Made by a program: the position numbers and the translations under genes. A DNA stretch of 48,461 bases from positions 1 through 48,461 of IMG/VR virus record IMGVR_UViG_3300006100_000019; one strand, 5' to 3'. Below, piece after piece: positions 1 through 48,461 of this stretch. The notes beneath the pieces are model-generated. The model was not told the DNA's origin. It ran no database searches and saw only the letters and a list, made by a program, of their open reading frames with translations. The DNA is from a virus. Positions within the stretch are counted from its first letter, which is position 1. Each line of letters starts with the position of its first letter.

Positions 1-798
1 CTAAATTATGTTGAGGTCAACCGTCAACTAAGAGCCGAAGAAGCCGATCAGACTTTTATAACGACTTCAAATGCGTTAGCCATGAGTATAAACCAAAAGG
101 TAAAGGAAGATGCTGCAGTTAAATCTCTTGAAGAAGAGACGACTGTTAATTATCTTACTACTGAGACTCAATTTAAAGGAAGCCCAAATTACATACAAAA
201 TCTAAGCCTGATTTCAAGTCAAGGTGACGTGCTTAAATCGAAAGGCTATAAGAAAGAGATCTACTATTACGATCACCTTAGGGCAAATAGCAAACCAATC
301 GATAAGTTTAAGCACTTTTACATGGCTCCATTGAAGAGCGATGATCGCAAACAGACGACATATTTGGTACCAGAAGAAGCAAGCCTAGCGGATAACACTA
401 TAAAAAAGTGGATGAATATAGACTATGGAAACACCCATGTTGAGTGGAACGCTGCACGCTTGATAAACACGCACAACATGAGCGAGTTAGATAAAATAAA
501 GCTAAAAGTTTCGCTCTATAACATAAACTTTCAAGTGGCTAGAGGTTACACAATACCGGTGTACATCACAGTCCAACAAGCTGAAAAGATTCTAAAAGCA
601 ACTGACGTTACTCAAGACACAGTGAGTCAAGCAACGGATGCTCCAAGTCTTACCGAACAAACAATTGACACGCAGCTTTCGGGTAGTTATTATGTGGCTG
701 GTGCAAAGTATCACTATGATTCTCTGCACCCAAACGGACTCTACACTGAGCTCTACCTAGCACGTAGAGAGTGGAATCCTTCGAAAAAAACTGAATAA
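1..798 (+). CDS. Structural (baseplate-region) protein, 5'-partial
   Basis: The frame is open from base 1, so the gene starts before the window. An ATG at 82 gives a 238-residue product, but 27 further in-frame codons precede it without a stop, and 82 is therefore only a fallback start. No family is recognised. The protein is soluble-looking, with no signal peptide or membrane segment, and has Tyr/Asn-rich beta-type stretches near its end. It stops 2 nt before a tube-like protein and is followed by the gp5-like spike, so a baseplate or tail-tube role is likely from context alone. The function is inferred from neighbours, not from motifs. Confidence 0.6.
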   Translation, partial: LNYVEVNRQLRAEEADQTFITTSNALAMSINQKVKEDAAVKSLEEETTVNYLTTETQFKGSPNYIQNLSLISSQGDVLKSKGYKKEIYYYDHLRANSKPIDKFKHFYMAPLKSDDRKQTTYLVPEEASLADNTIKKWMNIDYGNTHVEWNAARLINTHNMSELDKIKLKVSLYNINFQVARGYTIPVYITVQQAEKILKATDVTQDTVSQATDAPSLTEQTIDTQLSGSYYVAGAKYHYDSLHPNGLYTELYLARREWNPSKKTE

Positions 799-800
799 CG

Positions 801-1853
801 ATGCATAATTTTTTAGGCATAGCAAACAAGACTGAAAATTTTAGAAAAGGAGTATTTACTGATCCGTTTGATGAACCAACCTTTCTCACATTTGCGATTG
901 ACTTTAGGTTTGAGGATCTGCCGTCTTCTAGCATAATTGATGTTGACCTATGGAACTCTCCTCTTTTTAGGGAAGGCAAGGAAAGCGCTATTGATTTTCT
1001 TTCAAACCGAGGGTATGAGTCTGGAGCAAACGGCCTTAAAGTATTTAAAGAGATACTTCGATACCTCACGTTCGACGCGCCTTGGTACTTTCAATCGATC
1101 ACAGGTCTAAACACCTTTTGGAAACAGGCAACGGACGTTACTACTGGACAGAAAGGAAAGGGACTCACTTTAACCGTTGATACACTGGAAGCAGTCGATC
1201 TTAGAATAACTGAGCTGGCCAGCATCTATCGAAATGCAATTTATGACAAGGTATACATGAGAGAAAGAGTGCCAGACAACCTAAGATGGTTCGCGATGGA
1301 CATCTATGTAGCTGAGGCAAGAAATATCAGATACCACATTCCAGGAATCGGGCAAAATGTGGCTACTCTATTTGGAGTAAATACTGCATCAATCGGCTCA
1401 GTATTGGGTGGAGGAAATCTCTTGTCGAACGTATTGGAACAGTACGGCTACGTTAAGTTCAAGTGCAGACAGTGCGAATTTGATTTTTCTGATACTTTTG
1501 CAGGCGGCACTAAACTTGAAGTAGCAACGACTAAAACTCCGGCAACCAACTCATTCAAGATAAATATTGGATATTTTGAAGAAGAGAGTAGTTACGCTGA
1601 CGGGTCTAGGATATACGATGACTTGATTAGAACTGATATTGAAAACCCATGGAGCCTACGCAATATTGGAACCGATATTACAAATATTGGTTCGTTTCTT
1701 TCCGGTCTACCGGTCATCGGCTCAGACATTCAAAGAGCCGGACAAAGCGTTCAAAATTCACTGGCAAGCATCGGAGGACTTATAAATCCTGCGCTGGGCG
1801 CAGCTTCACAGTTTGTGAATCCGCCAGTAAAGAGCTTAGGCAAGGCTGGCTAA
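801..1853 (+). CDS. Baseplate/tail-tube-associated protein (gp48/gp54-like?)
   Basis: This 350-residue protein starts 2 nt after the preceding stop. A middle beta-rich stretch (roughly residues 140-270) includes a FKCRQCEFDF segment. The C-terminal 70 residues are Gly/Ile/Leu/Ala-rich and amphipathic (NIGSFLSGLP, IGGLINPALG), the type of tail seen in tube-cap or tube-initiator proteins. Its size is near T4 gp54 (about 320 residues) and gp48 (about 364), and it lies directly upstream of the gp5-like spike. That context suggests the protein that starts the tail tube on the baseplate. No diagnostic motif was found, so the assignment is tentative; the CDS itself is secure. Confidence 0.7.
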   Translation: MHNFLGIANKTENFRKGVFTDPFDEPTFLTFAIDFRFEDLPSSSIIDVDLWNSPLFREGKESAIDFLSNRGYESGANGLKVFKEILRYLTFDAPWYFQSITGLNTFWKQATDVTTGQKGKGLTLTVDTLEAVDLRITELASIYRNAIYDKVYMRERVPDNLRWFAMDIYVAEARNIRYHIPGIGQNVATLFGVNTASIGSVLGGGNLLSNVLEQYGYVKFKCRQCEFDFSDTFAGGTKLEVATTKTPATNSFKINIGYFEEESSYADGSRIYDDLIRTDIENPWSLRNIGTDITNIGSFLSGLPVIGSDIQRAGQSVQNSLASIGGLINPALGAASQFVNPPVKSLGKAG

Positions 1854-1887
1854 TAAAACTAAAAATCGACTACTGATATAAGACACT

Positions 1888-2679
1888 ATGCTGCAGACTC
1901 ACGATATTGAAAGAAGAGAAATGGACCTTATTGACAAGCAATTCCTAGGAGTTGTGGAGGATCCAAATGACCCTAGGAAAGAGGGACGCGCAAGGATCCG
2001 AGTAGTGAGTGTATACGACGACATACCGACTGAAGACTTGCCTTGGGCATATCCTAAGCAGAAGAGCGCTTACTTTGGACAGGAGGGTCGTGGAGGATCG
2101 CTTTCAGTCCCAAAGAAGGGAGCAGTTGTTGCAGTAAGATTCGATAACGGAAACCCATACTGTCCAGAATACTATTCGCTGCATGAAATAGCTGAGGACA
2201 TACGGACTGAACTGGGAAAAGAGGGCGAATATTTGGGCTCTCACGTTGTCCTATTTGACGGAGACGAAGAGCTAAAGATCTGGTTCACCATAAGTAAGGG
2301 AATCACGATGCAGCTAAAGGGATCCCGACTAAATATCGGCCGCGACAAGGCGATCACGATAGAGCACGACCAGACACAATCAATAATAGAATTAAGAGGA
2401 GGCAACATCTCAATCCATTCAAACTCAAGGATAGAGATGACTTCCGGTAGCGAGATCGAAGCTGCATCTAACGATATTTGGATCAACGGTAACTTTGTAA
2501 GAGTAGGACATAACCCAGTCAACGGGCCAGCAGTGTTAGGAGACTCTCTATTCCTACTTTTGACTGCAATGGCAAGCGCAATAGACGGCAAGTTCCCACC
2601 AACTCCAGGAGCAATAACCGCTGCTGTGAATGCAGCCAAGGAAATGGTCCTGTCAAAGACCGTCAAAGTTTCAATGTAA
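1888..2679 (+). CDS. 5: Baseplate central spike protein, gp5-like without lysozyme domain
   Basis: The N-terminal OB-fold of T4 gp5 is recognisable: FLGVVEDPNDP, then GRARIRV, PTEDLPWA, and a GSLSVPKKGAVVAVRFDNG strand. In T4 gp5 the OB-fold is followed by a lysozyme domain and then a triple beta-helix needle. Here the protein is only 263 residues (T4: 575) and passes straight into a beta-prism-like stretch (about residues 130-215, ISIHSNSRIEMTSGSEIE). No lysozyme catalytic region is present. The role would be to form the membrane-piercing needle at the tail tip. The ATG at 1888 is the outer start; an ATG at 1921, with a purine-rich leader (gaagagaa), gives a product closer to the family N-terminus and may be the true start. 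Confidence 0.88.
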   Translation: MLQTHDIERREMDLIDKQFLGVVEDPNDPRKEGRARIRVVSVYDDIPTEDLPWAYPKQKSAYFGQEGRGGSLSVPKKGAVVAVRFDNGNPYCPEYYSLHEIAEDIRTELGKEGEYLGSHVVLFDGDEELKIWFTISKGITMQLKGSRLNIGRDKAITIEHDQTQSIIELRGGNISIHSNSRIEMTSGSEIEAASNDIWINGNFVRVGHNPVNGPAVLGDSLFLLLTAMASAIDGKFPPTPGAITAAVNAAKEMVLSKTVKVSM

Positions 2680-2742
2680 TAAAGGCACGCAGGAACGCTC
2701 TTTTGCCAAAGGTTAGGTAACTAATTAAATTAAGGGATCGAT

Positions 2743-3258
2743 TTATTCTGGAGTCCCAGAATCTCCCTGAGAACCCCCGTTCTGCTTTGAGATGAACTGC
2801 TCGATGTCAAATCCCAAGTGTCTTACACAAAACATCAAATAACCTTCATATAGTGCCTTGATCTCAGACTTGGTGTAGATCGAATAGAGGTATTTTGTGT
2901 AACGAGTGATGCTTCTAAGTCGGCTCTCCAGAAACTCGTCCCTCAACTCATGAAGATCAAGAGCAGCAGCTATTTCCCAAGCATTGTCCCAAGCATCGTT
3001 TTCAAGCCATATGATATTGTTGCGCATCGCACTGATACAGCTTTCTCCGCGCACTGGATAGATTCCAATGGTTTGGGTAACGTGACCTAGTTCGTGTAGA
3101 AGGTAGATGATGCCTACCCTAGTAAGCTTTGATTTCTTTGGAATGTAGATTGTTGCTTCGAGTGGATCGAACTCAGCCGCGTAACCAGTATAGCTAATGG
3201 TGACTGAATGCGAGCTAGCTATTTTCTCTAGCTCTTCCCAAATTTTAGGTATGTCCAC
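2743..3258 (-). CDS. Zincin metallopeptidase, ImmA/IrrE-like
   Basis: A HELGH motif at residues 55-59 is the HExxH zinc-binding and catalytic signature, set in a hydrophobic helix (IIYLLHELGH). Glu86 in LENDAWD is a plausible third zinc ligand, as in ImmA/IrrE-type peptidases. The 171-residue length fits a stand-alone peptidase domain with no DNA-binding part. It is the last gene of the minus-strand run starting near 9360, and its 3' end faces the gp5 gene across 63 nt. Possible roles are cleavage of a host regulator or of a phage protein. The substrate cannot be inferred from the sequence. Confidence 0.8.
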   Translation of the reverse strand: MDIPKIWEELEKIASSHSVTISYTGYAAEFDPLEATIYIPKKSKLTRVGIIYLLHELGHVTQTIGIYPVRGESCISAMRNNIIWLENDAWDNAWEIAAALDLHELRDEFLESRLRSITRYTKYLYSIYTKSEIKALYEGYLMFCVRHLGFDIEQFISKQNGGSQGDSGTPE

Positions 3259-3272
3259 ATTGACGGATAATT

Positions 3273-3575
3273 TTAGTCTCGATGGATCAATTCATCGACC
3301 TCTATTTTATTATCTATCTTGTATTGTTCCCATTCTTTCGCTCCCATGATGTCTGGGAAGCGGGATCCGCCGTTGCAGGATTCCTTTACGTAGATCTTTC
3401 CAGGAAAGTCACACCCACAGTTTACGCAGTAGCCATAAACAGCACAGTCGTTCTTACAAATCTGGGAACGATAGAATACCTGTTCCTTTTCGTGCTTAGA
3501 GAGGAGGTGAAACGCGTCCCCAAGCATCTTGAGATTGCCCTCAATGAATTGGAAAACTTTTTTGGCAGTTATCAT
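3273..3575 (-). CDS. Cysteine-rich small protein, putative metal-binding
   Basis: This 100-residue protein has six cysteines at positions 40, 44, 50, 53, 55 and 67 within CKNDC, CVNCGCDFPGKIY and ESCNGG. The spacing suggests a structural zinc or Fe-S site. I recall similar short proteins with a C-x-x-C-G-C-x-F-P-x-K core in other large phages, all without known function. Its start overlaps the end of the upstream reductase gene by 4 nt, which implies translational coupling. A link to the neighbouring flavodoxin-fold reductase is possible but not shown. Confidence 0.72.
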   Translation of the reverse strand: MITAKKVFQFIEGNLKMLGDAFHLLSKHEKEQVFYRSQICKNDCAVYGYCVNCGCDFPGKIYVKESCNGGSRFPDIMGAKEWEQYKIDNKIEVDELIHRD

Positions 3576-4330
3576 TTTAAACGATTTACGAATTCTTTGA
3601 ATCCTATGTAATTTAGGCTCTCTTTTATAGCTTTGACTCCCTTTAGAGGAATCTTAAAGAACTTTGAAAAGGCAGCTGGTGCAGCTAGATATGAAGCTTT
3701 AGTCTCGTCATTTGCGTCCTTTGTGAACTGCCAATTAAAAGAAAGAGCCGGTGGAACCTTAAATCCATAGAAAGTATATACCTTCTTTTGTACTTCTACT
3801 ACTTCTGCGCCTCTCCAGTTTTGACCGATCGCGATGCAACCGGCTTCGATATTTGAAACAATGCTCTTTTCTCTAAGGGTAGTGTCCCTGTTTTCGATCC
3901 AGTTGAGACGTTCGATCAGCTTTTGATAGAAGGCATTAGTCTGACCCCATCTGATTGACATAAAAAAGACTACCGCATCAGAATCGAATAGTTCCTTTGA
4001 TACTCTCCACAATTCATCGTCTTCGTTATTGAGAGAAGCCCAACATCTATGATGACCTGAAGGATTCTTCTTGTCGTCTTTTAAAAGAGCTGCCTTTAAT
4101 CCGCATGAGTTGCCTTTAGCGGTAGAGACGTTGCCTTCACAAGGATAGATCTTTAGTTTTGGTATGTCAAGAACCTTGACCTCGACTCCAAGCTTTTCTA
4201 GGCGTTCGGCAAGTTCCTGTGCAAGTTGAGTAGACTTTGGAGAGTCTGAATCCCCTTCCCATCGGTTTGAAGTGGTCAGGAAGAGCACTTTTTTCTTATC
4301 CTTAAGGTGATCAATAAATTTAGCTATCAT
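3572..4330 (-). CDS. Flavodoxin-fold NAD(P)H-dependent FMN reductase family protein
   Basis: The N-terminus has strand VLFLTTSNRWEG followed by SPKSTQLAQELAERLEKLGVEVKVLD, the phosphate-binding loop and first helix of flavodoxin-like FMN reductases. Later segments (DAVVFFMSIRWGQTNAFYQKLIERLNWIE) correspond to the FMN isoalloxazine-contacting loop. At 252 residues it is a little longer than typical (about 190-220), owing to an insertion with Cys and His residues around 64-95. It is expected to be cytosolic and to bind FMN and use NAD(P)H. A minus-strand AATAAATAAT lies only 3 nt before the ATG and may be part of a late-type promoter. Confidence 0.82.
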   Translation of the reverse strand: MIAKFIDHLKDKKKVLFLTTSNRWEGDSDSPKSTQLAQELAERLEKLGVEVKVLDIPKLKIYPCEGNVSTAKGNSCGLKAALLKDDKKNPSGHHRCWASLNNEDDELWRVSKELFDSDAVVFFMSIRWGQTNAFYQKLIERLNWIENRDTTLREKSIVSNIEAGCIAIGQNWRGAEVVEVQKKVYTFYGFKVPPALSFNWQFTKDANDETKASYLAAPAAFSKFFKIPLKGVKAIKESLNYIGFKEFVNRLK

Positions 4331-4348
4331 AGGATTATTTATTAATCA

Positions 4349-5080
4349 CTATGCCTTTCTTCTTGCCTTAGCTGATTTAGAAAGAGTTTTGATCCCATAA
4401 CCAGTGAGTGCTTCATACGTGAACCTAAGCTTTGAAACAAGAGTAAGGATCTGAGGATCACCGGATGGATAGTCAAACCAGGTAGCTCCGCTGGAAGCAG
4501 CAAGAGCAGTGATGATCGGATCGGCATCAACCGAAGAGTGTCCCACCCTAAATGTGCTTTGAAAATCTACGACACAACAGTGACGCAAGTAAGTGATGTA
4601 GATTAAGTCACTTGTGCCAGTGTGGATCACCACGTCCGGCGAACACGTGTGGATCACAGAATCAATTTCTTCTTGAGAACTGAGTTCAGTATTGATTATT
4701 AAGAAATCCGAAGAGTCCCTGACCTTCTGGACAAAGTCCAAGTCATAGCTAAGTTCAGCCGGAACTTCCATCATAAGACCCCAAGTTCCGTTAGGCAGCT
4801 TTGTAGTGAACCTACGCATTGCATCAATTGACTCTTCGTCCCAGACTGCGGCAAACCAGCCGATCTCTCGTTCACGACAGTAATCGTCAATCTCATCGTA
4901 CTGAGATTGGGTCAAGTGACGCTTGGGAAACTTTAAATAATTGAGTCCAGCTCGACAGGCAACATCGATTTGATCCTTTGTGAATTGTACGAGGTCTGCT
5001 GGGTTTAGCTTTTCAATTGAGGCTAGTGAAAGTGTCCCGACCGCTATGAATCTTGGCTCAGAGATCTTTTGTTTTTTCAT
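4349..5080 (-). CDS. NeuB-like sugar-acid synthase (TIM barrel), lacking SAF domain
   Basis: The sequence follows the NeuB (N-acetylneuraminate/legionaminate synthase) barrel pattern. AGLNYLKFPKR (44-54) matches the GADAVKFQ strand, DDYCREREIGWFAAVWDEESID matches the strand carrying STPFD in NeuB, FLIINTELSSQEEID (126-140) matches the STGM-EEI loop, and RVGHSSVDADP (178-188) matches the GYSDHT loop. NeuB condenses phosphoenolpyruvate with an N-acetyl sugar to form a nonulosonic acid. This copy is 243 residues against about 340 and lacks the C-terminal antifreeze-like domain. It may be catalytically altered, since several consensus residues are replaced. The NeuA-like gene in the same operon strengthens the assignment. 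Confidence 0.68.
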   Translation of the reverse strand: MKKQKISEPRFIAVGTLSLASIEKLNPADLVQFTKDQIDVACRAGLNYLKFPKRHLTQSQYDEIDDYCREREIGWFAAVWDEESIDAMRRFTTKLPNGTWGLMMEVPAELSYDLDFVQKVRDSSDFLIINTELSSQEEIDSVIHTCSPDVVIHTGTSDLIYITYLRHCCVVDFQSTFRVGHSSVDADPIITALAASSGATWFDYPSGDPQILTLVSKLRFTYEALTGYGIKTLSKSAKARRKA

Positions 5081-5089
5081 TTTGGTATA

Positions 5090-5785
5090 TTAAAATCCTA
5101 GGTTTTTCCAAATTTTTTGAATATCACTACCGCCGTTTCCGTGAATAAATATTGGATTAGTTTTTGTGACATTATTAAAAAGTCTACCATCTTTCCAAGA
5201 AAAATCTTGAGGAGATTCCCAAAATAAACTTTGAAATATTTCACAGCGATCGTCTAAAAGGATTCGATTTTTGTTATAAAATAGATATAAATTGTTTCCC
5301 CATTCATTGTCATTTTCGTTAGTCTCTTCCATATTCGTCTCTCTTCTTGGAGTATTGTCTACAATATCAATAAATAGATCGATCGGAGCTACATATCCTC
5401 CGCCATTCGTAAATTTCCAAGGAGAAGTCGAAGTAAAGTCTTCTGGAGAATAGGTGACGTATTTACTCTCTTCCTTTTTAGGAAAACAGTTTTTTTCAGC
5501 ACTATGCAACCACTTTCCATCGGCAACAGCTTTGTATTTTTCACAAAATTCGTCAATGCTACCCAGAGCTAGGGTGTCCCAAGCGTCGGTGTGTAAAACG
5601 TGGGTATAGCTACCCCTATTTTCTTTTAGCCAGTCACTATGTCTCCTTGGCATGTTTTTCCAAGATTGCCATGAATCATCGATCACCACTTTAAAATCGT
5701 ATCCGAAATGGTGTAAAGAATTTACAAGATGCGAGTGGCCTAGTTTCCAATTATGTGTGCAGCGAGTCAGTACGATTAGTTTCAT
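5090..5785 (-). CDS. Glycosyltransferase, procollagen galactosyltransferase/PLOD-like
   Basis: This 231-residue GT-A type enzyme has a metal and nucleotide-sugar motif HTDAWDT (DxxD-type, residues 66-70), SAEKNCFP (95-102) and FTNGGGYVAP (125-134). That order resembles the glycosyltransferase domain of lysyl hydroxylase/procollagen glucosyltransferase proteins (TDxYDV, SAE..CWP, LNSGGFIG). It would transfer a sugar from a UDP-sugar to an acceptor in the infected cell. It is the first of four adjacent glycosyltransferase genes with visibly higher A+T than the flanking sugar genes. With collagen-like fibres in this window, glycosylation of the fibre is an attractive but unproven role. Confidence 0.78.
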   Translation of the reverse strand: MKLIVLTRCTHNWKLGHSHLVNSLHHFGYDFKVVIDDSWQSWKNMPRRHSDWLKENRGSYTHVLHTDAWDTLALGSIDEFCEKYKAVADGKWLHSAEKNCFPKKEESKYVTYSPEDFTSTSPWKFTNGGGYVAPIDLFIDIVDNTPRRETNMEETNENDNEWGNNLYLFYNKNRILLDDRCEIFQSLFWESPQDFSWKDGRLFNNVTKTNPIFIHGNGGSDIQKIWKNLGF

Positions 5786-5789
5786 TGTT

Positions 5790-6503
5790 TTATTCTTTTA
5801 GAGTGCATTGATTGTTATAATCATAAAAATGAGTCATTGTAAAATTGCGATTAATTTTGTCTCCGCTTCCACGAACAAGTTTTTCTTTAAATTCCTGTCT
5901 TGACCTAGTCCAATTGTGTTGAATCCAAATATTTTTAGAAATGTGCATGCCTTGAGCAGCAGTTAATGGATTGCCGAGTTCATCAATTATTTTTTTATTT
6001 AGCTTTGGAAAATGAGGATTTAAAAATAACTGCAAATCATGCGGTCTAAATATGGATTTAATGTGTTCATTTTCATGGTATTGAGTGTATTCTTCCCTTC
6101 TTTTTCTCGTTTCAAATGGAGGATTTGATCCGTAAAATCTCCAGTACATTCCCAATCCTGAAAAATAACCAAATTCATCTGTTTTGGCTTTTAAAAATTC
6201 CTGTATTGTTGTATAATCCTTTAGTCTAATAAACTCATCAGTGTCAATTGCAGCTAGAAAATCCTCACTGCACCTGTCTGCTACGAACTTATAAAAGTGA
6301 GTCTGGCCGCTGATTTCTTGATTGGGCCAATATATTACTTCAATGTCAGGAATGTTTAGTTCAGTGATTGTGTCCTGTATTGGAATCTTTGAACAATTAT
6401 CTCCCAGATAAAATTTGTCTATTCCAATTGATTTATGATATAATATCCATTCCTCTAGATATTGATTTTCGTCCTTTATTATACAAGATATTGCAACTCT
6501 CAT
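5790..6503 (-). CDS. Glycosyltransferase family 92/DUF23-like
   Basis: It opens with ISCIIKDENQYLEEWILYHKSIGI, the hallmark N-terminus of GT92/Glyco_transf_2_4 enzymes. AAIDTDEFI (85-92) contains the DxD metal site and GMYWRFYGSNPP is a conserved acceptor-side segment. The 237-residue length fits a soluble single-domain enzyme, and no membrane segment is visible. The gene lies 4 nt from its downstream neighbour and abuts the upstream one, so the four glycosyltransferases form one transcription unit. Acceptor and donor are unknown. The gene is strikingly AT-rich, with many poly-T runs on the plus strand. Confidence 0.85.
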   Translation of the reverse strand: MRVAISCIIKDENQYLEEWILYHKSIGIDKFYLGDNCSKIPIQDTITELNIPDIEVIYWPNQEISGQTHFYKFVADRCSEDFLAAIDTDEFIRLKDYTTIQEFLKAKTDEFGYFSGLGMYWRFYGSNPPFETRKRREEYTQYHENEHIKSIFRPHDLQLFLNPHFPKLNKKIIDELGNPLTAAQGMHISKNIWIQHNWTRSRQEFKEKLVRGSGDKINRNFTMTHFYDYNNQCTLKE

Positions 6504-7217
6504 TTATACGTAAATTATGGTTTTTTTAAGCTGTCTAGCAACGCATGAAATAAATCGTTCAACTGCGTGTTCTACTTGTCCATCAAGATAAAAGTCTCTA
6601 TGACGGTCTGTCGCATCTTCAAAAGAGTTGAGTGATAGCTTAGAAACCAGACTATTTAAAACTTCGGGATGTATTAGCATCATCGTGCCCGCAATAAATT
6701 CGATTCGGGCATTATCATCGGAAATGTCAAATAGTTTAACTAAACTATCATAGTGAAACGCATTTTTTTGTATAGTCGTCGATCTATATTTTTTTGCTCC
6801 AATTATTCCTATTTCAGCGGACTCACTTAGCTTCTGTATATTGAGAGTCGCTATTTCTGGACTTCCAATCAAGGGTCGAATGAGTTCATTTCTCCATGTT
6901 GCTCCAAGATTGATATGAAGGTGAGGACTTTTCTTTGTATGTAAAATAAGAGCGGCAGTGTATTCTGATGTTCCATATTCAGTCCATAAAGAAATAAAAC
7001 CGCCAACATCTCTTCCGCGGTTTGGAGAGACTTTTATTTTTGCTTTTGGAAACATCTGTAGAATCTCAGATTCACGCTTTTGTGAATATACTGACTCTGG
7101 TATATTAATAAAGAGATCATGAGCTACCTTTATGTTATCCAAGTATTTTTTAATGTCTGGAAGAACATCATAATAATAACAATGAAGAAGGACTGCTAAT
7201 TTTACTTCGATATTCAT
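6504..7217 (-). CDS. RgpF/rhamnan synthesis F-like glycosyltransferase-associated protein
   Basis: PNRGRDVGGF (65-74), LILHTKKSPH (91-99) and GATWRNELI (105-113) are the conserved boxes of the rhamnan-synthesis protein F family (RgpF, PF05045), found in O-antigen and capsule loci. The 237-residue product contains only this domain. It starts at the base after the downstream GT92 stop codon. A minus-strand AATAAATAAC 16 nt before its ATG, inside the end of the GT8 gene, resembles the late-promoter element but also encodes the C-terminal residues, so it may be chance. The likely role is in building or transferring a deoxysugar glycan. Confidence 0.82.
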   Translation of the reverse strand: MNIEVKLAVLLHCYYYDVLPDIKKYLDNIKVAHDLFINIPESVYSQKRESEILQMFPKAKIKVSPNRGRDVGGFISLWTEYGTSEYTAALILHTKKSPHLHINLGATWRNELIRPLIGSPEIATLNIQKLSESAEIGIIGAKKYRSTTIQKNAFHYDSLVKLFDISDDNARIEFIAGTMMLIHPEVLNSLVSKLSLNSFEDATDRHRDFYLDGQVEHAVERFISCVARQLKKTIIYV

Positions 7218-7227
7218 ATCTATTGGC

Positions 7228-8091
7228 TTATTTGTTATTTATTTTAGAATAGAAATTATACCACAATTTTTCAATATGCTTATAATTACTTTCAAGTCCC
7301 ATTTTTTTATTAGCTTGAAACCACGGCTTTGCTCCGACATAGTGAACGACTTTAATTGACTTGTCAAACTGAGAAAATTTTGAATCTGGAAAACATCTTT
7401 TAAGACAGTTATATTGACTCGATAGAAGCACAGTTGACTCGTAAAGTAAAGAATTCATTATTGATTGATCTGCAAGTCGATAGTCGTTTGTGGTCAAAGC
7501 CAGCTCAAGCAATTTAGACTTTATTGAAGGATCTAAGTTAGCTGAAAGTTGTAAAAAACCTCCATTGAATGCTGAACACTCACAAGTAAGAGAGTATAGA
7601 CCGACATCTGGTGTTACTACTACTTTAGTAAGATTAAGATTAAAAACCTCAGATATGTCAGAAAGCACGAGAGTGTCTGCATCAAGAAACAAAAGCGACT
7701 CGTATTTATTAGCCAAGTCAAAGGCTTCAAACGTAAATAACGAAGGTATGTATCGACTACTTGTTGAATTTTTAAATTTTTCAGATAGCCGTGATATTAC
7801 GGCTGAATATTGAGGATCCTCTACTTTCCAAAAAATGAGTTTTCCATATATTTGAAGAAGAGCAGTTTGACTTGCATGCGATAACGGAGAATGAGTTTCG
7901 TGATACACGATAATAATGTCGTGATCAAACCATGGATTATTTAAAATAAATGAGTAGATTAGAGTTTGAGCTCCAGGTAAAAATGAATCGTCACACACTG
8001 TACATAGAGCAAGTCGACGATCCTTTAGAGACTCACCACAATTAAATTTAAGAAATGCTGGATCGATGTATGGTATGTTAGTTTGCATCAA
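7228..8091 (-). CDS. Glycosyltransferase family 8 (LgtC-like)
   Basis: The GT8 signatures are complete and in order: LALCTVCDDSFLPGAQTLI (nucleotide-sugar binding), LLFLDADTLV with the DxD metal motif at 137-139, SAFNGGFLQL (173-182), DQSIMN (208-213) and HYVGAKPW (250-257), which matches the HxxGxxKPW metal-ligating motif. At 287 residues it is full length for the catalytic domain. LgtC-type enzymes transfer galactose or glucose from the UDP-sugar with retention of configuration. Its start overlaps the end of the NeuA-like gene by 14 nt. All catalytic landmarks are intact, so activity is expected. Confidence 0.9.
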   Translation of the reverse strand: MMQTNIPYIDPAFLKFNCGESLKDRRLALCTVCDDSFLPGAQTLIYSFILNNPWFDHDIIIVYHETHSPLSHASQTALLQIYGKLIFWKVEDPQYSAVISRLSEKFKNSTSSRYIPSLFTFEAFDLANKYESLLFLDADTLVLSDISEVFNLNLTKVVVTPDVGLYSLTCECSAFNGGFLQLSANLDPSIKSKLLELALTTNDYRLADQSIMNSLLYESTVLLSSQYNCLKRCFPDSKFSQFDKSIKVVHYVGAKPWFQANKKMGLESNYKHIEKLWYNFYSKINNK

Positions 8092-8725
8092 GCTTTTTAA
8101 AATCTTCTGGAGTATCTATGTCCAGCGCACCGGGAATCCTAAAGAAAATTGTGGAATCACAATACATATTTTTATTTAATCTAATAAGCCCGACTCGATT
8201 GAATATCGCAACTTCGTGGCATATTTCAAAACAGGTAGGGTAGTCCTGTCTGCGATAAAGATCATGCTCAGTAAGTTGTTTGCCAAAGAGACCACCCTCA
8301 CCAGTCTCTTTTAGATAAAGGTAAGGGCTTGTAGCAATCTCCTTCCTGCATAGTAGTGAGTTTGATATTTCCATCTCAGAATACTTGTAGAATTCCTTTA
8401 GAGCTAGGTGAACGGTCTCCCAAGTTCTCTTGGGATAGGTCAAATACAGCATCACAATGGGTTCCTTTAGCTTTGGGTGAATCTGGTCCACCGTATGCAC
8501 CATGACGTCTCGGATATTTGCAGTATCAGTTGAGAGGTGATCAGGTCGGTCGATGACATTAAATCCTTGTCTTTGAGCTTCCTGTTTTATCTCAAGGTCG
8601 TCAGTAGTTACCCAAACGTCCTGGATAAGATGGTATGGGATGGACTCTGCCGTATATTTAAAAAGCTTACGATTTTTAAAAGGCAGTCCCTTAGAGCCTT
8701 CCCTTGCAGGTATTATTATTCTCAT
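8078..8725 (-). CDS. neuA: CMP-sugar cytidylyltransferase, NeuA-like
   Basis: IIIPAREGSKGLPFKN (3-18) is the CTP-binding signature of acylneuraminate cytidylyltransferases. VWVTTDDLEIKQEAQRQGFNVIDRPDHLSTDTA follows the family pattern (strand, TDD, A-x-x-x-G, RP, L-x-x-D). DIDTPEDF near the C-terminus is also typical. It would activate a nonulosonic acid as a CMP-sugar, using the NeuB-like product from 4349-5080 as the natural partner. The length of 215 residues matches single-domain NeuA/KdsB proteins. KdsB-type activity (CMP-Kdo) is the main alternative. Its start overlaps the upstream gene's stop by 4 nt. Confidence 0.85.
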   Translation of the reverse strand: MRIIIPAREGSKGLPFKNRKLFKYTAESIPYHLIQDVWVTTDDLEIKQEAQRQGFNVIDRPDHLSTDTANIRDVMVHTVDQIHPKLKEPIVMLYLTYPKRTWETVHLALKEFYKYSEMEISNSLLCRKEIATSPYLYLKETGEGGLFGKQLTEHDLYRRQDYPTCFEICHEVAIFNRVGLIRLNKNMYCDSTIFFRIPGALDIDTPEDFKKLDAN

Positions 8726-9360
8726 AATTTATCGAATTCAGATAGGGTTAGTTTGGGAAGATCAACTAGGCTCGTCTCGCTTAGATTGTAAAGGGAAACT
8801 CCCTTTTGTCCAAGTAGAGTAGCGAGTCTCTGGTATTCTTTATTTACGCTGTTTAGAGAATTTGATCGGATGACTGGATGTGCTCCGTCCTTATTGTTAT
8901 AGAAGTGACCGTCTGTAAAGTCTACACCAATCAGGCCTATTGTTTTTGCTCCAAACTTATAGGCAAGGTCGATCGCAGAGTACGGCGAGTTCATATAGTG
9001 CCCCAATTTATTTCGATCGTCAAGATAATTGGTGCCCCGTGTGCCTATTGCAAAGTAAACGATACTGTGGTGACGCCAGCCCTTGGCGCAAGTAAAAAGG
9101 TGTTTGCTAGTCGATTCGTTTATTAGCTTTGCCCTAGGGGTAGAAAATCTACCAGGATCGTCGGTCACTAACGAATAAGTCGGTTGAAATAGAGCAGGCA
9201 CATCGTTTACTCCGATCGTTATGTAGTTAGATTGGTGTGGCGCAAATCCAGTAAGGGAAGTACCACAGCCGCAGACTACGATTTTTGATCCGGGATGAAT
9301 GCCTATAAACTCGCTAATATTTTTAACTATTGCTGACACTGGACAAAACCTTTTATTCAA
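8722..9360 (-). CDS. MAF/DUF115-like or sialyltransferase-like protein
   Basis: A nucleotide-sugar-binding-like loop KIVVCGCGTSL (26-36) is followed by YITIGVNDVP and, later, GAKTIGLIGVDFTDGHFYN. This pattern is seen in DUF115/MptE-like proteins, including motility-associated factors that transfer nonulosonic acids, and more loosely in GT42 sialyltransferases. It sits at the head of the operon encoding NeuA- and NeuB-like enzymes, so it may be the transferase using the CMP-sugar. The longest frame starts with TTG at 9360. A GTATAA element at 9364-9371 is too close to that codon, whereas GTG at 9339 (residue 8) leaves a normal 24-nt leader and is the likelier start. Confidence 0.65.
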   Translation of the reverse strand: MNKRFCPVSAIVKNISEFIGIHPGSKIVVCGCGTSLTGFAPHQSNYITIGVNDVPALFQPTYSLVTDDPGRFSTPRAKLINESTSKHLFTCAKGWRHHSIVYFAIGTRGTNYLDDRNKLGHYMNSPYSAIDLAYKFGAKTIGLIGVDFTDGHFYNNKDGAHPVIRSNSLNSVNKEYQRLATLLGQKGVSLYNLSETSLVDLPKLTLSEFDKL

Positions 9361-9363
9361 ATG

Positions 9364-9371
9364 TTATACAA
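9364..9371 (-). promoter_or_regulatory. Putative early promoter -10 (TTGTATAA) for the sugar operon
   Basis: The minus strand reads TTGTATAA, preceded by a TTTCTTCT pyrimidine run. The same arrangement occurs at 15571-15578. It lies upstream of the first gene of the 9360-to-2743 run, in the 34-nt gap shared with divergent dnaJ. No clear -35 box is visible. Confidence 0.4.
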
Positions 9372-9394
9372 TATAGAAGAAATAAGTTTTACAA

Positions 9395-10393
9395 ATGAAG
9401 AATCACTATCTTGTCCTTGGAGTGTCAGAGTCAGCGACTGACGATGAAATAAAAAAGGCATACCGAAAGATAGCTCTAAAATACCACCCTGATCGCAATC
9501 CTGGAAACAAGGAAGCCGAGGATAAGTTCAAGGAAGCGGCAGCTGCATACGAAGTGATCGGCGATCCTGAAGCAAGAAAAAAGTACGATCTCCTAAATTC
9601 TCCGGCAAGTTCACAGAAGAGGTATAGTGATTTTAACGATTTTGTGGGAGGATTTGGTGCCTCAAGATTCGGTTCAGAGTACAGCAGGGCTCAAGCCCAG
9701 GCAAGAGCGGCCAGATCACAGGGTAAAACCCATGCACCACCGCCCGACCCATCCTACTTGGACATAACTCTGGATGCCGAAATTGACCTGGCAGATGCGA
9801 TCCTAGGAAAAAAGATCAACATCACGTTTAAGAGAAAAAAAGTAGACTATAAGAAAACTGCTGCAAGCCAAATCGCATACACCAAGACAGACGAGGAGAA
9901 AGAGATCAATATATACTTTGACCTTAGGAGAACCTATGTCACTCTTAAAAAAGAGGGAAATAAGTTGAGCACAAAGGTTAGGCTTAATAGACTAGGTCAT
10001 GAGGACGTCATAAATCGCATGAACATATTTGGAGAAGACGAACAGTATCCTCTGACTGGCGATCTCTATGTGACAGTCACAATAGTGATCCCGGAAGGAG
10101 TCGAGATTGATGGCAATTCAATAATACAGAGGGTAGACATACCGCTCACTAAGGTGTTGTTTTCTGGCGAAAAAGTACAGATCGAAACGATTATCAATAA
10201 AAAATACGAAGCGACCATTGATCAGCCCAAGTCAATGAGTGATATTAAGTTTGTGATCCCATCACAAGGAATATTGAATGCATCTGGCGAATTAGGAAAT
10301 TACGTAGTGAAGTTTAACGTGGTAGTACCAGATTTGAGCTCTTTAAAAAAGAGTGAAGTTGAGCTTTTACGAAACATTCTAGCTAATACTTAA
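9395..10393 (+). CDS. dnaJ: DnaJ/Hsp40-type co-chaperone without zinc finger
   Basis: A complete J domain occupies residues 1-70 ([33 protein letters not shown]), with the HPD triad at 31-33 that stimulates DnaK ATPase. A low-complexity Ala/Arg/Gly/Ser linker (about 70-125) replaces the usual Gly/Phe segment. From about residue 130 the beta-rich C-terminal substrate-binding part begins ([24 protein letters not shown]). The CxxCxGxG zinc-finger repeats of classical DnaJ are absent, as in CbpA-type proteins. At 332 residues it is a full co-chaperone. It lies directly upstream of the head genes, so a role with host DnaK in capsid or scaffold folding is plausible. Confidence 0.93.
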
Positions 10394-10424
10394 CGCAGAT
10401 CTCAAAGTTTTTATCAACTGCCTT

Positions 10425-10441
10425 AATAAATAATAAAAAAA
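10425..10441 (+). promoter_or_regulatory. Late-type promoter element (AATAAATAAT)
   Basis: aATAAATAAT followed by a poly-A run, 16 nt before the TTG start of the prohead protease gene. The core resembles the T4 late promoter TATAAATA, and near-identical copies precede other virion genes at 14224, 22825, 24164 and 45698. Confidence 0.55.
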
Positions 10442-10450
10442 TTTAAGGCT

Positions 10451-12436
10451 TTGACAAATTCAAACTTGAGCTTTGCTGAACCTAATAATGATTGGGTTCT
10501 TATTGTTGAAAACGTTGGTGAAGCGCTAACTCCAGTTCAATCTGGCGATAAAGGCGCTGTCCTTGAAGGAGTTTGTGCTGTATTCGGCAGGATGAACAAC
10601 AACCGTCGAGTATACGAAAAAGAAGAATACCTTCCCCACCTTTCTTATCTTAATGAAAAAATCTCAAAGCGCCAGCTTGTTGGAGATCTTGATCACCCAC
10701 CTCACTTTGATGTAAGCCTAAAAAGCGCATCACACCTGATTGAAAAACTAAGCTATGATGGCGGTGATAAAGTTTATATTAAACTACGTATCCTAGAAAA
10801 CACGCCAAACGGAAAGATCGCAAAAGCTCTACTTGATGGAGGAGTACAACTCTCAATATCTTCAAGAGCTGCAGGTCAAGTAAACGAAAGCGGCCGTGTA
10901 AAACTACAGAGAATCTTTACTTACGACCTAGTAGGTGAACCTGGATTCACAGAAGCAATCCTTAAAAAGACAGTAAACGAATCACTTAAGAACAACTTCC
11001 AAATGATTACTGAAAACTATAATCATTTGAAAGAATCCTCTGTAGTTAACAGTAAGGGATTAGTTGACATATCTGAAAGTCTTAATTTTGATGAGAATTT
11101 CAAAATTTACAAGATAAATAAAACTAATGAAGATCTAGGACTAGCTTTCCAAGCATCTCAAACACCACAAAAAAATAGCGCAAAAATGGCCGAGTATGTA
11201 ACAAAAGAACAGATGGACCAGTACTCAGAAGTTCTGAAAAGTAAGTTCACGCAAGTTCAAAATGAGCTAAGAACTCACAAACAATTGTTAGAATCAAAAA
11301 ACGAAGGAACTGATTCAGCTGATCAAATTAAGCTTGTAGGATTTGTAAACTACCTAGCTGAACAGCTTGAAGGAGTGATCAATTATGCTGACTATCTTTC
11401 TAAAAAGGTAAATCAGAATATTAAGTACACTGAGCATGTTGCTGAAACAACAAACAACTCCATTGAATACTCTAACTACGTTGGAGAGAGACTTAATCAA
11501 AGCATTGCTCACCAAGACTATATAGCTGAAAAGCTCAACCAGAACATCAACTATTCTGAGTACATCAAAGAAAATCTAAACAATGCTATCAAGTATCAAA
11601 ACTACTTGGCTGAAGAGTTGGATAAAGGAATACAGTACACTGAATACGTTGCTGAAGGTGCTAACCGTGGTCTAGAGTACAGTGATTACCTAGCAGAACA
11701 CCTTAATCTTAACCGTGACTACGCTCAATACCTTTCTGAAAAGCTAGGTCAGAGCATTGGATATACTGAATACGTTGTTGAATCCCTAAACGGAGGAACT
11801 TCAGTAAACGGCAAACGTAACGTTCTTAACGGAATTGAAAAGCTTGACGAATCTACATCAGTTGATGCTCTCATCGCTAAGGTAGACCAAGTGATCACTG
11901 AAGTTACAGATAAGTCTTCAAAAGCAGTTCTTGAATCAAGGTATCCATTCCTTAAAGTTATGAGCGAGCCTAAGCAAAAAGCATTCTACGCTCTTGGAAC
12001 AGAAGAAAAACAAGCAATTGTTGAAGCTCTTGGAGCATCTATCTGGTTCAACGAAAACGATGTAGTTGGAATCATCGAAGCAGTTCTTAACCACAAGAAT
12101 CAAAACCTTCCTGCACACGTTCGTTTCATGCCAGCTGAATATAAAGAAGTTTGGAATTCAATGAACGAAAGCGAGAAGAACAGAATTCACGCAAAATCTC
12201 AGTTATATAGCATAAAGACTCCTTATCAAGCCAAAGCATTTTGGGATGAAATGGATCTTAGAGGAGTTAACGAGAGAATTGAAAGAGAAAAATCAAACGC
12301 TAAAATACAAGCACAACTCAACGAAAGCCAAAGTACAGAGGGCCTAATACCTGTTAATCAGGTTGTTGAGATGCAGAGAGGTTACTCTCACAATTACCTA
12401 GAAATGCTATCTCGCCAAGCTAGCTATCGCCAGTAA
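10451..12436 (+). CDS. 21: Prohead protease-scaffold fusion (gp21 + gp22-like)
   Basis: Residues about 35-180 form a gp21/herpes-type prohead serine protease. They include AVFGRMNNNRRVYEKEEYL near the N-terminus, VGDLDHP with candidate His82, GVQLSISSRAAG with candidate Ser137/138, and VGEPGFTEA. Residues about 245-661 are a helical, charged scaffold-like region. It contains ten exact-length 14-residue repeats (310-449) of the form I-x-Y-x-x-Y-[LV]-[AS]-E-x-L-N-x-x. In T4 the protease (212 residues) and the scaffold gp22 are separate genes. An in-frame ATG at 11186 has the leader caaaaATGGC used by the capsid and sheath genes and could yield the scaffold alone (416 residues). The start is TTG at 10451, the only suitable codon after the promoter and before the protease core. 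Confidence 0.9.
   Translation: MTNSNLSFAEPNNDWVLIVENVGEALTPVQSGDKGAVLEGVCAVFGRMNNNRRVYEKEEYLPHLSYLNEKISKRQLVGDLDHPPHFDVSLKSASHLIEKLSYDGGDKVYIKLRILENTPNGKIAKALLDGGVQLSISSRAAGQVNESGRVKLQRIFTYDLVGEPGFTEAILKKTVNESLKNNFQMITENYNHLKESSVVNSKGLVDISESLNFDENFKIYKINKTNEDLGLAFQASQTPQKNSAKMAEYVTKEQMDQYSEVLKSKFTQVQNELRTHKQLLESKNEGTDSADQIKLVGFVNYLAEQLEGVINYADYLSKKVNQNIKYTEHVAETTNNSIEYSNYVGERLNQSIAHQDYIAEKLNQNINYSEYIKENLNNAIKYQNYLAEELDKGIQYTEYVAEGANRGLEYSDYLAEHLNLNRDYAQYLSEKLGQSIGYTEYVVESLNGGTSVNGKRNVLNGIEKLDESTSVDALIAKVDQVITEVTDKSSKAVLESRYPFLKVMSEPKQKAFYALGTEEKQAIVEALGASIWFNENDVVGIIEAVLNHKNQNLPAHVRFMPAEYKEVWNSMNESEKNRIHAKSQLYSIKTPYQAKAFWDEMDLRGVNERIEREKSNAKIQAQLNESQSTEGLIPVNQVVEMQRGYSHNYLEMLSRQASYRQ
11186..12436 (+). 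CDS. Putative internally initiated scaffold protein (nested in protease gene)
   Basis: The in-frame ATG at 11186 (MAEYVTKEQMDQY) is preceded by caaaa. This is the same context as the starts of the major capsid (12466) and sheath (45727) genes. The 416-residue product would contain the 14-residue repeat array and the helical C-terminus but no protease. This mirrors lambda C/Nu3, where the scaffold is read from an internal start of the protease gene. It is predicted from context only. Confidence 0.45.
   Translation: MAEYVTKEQMDQYSEVLKSKFTQVQNELRTHKQLLESKNEGTDSADQIKLVGFVNYLAEQLEGVINYADYLSKKVNQNIKYTEHVAETTNNSIEYSNYVGERLNQSIAHQDYIAEKLNQNINYSEYIKENLNNAIKYQNYLAEELDKGIQYTEYVAEGANRGLEYSDYLAEHLNLNRDYAQYLSEKLGQSIGYTEYVVESLNGGTSVNGKRNVLNGIEKLDESTSVDALIAKVDQVITEVTDKSSKAVLESRYPFLKVMSEPKQKAFYALGTEEKQAIVEALGASIWFNENDVVGIIEAVLNHKNQNLPAHVRFMPAEYKEVWNSMNESEKNRIHAKSQLYSIKTPYQAKAFWDEMDLRGVNERIEREKSNAKIQAQLNESQSTEGLIPVNQVVEMQRGYSHNYLEMLSRQASYRQ
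11378..11797 (+). repeat. Ten tandem 42-bp (14-residue) degenerate repeats in the scaffold region
   Basis: In-frame units with pattern I-x-Y-x-x-Y-[LVI]-[AS]-E-x-[LV]-N-x-x run without insertion from residue 310 to 449 of the fusion protein. The protein pattern is strongly conserved while the DNA has diverged. This suggests old duplication under selection for a regular helical or coiled structure. Confidence 0.85.
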
Positions 12437-12465
12437 TCTAAAAAATCAAAAAAATCTACTCAAAA

Positions 12466-14160
12466 ATGGCACGTACTAAAATTTTCAGACGTTCAAGTGA
12501 TAAGAACTTGGCCGCAACTTGGAAGCCAATCCTTGAAGGATACGGAGCAAATATGGAGAAGACTCCTTGGTTAGCAGAATACGCTCACAACCACGGAATA
12601 TTCGACAATGCTACTCCACTCTTCGAGTCTTCGACTCCAGGTCTTTTCTTCCAGCAACCAGCATCTCTTGGTGGTTACATGGGAGCACCAGTAGCTCCAA
12701 CTGCTACTCAGACTCCGTTCACAGCGGGTGGTGTAAAAAATTCATATTCAGATTCTGGATCTGGTGATAAATTCCCATCGCTTCTTCCTGTAGCTATCCA
12801 AGTTGCAGCTAAGACTATCGGTTTTGATCTCGTTCCTGTAATCCCTATGGATTCTCCAGTTGGATTCCTTCCATACCTTGATTACCTTTATGCAGGTGGT
12901 CGTACTGATACTCAGTTCGAATCTTACCTTGTAAAGATCAACGGTTTGACTGCGAACTCTAGCTTCTCAGGATCACACGCATTCAGCGGACTTACATATG
13001 GTGATCAACTTAGAATCGATGTAAGTTCACCTGCTGAAATCCTCAACCTTACCTTTGTTGGTTATTCACGTGTTGACGGTACTCTTATCCTTAAGGTTAT
13101 CAATGACACTAGCGGAGTAACTTCATTGGATACTTACATCCAAGGTGGTAATGTTCTTTCTACTGTAACTTATGGTGGAGCTGCAAATGTTTACACATTT
13201 ACACTAGGTGCAACAAACACTCCAGCGCTTGTATCTGCTCTTGAAAACCACATCTCTGGTTTTACATCAGTATCTGACGCGGACTATGCAACTACTGCAT
13301 TCAACGGTTCTTACCTTCCATCAACTGGACAGGTTCCTGGATCTATGAAGCGTGAAGCATCAGAGCAATCTAAGTTCCGTCAAATGGGTCTAAGAATGTT
13401 CACTAAGTTTGTAGAAGCTGAAACTGATCAAGTTTCAATCTCTGCAACAGTTGAGCAGATCCAAGACCTTAACCGCGTATGGAACTACGACGTTATCTCA
13501 ATGCTTGAGAACGTTGCAGTAAACGACATCGCTCAGTCTATCAACAAGCGTCTTGTTGACCGTGTATTCACTCTTGCTGCTACTCACTCAACTGAAGTTG
13601 GTCTAGTAGAAGGAGCAGGTATCACTGACCTCGATCTTACATCGGGTACAGGAGGTTTCGAAAACGTATCTACACTCCAGCGTAGATTGGTTACTAAAGT
13701 TCTTGAACTTGCTAACCTTATCTATCACAGAGGACGTTTCGGAGCAGGTACCTTCATGGTAACTAACGGACGCGTTGCATCTGCTCTTGCAGACGTTGCA
13801 GGTTACTCAATCGCACAAGTTCCATCTGACATGTCAGGTGTAGCAGGTAACCTTTACCCAGCTGGTAAAGTTTACGGTGTACAAGTATACGTAGATCCAA
13901 ACCTCGCATGGGGAGATTCACGTGTCGTAATCGGCCGTAAAGGTGCAGACGAAGAGCCAGGTGTTAAGTTCATGCCATACATCATGGCTGAATCACTTCA
14001 GACAATCGCAGAGGGAACATTCTCTCCAAAAATTGGTATGAAGTCACGTTACGCTATCACTGAAGCTGGATGGCACCCTGAAACTCAATATGTTAACATG
14101 AACATCAATGGTAACATAGGAGTTCTTACAGGAAGCGTTGCACCAGCATCGTCATACTAA
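12466..14160 (+). CDS. 23: Major capsid protein, T4 gp23-like
   Basis: At 564 residues it is close to T4 gp23 (521). Recognisable gp23-type segments are VPVIPMDSPVGFLPYLDYLY near residue 125, REASEQSKFRQMGLRMF and KFVEAETDQVSISATVEQIQDL in the middle, and GRFGAGTFMVTNGRVASAL. The C-terminal stretch GKVYGVQVYVDPNLAWGDSRVVIG, PYIMAESLQTI, GMKSRYAITE also fits. The residues around 150-290 are a Ser/Thr/Gly-rich beta insertion relative to the family core. The N-terminal ~65 residues are probably removed by the prohead protease encoded just upstream. The codon pattern (many GGT, GTT, CTT) looks like that of a highly expressed gene. A perfect hairpin terminator follows. Confidence 0.93.
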   Translation: MARTKIFRRSSDKNLAATWKPILEGYGANMEKTPWLAEYAHNHGIFDNATPLFESSTPGLFFQQPASLGGYMGAPVAPTATQTPFTAGGVKNSYSDSGSGDKFPSLLPVAIQVAAKTIGFDLVPVIPMDSPVGFLPYLDYLYAGGRTDTQFESYLVKINGLTANSSFSGSHAFSGLTYGDQLRIDVSSPAEILNLTFVGYSRVDGTLILKVINDTSGVTSLDTYIQGGNVLSTVTYGGAANVYTFTLGATNTPALVSALENHISGFTSVSDADYATTAFNGSYLPSTGQVPGSMKREASEQSKFRQMGLRMFTKFVEAETDQVSISATVEQIQDLNRVWNYDVISMLENVAVNDIAQSINKRLVDRVFTLAATHSTEVGLVEGAGITDLDLTSGTGGFENVSTLQRRLVTKVLELANLIYHRGRFGAGTFMVTNGRVASALADVAGYSIAQVPSDMSGVAGNLYPAGKVYGVQVYVDPNLAWGDSRVVIGRKGADEEPGVKFMPYIMAESLQTIAEGTFSPKIGMKSRYAITEAGWHPETQYVNMNINGNIGVLTGSVAPASSY

Positions 14161-14185
14161 TATCCTTCTACCTTAGGATAAAAGA

Positions 14186-14214
14186 AAAGAGAGCCCGTAA
14201 GCTCTCTTTTTTTG
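14186..14214 (+). terminator. Rho-independent terminator after the capsid gene
   Basis: A 7-bp stem (agagagc / gctctct) around the loop ccgtaa is followed by a run of seven T. A second small hairpin (tatcct / aggata) at 14161-14180 directly follows the stop codon. Together they would end the head-gene transcript. Confidence 0.9.
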
Positions 14215-14223
14215 TTTTAGGCG

Positions 14224-14238
14224 AATAAATAATAAAAA
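14224..14238 (+). promoter_or_regulatory. Late-type promoter element (AATAAATAAT)
   Basis: aATAAATAATAAAAA lies just behind the capsid terminator and 14 nt before the ATG of the Dps-like gene. It makes that gene an independent unit with its own promoter and terminator. Confidence 0.55.
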
Positions 14239-14247
14239 GCGTAACTA

Positions 14248-14616
14248 ATGGCAACAATCATGTCGACTTTTTTGGGCATCCAAGCACAATTTAAAGTCCT
14301 ACACTGGCAGACTCACACCTATTCTAAACATATAGCATACGGCGAAATGTATGACTCCCTCAACGAGACGGTCGATACTTTCATGGAAACTTACATGGGA
14401 AAATACGGAAGAATAGCTCTTGAAGGAAAGGACGATGCTATAATACTTAGCAATATTGGAGAAATGAAAGTAGATGAGTTTCTGGACACAGTTACCGAAT
14501 TCTTATTATCCTTTAATCATCAGCTAAATCCTCAACGAGACAGCGACCTGTTGAATATCAGGGACGAAATACTAGGCGATCTAAATAAGCTTAAATACTT
14601 ACTAACACTTAAATGA
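14248..14616 (+). CDS. Dps/ferritin-like protein (DUF5856-type)
   Basis: This 122-residue helical protein begins with FKVLHWQTHTYSKHIAYGEMYDSLNETVDTFMETYMGKYGR. That matches the first two helices of Dps-type ferritins (LHWxxxG...H..F..LYEE..D..DE). His19, His28, Asp43 and Glu47 fall near the positions of ferroxidase ligands. It is shorter than bacterial Dps (about 160-170), so assembly into a dodecamer is uncertain. Similar Dps-like proteins are known from other T4-type phages. It stands alone between two terminators and behind its own late-type promoter, so it may be made in large amounts late in infection, perhaps to bind iron or DNA. Confidence 0.75.
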   Translation: MATIMSTFLGIQAQFKVLHWQTHTYSKHIAYGEMYDSLNETVDTFMETYMGKYGRIALEGKDDAIILSNIGEMKVDEFLDTVTEFLLSFNHQLNPQRDSDLLNIRDEILGDLNKLKYLLTLK

Positions 14617-14645
14617 AAAAAGGAGGACTCTCGTCCTCCTTTTTA
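14617..14645 (+). terminator. Rho-independent terminator after the Dps-like gene
   Basis: The stem aaaaggaggac / gtcctcctttt with a tctc tetraloop is followed by T residues. The A-run and T-run on either side would let it work in both directions, although the facing gene ends 216 nt away. Confidence 0.9.
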
Positions 14646-14861
14646 GTATGGTATAAGCAGCCTTCGATTCAATTGTAGGTAAAAGTCTAAAGAGTCTTTA
14701 CATCTTGAATTTTGAATCTTTGAACTTGTATGGCTTGAATTTTGTCTGGCGAAATCAATTAGTCGGCATCTATCATCAATTGTTCCATATAATGGTGGCT
14801 ATATCTTACGATATAATGGTTGACACATTACTAACGCTCTCCTCTCCAGCTGCCTATGCGT
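14646..14861. other. Noncoding spacer with short direct repeats
   Basis: These 216 nt between convergent genes are the largest gene-free stretch in the window. They hold two copies of cttgaattttg (14704-14714, 14734-14744) and two copies of atataatggt (14787-14796, 14811-14820). The second pair contains TATAAT. No tRNA fold or convincing ORF was seen. It may hold a small RNA or a promoter, but neither can be shown. Confidence 0.5.
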
Positions 14862-15287
14862 TTAGATCAGTGTCGTGTGATTGAACCTATCAAGCTCTTC
14901 TTGAGTTGCCTCTATCTGGGCCTCAGTGAGCTCAATTTGCTGGTCCTTCCAGGCAATGTCAAAGTGAGCTTCGATCTGGTCCGGTTCGGTTCCATAAGAT
15001 CGAGTCTTTCCCTTTGTTGTGTTGATTGTAGAAAGGTGAGTCGCATGGGTCTTCAGTTCAGAAAGCAAGAAGATCTTGTCTCTTACTGGAGACGATGCAT
15101 TGTGGATTCGGGTCTTCAAGTCAACGATCTTCTGCATCGTGTCTTGGATTTGGGCCCACACGTCGTCGAGGTCGTAGGGTTTTTCAGAACCTACAATGGC
15201 TGAGTTGTGTGAATAGATCTTCTGCCACAGCTTGCTTAGACGAGTCGTGAGCTTGTTTTTTTCCTTTAGTGCTTTTGCAATAGTCAT
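14862..15287 (-). CDS. DIP1984 family protein
   Basis: The 141-residue helical protein follows the DIP1984 family layout. It has MTIAKALKEKNKLTTRLSKL (paired N-terminal helix), a region ending in LKTRIHNASSPV, LLSELKTHATHL, a TKGKTRSYG turn, and a last helix finishing in LDRFNHTTLI (family: ...IQ.ANW.T.L). The biochemical function of the family is not established. It is expected to be cytosolic, an antiparallel coiled coil. It ends the minus-strand run and starts 2 nt after the stop of the 87-residue gene, so both are probably co-transcribed from the GTATAA element at 15571. Confidence 0.78.
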   Translation of the reverse strand: MTIAKALKEKNKLTTRLSKLWQKIYSHNSAIVGSEKPYDLDDVWAQIQDTMQKIVDLKTRIHNASSPVRDKIFLLSELKTHATHLSTINTTKGKTRSYGTEPDQIEAHFDIAWKDQQIELTEAQIEATQEELDRFNHTTLI

Positions 15288-15289
15288 TT

Positions 15290-15553
15290 TTATATAGATT
15301 GTTTGTTTACTACTTCATCATAGTCCTTCCATTCAACTGGGAATTTTCCAAGTTCATCAACCGGCCCAGAACAAAAGCCTAGGATAATTTTGCCGGATTC
15401 GTCTTTTCCGATAGCGACAAAACCATAACCCTCACAGATTATTTGGGTATAAGAGTCATTTTCAAGACCTTCAGCGATCTGAAGAATATCAAAATCTGGT
15501 TGGAGTCCTTCCGGATCGTGCTTTTCGCACCATTGAGCTGAGAATTCTGCCAT
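15290..15553 (-). CDS. Hypothetical protein
   Basis: This 87-residue acidic protein is of unrecognised family. It has a beta-type centre (GYGFVAIGKDESGKIILGFC) and two conserved-looking aromatic motifs (SAQWCEKH, VEWKDYDEVV). There is no membrane segment. Its ATG lies 17 nt after a clear TTGTATAA element, and it heads a two-gene unit with the DIP1984-family gene. The sequence gives no basis for a function. Confidence 0.7.
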   Translation of the reverse strand: MAEFSAQWCEKHDPEGLQPDFDILQIAEGLENDSYTQIICEGYGFVAIGKDESGKIILGFCSGPVDELGKFPVEWKDYDEVVNKQSI

Positions 15554-15570
15554 TTGAATGTTTTAGATTA

Positions 15571-15578
15571 TTATACAA
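15571..15578 (-). promoter_or_regulatory. Putative early promoter -10 (TTGTATAA)
   Basis: TTGTATAAT on the minus strand, with TTTCTTCT 4 nt upstream, sits 17 nt before the ATG at 15553. Spacing and sequence match the element before the dCTPase gene at 45631. Confidence 0.5.
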
Positions 15579-15600
15579 AAGAAGAAGAAACAGTTTCAAA

Positions 15601-16962
15601 TCAGTAGGACTTATTTAGGGCTTTTTTAAGCTCAAGAAGATCGTCTTTGTACATTGTTGCAGGTTCGCGGCGCTTCATCTCCTCTAACTTTGCAGAGGTT
15701 GCATCCAGTTCAGTTAGTAACTCTTCGTATTTCTCCTTAGTTAGCGTATGGATAGGCATTCCTAAAAGGTAGTTATAGGATCCGTCAATTTCATCAAATC
15801 CCATGAGCTGTAGGGAAGCAATAATGTCCTTTCTGGAAACGTTATTGATCTTTAGTGAGCCTTCGATTATTGATTTAATGAACTTGGCGCGATTAGAGAG
15901 AACCTGCAACTCACGTTCAAGCGTTGAAATGATATGGGCCTTGCGTTTTATGTAAAAAGTAAGCCTAAACTTCACGAAATAGTTGATTATTTCGCTGGCA
16001 GACTTAAATACTTTAAGGTTTCCGTTTTCATCAAGCACGGTAAAGTTCTCACTTTGTCTCTCTTCCATTTTAAGGAAACGATTAAGTCTACCCGAATCTT
16101 GCAAGGCTTTAAGATCCTCTCTTCTGAATTTTAGGGTGTAACTCACATTTGCTCGACAGTTATTATCGTAGCTGACGATTCGACGGTCCTCTTCAAGATC
16201 GGCAAGGTGCGCATCGAACTTTTCATAAGTCATCGATGGAGGAAGCTCAGTTATTTCGACAGTTGTCGTGTTCTTTACTTCGTATCTCCCCTTAAATATC
16301 CAAGAAAAGTTGGATTCTGGGACAAGCTCGCAAATTCCCTTAAACTCTTTGTACCATGGTGAAGGTTCCTTGAATGATTTTTCTTCCAGCGATCGTAAAC
16401 ACGCATCGATCAGTTCAATAGGATTGCGGTTTAGGATATTTGTTGCAAAACCAACGGCGATTCCACTACCTCCGTTAAGCAGGACGGTCGGTATGATCGG
16501 CAGAAAGTATCTGGGTTCTATTTCTGAACCCTCCTCGTACCTCGATTCAAGCAGATCAAAGTCTTTATATAAGAGTCTAAAGTTAGGGTGTAGCTTAGTC
16601 GATATGTAACGAGCAGCACCAGCTTCAGGGGATCTAAGCGATCCGAACTGGCCGAGCGGTTCGAGCACTGGCATTGAATTCTTAAAGGTCTGAGCCATGC
16701 CAGTTATTGCGCCGTTCAGTGAACCGTCACCGTGATGGTAGTGAGCATCTGATGCGACCTTACCGGCAAGTTGAAATATCTTGAGAGGTTTCTCATTACC
16801 GTTCTTCCAAACTCGATCTGCAACAAAGATCACCTTTCGTTGAGTCGGCTTAAAGCCATCGATCACTGATGGTATGGCCCTCTCTTCTACTACATAGACC
16901 GCATACTCGCGATAGTCCTGGTTTAGGTAGTCAGTTACGCTTTTTATTTCAGGTTTATTCAT
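15601..16962 (-). CDS. 52: DNA topoisomerase II medium subunit (gp52-like, GyrA/ParC-type)
   Basis: This 453-residue protein (T4 gp52: 442) has the type IIA breakage-reunion domain. It contains RAIPSVIDGFKPTQRKV at 28-44, KVASDAHYHHGDGSLNGAITGMAQ at 68-91, and GQFGSLRSPEAGAARYISTKL, with the catalytic DNA-linking Tyr at 119. FLPIIPTVLLNGGSGIAVGFAT follows. It lacks the GyrA C-terminal beta-pinwheel, so it is a T4-type relaxing or decatenating enzyme. Its partner, the ATPase subunit, is two genes upstream in the same operon. The helical C-terminus (about 330-453) is the coiled-coil dimer gate. Confidence 0.96.
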   Translation of the reverse strand: MNKPEIKSVTDYLNQDYREYAVYVVEERAIPSVIDGFKPTQRKVIFVADRVWKNGNEKPLKIFQLAGKVASDAHYHHGDGSLNGAITGMAQTFKNSMPVLEPLGQFGSLRSPEAGAARYISTKLHPNFRLLYKDFDLLESRYEEGSEIEPRYFLPIIPTVLLNGGSGIAVGFATNILNRNPIELIDACLRSLEEKSFKEPSPWYKEFKGICELVPESNFSWIFKGRYEVKNTTTVEITELPPSMTYEKFDAHLADLEEDRRIVSYDNNCRANVSYTLKFRREDLKALQDSGRLNRFLKMEERQSENFTVLDENGNLKVFKSASEIINYFVKFRLTFYIKRKAHIISTLERELQVLSNRAKFIKSIIEGSLKINNVSRKDIIASLQLMGFDEIDGSYNYLLGMPIHTLTKEKYEELLTELDATSAKLEEMKRREPATMYKDDLLELKKALNKSY

Positions 16963-16963
16963 C

Positions 16964-17230
16964 TTATTCTTCTATTAGTTTTTGTATTCCGCCAAAGTGA
17001 TCCCCTTCCTTGGCTTCAAGCTTTCCGTCTTTCACAAGCTGATCCTTTGCAAAGTCGATTGAAATGCAGGCAGTGTTCCACTTCCTCTGGTTCCACTGTT
17101 CGTTAAAGGAATTATACCATTTTTCATCGCACATAGTCAACACGGTAAAAGCCTCTTCTACAGCTTCTGGAGTAAGTAGGTTTTCAAGCTTACGCCTAAG
17201 AGTTTTATTTTTTGATTCTCGAAGTTGCAT
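16964..17230 (-). CDS. Small protein inside the topoisomerase operon
   Basis: This 88-residue, largely helical protein has many charged residues and Trp/Asn-rich middle motifs (KWYNSFNEQWNQRKWN). No family is recognised. It is wedged between the two topoisomerase genes with only 1 nt on each side. It could be a topoisomerase accessory factor, or an unrelated insertion as at the 39/60 junction in T4. Tight spacing implies co-translation with both subunits. Confidence 0.7.
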   Translation of the reverse strand: MQLRESKNKTLRRKLENLLTPEAVEEAFTVLTMCDEKWYNSFNEQWNQRKWNTACISIDFAKDQLVKDGKLEAKEGDHFGGIQKLIEE

Positions 17231-17231
17231 A

Positions 17232-19100
17232 TTATATTGGCTGGTTTAAGATTCTTTCTTTACGCGGAGCTGAGTCGTTTCCAAACCAAGCGTCAAGCGA
17301 CTCTTTGTAGTCTTTGTCGTTCTTTATCTGGACGACCTTTGGGTTCTTGATTATTTCCTCGTATTCAGCGTCTTCCAAAGCGGCAAGACCCTTTTTGTAT
17401 TCGATATTCCAACCCTTTGCACTGCTTCCTTTTATCCACTTCTCAAACTCGTCGTTTGTGTAAAAATTGAGCGATTCTTTACCCTTCTTTGCGACTACCA
17501 ATGGGGTCATCACCTTATAGATTCTACCCTGGTCGAATAGTTCGGGCCAAAACTTATTAAAGAAGTTTATTAAGCTTGCTGCAATGTGGTTTCCATCCGG
17601 ATCGGCATCGGTGTAGATGTAGACTCTACCATAACGTAAGCTGGTCGGTTCTTCGCCTAGCTTTAAGCCAAGTGAAGCCATTAGCTGCACAGCTTCGTCA
17701 TTTTTGATAATCTCAGTAGTCTTCATCTCACTGACGTTGATGAACTTTCCCTTTAGCGGAAATGCTCCAATCGTTTGAGTGTCCCTAAATTTTCTGACTG
17801 CTGAGATCGCAGAGAGACCCTCGTAAATACCTAGAATGCAGGGTCCACGTTCGCCTTTTTTCTGAGCATCGATCAGCTTTAGGATCTTCGTCTTGTCCAG
17901 TCCGGCATTGAGCTTACGTAACTCGGCTCTCTCTTGGGCAAGGGCTTTTTTCTCTACCCAATCAAGAACTGAAGCGATTATTTCAGACTTAAATACCTCT
18001 TTTATGATTTTGTCAGAAAGCGTGTGAGCTGTTCCAAATTCTTTCGGTTCAGTGATGAGCTTTTCTTTGGTCTGGGAGCTAAATGCAGAATTGAATATCG
18101 TACAGTCAATAAAGACTGTGAGGTGATTGCGTATGTCGTTTGGTTTTACCTCAACTTTGTGCTTCTTTTTGATCATCTCCCTCAGCTCAGCAATGAGTTG
18201 ATTGGTGATGTACTCTACGTGGGTACCTCCGTCTTTTGTGTGGACTGAGTTTACAAAGCTTACGTTTGCAAAGCCCTTTTCAGAAGTGGCAAATGCAATC
18301 TTCCAATCCTTTGACTCTTCATAAAAGAAGGAGTTGGTGTATAGCTGCACGTAGTTTTCGAAGCTTTTAAATTTGATGGGACTTTCCCAACCTTGACCGT
18401 CGTCTATTTTTGAAAACTTGATAGTCAATTTTGTGTTACATGCCGCGACATCAAGACACCTTTTATATAGGATCTTAAATGTTGCGTCATCGATCGAGTC
18501 CATCTTAAACCTAGCAAGATCGGGCTGGTACACAATGTGAGTGAATCCTCTCTTTGATGGAGTTATCTCGGCCTTGCTGCGCTTTAGCATGTTGTTGCTA
18601 AATTCCTGCTCAAACTTATTTGTCCCGTCACAGGTAGCGATCTTGAATTTCTTACTGAAGATGTTAGTTAGAGTAGCACCGACACCATTGGTTCCAGCAA
18701 CTGTTCTCTGTTCAGTGTCATCAAAATTGGATCCGGCCTTAAGATTGGAAAAGATCATTTCTGGGATCCATTCCTTGTGGACTTTGTGCTTCTCTACTGG
18801 AATTCCGCCGTTGTCCCACACTGAGATCTCATTCGTATTGAGATTTATTGAGACCCGGATCTCATTTAGCTTTGGATTACGACGGTGCTCGTCAACCGAG
18901 TTTGAGATGATCTCGTCAAACAGCTTGATGAATCCCGGATTGTAGGTGACTTCTTCAAGCCATACCTTTTCACCGTCATATAGATACTGTTCGCCAGTAT
19001 GCGGTGAAGTTGAACCAATATACATGAACGGACGAAGCAACACGTGCTCGATATCCGTCAGTTTCTGGTATTTTTCTTCTATTCCCTTTTGTTTAGCCAT
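17232..19100 (-). CDS. 39: DNA topoisomerase II large subunit (gp39/gp60 fused; GyrB/ParE-type)
   Basis: The GHKL ATPase begins with LRPFMYIGS, then FDEIISNSVDEH (62-72), VWDNGGIPV (94-102) and VAGTNGVGATLTN (134-146). The transducer domain follows. The toprim part carries IYEGLSAISAV (425-435) and YTDADPDGNHI (496-506), whose Glu and Asp residues bind magnesium. In T4 these regions are divided between gp39 and gp60; here one 622-residue chain holds both, which is the ancestral arrangement. It overlaps the upstream helicase gene by 8 nt. With gp52 it forms an ATP-dependent type II topoisomerase for replication. Confidence 0.96.
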   Translation of the reverse strand: MAKQKGIEEKYQKLTDIEHVLLRPFMYIGSTSPHTGEQYLYDGEKVWLEEVTYNPGFIKLFDEIISNSVDEHRRNPKLNEIRVSINLNTNEISVWDNGGIPVEKHKVHKEWIPEMIFSNLKAGSNFDDTEQRTVAGTNGVGATLTNIFSKKFKIATCDGTNKFEQEFSNNMLKRSKAEITPSKRGFTHIVYQPDLARFKMDSIDDATFKILYKRCLDVAACNTKLTIKFSKIDDGQGWESPIKFKSFENYVQLYTNSFFYEESKDWKIAFATSEKGFANVSFVNSVHTKDGGTHVEYITNQLIAELREMIKKKHKVEVKPNDIRNHLTVFIDCTIFNSAFSSQTKEKLITEPKEFGTAHTLSDKIIKEVFKSEIIASVLDWVEKKALAQERAELRKLNAGLDKTKILKLIDAQKKGERGPCILGIYEGLSAISAVRKFRDTQTIGAFPLKGKFINVSEMKTTEIIKNDEAVQLMASLGLKLGEEPTSLRYGRVYIYTDADPDGNHIAASLINFFNKFWPELFDQGRIYKVMTPLVVAKKGKESLNFYTNDEFEKWIKGSSAKGWNIEYKKGLAALEDAEYEEIIKNPKVVQIKNDKDYKESLDAWFGNDSAPRKERILNQPI

Positions 19101-20688
19101 TGCTCTTTAATGTTTTTACTTTGAGTGCTTCTAAAAAGTAGCGAGGCACTCGGTCTCTGTCTAATAGTTGATCAAAACAAGAATCAAGTATGTAAGTCTC
19201 TGCCCAGTCTTCGTCATTTCTGATAGATCTACCATATGACTGAAGCAGATCAATTAGGGCCTTCCAATTATACCACTCCGGCTTCATTTCAAGACGCTTT
19301 TTGATCTTCTTACTTGTTAGATTGGGAAAAGGCACCTTCATGATCACTTGAAATCTTGAAAAGTCGTCCTTTAAGTCTACTCCATTTATCATCGATGGAG
19401 AGACGAGGACAGTTTCTAAAGTCGAGGTCAAGTGAGTCTCTAAAGACTTTTCTCGAGTGGTTGAATCGTGAAAAATAAGCCGCTTGTCCTTGATCGAGGC
19501 TTTTATCCAGTTGCTTATCTCGTAGTTTGAAGTGTGAATAATCCCTTTGTACTCAGCATTTTTGCTTAGGATCCGGTTTACGATTGGCACGGCCTTTGCA
19601 AAAGTCTCCTTCTTGCTGTGATACGACATCTTACCAAACTGCAGGTAGATCACCGGTCTCTTTGCTGGATCGAATGGGCACGGTAACGCAAGGTAGGCTG
19701 CCTCATCAGATTCAATACCCATGATAAAAGAGAAAAGTTCCTTATCAAGTATCGTCCCAGACATAAGTACAACATGATCATAGGTTTCCCAAAACATTTC
19801 CTTAAGGTATAGGTTACCCCATATCGGCTCGACCAGGAGTCGAGTAGCACCATACTGATCAAGATCCTTCTCAAAGGTCCAATTGGTGTCGTAGTTTTTG
19901 CGATCCCTAATGAATCGATTGTACTTACACATCGACTTATCGACGTGATCGGCCTTTTGGACCAGTGCAAGCTTTTTAGATCGCGTTCGGGTTTCTTTGG
20001 CCTCGTCTAAAAGCTCTGCAGCTTTAGATGAAAGCAGAGGAATAATAATTGTTTCTACCCAGGTGGAGAGCTCTTCGATCGATGTGATCGAATCAAGGTC
20101 CTTTTCCATCCAGGGTTGCCATATGTCTAACAGCTTGATGCTGCGCTCAGAAAAAACTGAGGAAATAAAGTCACAGAAAGTTTCTTCAAACGAATGTGCC
20201 TCATCTATTATCAATAGACGCGAATCTCGCTCTGCCATAAGCTCAGGAGAGTACATCGAATATGAAGTTATTAGGTGGAAGTTAGTGAGGCTTAGAGGGC
20301 TCCTGATGAAATTACTCTGCGCGATCTTGTGTGAACAGGCATCGCACTTTTTATCGGAAGCTTTGTTTAGGATCTGGGCATCACCGCAACCCATGTTTTG
20401 ACGACGACACCAATAGTTGTTTTTGCCCTTAAGATTTGCAGCAAAACTAAAGTCCCGAACGTACTGGTCCTGTAGAAGCTTGGTGTTGGTCACTATATCG
20501 ACCTTTGCTTTTTTGTCGATCTCCTTTCGATACCAATCGGCAATCATGATGGCAGCGTAAGACTTACCGACACCAGTGGGTGCATCGACCATTATGAATT
20601 TTTTGTCAGCTTTTATGGATTCCTTAACGAAAGTGAGGATCTCTTCTTGCTGTGGTCGAGGTGCGAATTCAAGTTTAATTTCTGCCAT
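19093..20688 (-). CDS. XPD/DinG-like superfamily 2 helicase with Fe-S cluster motif
   Basis: It has RPQQEEIL (Q-motif-like), Walker A APTGVGKS at 36-43, TNTKLLQDQY (motif Ia) and DEAH at 162-165. Four cysteines at 94, 101, 115 and 118 between motifs Ia and II are the position of the 4Fe-4S cluster in XPD/DinG helicases. The C-terminal half has LVSPSMINGVDL and QSYGRSIRNDEDW, the motif V/VI arginine region. At 531 residues it is a compact 5'-3' DNA helicase of the XPD/DinG type. T4 has no direct counterpart. Its placement at the head of the topoisomerase operon suggests a role in replication or repair. Confidence 0.9.
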   Translation of the reverse strand: MAEIKLEFAPRPQQEEILTFVKESIKADKKFIMVDAPTGVGKSYAAIMIADWYRKEIDKKAKVDIVTNTKLLQDQYVRDFSFAANLKGKNNYWCRRQNMGCGDAQILNKASDKKCDACSHKIAQSNFIRSPLSLTNFHLITSYSMYSPELMAERDSRLLIIDEAHSFEETFCDFISSVFSERSIKLLDIWQPWMEKDLDSITSIEELSTWVETIIIPLLSSKAAELLDEAKETRTRSKKLALVQKADHVDKSMCKYNRFIRDRKNYDTNWTFEKDLDQYGATRLLVEPIWGNLYLKEMFWETYDHVVLMSGTILDKELFSFIMGIESDEAAYLALPCPFDPAKRPVIYLQFGKMSYHSKKETFAKAVPIVNRILSKNAEYKGIIHTSNYEISNWIKASIKDKRLIFHDSTTREKSLETHLTSTLETVLVSPSMINGVDLKDDFSRFQVIMKVPFPNLTSKKIKKRLEMKPEWYNWKALIDLLQSYGRSIRNDEDWAETYILDSCFDQLLDRDRVPRYFLEALKVKTLKSNG

Positions 20689-20726
20689 GCTGTAATAATA
20701 CTAAATTAGTCTTAATAGTTTCCAGT

Positions 20727-21188
20727 TTAAAGCAGGAGTTCAATTATTTGATCTACTAGAGGCTCAGTAAGACCGATTGTAGGATCACAAGTGATCACTA
20801 ATTTTGAGTTTAAATAGGGAAGTATGTCCTTTGTGTTATCGTCGATCACGACGTATTTTTCTACAGCATCACGATCAAGCCAATCAAGGATCTCTTCTCC
20901 GCGATAGTGCAAGACGTCAGTGCAACCTATGACTTTTCCGTGGACTCCATTTGCTTTAAAGATGGCTTTGAGCTGCATCGTATCGTAAGTTAGCCTCCAT
21001 GAAGAAGAGACGATGATATTTGCACCAGTGTATGCAGTTATTTCGTTAAGAGCAGCAACTGATTTTGGGTTGAATGCGCGATCAGTGACTCTTTCTGGAA
21101 TAGACTTGTTTTGAGCTGCGTAGAATAAGCGGTCGCTTTCTGCAGTTCGCATAACTCCATCTATATCAAGAAATATTACCGGATTCAT
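20727..21188 (-). CDS. HAD-superfamily phosphatase (Swiss-Army-Knife RNA repair-type HAD)
   Basis: FLDIDGVMRT (5-14) is HAD motif I with DxD, and IIVSSSWRL (58-66) is motif II in the form found in HAD domains of Swiss-army-knife RNA-repair proteins. VVIDDNTKDI (112-121) gives the motif IV acidic pair. The 153-residue length fits a minimal HAD domain. Possible substrates are nucleotide or polynucleotide 5' or 3' phosphates. No kinase or ligase domain is attached. Its start overlaps the previous gene by 23 nt. Confidence 0.82.
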   Translation of the reverse strand: MNPVIFLDIDGVMRTAESDRLFYAAQNKSIPERVTDRAFNPKSVAALNEITAYTGANIIVSSSWRLTYDTMQLKAIFKANGVHGKVIGCTDVLHYRGEEILDWLDRDAVEKYVVIDDNTKDILPYLNSKLVITCDPTIGLTEPLVDQIIELLL

Positions 21189-21447
21189 TCTTTAGTTTCA
21201 TTCCGTGCTGACGGTTGAAGTAGAGAAACTCGTTCTCAGCCTCCTTTTTAGTGCTGTTGAAGTTTAGACGATACTCTTCAATGAACCAGTGATTCCACTT
21301 ACCGAAATCAGTGACTGATATTTCATAAGAGTTACGCCAGGTATTGCGCTCAGAATAGAGAACTTCAATGGGAACATTTGCAAACTCAAGCTGTTTACGA
21401 AGAGCAAGCAGCCCAAATTCTTGGTGAGTTAGTTTAGCGACTATCAT
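21166..21447 (-). CDS. Hypothetical protein
   Basis: This 93-residue soluble protein is of unknown family. It has an aromatic-rich centre (FGKWNHWFIEEYRLNF) and a basic C-terminus. It overlaps both neighbours (23 nt with the HAD gene, 4 nt with the membrane-anchored protein), which implies translational coupling. No functional motif is visible. Confidence 0.68.
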   Translation of the reverse strand: MIVAKLTHQEFGLLALRKQLEFANVPIEVLYSERNTWRNSYEISVTDFGKWNHWFIEEYRLNFNSTKKEAENEFLYFNRQHGMKLKNESGNIS

Positions 21448-21779
21448 TCTATATCGTCGTAGTTTAGTGATTTTACAAAAGATTCGTTGGTGAACGATTT
21501 ATATGCATCCATCGTTCCCTTAAGACAATAGGTATAGTAGCCATCAGGATCGTCAAATTCTTTAACGATCGTCGCGTGAAATTTGTGATCCACGTCTTCA
21601 TTTATCATGTAGACGTGATCTTTAAATTTGTGTTCATCCTCTGGGAGTATACCTACATAAAAGGTAAGGGTGCCGGTGTACTGTGGTGTCATTTCTTTTT
21701 GTTTAATAGTTTGTGCAAAGGTATCTATGAAGACACATATTGCAAGAAGCGATAAACATATAAATATTTCTAGTAGCAT
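21444..21779 (-). CDS. Hypothetical protein with N-terminal membrane anchor
   Basis: The first 22 residues (LLEIFICLSLLAICVFIDTF) form one hydrophobic helix with no lysine or arginine before it. It is either a signal anchor or an uncleaved export signal. Residues 30-111 are hydrophilic and acidic with beta-type stretches (YTGTLTFYVGI, GYYTYCLKGTM). The protein would sit in the inner membrane with its acidic domain on one side. No family is recognised. Confidence 0.68.
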   Translation of the reverse strand: MLLEIFICLSLLAICVFIDTFAQTIKQKEMTPQYTGTLTFYVGILPEDEHKFKDHVYMINEDVDHKFHATIVKEFDDPDGYYTYCLKGTMDAYKSFTNESFVKSLNYDDIE

Positions 21780-21785
21780 ACATGT

Positions 21786-22577
21786 TTATTTATTACTGTT
21801 CTTAAGTTGACTTTGAAAATACCAAAAAGTTCTGCCATTTTGGTCAGTGATTCGAGTATCGGCTATGCCATAACATTTGACCCATTCTGAAAACCTAACT
21901 CTGGACTCACCAAATGGATTTTGCCAGTCTTTGAGCTGTCCTCCGCCAATAAAATAAGATTCAAGCGGGACCTGCGAACAGAGTTGCAGAATACTGGGAT
22001 TGGTGATCAGTGCTGTGCGTGCCTCCTCAAAAGGATCCTGATTTGCTCTAAACAGGATCTCTGCTCGCAAATAGTTTCCGATACCGTTAAAATACCGCTG
22101 ATCCATGAGTAGCAGGTGAATTGGCTTGCGAAACGCGGATTTGTCGAGGTTATCAACGATATTTTTCATGAACTCAGGGATCTGAGTCAGAGGACACGGT
22201 CCACGATTTATAGACCAGTCTGCCCACTTCCACTTGGCAAATCGACGAGCGTCCACTAGGCATAGGTAGTTTCCACATAGAGACTTAAATAGAAGGTGAG
22301 CGTGCTTTGGACGAGAGTCTTCAGTGCATAGAGTCCAATATCCGCTCATTCCCATTGAAACTGAAAGGCAGTATTCGTCCTTACCAGAAGTAAGGATCAC
22401 CTGTAGTTCCTTGCCTCGGGCTTTTGCCGAAATGCTAAAGATCTGCAAATCACTGGGCTGAACTAGAGAAAGCCTCTTTTCGACAGCTGGCGAGACCAAG
22501 ATGTGCTTAAAATCCAAGCCTTTGCACGAGCTTTCTATGTATTCGGCCATGATCTTTATTTCTGCTAATTCTGGCAT
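21786..22577 (-). CDS. Fpg/Nei-family DNA glycosylase with degenerate zinc finger
   Basis: The N-terminus PELAEI gives the catalytic Pro2 and Glu3 (family PELPE or PEGPE). The H2TH segment is QRYFNGIGNYLRAEILF (about 157-173), which binds DNA. Fpg/Nei enzymes cut damaged bases and nick the strand by beta/delta elimination. The C-terminal zinc finger normally has four Cys. Here only Cys232 remains and the last CxxC position reads WYFQSQ, so no zinc can bind in the usual way. The NGRTFWYFQSQ hairpin is kept, including the arginine that contacts DNA, as in zincless-finger NEIL1-type proteins. Full length, 263 residues. Confidence 0.9.
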   Translation of the reverse strand: MPELAEIKIMAEYIESSCKGLDFKHILVSPAVEKRLSLVQPSDLQIFSISAKARGKELQVILTSGKDEYCLSVSMGMSGYWTLCTEDSRPKHAHLLFKSLCGNYLCLVDARRFAKWKWADWSINRGPCPLTQIPEFMKNIVDNLDKSAFRKPIHLLLMDQRYFNGIGNYLRAEILFRANQDPFEEARTALITNPSILQLCSQVPLESYFIGGGQLKDWQNPFGESRVRFSEWVKCYGIADTRITDQNGRTFWYFQSQLKNSNK

Positions 22578-22777
22578 TACTTATCTGTTAGAGTTAGGTA
22601 AGTAGAATAGGGTATCTGTACCTGTATCATCCATACACCGGCACGTCCCGCCGTATCGACCCATCGAATTGGACTTTTTGCAATTTCTTTGCTTTCAACA
22701 ATTGATTTTTCAATTCGACTAGCAAGCATTGCAAATTGATCAAGATGCTCGGGGTCTACCCATACTGTTACAGTCAT
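22577..22777 (-). CDS. Small hypothetical protein
   Basis: This 66-residue protein has a beta-alpha-beta look (VTVWVDPEHLDQFAMLASRIE, then AGVWMIQVQIPYSTYLTL). No family is recognised. Its stop overlaps the start of the Fpg/Nei gene by 1 nt, and it is the first gene of that run. A GTATAG element 19 nt upstream is a likely promoter. Confidence 0.65.
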   Translation of the reverse strand: MTVTVWVDPEHLDQFAMLASRIEKSIVESKEIAKSPIRWVDTAGRAGVWMIQVQIPYSTYLTLTDK

Positions 22778-22796
22778 TTGCCTATTCTTTTGATCA

Positions 22797-22804
22797 CTAT
22801 ACTA
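22797..22804 (-). promoter_or_regulatory. Putative early promoter -10 (TAGTATAG)
   Basis: TAGTATAG on the minus strand lies 19 nt before the ATG at 22777. It is a variant of the GTATAA element found before other minus-strand operons. Confidence 0.38.
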
Positions 22805-22824
22805 ATATTTTCCCTAAGATTAAA

Positions 22825-22840
22825 GATAAATAATAAAAAA
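22825..22840 (+). promoter_or_regulatory. Late-type promoter element (GATAAATAAT)
   Basis: gATAAATAATAAAAAA lies 17 nt before the ATG at 22852. It is back to back with the minus-strand early-type element at 22797, so this 74-nt gap is a divergent promoter region. Confidence 0.55.
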
Positions 22841-22851
22841 ATCTAGGTCAA

Positions 22852-23085
22852 ATGGCAAATCCTGTAATGAATTACAATCAATTCATGTCAGCTTTCAAAA
22901 AAGCAGCAGCTGGTTATAGCGGTAAGGCAGACGTTAAAAACGACGATGCAAAAGGTACAGCTAAAGTTAAGCAAGAGCTTGCAGAAGGTCCAGTTAAGGG
23001 TAAAGGTACTTCACAAATCGACAAGTACACTAAAGAATACCTTGCAACTGTTAAGAACAAGAGCATCGTAGGTAAGAAGAAATAA
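22852..23085 (+). CDS. Small basic virion-region protein
   Basis: This 77-residue, lysine-rich (KKAAAGYSGKAD, KGKGTSQIDKYTKEYLATVKNKS) and mostly disordered-looking protein has no known family. It is the first gene after a late-type promoter and is followed by four more plus-strand genes, including the tail tube. Its codon use resembles the capsid gene (many GGT, GTT), which suggests high expression. It might be an internal or DNA-binding head protein, but that is inference from composition and position. Confidence 0.72.
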   Translation: MANPVMNYNQFMSAFKKAAAGYSGKADVKNDDAKGTAKVKQELAEGPVKGKGTSQIDKYTKEYLATVKNKSIVGKKK

Positions 23086-23099
23086 TTCTAAAAGCAACT

Positions 23100-23354
23100 A
23101 TGAAAAAAGCAATAATCAGCTTTGAAAAGTTTGCTCTGTATGAAAAGAAGGGTGATCTTAAGAAGTTAGTTGGTAAAGACGACGATGATGAACTCACGGT
23201 AAATGATGCGAAGAAGCTTGGAGTCAAGATCGCAAACATGGAAGGTGAGGACAAAAAGAAATACGTCGGTATCGTTAACTTCTTAGGTGCTTCTTGTAAC
23301 ATCTACAACGAAATTTGGAAAAACTACAAGCGTACAAGAGATCGTAAGGCATAA
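23100..23354 (+). CDS. Small hypothetical protein
   Basis: This 84-residue charged protein has helices such as DLKKLVGKDDDDELTVNDAKKLGVKIANMEGEDKKKYVGIVNFLG. No family is recognised. Its stop codon shares one base with the ATG of the next gene, so translation is coupled. It lies in the late unit that includes the tail tube. Confidence 0.68.
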   Translation: MKKAIISFEKFALYEKKGDLKKLVGKDDDDELTVNDAKKLGVKIANMEGEDKKKYVGIVNFLGASCNIYNEIWKNYKRTRDRKA

Positions 23355-24172
23355 TGTTCAAACTTTTTGAGAAATATGGAGACGAGGCTAGTGCAAAAGA
23401 CGGAGGATTCGTCTTCCAAGCAATAATCAGCCATGATGTAAAGTGGGAGATCGTTAACGGAGAGACAAGTATTGATCCAAAAACGATAAATTCTATTTTG
23501 CACCAGGTTGACGTGTTTCCAGACATTAAGTTTACTGAAGGCAGTGCGACTTCTACCTATGTGATCCTAAGTGAGGTGAATATCCTAAAAAGAAAGTTTG
23601 AATTGGCCAGTGAAGCAATCAAAAAGAGATTGGTTCCTGAATATGCAGCCGAAATGGAAGCTCTTGCAAAGGAGGGTCTAACTTCTGAAAAAAGAAAGGA
23701 GGTAACACTCAGACATTTTAAGAATTCTCACTATACTGTGGACCTTACGACGGATCATATCGTGCTTAGGGAAGTTTCAACCAGCGGAATCGATACCGGT
23801 CTCCCTAGAATAACTCTTAAAATCTCTACTGGAATGGTAGACACCCTAAATGGGCAGCCGACAGACACTTGGAAGAAATTTAAAGTGACGGTCGATGGAA
23901 CTAAGAGCCTAACTATCGATGGAGTAGGAGAAGACGCAATATCAACTATAAGAGAGTATGATGAGATTGAAAAGGTGAATGAATTAGTATTTAGAACAAT
24001 AGTTCCTTCTCTTATACTTGAATTTAAGGGAGATCGAGTCTCAATTGACACTTTATCAAATAGATCAGCTCAAATTGCAGTAGGCGGAACGGTCGATTAC
24101 GATAATATTTTCTCAACTGAGGACGTCACTAAGGGTCAACAAGCGCCTACTACAAAAACAACAAATAAATAA
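23354..24172 (+). CDS. Hypothetical virion-region protein
   Basis: This 272-residue protein has two helical stretches (about 75-120) and a beta-rich second half (RITLKISTGMVDTL, FKVTVDGTKSLTIDGVGE, LILEFKGDRVSIDTLS). The last 30 residues are Thr/Gln/Lys-rich and disordered. No family is recognised. It lies directly before the tail tube gene in a late-type unit, so a tail or head-completion role is possible. Its final codons (AAT AAA TAA) also form part of the promoter-like element for the tube gene. Confidence 0.7.
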   Translation: MFKLFEKYGDEASAKDGGFVFQAIISHDVKWEIVNGETSIDPKTINSILHQVDVFPDIKFTEGSATSTYVILSEVNILKRKFELASEAIKKRLVPEYAAEMEALAKEGLTSEKRKEVTLRHFKNSHYTVDLTTDHIVLREVSTSGIDTGLPRITLKISTGMVDTLNGQPTDTWKKFKVTVDGTKSLTIDGVGEDAISTIREYDEIEKVNELVFRTIVPSLILEFKGDRVSIDTLSNRSAQIAVGGTVDYDNIFSTEDVTKGQQAPTTKTTNK

Positions 24173-24173
24173 C
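24164..24173 (+). promoter_or_regulatory. Late-type promoter element (AATAAATAAC)
   Basis: aATAAATAAC lies 18 nt before the tail-tube ATG, overlapping the stop codon of the upstream gene. The coding overlap makes chance occurrence possible. Confidence 0.4.
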
Positions 24174-24191
24174 TAAAATAATCACACTAAA

Positions 24192-24761
24192 ATGGCCGGA
24201 TTACCACATTGGAACAATTCAGCAGCGGCTGTAAACTATTGGGAACCTTTATTCCTAAACCAGTTTGAGGTAGTTATCACCCCGCCTGCAGTAATTACTC
24301 AAAACGTAAACCTCTTAGTTGAACACGTAATGACTGTCACAGGTCTACCTGAATTAACACCAACTGGAGTAATTGAACAGACTTATAAATTTGCTAGACG
24401 TTCTTATGCTGCAGCAGTTCCAACGACTACTGTCGCTGATCTTGATATTAAGTTCTCAGTGAACCTAAATAACAATAACGAGATGTATATCTACAACATA
24501 CTTAGAGCATGGGCAGATCTTGCATACGATCCGCTTACTGGTAAGCAAGGATTGAAGAAGGACTATATTGGAGAGATCTATGTTGCAATACACAATAAAG
24601 CGCAAGACATTTATCGCGAATTTAGATTTAAGCCAGTAATTCCAAATGGTGAACTAACTAAAATGGCTCTAAACTATACATCGCCTGACATATACGAGGT
24701 TACTATGAAGTTTAGAGCAGACGCATGGAAAGAAGCAAGAGTCGGTCAAATAACTGTATAA
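24192..24761 (+). CDS. 19: Tail tube protein, T4 gp19-like
   Basis: At 189 residues (T4 gp19: 163), the pattern is FLNQFEVVITPP (first strand), the central VPTTTVADLDIKFSVNLNNNNEMYIYNILRAWADLAYDPLTGKQG, and then GEIYVAIHNKAQDIYREFRFKPVIPNG with ALNYTSPDIYEVTMKFRADAW. This is the tube-protein fold of contractile tails (gp19, Hcp-like), which stacks as hexamers into the inner tail tube. The A-rich leader cactaaaATGGC is like that of the capsid gene. The sheath partner is encoded at 45727. Confidence 0.88.
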   Translation: MAGLPHWNNSAAAVNYWEPLFLNQFEVVITPPAVITQNVNLLVEHVMTVTGLPELTPTGVIEQTYKFARRSYAAAVPTTTVADLDIKFSVNLNNNNEMYIYNILRAWADLAYDPLTGKQGLKKDYIGEIYVAIHNKAQDIYREFRFKPVIPNGELTKMALNYTSPDIYEVTMKFRADAWKEARVGQITV

Positions 24762-24783
24762 GTTTTAAAAAAGCAAGAAGAAA

Positions 24784-25455
24784 ATGGAAATGTTTAACGT
24801 ACACCGTCGAGACGTAATGGATTTCGATAATTATATGGATCTTAAGAAAGAGAGTTTCGGTGGACCGAAATCTGCAATCGCTTATCGTGATGCAAAGGGA
24901 AATAAAGTAAACTCAGATCCTAAGTTGAAAGAATTTCAAAGAACTGTAAAAAGAGACGCTCTCTTTTCTCATCCAGTATACGATCCAACCTATAAAGCAA
25001 TGACTCACGATCTTGTTTACAAACAGGACAAGAAAAAGCCATTTAGCTACAATGAACCAAGCTTAACTGGAATTCCAGTGGTAGATATTACTGAGAGCTA
25101 CTCAGCTGCCACATTTGAACAGTTTATGCATGATATGGATGCGAGAGAAGAAGAGTCTGACGAAAGAGACGAAATGGAGCACAAAATGCCAAAAATGCAG
25201 GATGAGCCTGAATACGAAGATGAAGATCGCGAAATGGATCACGACCTGGACATAGAAGATTTTCGCGACGACGAAGATGAATTAGATCAGGAAGACATGG
25301 ACGATATGGAAGATCGTGAATACGACCGTCACCCTAAACACGAAGAGGAAGAAGATGACTTTGAAAGGGAGCCAGAATCAGAAGATGTTGCTCAAATCGA
25401 AAGAATGCTGAAGAAATTTGAGGAGCCTGAATACGAAGAAGACGAAGACTATTAA
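24784..25455 (+). CDS. Acidic-tailed hypothetical virion-region protein
   Basis: The 223-residue product has two halves. Residues 1-110 are mixed and basic (RRDVMDFDNYMDLKKESFGGPKSAIAYRD). Residues about 118-223 are almost entirely Asp/Glu with Met, Arg and Tyr (EEEEDDFEREPESED), with strong negative charge and no predicted fold. Such tails occur in scaffold or DNA-mimic proteins and in chaperones for basic proteins. No family is recognised. It ends the late unit at a bidirectional terminator. Confidence 0.75.
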   Translation: MEMFNVHRRDVMDFDNYMDLKKESFGGPKSAIAYRDAKGNKVNSDPKLKEFQRTVKRDALFSHPVYDPTYKAMTHDLVYKQDKKKPFSYNEPSLTGIPVVDITESYSAATFEQFMHDMDAREEESDERDEMEHKMPKMQDEPEYEDEDREMDHDLDIEDFRDDEDELDQEDMDDMEDREYDRHPKHEEEEDDFEREPESEDVAQIERMLKKFEEPEYEEDEDY

Positions 25456-25459
25456 TAAG

Positions 25460-25487
25460 AAAAGCTGAGAGTGATCTCAGCTTTTTT
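25460..25487. terminator. Bidirectional terminator between convergent genes
   Basis: The stem aaagctgaga / tctcagcttt with loop gtga is followed by T residues on the plus strand and matched by A residues on the other side. The stop codon of the minus-strand gene (25477-25479) lies inside the hairpin. Confidence 0.88.
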
Positions 25488-25893
25488 CTTTTATGGGGAT
25501 ACTTAATACTCTATCAATAGTCCTTAGAGGATCGTCCTCCGAGTCCTTAGAGACGACGATATTATAGTTGAATATTAATCCAGTATACTCACTTTCAATA
25601 AACGACACGGTGTTTAAGACAGATGACTGGGACAGGTTTGAATTTAGATAAATTACTCGCTTGTACTTTCTATTTTTGATGGTTATTGCCTTGTCCAATA
25701 GCTTCTTTATCTCATAGTTTAAGAGAAATGACTGGACTTTGTTTGGCACAATAAATTTAGTCTTGAATTTTTCCTTTATTATTTTATTGACATTAAGGAC
25801 ATAGTCGTCCTTGCTCTTTTTATTAAAAACAGAGATAAAGTTTTTGTATTCCCTTACAAAGAGAATCGTTACATGGTGGTCTTCGGCTATCAT
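25477..25893 (-). CDS. Hypothetical protein
   Basis: This 138-residue, lysine- and isoleucine-rich protein alternates helix and strand (ITIKNRKYKRVIYLNSNLSQSSVLNTVSFIESEYTGLIFNYNIVVS). No known motif is present. It is AT-rich compared with the deaminase gene beside it, which suggests later acquisition. It overlaps that gene by 4 nt, and its stop is inside the shared terminator hairpin. Confidence 0.65.
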   Translation of the reverse strand: MIAEDHHVTILFVREYKNFISVFNKKSKDDYVLNVNKIIKEKFKTKFIVPNKVQSFLLNYEIKKLLDKAITIKNRKYKRVIYLNSNLSQSSVLNTVSFIESEYTGLIFNYNIVVSKDSEDDPLRTIDRVLSIPIKEKS

Positions 25894-26312
25894 ATTGGTA
25901 ATTTTATTGTCTCTATTCCAGCTTCAGATAAGATGCGCAACCCTTGATTGTCTCGGTACTCCTCTGCATAGACGACTGCCTTGATCCCAGCCTGGATGAT
26001 GAGCTTAGAGCAATCTTTACAAGGAGACATGGTCACATAAAGAGTTGAACCCTCTATGCTTTGCGTCGATTTAGCAACCTTAAGTATCGCATTGGCTTCA
26101 GCGTGAAGCACATACCAATAGGTATTACCATCGGCGTCCTCGCACTCATTATTGAATCCGCGAGGAGTTCCGTTAAATCCGTCAGAAATAATCACGCCAC
26201 CCTTTACGATCAGAGCTCCAACCTTCTTACGATTACAGCAAGAGAGAGTTGACCAGGTCGAGGCCATCTTAAGGTAGGCTATGTGGTATTTTAATTCTTT
26301 ATTTAGAGACAT
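25890..26312 (-). CDS. cd: Deoxycytidylate (dCMP) deaminase
   Basis: The zinc-dependent cytidine/dCMP deaminase motifs are complete: VLHAEANAI with His70 and catalytic Glu72, and MSPCKDCSKLI with Cys98 and Cys101. DGFNGTPRGFNNE (44-56) is the substrate-side loop. At 140 residues it is shorter than T4 Cd (193) but similar to many bacterial enzymes. It converts dCMP to dUMP. It shares a transcription unit with the ThyA-family gene at 26496, so pyrimidine deoxynucleotide flow is handled together. Its start overlaps the membrane protein gene by 14 nt. Confidence 0.95.
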   Translation of the reverse strand: MSLNKELKYHIAYLKMASTWSTLSCCNRKKVGALIVKGGVIISDGFNGTPRGFNNECEDADGNTYWYVLHAEANAILKVAKSTQSIEGSTLYVTMSPCKDCSKLIIQAGIKAVVYAEEYRDNQGLRILSEAGIETIKLPI

Positions 26313-26499
26313 CAGAAGAGGGCTTTATGGGATTAGGTAATGCAAAAGAAAGGATAATCACGATCGCTATCCACTGCGGATAGGATAGTTTTACGTGAAT
26401 TGTATCTGCTAGAAAGATTGAATATAGTATGCAGCATGCTCCTGAACAGATGAGCCATTCAATGATTATTTTTAAGAATAAGTTGATTGCTTTTTTCAT
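26299..26499 (-). CDS. Small two-helix membrane protein
   Basis: The 66-residue product has two hydrophobic helices, NLFLKIIIEWLICSGACCIL (about 6-25) and WIAIVIILSFALP (about 43-55), joined by a short polar loop. The N-terminus is basic (MKK), which favours an N-in topology. No family is recognised. It is overlapped on both sides by nucleotide-metabolism genes (14 nt and 4 nt). It might be membrane-acting, for example superinfection exclusion or lysis control, but nothing proves this. Confidence 0.62.
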   Translation of the reverse strand: MKKAINLFLKIIIEWLICSGACCILYSIFLADTIHVKLSYPQWIAIVIILSFALPNPIKPSSDVSK

Positions 26500-27395
26500 A
26501 TTTTATTTATGTTTCTATAGATCCAGCTAAAAAGAGGATCCTCTAGTAGTTTTGGATCGGGATTGGCAAAATCGCTAAAGAAAGAAATCAATTCTGGAGT
26601 TGGTTCACCGACTGGATTAATAAGATCGGCGCCTACCGGAGGAATGGTTTCAGACTTCCATTCAAGAGAATCAATCATCGCATTTACTGCATCAAAATGG
26701 TGCTCATAAACGTGGAAAGAGTTTGCGATATGGGTATAGGTACCAAGATCAAGATCTGGGTAATACTTACGTAAGTGAGAAAGAGCCTGGCTTTGCAAGA
26801 TAGCAAAGAAAGCAATATCAGTAGGCAAGCCCCAAATGACATCGTTGCTACGCATTGAGATGGTAAAGTTGAGCTTATTATCCCTGATTTGGAAGTTGCC
26901 ATACATCGTGCAAACAAAATCCTTATTGAAGTGATATTGATGTCTCGGAAGATTGAAATGCATCACAGCTTGACGAGAATCCCGGTCTTTTACTAGAGCA
27001 GAGATTGCCCATTCGTATTGGGTGATGCCATGCTCATTAAGATTAGAGAAAAGCAGCTTACCGTATGAAGAGTTTACTGTTCCGTCTGGATTCTTTATTG
27101 TGTCCCAAAATTTTGCGTATTTTGTGATAAATTCTGCGTCATTACGACCCATAAAGTACCACATGAGCTCAGCTGCAATGTATTTCTTTTGAGACGATCG
27201 AGTTGGTGTAGTAAATAAACAAGACAGAGGCTCTTCAATTATAAGAACGGTATTTGCATTTTCTTTTATTGAAAGATCCCTAGGTTTAGTCTCAAACTCA
27301 GGATATCGAATTAAGTCAACTAGACTTGCACGAAAGGCTCTGGAAAAATTATCGCGTTGGTAAACTCTCATAACACTGTTTTTAGTTTTATACAT
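26496..27395 (-). CDS. thyA: Thymidylate synthase/dCMP hydroxymethylase family enzyme (Asp-type)
   Basis: The fold is ThyA-like: KDRDSRQAVMHF (phosphate-binding Arg), DFVCTMYGNFQIRD with the nucleophile Cys162, MRSNDVIWGLPTDIAFF (181-197) and NSFHVYEHHF. Thymidylate synthases have Asn exactly 31 residues after the Cys (E. coli C146/N177), which selects dUMP. Here that residue is Asp193. In T4 dCMP hydroxymethylase (gp42) the same position is Asp and confers dCMP specificity. The segment around Cys162 (FVCT, QIRD, MRSNDV) also looks more like gp42 than like bacterial ThyA. A dCMP substrate is therefore likely. The outer start is 27395, but ATGTATAA there resembles a promoter and the ATG at 27371 has the expected spacing. 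Confidence 0.88.
   Translation of the reverse strand: MYKTKNSVMRVYQRDNFSRAFRASLVDLIRYPEFETKPRDLSIKENANTVLIIEEPLSCLFTTPTRSSQKKYIAAELMWYFMGRNDAEFITKYAKFWDTIKNPDGTVNSSYGKLLFSNLNEHGITQYEWAISALVKDRDSRQAVMHFNLPRHQYHFNKDFVCTMYGNFQIRDNKLNFTISMRSNDVIWGLPTDIAFFAILQSQALSHLRKYYPDLDLGTYTHIANSFHVYEHHFDAVNAMIDSLEWKSETIPPVGADLINPVGEPTPELISFFSDFANPDPKLLEDPLFSWIYRNINKI
27388..27395 (-). promoter_or_regulatory. Putative early promoter -10 (ATGTATAA)
   Basis: ATGTATAA on the minus strand lies 16 nt before the ATG at 27371. This matches the 17-nt and 18-nt spacings at 15571 and 45631. If it is real, the ThyA-family gene starts at 27371. Confidence 0.4.
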
Positions 27396-27418
27396 AGGAT
27401 GGGATAAAAGTTTTCTCG

Positions 27419-27429
27419 AAATAAATATT
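27419..27429 (+). promoter_or_regulatory. Late-type promoter element (AATAAATATT)
   Basis: aATAAATATT lies only 5 nt before the ATG of the collagen-like fibre gene, so the transcript would be nearly leaderless. The core matches the other late-type elements, with one change. Confidence 0.4.
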
Positions 27430-27434
27430 AATAG

Positions 27435-31001
<3,567 letters not shown>

Positions 31002-31003
31002 TA

Positions 31004-31237
31004 GTGAAAGTTCATTTTATTAATCCATTTCAGTTTGGAGATTTTAGAGAATGGGATTGTCTTATCCTCGATGATACAGATGCAATCGTATATCGGGTCG
31101 GTATGCAATTTAGATCAACTGATCCGGATTCAATAATAGAAGAAGCTGGAACAAATATATTTAACGCTCAGGGATATGATTCATCACTCACTATTGATTC
31201 AATAACAATAGACAAACCCGAAGATTGGGACAATTAA
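31004..31237 (+). CDS. Small hypothetical protein between fibre genes
   Basis: This 77-residue protein starts with GTG, 2 nt after the fibre stop codon, so it is co-translated. It is acidic and beta-type (VHFINPFQFGDFREWDCLILDDTDAIVYRVG, SIIEEAGTNIFNAQGYDSSLTIDSITID). It has no signal peptide or membrane segment. Its place between two fibre genes suggests a fibre assembly chaperone or connector, but no family is recognised. Confidence 0.65.
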   Translation: MKVHFINPFQFGDFREWDCLILDDTDAIVYRVGMQFRSTDPDSIIEEAGTNIFNAQGYDSSLTIDSITIDKPEDWDN

Positions 31238-31248
31238 CTTAAATAAAG

Positions 31249-33834
31249 ATGGCGATATACAAATCAATACAATCCGGTAACTTTACTTCTTCTTCGACTT
31301 GGGGAACTCTTGTGAATTATGTGGCAACTGGTCCGAGTCTTGTTGGTGTATCCACCTCTGTTGTTGCAAGCAGTACGGTTACAGGCCTAAGCAATACGAT
31401 AAATGGAATTATGGTGCACTTGGGTTATCGAGTCGCTTCACCGACGGGTACAATAACCTGTCAACTTTACAATTCAACAACCTCGACTATAATTCAAACG
31501 GTGACAATAAACGCAAGTGACCTACCTGCAGATTCTGCAGTCGGCACTGTAAATGGAGGCTGGGTGCATTTTAAGTTTGGATCAAATACTACCCTTAATG
31601 CGGCTCAAGCATATAGCGTAAGATTAGTTGCAAGTGTAGCCAATCAGGCATATTTCTATAATGCAAGTGGTACTGACTGGAATAGAGCATTTGTGAGCAC
31701 GACTGGAAGTGTTCCTACGACTGGTGATTCCATTCATATTGGTGGAGATTATTCAAGTGCAGGAGTGAATAACAGCTACACGGTGACAATGAACAATACT
31801 ACCGGTACTCTATTGCTTGGATCAGACGGCTCGGGAATTTACGGGATATCGCCAGGGTCGAATGGCATTACAATATCTTCAAAGGGTACTCTTGCATACG
31901 GAACCGCAACTTCAACAAATTACTTTTTAGGTACTACTGCAAACATCACAGTATATTGCGGCGGTACTTTACAAATGGGCAGTTCAGGGGCAGCAATACC
32001 CGCTTCATCGACAGCGGCTTTGCTTATCTCAAGTTCAACTGCTGGACAGTACGGCTTGTGTGTTGCAGGTAACCTAACTACATATGGAGCAACTAAAACA
32101 GTAAAGGCAAAATTAGCTGCGGACATATCAGTAGGTGCGACTTCCGCAACAACCGATGTGAGCACCGGCTGGTTAAGCGGTGATGTGATAGCGATCGCTG
32201 GAACAACTCGAACCGTTGCAGATGGTGAACAATTAACCCTTTCAGGAAATGCATCGGGCACAACTATAAGTTTTACAGGGTCGACTCTTGCTGCACATGG
32301 AGGAAATTCAACAACCCTGATTCAAGCTGATATTATTAACCTTACTAGAAACGTAAACATATATGGTGCAAGCGCAACACTTGTTTCGTATATCACAACA
32401 CCAGGTCAATCACCAACGGGTATTAATAACCCAAGCATATCAACATATTACACCGGATTCTACAACCTAGGAACAGCATCGGCAGTTAAACCAATTATGG
32501 CTATAAGTAATCCAACAGCCAATGCTGATGTGAGATATTGTTCTTTTTACGGAACAAGTGTTGCAAACGCATATGGTGTTTATATTTATGCTGCCAATAA
32601 TAGTACTATTAACTTCAACTATAATGTTTGTTACAACGTACTTACTTGGGTTAATACTGGTTTTAGTACCATCTATAATTCAACCACGCTTGATAATAAT
32701 GTTGGTATTAAGACTACAATAGCAATGAACTCACCAAATATTACCTTTACAAACAATACAATTGCAAATGGTACTGGTATTGGTATAACGATAGGTTCTC
32801 AAACGGGTACAGTCGGTTATGGTACGTTTAATAACATATTAGCATATGGGAATAGTAATGTTGGTGTTTCTTTATCAACCTCATTTGGAACCGCGTCAAA
32901 TATAACAGCTTGGAGAAATAACGGTGCTGGTTTATATTTAACAGCTGTTCAAGCTATTGAAAATCAACTTATGATCCTAAGTGGAGGTACATTATTTGGT
33001 AATGGGTATGGTGTACAATCGGCGGGTCTAAACAATACAGTTTTAATTCAAAACTTTAATATTTATGGAGGTTCTACACTTGTACAGGGTGGTGGTTTTT
33101 TCCAACAAGGTGGTGCTAGTGACTATATAACATTTTATAATTCCACTCTTGGGCCTAACCATTCTATTTCTGATTTATATTTTGCATCAAGTCCATTCGG
33201 TAACATCAGCTTTATAAACTGTACATTTAGTTCAACAACAAAAATAACTACTGGTAACTTAACTAGAAGCCCTAGTGGATTAGGTGTGAGTTCAATAAAC
33301 GAAAACGGTGTTGCGGGTAGTATGTTTGCTTACAGTCAATATGGAACGTCAAGACTTGACACAACAATATATAATACTTCAAGCCCTTCTCTTAGACAAA
33401 CACCAACAACTGCAAACGTTAAGTTTGGTCACGCAAGCGTAAAGATAAACGTTGCAGCAGGAGCGACGCCTTCAGTATCTGTGACTGTGCGAAAATCTGT
33501 AGTTGGAGACGGAACTGCGTATAACGGAAATGCACCAAGGCTTATGCTTCGACCTAATATCCAAGCGGGAGTAACCAGCTTTACTGTGCTGGCAACATCA
33601 GCAGGTTCTGCGGGTTCTTGGGAAACGCTTACTGCAACTCTTCCAGCGCCTAGCGTAAATGCTGTATATGAGCTCTATGTTGATTGTGATGGAACTACCG
33701 GCTGGATCAATATTGATGACTGGAGCACAACATATTATGCTGAAACTCAAGGACTTAGTTATTGGAAAGATGCACAGCCATATGTCGCATTATCAGCAAC
33801 AAGACCTCAAATATCCTCGTTCTTTGTAGGATAA
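31249..33834 (+). CDS. Tail fibre/spike protein with beta-helix-like region
   Basis: The 861-residue protein is rich in Ser, Thr, Asn and Gly. Residues 1-150 form a beta-sandwich-like start (ITCQLYNSTTSTIIQTVTIN, YSVRLVASVANQAYFYN). From about 165 to 660 there are short repeated strands ending in Asn or Gly (NSYTVTMNNTTGTLLLG, NITFTNNTIANGTGIGITIG). These resemble the parallel beta-helix of phage spikes and adhesins. The C-terminal 150 residues (VSVTVRKSVVGDGTAYNGNAPRLM...YELYVDCDGTTGWINIDDW) look like a carbohydrate-binding beta-sandwich. No depolymerase catalytic set was identified. Its last 28 nt overlap the convergent glycosyltransferase gene. Confidence 0.82.
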   Translation: MAIYKSIQSGNFTSSSTWGTLVNYVATGPSLVGVSTSVVASSTVTGLSNTINGIMVHLGYRVASPTGTITCQLYNSTTSTIIQTVTINASDLPADSAVGTVNGGWVHFKFGSNTTLNAAQAYSVRLVASVANQAYFYNASGTDWNRAFVSTTGSVPTTGDSIHIGGDYSSAGVNNSYTVTMNNTTGTLLLGSDGSGIYGISPGSNGITISSKGTLAYGTATSTNYFLGTTANITVYCGGTLQMGSSGAAIPASSTAALLISSSTAGQYGLCVAGNLTTYGATKTVKAKLAADISVGATSATTDVSTGWLSGDVIAIAGTTRTVADGEQLTLSGNASGTTISFTGSTLAAHGGNSTTLIQADIINLTRNVNIYGASATLVSYITTPGQSPTGINNPSISTYYTGFYNLGTASAVKPIMAISNPTANADVRYCSFYGTSVANAYGVYIYAANNSTINFNYNVCYNVLTWVNTGFSTIYNSTTLDNNVGIKTTIAMNSPNITFTNNTIANGTGIGITIGSQTGTVGYGTFNNILAYGNSNVGVSLSTSFGTASNITAWRNNGAGLYLTAVQAIENQLMILSGGTLFGNGYGVQSAGLNNTVLIQNFNIYGGSTLVQGGGFFQQGGASDYITFYNSTLGPNHSISDLYFASSPFGNISFINCTFSSTTKITTGNLTRSPSGLGVSSINENGVAGSMFAYSQYGTSRLDTTIYNTSSPSLRQTPTTANVKFGHASVKINVAAGATPSVSVTVRKSVVGDGTAYNGNAPRLMLRPNIQAGVTSFTVLATSAGSAGSWETLTATLPAPSVNAVYELYVDCDGTTGWINIDDWSTTYYAETQGLSYWKDAQPYVALSATRPQISSFFVG

Positions 33835-34907
33835 CCTAGAGCTGACACAATTATGCGTCGATTATCGTTAAGTCGAGCCCGGTGTTGACTGTAATATTTT
33901 GAATTGAGTCGTAATGCATCGACTAGGTAAAAGGCCTCTTCGTATTCCTTTATCCAATATGCAGCGATTGCAAGCTCGTCTTTTACCCTTGGTCCATAGC
34001 ACTCAGTGTGAATAAAAAGTCGATCTAAGGGGATCCTTGTAGAATTACATATCTTCAATAATGAGTATGCCTGTTGCCACATGTGTAATCCCTTGAAATA
34101 CATCGCAAGCTCAAAGATGGGTTCTATTCGAGTGGGACGTTGCATCCATGCAGAAAACATGGAAGACTCAATCACTCTACTGTGCTTTTCTAATTGAATA
34201 GCACACATTCCAAGTTTAAATTGAGAGTACCAGAGTTCCTCGTCCCACTGGCTCACTGCGATACACTTATGATATTCAGTTTCGGCCGATACATAATCAC
34301 GGGTGTCATAGTAAGACTGCGCTAGATAAAATCGATTTCTAGCATTTAGTGGATCCTTTTCTAGAGATTCAGTAAGAAGAGAAATGTCTCTTGTAAATTT
34401 ATCAGACTTGGATCCACCGTCTCCGTGATCAAGAATAAATGCTTCAGGAAGAGTTGCGGTGCGAGTCTCCCTATAGTCAATATCAAAATACTCGTGTGTC
34501 GCACCGATTGACTTCCAATCAGCCGCAGAATTTAGGATTCGTATGTTTTGATAGGACATGGAAGTAGATCTCTGTTCAATTAAGTAGCCGTCAATCATTA
34601 AGCTTAGTGAGCTCTTTATGTCCTTTGCCTTGAGTTCCATATCAGCATCGATCGTTAGTACCCAATCTGCCATGCCTCGAGCGAGCTCAAAGGCTTCAGT
34701 TCGGTTGGCTCCAAAATTTATCCACGGTCGACGATACACTTTTCCTGGGATCCCAGAAAGCTTGGATTCAATTATTGCGATGGTGTCATCAGAACTTCCG
34801 GTGTCAATAATGCACCAGGTGTCAATGTGAGGGATGACTGAATCTAGAGCACGAGCAATCACTCGACTCTCGTTCTTCACTATCATGTTTAGGCAAACAG
34901 TATTCAT
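33807..34907 (-). CDS. GT2-family glycosyltransferase with C-terminal TPR-like helices
   Basis: CLNMIVKNESRVIARALDSVIPHIDTWCIIDTGSSDDTIAII (5-46) is the donor-binding start of GT2 family enzymes, and ADWVLTIDADMEL (about 80-92) carries the DxD metal site. Residues about 175-350 are alpha-helical pairs in TPR style (NARNRFYLAQSYYDTRDYVSAETEYHKCIAVS). This arrangement is common in glycosyltransferases that act on proteins or glycans. It is the last gene of the replication operon, overlaps the gp46 gene by 4 nt, and faces the fibre/spike gene. Decoration of a fibre is a guess from that position. Confidence 0.88.
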   Translation of the reverse strand: MNTVCLNMIVKNESRVIARALDSVIPHIDTWCIIDTGSSDDTIAIIESKLSGIPGKVYRRPWINFGANRTEAFELARGMADWVLTIDADMELKAKDIKSSLSLMIDGYLIEQRSTSMSYQNIRILNSAADWKSIGATHEYFDIDYRETRTATLPEAFILDHGDGGSKSDKFTRDISLLTESLEKDPLNARNRFYLAQSYYDTRDYVSAETEYHKCIAVSQWDEELWYSQFKLGMCAIQLEKHSRVIESSMFSAWMQRPTRIEPIFELAMYFKGLHMWQQAYSLLKICNSTRIPLDRLFIHTECYGPRVKDELAIAAYWIKEYEEAFYLVDALRLNSKYYSQHRARLNDNRRIIVSALGYPTKNEDI

Positions 34908-36580
34908 TTCTTACCAGTAGTTGAAATAGACATTTCAGAAAAGTGATTGATCATCTTTACTGAAATCTTTGAGTTAAAAAATTCTTCAGGCAAGGCCTCG
35001 TGAGATACTACAAATATGGTCATAGTGTATTTGTCTGCATATTCCCTAAGTATCTCAATTGCCTTATAGACGTTCTTCTTATCTAGCGAACTAAATATCT
35101 CATCTAGGAACATTACGTTCATCTGGCTGTGCTTCATTTTAATCAGTTCGATAAATGCAAGCAGAACGATGAGGTTCATCTTTTTTCTTTGACCAGTAGA
35201 GAGACTTTCCGGTGAGATCTCCATTCCTAAGTATGAGATTATTGGATTGAAATCTCCGTCAAACTCAAAGGAAAACTTAAACTCAAGTCTCTCTGAAATG
35301 TCACGAATTCGGCCGTTTAGAGTCGGGACTATCTTATCTATTAGGGTCTTTTTAATTCCTGAGTCAGATAGAAGAGAATCGAGTGTGCTGAACAGGTCAT
35401 AGCTTCGTTCCTTTTCCTGAATCTTAACCTGATCGGCTTTAAGATCCTCTTGAATGGAATCGATAATCTTTTGAATTGACTCAGTCTCGTCTGTGCCAAT
35501 CACTTCAATCGTCTTCTTTAATTCAGAGTCGAGTTGCTTGAGTTCAGCGTCAATTCTGTAGTAATCAGACTTTGTTGAATTTTGCGAATCGGTGACCTCT
35601 TCAAGCGATCGAGTTAGTGTCGTAAAAGATTCCCTAAGGGCTGGGATCATTTCATCAAACACCTTTTTCTTGCTCTCAATCGCCTCTTTTGTCTTGATTG
35701 AAGAAGCGCTAGTGAGATCGTTGAGACAGTGAGGGCAGCGATTACTTTGATATAGAGAAAGCTTCTCACCAAGGTCAGAGATTGTCGCTTTGGTCTTACT
35801 AATCTCGTCCCTTACTGAGTTTAATTTTAGTTGGATATTGGTTATCTGAGGTTTAAACTCTGAGTATTTCGTCTTAATCGACTCGATCTCGGCTTTCTTA
35901 GTTTCAATGATTGCAGCAAGCCCGTCAGATTTGGTCTCCTTTGCCCTTTCGATCTTTTGACGTAACTGATCTAGTTGTGCAAGAGATGAAGTGAGAGTTG
36001 ACTCGTTCTTTAAGATCTGGGCATTTATTATGTCAAGGTCCTTCTTGTTCTGCTTAAGATCCTCTTTTACGACTGCTCGCATGTCACTTAAAATATCGAT
36101 ACCGAATATTCGATCGACTATCTTACGTTTATCCGATTGGCTTAGGGTCACAAAAGACTTAAAGTCATCGAACGAAAGACTTATCGTGTTACAAAAAACT
36201 GGAAAAGGTATTTTGGCAAGCTCGTCCTCAATAAACTCATCTACTTTACGTTTATCCGGCAGGTTGAATCGGGCTCCATTTATCTTGATGTCACTAAAGT
36301 TAGGATCAATTCCTCTATCGAGCTCAACCAGTTCTCCAGAATTGGTCACAAACTTTACGTTTGTGTAGGCATTGCGATTGATCCAGTTGGGAATGTCCTT
36401 TATTTTACGAATAGCGGATCGACCGTAGATCGAGACAGTAAGAGCCTCCTTTATTGATGACTTGCCCTCCCCGTTCTCGCCCTCAACTAGGATGAGATTC
36501 GGCTCTTCTCCAAACTTAAAGGTCTGAAGCATGTTGCCATATGATAGTATGTTTTTGTAAGAAAATTCAAGTAGCTTCAT
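34904..36580 (-). CDS. 46: Recombination endonuclease subunit gp46 (Rad50/SbcC-like)
   Basis: This is an ABC-type ATPase split by a coiled coil. Walker A GENGEGKS is at 34-41, and long heptad-rich helices at about 170-280 and 300-400 flank the zinc hook CPHC (282-285). The signature LSTGQRKKM starts at 460 and Walker B VMFLDEIFSSLD at 489-500. The 558 residues match T4 gp46 (560). With gp47 it makes the nuclease that resects DNA ends for recombination-dependent replication. Its start abuts the gp47 stop. Confidence 0.96.
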   Translation of the reverse strand: MKLLEFSYKNILSYGNMLQTFKFGEEPNLILVEGENGEGKSSIKEALTVSIYGRSAIRKIKDIPNWINRNAYTNVKFVTNSGELVELDRGIDPNFSDIKINGARFNLPDKRKVDEFIEDELAKIPFPVFCNTISLSFDDFKSFVTLSQSDKRKIVDRIFGIDILSDMRAVVKEDLKQNKKDLDIINAQILKNESTLTSSLAQLDQLRQKIERAKETKSDGLAAIIETKKAEIESIKTKYSEFKPQITNIQLKLNSVRDEISKTKATISDLGEKLSLYQSNRCPHCLNDLTSASSIKTKEAIESKKKVFDEMIPALRESFTTLTRSLEEVTDSQNSTKSDYYRIDAELKQLDSELKKTIEVIGTDETESIQKIIDSIQEDLKADQVKIQEKERSYDLFSTLDSLLSDSGIKKTLIDKIVPTLNGRIRDISERLEFKFSFEFDGDFNPIISYLGMEISPESLSTGQRKKMNLIVLLAFIELIKMKHSQMNVMFLDEIFSSLDKKNVYKAIEILREYADKYTMTIFVVSHEALPEEFFNSKISVKMINHFSEMSISTTGKK

Positions 36581-37689
36581 TAGTCGTACCGTTTGGTGTT
36601 CTTTAGGGAATCGTAAATGCTTTTAAACCTTGACTTTAGCTCAGCGGTCTTGTATTCTGGCAAGTTTAGGGACGCGACTTGATCGTCAAGCACGTTAAAT
36701 ATGTTATACTCATAGTTTGAATCGAGTTCAACCGTGCTTTTTTCTTTATTGAGTTCCTTTGAGTATGAGAAGAATTCTAATCGACGATGACCAGCATCCT
36801 TCACGATTTCTGTGAACCTCGCAAGAGGAAACACCGAAGAGAATGATGATTCTATAAACAGGTCGACATAGTTGTTACAGAAGGCCTCAGAGATCTCGGT
36901 GGGATTCATGTTTAGGACAGTGGATATGTCAAACTTTAAGTGCCTTGGAGAAACCTGGTTGGGTATGAATTTCTCAGAAAAGTTGGATCCAGTTGCATCC
37001 AGCACGTAGAATCCTTTTAAGTTGCCGCGATCCCCGCGATCCATTTCATAAGGGGTACCAACATAGAGCACGTTTCCCTTTTCCTGTCTTATGTGAATGT
37101 GGCCGGAGTAGATGCGTTTAAAGTCCTTTAGATCCTCAAATGCAAGTCCGTGCTCGATCTTGGTAACAGAGTTTAGGTTGAATCCCTGAATGTCTGCATG
37201 GCAGAACACATAGTCGGCAGACCTATTTGCCAGGGCTGCACGCTTGAGCTCCTTAGAATCCTCAATCCACGGAAGTATTAAAACCTTATGTGAGTTTATC
37301 GTGAGTAATTCTGGCTTCTCGAATATGTGAAAGTTTGGGTACATTAAGTCGTATCCCTTTAAAGAGTGCACGTCAGTTCGGTCTTTGTAATAGACGTCAT
37401 GATTTCCTACAAAGAAGTAGACTCCTCGTTTAAACATTTCAGAGAAGGTCTTTGCTACTAGATAAGAGATGTGTTGGATCCTGACATTGGTCGATTCACG
37501 AACGTGGTTCCAGTCACCGACTTGTATCAAAATGTCTCGATCGGGATCGAATCCATCATCGTGTACTGCCCGTATAAAATGATTGATCAAGTAGTCAGAC
37601 TGTATGTCCGACCACTCGATTGAATTGTTTCTTACACCAAGGTGCAGGTCACCCAGCACAAATATTTTTCGTATGTTGTCTAATTTCAT
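36580..37689 (-). CDS. 47: Recombination endonuclease subunit gp47 (Mre11/SbcD-like)
   Basis: The calcineurin-like phosphoesterase motifs occur in order: GDLHLG (13-18), QVGDWNH (56-62), VGNHDVYY (94-101), FCHADIQGF (162-170) and SGHIHIRQ (195-202). These His, Asp and Asn residues bind two metal ions for exo- and endonuclease activity. At 369 residues it is slightly longer than T4 gp47 (339). Its C-terminal part is expected to bind the gp46 coiled-coil base. It overlaps the upstream small gene by 4 nt and abuts gp46. Confidence 0.96.
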   Translation of the reverse strand: MKLDNIRKIFVLGDLHLGVRNNSIEWSDIQSDYLINHFIRAVHDDGFDPDRDILIQVGDWNHVRESTNVRIQHISYLVAKTFSEMFKRGVYFFVGNHDVYYKDRTDVHSLKGYDLMYPNFHIFEKPELLTINSHKVLILPWIEDSKELKRAALANRSADYVFCHADIQGFNLNSVTKIEHGLAFEDLKDFKRIYSGHIHIRQEKGNVLYVGTPYEMDRGDRGNLKGFYVLDATGSNFSEKFIPNQVSPRHLKFDISTVLNMNPTEISEAFCNNYVDLFIESSFSSVFPLARFTEIVKDAGHRRLEFFSYSKELNKEKSTVELDSNYEYNIFNVLDDQVASLNLPEYKTAELKSRFKSIYDSLKNTKRYD

Positions 37690-37916
37690 TTTTGAGGAGC
37701 AAGAGCGTCTAGGTCAATAACTGCACTAATGCTTTCAAATTTAGATACAACGTCATCCCTCTCAGCTTGAGTAGAAAAAGTATAGGTGATTGGCAGGATC
37801 GAGTTTGCGTCATAGAAAACAAGAGTAGGAGAAGAAGGATCAGCATCGATCTTGTATACCTGCTCAAGGTTTATGTATGTGCTTCCTGTTGCGTATGTTA
37901 GTTTTACCCAGATCAT
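37686..37916 (-). CDS. Small hypothetical protein
   Basis: This 76-residue protein has short beta strands (WVKLTYATGSTYINLEQVYKIDAD, LVFYDANSILPITYTFST) and a C-terminal helix. No family is recognised. It is locked between gp47 and the 196-residue gene with 4-nt and 1-nt overlaps. That implies coupled translation in the replication operon, but says nothing specific about its role. Confidence 0.66.
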   Translation of the reverse strand: MIWVKLTYATGSTYINLEQVYKIDADPSSPTLVFYDANSILPITYTFSTQAERDDVVSKFESISAVIDLDALAPQK

Positions 37917-38506
37917 TAGTGTATTCTTTTTTTGTTTACTTTTCCGTCCAATATTTGGTATTTCTTGTTAAGCTCAATAAGTAGGATCTCCTGGATCTCA
38001 GTGTCCAGCATATCAAATAGTTTCTTATACTCGATTGAAGAGATAGAAGAGAGTGCCTCAACTACGTATATTGGACTGTAGAACAGAGAAAATTCCTTCT
38101 TCCTTTCAAGGGTTTCATGAGTTCGGTTAAAAATAAAGTTAAGGTCGTCCTTTGCAAGCTTAACCTTATTTGCAAAGGGCTCAGTTGATTTTTTACTAAT
38201 GAGACGAACTATCTCATGGTCGTTCTGTATAAAATCAAATATTGTGTTTAGTATTAACTTACTGTCAAGTACCTCTTCGTATTTGTAAATGTCCTTTAAG
38301 TAAGAATCAGAGTAATTGTCATTAACTGATATTTTAGTACTAAAGTCTCGTTCATCCGTTTCAGAAAGGCCAGTGCCTGCGTTATATCGGTTATTGAAGA
38401 TCTTGTCTTCTCTTGGAATGTCAATCGGTTCATCAGCATCACACGAATCCTCTAGCTCTTCATCTAGTTCTTCGTTTAATTCGTCCAATTCGTCTTCGTA
38501 ATTCAT
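37916..38506 (-). CDS. Hypothetical replication-operon protein with acidic N-terminus
   Basis: The 196-residue product starts with a very acidic stretch (EDELDELNEELDEELEDSCD) and continues with helices (LILNTIFDFIQNDHEIVRLI, EIQEILLIELNKKYQIL). No family is recognised. It sits between the gp41 helicase and gp47. In T4 the late sigma factor gp55 lies near gp47, and helicase loaders are similar in size, but I see no sequence match to gp55 or gp59. It is recorded as unknown. Confidence 0.68.
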   Translation of the reverse strand: MNYEDELDELNEELDEELEDSCDADEPIDIPREDKIFNNRYNAGTGLSETDERDFSTKISVNDNYSDSYLKDIYKYEEVLDSKLILNTIFDFIQNDHEIVRLISKKSTEPFANKVKLAKDDLNFIFNRTHETLERKKEFSLFYSPIYVVEALSSISSIEYKKLFDMLDTEIQEILLIELNKKYQILDGKVNKKRIH

Positions 38507-38521
38507 TCATGTTGTATTATT

Positions 38522-40000
38522 TTAAAGTGCGCCAAAGAGCTTATCATAGTCCTCATCGGTTTGAGGCGAAGTTAAATTATCTTTTGCATTCAATATTGTG
38601 TGTTCGTTTCTGACCTCATCGGCTAGACGGTTTGCCTCTGAATCATCACTGTAAAATTCGCTGTTTGGACCAAGTTCCTCAGTAAGCCTAAAGAAATCCT
38701 TGACCATTGTATAGAACTTGTAGCTCTCTTCGTAGCCGTTATCACGATTGGCGATAATTTTTATTTTCATACGGCTTTCCAATGGGCTGCGCATGAGACC
38801 AAAAAGAGAATCGACTGTGTGAATAAGACCGAAAGATTCGGCAACTGAGTCCATTCCCAAGTCAAAGTCATTTATTGATTCTCGCTTTACTTGAGTAGCA
38901 CTTATTATGCACCATTCGTTTCTCATTGCGACTCCTCTAAGCTCTTCGGAAATTGCCTTTATCTTTTCATAAAGTCCGTTCTGATCCTTAATTGGACGAA
39001 GTAGGTTAAGATAATCGACAACGATCACCTTGAATTTTTTATTCATCTTGTTCTCAAGACGCAAGAAGTAGTTTTCAATGTCTATCGCAGTAGCATTGCC
39101 AGTGGGAAAGTCTTTAACGATTAGATGCCCGCCCTTTTTAAAAGAGGATTGCATTTCAATGAGTTTATTCTTGATCTTTTTTGAAGCAGTATCATCTGTG
39201 ATACCAGAATATTCATCCGATGGGATGCTTAGGATATTGGATCCAATACGCTTCATATATTGTCTCTCAGGAAGCTCAACTGTCACAAGGCCAGTAACGT
39301 TACCCATTAGAAAAGATCGAGCTGCGATATTTCCAAGAACCATTGACTTTCCGACTTTCGGTCTACCTTGAAATACGACTAGCGATTTTGGATTCCAGCC
39401 TCCGCCTAGACACTTATCAAAAAACTCAAAGCCGGTTGGGCTACCCGTTTTTGCAAGCTGAATGTGTGCTTCTGGACTAAAAAAGTCCAGTCCAGTATCT
39501 CCACTAGAAAAGTTTATTGCAAGCTTACTGCTAATGTCGTTTCTGACTTTTTCTGAGATCTTATCAATGTTTTCAGGATCGATAGACGTCGTCTTTAGGT
39601 ACGTAAGTAGGTCAAAGACAGTAAGGTTAAGGTTTCTAAGTAGGATGAAAGAACGTACGTATTTGTAGAGATAATCGTAGTTATACTCACGTAAGTTAAA
39701 CGCATATAGGTCATCAAAGTCGTCATCATCTATGCTGGTATTTGTTAGTTCAAGGTAACTCTTAAGTTCCTTTCGATTTGGGATCTTACCGTACTCTTTA
39801 AAGAACTTAAGAGACACTTTAAATGACTCTTGTCGGTTTTCTTCGTTAAAATAGGTTGGCTTTATCATTGTGATAAGCTCTTCCTGTCTTAGTGAGTCAT
39901 GGCTTTTGGGTTTTAGCTCATTGTTTTGATTATCATGGCTAAGAATGAAATTCCAGACCATTTTCTCAAGCGATTCAATATTTTCGGTAAAGTCTATCAT
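38522..40000 (-). CDS. 41: Replicative DNA helicase, gp41/DnaB-like
   Basis: The 492-residue protein (T4 gp41: 475) has a helical N-terminal domain (1-160) and a RecA-type motor. FDKCLGGGWNPKSLVVFQGRPKVGKS has Walker A at 212-219, the VTVELPERQY segment follows, and Walker B FKVIVVDYLNLL has Asp329. SATQVKRESINDF, then GLMRSPLESRMKIKIIANRDNG (arginine finger region), complete the motor. It unwinds the lagging-strand template 5'-3' as a hexamer with primase. The 4-nt overlap with the 109-residue gene suggests coupling, perhaps to a helicase-loading or accessory protein. Confidence 0.95.
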   Translation of the reverse strand: MIDFTENIESLEKMVWNFILSHDNQNNELKPKSHDSLRQEELITMIKPTYFNEENRQESFKVSLKFFKEYGKIPNRKELKSYLELTNTSIDDDDFDDLYAFNLREYNYDYLYKYVRSFILLRNLNLTVFDLLTYLKTTSIDPENIDKISEKVRNDISSKLAINFSSGDTGLDFFSPEAHIQLAKTGSPTGFEFFDKCLGGGWNPKSLVVFQGRPKVGKSMVLGNIAARSFLMGNVTGLVTVELPERQYMKRIGSNILSIPSDEYSGITDDTASKKIKNKLIEMQSSFKKGGHLIVKDFPTGNATAIDIENYFLRLENKMNKKFKVIVVDYLNLLRPIKDQNGLYEKIKAISEELRGVAMRNEWCIISATQVKRESINDFDLGMDSVAESFGLIHTVDSLFGLMRSPLESRMKIKIIANRDNGYEESYKFYTMVKDFFRLTEELGPNSEFYSDDSEANRLADEVRNEHTILNAKDNLTSPQTDEDYDKLFGAL

Positions 40001-40326
40001 GGTATTGTGTAAAAAGTGAGTATTCCTTTATTTGTAATTAGCATCTCGTCACCGGTAACTGATATAAAATCACTAGCGATAAGGCTTCTTAGTCTTTTAA
40101 CTAAATTAAGCTTAAAGGTTTCGTCCTGAAGGCGATCGCCAAAGACATATTTTAGAGTCTTGGACGAAAACTTTAGCTTTTGAGGGTCAAGCTCCTTGTT
40201 TTTCATCTCAATGACCCGCAATAGGTACTGAGATATATCAAAGAGGACCCCAAGATCGTCTTGTAGGTCCTCATATTGATGTACATTAAGGTAGTATTTA
40301 ATAGGCAGATCAGAGCGTAGGTTCAT
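39997..40326 (-). CDS. Hypothetical protein, possible winged-helix fold
   Basis: The 109-residue product ends with LRSLIASDFISVTGDEMLITNKGILTFYTIP. This has the helix plus two-strand wing arrangement of winged-helix DNA-binding proteins. The first half is helical (EDLQDDLGVLFDISQYLLRVIEMK). It is sandwiched between UvsX (17-nt overlap) and gp41 (4-nt overlap). A helicase loader or recombination mediator would fit that position. No known family could be assigned. Confidence 0.65.
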   Translation of the reverse strand: MNLRSDLPIKYYLNVHQYEDLQDDLGVLFDISQYLLRVIEMKNKELDPQKLKFSSKTLKYVFGDRLQDETFKLNLVKRLRSLIASDFISVTGDEMLITNKGILTFYTIP

Positions 40327-41515
40327 TGTTTGTGTTTAGTGTTTCAAGTTCATCATCCTCCATTTCAATGATTCCGTCTTGAGTTTCAGGAAACTTAAAG
40401 GTTGGCTTGATTATCTTTTCATCAAGTTCCTTTAAAACTTCTTCTGTAAAGAGACGAGAAGAAAAGAATTCCTTAACTGGCACCTCATCTCCATTGTGAC
40501 GTACAATATAATTCTTAGCTTGTATGCTCGGTTTTGCATAGTAGACAGCTCCGCCTACTTCAAAACGATGGCACTTTTCCTGATCTTCAGGTTTAAGTTT
40601 GGCGTGCTCTTTTTCAGTCAACTTAGATGCCTTAACGACGCCGCAGTTTTCCCAGTTAACGAACTGTTCAAGACCAACATATGGATTCATACCCTTGTGA
40701 AAAGAGATATGAAACTCAATGTCAATTGGTTTAGCCAATCGATTTTTTCTGGTCTTAGATCGAACAATGATCCCAGTAGTCGTCTTGTTCTCATCACGTA
40801 AAGTTCCTTTGCTTAGCATTAGGATGATTGATGCTGAGAACTCAGGACCGCCGCCACCAGACATGCCCTTCGGAGTGTATTGATCCATTGAAGCATAAGT
40901 GTGGTTCGTAAAAATAAAAGGAACTTTAAGGTTAGAAAGATCCAGTGTAAATGATTTGAAAAGGGCTCTCATTTCTTTTGAGCGTAGACCCATATCAGAT
41001 GCATTTTTACCGGCTTCCATGTCCCTCTTACTCTTATCAGTATCAAGCATACCGACTGAATCGACAAACATAGCAAACTTTAAACCTGGATTTTCCTTTA
41101 TTGTTTCAATAAAGTCATTGATGAAGAACTTAACTTCACTAATGTAGCCCATACGTAGGTATTTGAGCTTATCAAGTTCAACTCCAAATTTTATGTAGTC
41201 AGAGCGATCGATTGCACCTTCGGTGTCTATGTAAAATACGTAGTACCCTTTCTTTTGTAATTCACGAACTGCATTCAAACATAAAAAGGTCTTACCTGCA
41301 CCAGAATCACCAGCGATACCGATGCTTCGAGTGTTTGGGTAACCGCCAAAAAGCGTGCCTGACATTTGTGCATTAAGCAGATAGTTTCCAGTTGGAATAT
41401 ATTCATCTATGTCTGAAAAACCCATTAATTCAACTTTTGACTTGACCTTCTTTTCCAAAAGATCGTTAAATTTATTGAATGCATCTAGTGCAGGGTTGCC
41501 AGTGGATTTAGCCAT
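40310..41515 (-). CDS. uvsX: RecA-like recombinase UvsX
   Basis: At 401 residues (T4 UvsX: 391), it has Walker A GDSGAGKT at 69-76, VFYIDTEGAIDRSDY (the Glu that activates water), FAMFVDSVGMLDT (Walker B) and KVPFIFTNHTYASMDQYTPKGMSGGGGPEFSAS, which contains the L2 DNA-binding loop region. It forms filaments on single-stranded DNA and drives strand exchange for recombination-dependent replication. gp46 and gp47, which make its substrate, are in the same operon. The acidic C-terminal tail (EMEDDELETLN) is typical of RecA regulation. Confidence 0.96.
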   Translation of the reverse strand: MAKSTGNPALDAFNKFNDLLEKKVKSKVELMGFSDIDEYIPTGNYLLNAQMSGTLFGGYPNTRSIGIAGDSGAGKTFLCLNAVRELQKKGYYVFYIDTEGAIDRSDYIKFGVELDKLKYLRMGYISEVKFFINDFIETIKENPGLKFAMFVDSVGMLDTDKSKRDMEAGKNASDMGLRSKEMRALFKSFTLDLSNLKVPFIFTNHTYASMDQYTPKGMSGGGGPEFSASIILMLSKGTLRDENKTTTGIIVRSKTRKNRLAKPIDIEFHISFHKGMNPYVGLEQFVNWENCGVVKASKLTEKEHAKLKPEDQEKCHRFEVGGAVYYAKPSIQAKNYIVRHNGDEVPVKEFFSSRLFTEEVLKELDEKIIKPTFKFPETQDGIIEMEDDELETLNTNNEPTL

Positions 41516-41563
41516 ATAGTAAGAGATTTTTCTTATCTTTTACTCAAAATGAGTTAAAAGTTC

Positions 41564-42130
41564 TTAGTCTTGAAGATATGAAAGAAGTAGAGTAGAGCAA
41601 GCCAAAGCTAGCGAATCGCTAATTTCTCCTTTAACGATTCTGCTAAACTTTACCTTCTCGATCGTGTGAGGTTTCTTATCTAACTGATCGTGAGAAAGAT
41701 TAGGAGAAAATCCTTGGATCTCGTCAGAATAGTTAGTTAAGTTTATCGCAAAACACGAATAGTTCTTTGTAAATGGATGGGTGTGTTTAATCTTGCCAAG
41801 GTAGAAGATCTCATTTACTGGAACCGAGTCGATGCCTAATTCGTCTTTTATACATGAAAGCACAGCATCGTAATATGAGTCAAACTTGTTTTTATCAAAG
41901 GTACATGTCAAACACCTTCTCTCGTTAGAGTTTGATAGGTAGTCTTGATATTTGCACAAGTATAGGTTTTTAACTTGTCCGCTAGGATTGGTGTCAAATG
42001 GTACAATGCAAATCCCTTCGTCGGCTGATGTGATACGTTTAAATGTACCTTTTTCTCCAGACAAGTTAACGATGGAATACTTACCATCAGTATATTCTTG
42101 ATTTGATTCTTTGTTTTTACCAAACATCAT
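41564..42130 (-). CDS. Hypothetical protein, degenerate Nudix-like segment
   Basis: This 188-residue protein has DSYYDAVLSCIKDELGIDSV, followed by YLGKIKHTHPFTKNYSCFAINL. It resembles the helix and following strand of a Nudix domain but lacks the full REUXEE box, so enzymatic activity is doubtful. Two Cys (CLTC) and other Cys residues are present but do not form an evident metal site. It lies 48 nt upstream of UvsX and overlaps the next gene by 4 nt. A role in recombination or nucleotide handling is possible but unproven. Confidence 0.62.
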   Translation of the reverse strand: MMFGKNKESNQEYTDGKYSIVNLSGEKGTFKRITSADEGICIVPFDTNPSGQVKNLYLCKYQDYLSNSNERRCLTCTFDKNKFDSYYDAVLSCIKDELGIDSVPVNEIFYLGKIKHTHPFTKNYSCFAINLTNYSDEIQGFSPNLSHDQLDKKPHTIEKVKFSRIVKGEISDSLALACSTLLLSYLQD

Positions 42131-42774
42131 TGTATTTCTCTAACGCTTATTCCAGGCGCAGGTTTTGATTCTTTTTTCTTGGTTTGAGTAGGATCAAGCA
42201 TCTCTTGCATTGACTCTTTGACTACTTGTTTATTTATCATGCTTTGCATATACTCGGCAAGATCGGAAAGAAACTTGTCCTTGTCTTCTGCATTCTCATA
42301 CATGAGTTTTAAGAGCTTACGGTCCGGTAACTTTACTTTTACCTTTATCTGGAGAGTGGCCTCATCTGAGTTGAACATGCCAAACATGTTGGCTTGAGGC
42401 GCAACTGTCTGAACGGCGGGCTGAGTCACACGATACTGATCTGGAATTGGAATGGGTCCGCTTTGTGGATTTGCTTGAGTCACCTGAACAGTAGGTTGTT
42501 GTACTGGCTTTCTAACTCCTCCATGAATTGAGATAACTTCTTCCTTAGTGAGAGGTTGCATTTCTCCATGGATCATCATTAGATTGCTGTTGATTTTAGT
42601 GGAGTCAACCCTAGATCCGTCATCGAATATTACATCAAATCCACCGAATTGATTGGGCATCACGTCCCTACATTTAACGACCTTTCCAATAAGTTCAGGT
42701 CGGTCAGTTTTTATCCATTGGAACCTTTGACCACTAAAGTTCTCCATTAAGGACATTAGTTTTTGTTCGTTCAT
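42127..42774 (-). CDS. Hypothetical replication-operon protein
   Basis: I place the start at ATG 42774 (MNEQKLMSLMENFSGQ), which has an agaagaa leader. The longer frame up to 43020 would run through the 89-residue gene at 42794 and encodes an unnatural basic Ser/Lys stretch. The 215-residue product has an SH3-like beta segment (LIGKVVKCRDVMPNQFGGFDVIFDDGSRVDSTKI). A Gln/Pro-rich linker (about 90-130) follows, then a C-terminal helical region (LLKLMYENAEDKDKFLSDLAEYM). No family is recognised. It could be a single-strand-binding or scaffold-type factor of replication, but there is no direct evidence. Confidence 0.68.
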   Translation of the reverse strand: MNEQKLMSLMENFSGQRFQWIKTDRPELIGKVVKCRDVMPNQFGGFDVIFDDGSRVDSTKINSNLMMIHGEMQPLTKEEVISIHGGVRKPVQQPTVQVTQANPQSGPIPIPDQYRVTQPAVQTVAPQANMFGMFNSDEATLQIKVKVKLPDRKLLKLMYENAEDKDKFLSDLAEYMQSMINKQVVKESMQEMLDPTQTKKKESKPAPGISVREIQ

Positions 42775-42793
42775 TTCTTCTGAATTTTTTTCG

Positions 42794-43063
42794 TTAGTCT
42801 GCTGCTTCTGAGAGCTGTTCCATGGTAGCTGCTCCCTTATTCTTTTCCACTTCTCTGAGAAATTCTTCATGGTTCGATGGATTATTTGAATTAACGATAG
42901 TAGCTTGTGGTGAATCATATATTGCAATGACGTCATTTGCTTGTGACTTTTTAGCGTCTTCCATTTTTTTACGGATCTCTCTGATCTGTGAGGAATTGAG
43001 CTTGTTTTTAGTTGCATCAAGGTAGCCTTCTAGCCAGTTGATAAATTTCGACGGAGTTTGCAT
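42794..43063 (-). CDS. Small hypothetical protein
   Basis: The 89-residue product begins FINWLEGYLDATKNKLNSSQIREIRKKMEDAK, one amphipathic helix pair, followed by a flexible Asn/Ser part and a final short helix. No family is recognised. It lies 19 nt before the next gene and abuts the previous one, inside the polymerase-UvsX operon. Confidence 0.68.
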   Translation of the reverse strand: MQTPSKFINWLEGYLDATKNKLNSSQIREIRKKMEDAKKSQANDVIAIYDSPQATIVNSNNPSNHEEFLREVEKNKGAATMEQLSEAAD

Positions 43064-43450
43064 TTATTGTTGATTATTTTTAATAAGTTGTTCACCCAAT
43101 AGGTCTAATTCGGTGAGTGTGGCATTTCTTTGAGACTCATTGATGAAGTTCTCAACTCGAGTCAGCAGTTCAGAAACTTCAAGGTCAGTTGCTCTAATTA
43201 CGTTTAGCACATTAAACTGAATGTCTCTAACCTTTGATGTTGCGTATGCAAGGACGTGGTATTCCCGGTTTAAGTAAGTATCGATTGACTTAGCTGCTCC
43301 GTTTATTAGCGACATGTCTGCGCTTGATGGAAAGCCCATTAAAAGAATAGGTTTTGCTGGGCTAGATTGAAGTCCGTCAATGCGTGCTTCTAGTTCCTTT
43401 ATCTTTTCGGTAAGCTGAGCATATGCTTCATCATGTATTAGTGCTGACAT
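43064..43450 (-). CDS. Hypothetical coiled-coil protein downstream of DNA polymerase
   Basis: This 128-residue protein has an N-terminal coiled coil (LTEKIKELEARIDGLQSS), a hydrophobic turn (ILLMGFPSSADMSLINGA) and two further helices (VSELLTRVENFINESQRN). No polymerase motif B or C is present, so it is not the missing half of gp43. Its ATG lies 2 nt after the polymerase stop codon. Function unknown. Confidence 0.68.
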   Translation of the reverse strand: MSALIHDEAYAQLTEKIKELEARIDGLQSSPAKPILLMGFPSSADMSLINGAAKSIDTYLNREYHVLAYATSKVRDIQFNVLNVIRATDLEVSELLTRVENFINESQRNATLTELDLLGEQLIKNNQQ

Positions 43451-43452
43451 CG

Positions 43453-44877
43453 TTACTTTGAATTTTTTAAACTCTTTATTTCACCCTGGGTTTTAATACG
43501 TTCGTCGTATAATTTAGTCAAGATGGTTCTAGCAACCGAGTCGGTAGAGCTAGAAAATAGAGTATCGTTTTTCGTGTGGATCTCCGATCCAGAAAGCTTA
43601 ACCGTTCCCTTCTTTCCCAAGTAAGTATCCGGTGAGATATTGAATTGGATCTGGATATTTGGATACATTGACGAAAAGTCATAACACGAAACATAGTTGT
43701 AGTAATCTGGCTCGGGCTTCTTTACGTAGGCACCTTCATAAGTTGCATTGATGTCATTTGAATCTCCCCAAGGAAGCTTCATCATTCTCTGGTTCTTGGT
43801 TAAGAACTCTCTGCACATTAGGATCTCAGCGATATACACTGGACTAAATACCTTGTTCACGTCAACTTGAGCAACGTTTGCGATCGAGTATGCAACATCT
43901 AGCATCGAAAGCTTGTCCTCTATCAATTTCACAAGGATAACGTCAATCACGTTATATAGAGTGAATAGATAAGTATCCTTTTGAAAAGCAAGAAAGCTTG
44001 GATATTTATGTTTGAGTTTTGCGACGCCTAACACTAGGGTTGCGATGTAATCAAGCTTATAGTTCTCGACAACTTTGAAAGGTTTTAGTTTTTCAAAAAC
44101 CTGCATGTAATCCAAAACTCCCAAGTGAACTGGGATCTTGTTCTTTGAGACAAGCGATCTTGACGGCATGTTTACCACTGAATCGACTTTCATGTTGCGA
44201 GCTCGATTCATTAGGTATTTCCAGTCAAAGTCAGTAACGTTCCAACCTGTCACAAATGAAAACTTGGGCATGATGTTATGGAAGTAACACTCAAGTAATT
44301 CAGTCTCAGTCTTAAAGAACTTGTACTTTATTTTAAATTCTTGTTGGAATAAAGCTGCATCCTGAGGACGCAACGGTGTAGTGTTACGAAAGTACTCATT
44401 GACCTCTTTTTCCATGCGGACGATGTCATCGGCTGAGAGCCCTTCCGGATTTCCATCATCGTGCAAAATAGAAAGTATGTAGACAGTATTGTCCTCATTA
44501 CAAAAAGAGACGAGGCCGACTGGCATTCTAGCTTTTTCTGGATCCGGGAAGGAATCGTCGATCAGCTTGATCTCAATATCAAGATAGGTCTTTTTTGGAA
44601 GATTGTCAAAGCTATAGATCGCAGAAAGCTCTTCTGTAGTAAGCTTTTCCTGAATAAGCTCCTGAATTCTAAATTGAGTTAGGTACTTACCTTCAGTTGG
44701 GCTCTTCTTTACGCATTTGCCATCCCAGTTCTTAGTGGTAGTTGCAGTTGCTGATTCCACCCAATTGTATCGTTCATGATCCAGAACCCTCTTACGAATA
44801 AAAGCGATTCTTCCTGAGGCATCATAATATGAGATGGTTAGTGTATTATCTTCTAGGACTTCTGCGCCTATTATCAT
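43453..44877 (-). CDS. 43: DNA polymerase family B, N-terminal part (gp43A-like)
   Basis: The exonuclease domain is intact. Exo I is TYLDIEIKL (Asp100, Glu102), Exo II is TGWNVTDFDWKYL (Asn213, Asp218) and Exo III is LYNVIDVIL (Tyr308, Asp312). Polymerase motif A is SCYDFSSMYPNIQI with catalytic Asp400. The chain stops at residue 474, in the start of the fingers. Motif B (K-x3-NS-x-YG) and motif C (DTDS) are missing; T4 gp43 has 898 residues. The stop is followed 2 nt later by an unrelated gene, so this is a clean gene end. Aeromonas T4-type phages are known with gp43 in two pieces (43A and 43B). The C-terminal piece is not in this window. Confidence 0.93.
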   Translation of the reverse strand: MIIGAEVLEDNTLTISYYDASGRIAFIRKRVLDHERYNWVESATATTTKNWDGKCVKKSPTEGKYLTQFRIQELIQEKLTTEELSAIYSFDNLPKKTYLDIEIKLIDDSFPDPEKARMPVGLVSFCNEDNTVYILSILHDDGNPEGLSADDIVRMEKEVNEYFRNTTPLRPQDAALFQQEFKIKYKFFKTETELLECYFHNIMPKFSFVTGWNVTDFDWKYLMNRARNMKVDSVVNMPSRSLVSKNKIPVHLGVLDYMQVFEKLKPFKVVENYKLDYIATLVLGVAKLKHKYPSFLAFQKDTYLFTLYNVIDVILVKLIEDKLSMLDVAYSIANVAQVDVNKVFSPVYIAEILMCREFLTKNQRMMKLPWGDSNDINATYEGAYVKKPEPDYYNYVSCYDFSSMYPNIQIQFNISPDTYLGKKGTVKLSGSEIHTKNDTLFSSSTDSVARTILTKLYDERIKTQGEIKSLKNSK

Positions 44878-45131
44878 ACTTTCGGTTTAAATAGTTCATT
44901 AATGTTTCCGCAGTTCGAACAAGCAATAACTGGAACAGGAACAATTGAGTCCTGAGCTGCACCTGTCATGAATCTGGAAAGCTTCTTGATCATCATCTTT
45001 TCTTCGAATACCTGACCGGCGCACTTCTCACACTCTAGGTAAGGAGCATCTGCTAGGTTTATATTCAATTTAGGTCCAGTGGTTTCTTCTGGAGTGGGTC
45101 CTGGAGTAGCTCCGTTGTGTATTATTTCCAT
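44874..45131 (-). CDS. Zinc-ribbon protein
   Basis: This 85-residue protein has paired CxxC motifs, LECEKCAGQVFEE and VIACSNCGNINELF, separated by about 35 residues. It is a four-Cys zinc ribbon. The N-terminal 25 residues are Pro/Thr-rich and likely flexible. It overlaps the DNA polymerase gene by 4 nt. I recall similar short zinc-ribbon proteins beside polymerase genes in other T4-like phages of aquatic bacteria. The overlap suggests a replication-linked function, for example as a polymerase or transcription accessory, but none is established. Confidence 0.72.
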   Translation of the reverse strand: MEIIHNGATPGPTPEETTGPKLNINLADAPYLECEKCAGQVFEEKMMIKKLSRFMTGAAQDSIVPVPVIACSNCGNINELFKPKV

Positions 45132-45144
45132 ATATTTTTATTTT

Positions 45145-45612
45145 TTAATATCCTCTTAATTGACGATCACGGTTCTCTTGGTTCTTGCTCATGTACATGT
45201 TGTACATTTCCTTTGGAGTCATTCCTATTGAGATCGCATAATTCATGAAAAAGTGAAGCATGTCCACTATTTCAAACTTACACTCAAGCTGATCGTTTGG
45301 GGAAAGATCAGAGAATTTTAGATTATCGTAGTTTGAGTGAGCCTTTTTCCAATACTTCCAGATAGCATTGCCGTCGCCGTCCTTTATTCCGCCAAGTGCG
45401 TCTGTTGCTTCATGGATCTCATCGACCATTGCATGGGAGTTTGCGTGCCAGAAGTTCATGACGTCTCGAAGAGTCATGTTTGAAAAATCGAATCCGTAAA
45501 CGGTTTCTTGGGTGTCTTTTTGGAGAGCCATTATGTCTCCAAGAGTGTCAGTAGATTTTGAATAGAGATCTTCTATTTGAAGTTGGGAACAGGTGTTATC
45601 TATATTTGCCAT
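45145..45612 (-). CDS. 56: dCTP/dUTP pyrophosphatase, T4 gp56-like
   Basis: The 155-residue protein belongs to the all-alpha NTP pyrophosphatases (MazG/dimeric dUTPase). Its metal-binding motifs are MVDEIHEA (Glu65, Glu68) and KFEIVDMLHFFMN (Glu114, Asp117). The whole second half follows T4 gp56 (dCTPase-dUTPase) closely from memory: AIWKYWKKA, LSPNDQLECKFEIVD, IGMTPKEMY and a final KNQENRDRQ plus GY. gp56 hydrolyses dCTP and dUTP to monophosphates. That removes dCTP and feeds dCMP hydroxymethylase in T4. It heads the replication operon behind a GTATAAG element 18 nt upstream. Confidence 0.9.
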   Translation of the reverse strand: MANIDNTCSQLQIEDLYSKSTDTLGDIMALQKDTQETVYGFDFSNMTLRDVMNFWHANSHAMVDEIHEATDALGGIKDGDGNAIWKYWKKAHSNYDNLKFSDLSPNDQLECKFEIVDMLHFFMNYAISIGMTPKEMYNMYMSKNQENRDRQLRGY

Positions 45613-45630
45613 GCCTATTAATTTGATCTC

Positions 45631-45638
45631 TTATACTT
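45631..45638 (-). promoter_or_regulatory. Putative early promoter -10 (AAGTATAA) of the replication operon
   Basis: AAGTATAA on the minus strand lies 18 nt before the dCTPase ATG. It is the only promoter-like site seen at the head of the 45612-to-33807 run. Confidence 0.5.
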
Positions 45639-45697
45639 TGCTAACTCTGCAAGGATCTTTATTTTACAACATTTTTTAGAATTTCAAAGACTCGGCA

Positions 45698-45715
45698 GAT
45701 AAATAATTAAAAATA
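45698..45715 (+). promoter_or_regulatory. Late-type promoter element (GATAAATAAT)
   Basis: gATAAATAATTAAAAA lies 19 nt before the sheath ATG. It shares a 114-nt divergent gap with the minus-strand early-type element at 45631. Confidence 0.55.
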
Positions 45716-45726
45716 GTTGAACAAAA

Positions 45727-48461
45727 ATGGCCGATTATACGATCAATCTAAATAATTATAAGGCAAGTGGCGTTTACACAGTCGAAGTCGATCAAAGCGA
45801 AAACGTAGTACTGCCTCTCACGACAGGTAGGCTAATTGTTGGATCTAGTAGAGTAGGTCCATTTAATACAGTCGTTCTAATAAACGACATGAGAACTCTA
45901 AAGGCGGTCTTTGGAGACATCGATCCTAAATTGGAAAAGGCAGGTAGCTTCTTCCATAGATCAATTGAGGTCGCTCTAAGAGAAGGACCGGTGTTTGCTC
46001 TTAATGTTATGCCTCTAGACACAACGCTGGATCCAATGGCAAATCTGGATCAGGCATACTTTACAACATTCAATACTGAAGCGGCATCAAACAATAACGA
46101 TCAAACAACAGTAGTAAACACATATCCTGTTGTTAATTTCTTTAATCGTCGTAGACTCTGGTTTGCAGATTCTGCACAGTTGAATCTTACTAAGAATATT
46201 GCATTAGGCGACGATCCAACACAGCCTGATTTTGGACAAGTTACTGAACAGTCAAACAAGATACTTTCATTTGTAAACCTAGGAAATAGCAATGTTACAA
46301 TATGGGTAAGAAAGGCTGCGATAACAGGATACGACCTTACTGCAAAAGAATGGTACTCAACAATCGGTACTGGAATCTCTTTCCCTAGTTTTGTTCACCC
46401 TGACGACCTTATCTCTGACTATTTTGTAGAGGTAATCGCAGTTAGTGGAGACTGGTCAAACTACCTAAGACTTTCAAAAGATCCAATATACAAAGCATAT
46501 TTCGATGAGTCTGGATTAAAAGCAGCAAGTGCGGCTAACTTCTTTGCTCTTCGTGAAATAACGGTGGTTAACAGAACAGTAGGCTGTCTTATCCCTGATT
46601 TTAATGATCAGACTGGATCTACAGTAGCAATTGATCGTCTAATAAACAGAGCATTTGCTTCTACTGGAATACTTTGTGCTCTTGATACGGAAAAGCTTGA
46701 TTTGATCAACCTTGCCGATTCATCATACAATGATCAATCGGTTGAAACATATCGTGTAGACATTGTAGGACAAGGATACGATGATCTAGTATACTTTGCA
46801 GATAACGGAGGATATGATACCAATCTTACAACTGAGGTTGCACCAACTCCATTGATAGATACAATAAGCTATAGAAGACCAGGTAATTCTAGCTTAATTT
46901 TTAAGATGGACAGCACAATTGCTGAATCTACAATATCAGCAACAATTGCAAACGGAGAGCAGTATCTTATAACTACACCATCACCTATTGTAGACTATAT
47001 TATTGCTACTGAAAACAGCAAGATGTACGAAGCATATATGGGAGGATTCCTAAAAACTGGAGACCGTGTGGTAGACGGAACACATGTGTACTACATAAAA
47101 ATAACAGACGGTCTTATTGCAGGTTCTCCATCAATCAAATACATAAGAATTGATGCTTACTCAGACATAACTCTTACTAACGTTGTAAGCATGGCACACT
47201 ATGCTACAGCCAGCCCAGTAAATACATACGTTAAGGTTGAGCTTGCAAGCGGCTCAGACTTTAAGCATACATTTAGCTTAACGTCTGATTTTGTCAGCTA
47301 TTCAATAACCCAGCCAAATAAATTGACCATTGAATTTGCATCTGCAAATAAAGCAGCAATTGATGAGTTCATCAAGACTAATCAGTACATTAAGGCAAGA
47401 ACGACAGCGGGTCGTACTCGTTTCCTAAAGATTATTTCTATTACTAGCTCATATAGCATAATGACTACTAATTATACATATAATATAACAACAATGTCTC
47501 CAAGCACACCTGAAACGGTGGGAATTGATATTACTGGAAATACAATAGAAGTATACAAAGGAATTTACAACTTTGTTTCCACTCTAAAAGGACAGTATGC
47601 TGGAGGATTTAAGATTCGTGAAGCTCTATTGCCAAATGGAACTGCCGCACGCCTTGAAAACACCGATCCTAATACAGGTATAGGAATATTGGAATATTTA
47701 TTTGCATATACTTCTATACCACAGGCTCTTGCAACTGGTGAAATAGTTGACTTTAGATATGTTGTCGATAGTTATGCTGGAACTATATCACATAGTTCTA
47801 AATATCAGCTTGCTAAATTAGCGGCTCTTCACGGACAGGCAATGGCAATATTAAATGATCCTTCGGTTCAACAACTTGAGAAATCAGTAGACCCTAGCTT
47901 TATTGATACTACAACTAAATTGGTTTCAGCTGAATACATCTCTACTGGAGGAAACCTTGCTGCAAATCCTCAATTTACATTTGCATTCGCAGAAGAAGAC
48001 ATAAATGGAGTACCTCTTTCGTCTTATTCTACTTACTTCTTCCCTAACCTGATCATTAGAGACGGAAACAAGAATATTTCAGTTCCGCCAGCAGCATATG
48101 TTTCTAACTTATATGTTAGAAAGTTCAAAAATGGAACTCCATTCTTGATAGTTGCAGGAGGTAAGAGAGGAGTAATCTCTGATCCTGAAATAGTCGGAAT
48201 TGAATATGATCTTACTGATGAAGATAGAGGATATTTAGAGCCAGTCGGACACAATCTTATTGTTAAGCGTAGAGGCTTCGGAATTCTGGTATTTACAAAC
48301 AATACTGCTTATCAAAGAGTTAACTCAGCCCTAAACAATGCTCACGTTAGAGATAACCTATCAACTATTGAAAGAGACATTGATCGTATTCTCTTTAACT
48401 TCCTATTTGATTTCAATGATGAGATCACAAGATTGCGTGTAAGCACACTGGTTAAGAATTA
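45727..48461 (+). CDS. 18: Tail sheath protein, T4 gp18-like, 3'-partial
   Basis: The frame opens at ATG 45727 (leader aacaaaaATGGCC) and is still open at the window end after 911 codons. T4 gp18 has 659 residues. The N-terminal part (GRLIVGSSRVGPFNTVVLINDMRTLKAVFGD, then a segment ending VALREGPVFALNVMPLD) matches the first sheath domain. The end contains the conserved C-terminal core: DRGYLEPVGHNLIV, RGFGILVFTNNTAYQRVNSALNNAHVRDNL and IERDIDRILFNFLFDFND. This core forms the contractile mesh and binds the tube. The middle is enlarged by several hundred residues of beta-type insertion domains exposed on the tail surface. Contraction of this sheath drives the tube and gp5 spike into the host. 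Confidence 0.94.
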   Translation, partial: MADYTINLNNYKASGVYTVEVDQSENVVLPLTTGRLIVGSSRVGPFNTVVLINDMRTLKAVFGDIDPKLEKAGSFFHRSIEVALREGPVFALNVMPLDTTLDPMANLDQAYFTTFNTEAASNNNDQTTVVNTYPVVNFFNRRRLWFADSAQLNLTKNIALGDDPTQPDFGQVTEQSNKILSFVNLGNSNVTIWVRKAAITGYDLTAKEWYSTIGTGISFPSFVHPDDLISDYFVEVIAVSGDWSNYLRLSKDPIYKAYFDESGLKAASAANFFALREITVVNRTVGCLIPDFNDQTGSTVAIDRLINRAFASTGILCALDTEKLDLINLADSSYNDQSVETYRVDIVGQGYDDLVYFADNGGYDTNLTTEVAPTPLIDTISYRRPGNSSLIFKMDSTIAESTISATIANGEQYLITTPSPIVDYIIATENSKMYEAYMGGFLKTGDRVVDGTHVYYIKITDGLIAGSPSIKYIRIDAYSDITLTNVVSMAHYATASPVNTYVKVELASGSDFKHTFSLTSDFVSYSITQPNKLTIEFASANKAAIDEFIKTNQYIKARTTAGRTRFLKIISITSSYSIMTTNYTYNITTMSPSTPETVGIDITGNTIEVYKGIYNFVSTLKGQYAGGFKIREALLPNGTAARLENTDPNTGIGILEYLFAYTSIPQALATGEIVDFRYVVDSYAGTISHSSKYQLAKLAALHGQAMAILNDPSVQQLEKSVDPSFIDTTTKLVSAEYISTGGNLAANPQFTFAFAEEDINGVPLSSYSTYFFPNLIIRDGNKNISVPPAAYVSNLYVRKFKNGTPFLIVAGGKRGVISDPEIVGIEYDLTDEDRGYLEPVGHNLIVKRRGFGILVFTNNTAYQRVNSALNNAHVRDNLSTIERDIDRILFNFLFDFNDEITRLRVSTLVKN

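What the first reader, a model, noticed from the sequence alone, without database searches (positions are those of the whole stretch)
43453..44877. DNA polymerase ends right after motif A; the palm/fingers/thumb half is missing
The gene has all three exonuclease motifs and catalytic Asp400 of motif A, then ends at residue 474. The stop is clean and the next gene's ATG follows 2 nt later. None of the downstream genes has motif B or C. A two-piece gp43 is known in some Aeromonas T4-type phages, but there the pieces are near each other. Here at least the rest of this operon, down to 33807, lacks the second piece. A distant gp43B, joined as a heterodimer, would be needed.
Basis: partly seen in the sequence, partly recalled or inferred. 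Interest (0 to 1): 0.72.

Follow-up and report, generated by a model that had tools for sequence, protein, structure and literature searches.

The report
Phage DNA polymerase in two distant pieces
The DNA polymerase gene of this uncultured large phage is a real, conserved N-terminal half; relatives keep the other half tens of kilobases away in a different operon, so the replication enzyme is almost certainly built from two separately made proteins that meet inside the nucleotide-binding pocket.

Summary
Window 43453-44877(-) encodes a 474-aa family-B DNA polymerase N-half: exonuclease domain, motif A (Asp400) and the first fingers helix, then a clean stop. It is neither an assembly error nor a decaying gene. 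All 158 related viral loci examined end at the same point, and dN/dS in relatives is about 0.02-0.1. The missing half exists in relatives: in 21 longer contigs a second gene (B; motif B, DTDS, thumb) lies 38-67 kb downstream on the same strand. Synteny puts the expected B about 15-16 kb beyond the window's left end, so this contig simply stops too soon. The break falls at the tip loop of the fingers: helix N is on chain A, helix P on chain B. The active site must therefore form between two polypeptides. Split gp43 is known from Aeromonas phages, where the halves are nearly adjacent, and from some archaea. Here the split is phylogenetically separate from the Aeromonas ones, old and clade-wide. 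In related huge phages the halves are 1 kb to about 280 kb apart. Best reading: an obligate heterodimeric replicase, with no sign of intein or intron trans-splicing. Heterodimer formation and activity are inferred. New variant of a known kind.

The parts
43453..44877 (-). Gene 43A-like: N-terminal half of a T4-like family-B DNA polymerase, 474 aa
   Evidence: AlphaFold2 pLDDT 84; aligns to RB69 gp43 residues 4-496, Z 28
44572..44580 (-). Exo I motif D100-I-E102
   Evidence: invariant in 15 relatives
44224..44226 (-). Exo II aspartate D218
   Evidence: invariant
43942..43944 (-). Exo III aspartate D312 (Y308xxxD312)
   Evidence: invariant
43660..43680 (-). Polymerase motif A D400-FSSMYP, catalytic Asp
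   Evidence: alignment to RB69; invariant D400
43459..43536 (-). Fingers helix N (residues 448-473), the last helix of the protein; carries R460 = RB69 R482 (43498-43500)
   Evidence: DSSP on the AF2 model; alignment; R460 invariant
43064..43450 (-). Next ORF, 128 aa, ATG 2 nt after the A stop; poorly conserved, no polymerase motif
40310..41515 (-). UvsX-like recombinase in the same gene row as A
   Evidence: phrog_97 E 8e-51
38522..40000 (-). DnaB-like replicative helicase in the same gene row as A
   Evidence: phrog_19 E 4e-57
1..82 (.). Left end of the contig; in syntenic relatives the B half (43B) lies 15-16 kb beyond this point
   Evidence: gene-by-gene synteny with G002, G003 and G005 and B positions

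Best explanation
The gene is the A subunit of an obligate two-chain family-B replicase. Chain A carries the N-terminal and exonuclease domains, palm motif A and fingers helix N. Chain B, encoded far downstream as the first gene of a B-primase operon, carries fingers helix P with motif B, palm motif C (DTDS) and the thumb. The chains are made from different operons and associate non-covalently. The two fingers helices pack side by side without a connecting loop, and the dNTP site is shared: the motif A Asp and helix-N Arg come from A, the motif B Lys/Asn and motif C Asps come from B. Shown here: A ends at the break in every relative; B exists once per long relative, downstream on the same strand; both genes are under purifying selection and co-inherited; both halves match complementary parts of RB69 gp43. 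Inferred: that this very virus has B off the contig end, that A and B form the active replicase, and that no covalent joining occurs.
For: All 158 A loci stop at the same point. B is found downstream on the same strand in 21 contigs at 37.7-67 kb. Synteny places B 15-16 kb off the window's left end. A and B tile the Pfam profile without loss: PF00136 positions 35-147 (A) and 146-450 (B). They also tile solved polymerases: A matches RB69 108-489 and Tgo/KOD-type to residue 469; B matches RB69 553-792 and archaeal PolB from residues 468-477. Fold match: A to RB69 4-496, Z 28; B residues 41-373 to RB69 582-895, Z 21. A and B trees agree (Mantel r 0.97, 0 of 9999 permutations). dN/dS is about 0.02-0.1 for both. 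No PolA or PolIII-alpha in 11 large relatives. Precedent: split 43A and 43B of Aeromonas phage 25 co-purify with polymerase activity (PMC2988022 citing Petrov 2010).
Against: The window's own B was not observed. No physical interaction or activity is shown. AF2 of B has only moderate confidence (pLDDT 72) and its helix P region is poorly modelled; no A-B complex could be predicted with the tools. The Mantel agreement is also expected from plain vertical inheritance on one genome. The helix-N lysine (RB69 K486) is Gln in the window, so one triphosphate contact may differ.
Confidence: 0.88

Rival explanations
1. The two halves are joined covalently in trans, by a split intein or a split group I/II intron, giving one full-length polymerase.
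For: Aeromonas phage Aes123 PolB carries a natural split intein (PMC11923092); split inteins mend fractured phage genes; intein-like insertions do sit in the B half of some huge phages (LR756500 and Lak-A2 at DTD|S).
Against: A ends right after fingers helix N with no room for an intein N-part (about 120 aa in Aes123), and the next gene starts 2 nt later. B starts within about 10-30 aa of motif B with no intein C-part. Rfam finds no intron in the window or around B.
Confidence: 0.04
2. Assembly or sequencing error, or a degraded polymerase gene.
For: It is a metagenomic contig.
Against: The same end is seen in 158 loci from many samples. dN/dS is 0.02-0.1 and the catalytic residues are invariant. 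Downstream ORFs are syntenic and not polymerase.
Confidence: 0.01
3. A and B act mainly apart: A as a stand-alone proofreading or repair exonuclease, B with another partner, and replication is done by a host or unseen polymerase.
For: The genes sit in different operons; B has an extra C-terminal segment of about 100 aa beyond the RB69 match.
Against: Motif A, whose only known role is in polymerisation, and helix N are kept in A under purifying selection. Neither half alone has the full active site. No PolA or PolIII-alpha in the large relatives.
Confidence: 0.05

Closest known systems
gp43A/gp43B of Aeromonas T4-type phages 44RR2.8t, 25 and 65
   Same: Family-B replicase in two ORFs; in 44RR and 25 broken in the fingers between helix N and motif B; A is about 500 aa and B about 390 aa. 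PHROGs keeps half-length families 2062 and 1918 that match our A and B.
   Different: Halves 2-850 nt apart, in phage 25 with a GIY-YIG gene between; the RB69-like fingers extension is largely kept. Here the halves are 38-67 kb apart in different operons, the extension is gone, and one common clade with the Aeromonas halves is rejected (AU p 1e-4).
Prevotella phage Lak-A2 and uncultured huge phages LR756500, LR756502 and LR756504
   Same: Also carry A and B halves broken at the same place, and group with the window's clade.
   Different: Halves lie about 10 kb (LR756500), 133 kb, 222 kb or 282 kb apart, in the last three on opposite strands; two carry an intein-like insertion at DTD|S.
Split PolB3 of Methanobacteriales and Nanoarchaeum equitans
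   Same: Family-B polymerase from two genes, non-adjacent in N. equitans (PMC4104785).
   Different: Attributed there to inteins, with trans-splicing in N. equitans; no intein parts here. The archaeal break site was not compared here.
RB69/T4 gp43
   Same: Best structural match for both halves.
   Different: One chain of 903 aa with a fingers extension (about residues 490-550) that A plus B lack.

Membership tests
Family-B DNA polymerase, T4-like | 3'-5' exonuclease domain with Exo I-III acidic residues | tested here: met
   PF03104 match, invariant D100, E102, D218, D312
Family-B DNA polymerase, T4-like | Palm motif A (DxxSLYP-type) | tested here: met
   D400FSSMYP
Family-B DNA polymerase, T4-like | Motifs B (KxxxNSxYG) and C (DTDS), thumb | not testable with these tools
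   Absent from the window, whose contig ends about 15-16 kb short of the expected place; present as a separate B gene in 21 relatives
Aeromonas-type split gp43 (43A/43B) | Two ORFs broken in the fingers domain | tested here: met
   Alignment with 44RR halves, 25 43A and RB69
Aeromonas-type split gp43 (43A/43B) | Halves adjacent or separated only by a mobile element or short spacer | tested here: not met
   38-67 kb apart in the clade; no B in the window
Aeromonas-type split gp43 (43A/43B) | Common descent of the split | tested here: not met
   One clade of all split A halves rejected, p-AU 0.0001
Split-intein fractured polymerase (Aes123, N. equitans) | Intein N-part at the end of A and C-part at the start of B | tested here: not met
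   A ends after helix N in all relatives; B starts just before motif B
Any split replicase | The two chains associate and polymerise | not testable with these tools
   Needs expression; precedent only for phage 25 (PMC2988022)

The most novel reading that the evidence does not exclude
An ancient, clade-wide replicase whose catalytic fingers are permanently cut at the tip loop, with halves dispersed to separate operons so that polymerase assembly, its timing or its fidelity is controlled by balancing two separately expressed chains. No cultured relative was found, and no description of a dispersed phage split was found in the papers searched.
Probability: 0.2. Interest if true: 0.78.

Novelty: new variant of a known kind. 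Interest (0 to 1): 0.62.

Why it matters
It shows that cutting a replicative family-B polymerase through the fingers and scattering the halves across the genome is stable over long phage evolution. The cut is at the loop where changes in archaeal PolB lower fidelity (PMC4150786). A natural enzyme with no loop at all would directly test whether a continuous fingers domain is needed for fast, accurate synthesis. It is also practical: annotation pipelines will call these genomes polymerase-less or mis-assembled, and polymerase marker trees lose half of the gene.

Tried and rejected
(1) Frameshift or assembly error: rejected by 158 loci. (2) B elsewhere in the window: none. (3) A second complete PolB, PolA or PolIII-alpha in large relatives: none. 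(4) Intron or structured RNA at the break: no Rfam hit in the window, L182 or L201. (5) One origin with the Aeromonas split: rejected by AU test. (6) Single origin of the jumbo-phage split: undecided. Unsplit MaF61 falls inside on a very long branch with weak support (83/93), and excluding it is only marginally rejected (p 0.033). (7) The ~250-aa protein next to B in sister groups as a sliding clamp: not supported by PDB HMM, PHROGs or hhalign with gp45 (probability 1%); left unidentified. (8) Published description: 9 paper searches found the Aeromonas and archaeal cases, split-by-endonuclease polymerase genes in Jug phages and a split PolIII in jumbo phages, not this.

Full report
OBSERVATION. 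The ORF at 43453-44877(-) is real and ends cleanly. It is 474 aa, with PF03104 over residues 99-276 and only the first third of PF00136 over residues 373-469. The sequence reads ...AAA AAT TCA AAG TAA cg ATG, so the next ORF starts two bases after the stop. The 48,461-bp record is an IMG/VR virus contig and has no other PF00136 match. Exo I (D100, E102), Exo II (D218), Exo III (Y308, D312) and motif A (D400) are invariant among 15 relatives.

NOT AN ARTEFACT. A scan of viral contigs with the protein gave 78 loci, the closest 100% identical in A and most 50-86%. In every one whose gene is complete the ORF ends at 457-480 aa, or 491 aa in the most distant, at the homologous place. A wider scan with a more divergent alignment gave 80 further loci, all ending at 465-501 aa; none runs on into motif B. 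Nei-Gojobori dN/dS between relatives is about 0.02-0.1 for A and B alike, with dS saturated in some pairs. This is a conserved functional gene.

WHERE THE OTHER HALF IS. PF00136 was searched in the longer contigs. In each contig long enough, two genes were found: the A end and a separate gene covering the remaining profile. In 18 contigs checked pair by pair, and in three more ~271-kb contigs, B lies on the same strand, 37.7-67 kb downstream of A. Four contigs of 270-271 kb have different start points but the same A-to-B distance of 43.2-43.3 kb modulo length, as expected of circularly permuted complete maps; in them there is one A and one B. Gene-by-gene comparison shows that the window's left end corresponds to base ~33,100 of G002, ~50,070 of G003 and ~49,360 of G005, whose B genes lie at ~17,650, ~34,010 and ~64,700. 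The expected B is therefore 15-16 kb outside the window. A 131-kb relative (G001), with A 14 kb from its end, also lacks B for the same reason. The window's own B is thus inferred, not seen.

WHERE THE BREAK FALLS. Alignment with RB69 gp43 and profile searches of solved structures agree. A covers RB69 108-489 and archaeal PolB up to residue ~469-471; B covers RB69 553-792 and archaeal PolB from ~468-477. In Pfam coordinates A ends at 147 and B begins at 146. Nothing of the common fold is lost; only the RB69-type fingers extension (about 490-550) is absent. The AF2 model of A (pLDDT 84) ends with one helix, residues 448-473, the fingers helix N. It superposes on RB69 4-496 with Z 28. The model of the relative's B (pLDDT 72) superposes residues 41-373 on RB69 582-895, Z about 21. 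The break is thus the tip loop between helices N and P. In RB69, helix N gives R482 and K486 and helix P gives K560 and N564 to the incoming dNTP (PMC3564110), so the nucleotide pocket must be shared between chains. The window keeps the Arg (R460) but has Gln in place of the second base; 95 of 101 A halves have Lys there.

PARTNERSHIP. A and B trees of 21 genomes are nearly the same (Mantel r 0.98; 0.97 for the 18 core genomes; 0 of 9999 permutations). This is compatible with partnership but also with plain vertical descent. No family-A polymerase and no PolIII-alpha was found in 11 large relatives, with positive controls ringing. A sits among uvsX, dnaB-like helicase and SbcCD genes. B is the first gene of a unit with a DnaG-like primase behind it and, before it, genes on the other strand, one of which looks PhoH-like by eye, so the two are in different transcription units.

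ORIGIN. In sister groups the halves are closer: A, one ~250-aa gene, B within about 1 kb (L079/G027, L458); the same plus ribonucleotide reductase-like genes (3-5 kb; L433, L448, L422; named by eye); 10 kb in LR756500. In LR756502, Lak-A2 and LR756504 they are about 133, 222 and 282 kb apart on opposite strands. The A-half tree puts all of these on one side of a fully supported branch, away from T4-like phages and the Aeromonas split halves. Forcing all split halves into one clade is rejected (p 0.0001). The unsplit MaF61 polymerase falls inside on a very long branch without firm support, so single origin versus a re-fusion is undecided. An old split beside a neighbouring gene, followed by gradual dispersal, is the simplest story, but it is inference.

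MECHANISM AND KNOWN CASES. The best explanation is a non-covalent heterodimeric replicase. The Aeromonas phage 25 halves co-purify and have polymerase activity (PMC2988022). Covalent rejoining is unlikely, as neither end bears intein parts and no intron was found, unlike Aes123 PolB with its split intein. The separated genes recall N. equitans, which uses an intein. I found no report of this dispersed phage arrangement in the open-access papers searched; papers outside that library could hold one. PHROGs already has half-length families (2062, 1918), so the split proteins themselves are not unknown to databases.

VERDICT. It is a new variant of a known kind, of solid interest to replication and phage-genome specialists.

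Noticed in passing
L127 (LR756500.1, B half) and L116:5887-8038 (Prevotella phage Lak-A2, B half): B half interrupted by intein-like sequence exactly at motif C, DTD|S.
   Followed up: partly
L079:3368-4129, L458:3271-4038, L433:9650-10414, L448:10535-11278, L422:11328-12086, L111:20415-21179: A conserved ~250-aa protein of unknown family sits directly before B in sister groups; a sliding clamp is conceivable, but PDB HMM, PHROGs and hhalign did not support it.
   Followed up: partly
L350:10001-11893 (IMGVR_UViG_3300042197_004886): B match spans about 1.9 kb instead of 1.4 kb, suggesting an in-frame insertion.
   Followed up: no
L108:2281-3252(-): UvsW-like helicase upstream of B appears to run into Hint/intein-like sequence.
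   Followed up: no
G013:C1:100993-101154, G006:C1:84150-84290 and equivalents: A separate ~250-aa protein with a weak PolB-exonuclease (PF03104) match occurs in several large relatives besides A.
   Followed up: no
L245 (CAIWBA010000291.1, 254 kb): A relative's phage-like contig with both halves is binned in an uncultured Bacteroidetes genome, a weak host hint.
   Followed up: no
window 27435-31001(+): 1188-aa collagen-like tail fibre protein, hardly conserved in otherwise syntenic relatives.
   Followed up: no
window 33807-34907(-): Putative beta-1,4-glycosyltransferase (phrog_13126) next to SbcC/SbcD-like genes at the end of the replication gene row.
   Followed up: no
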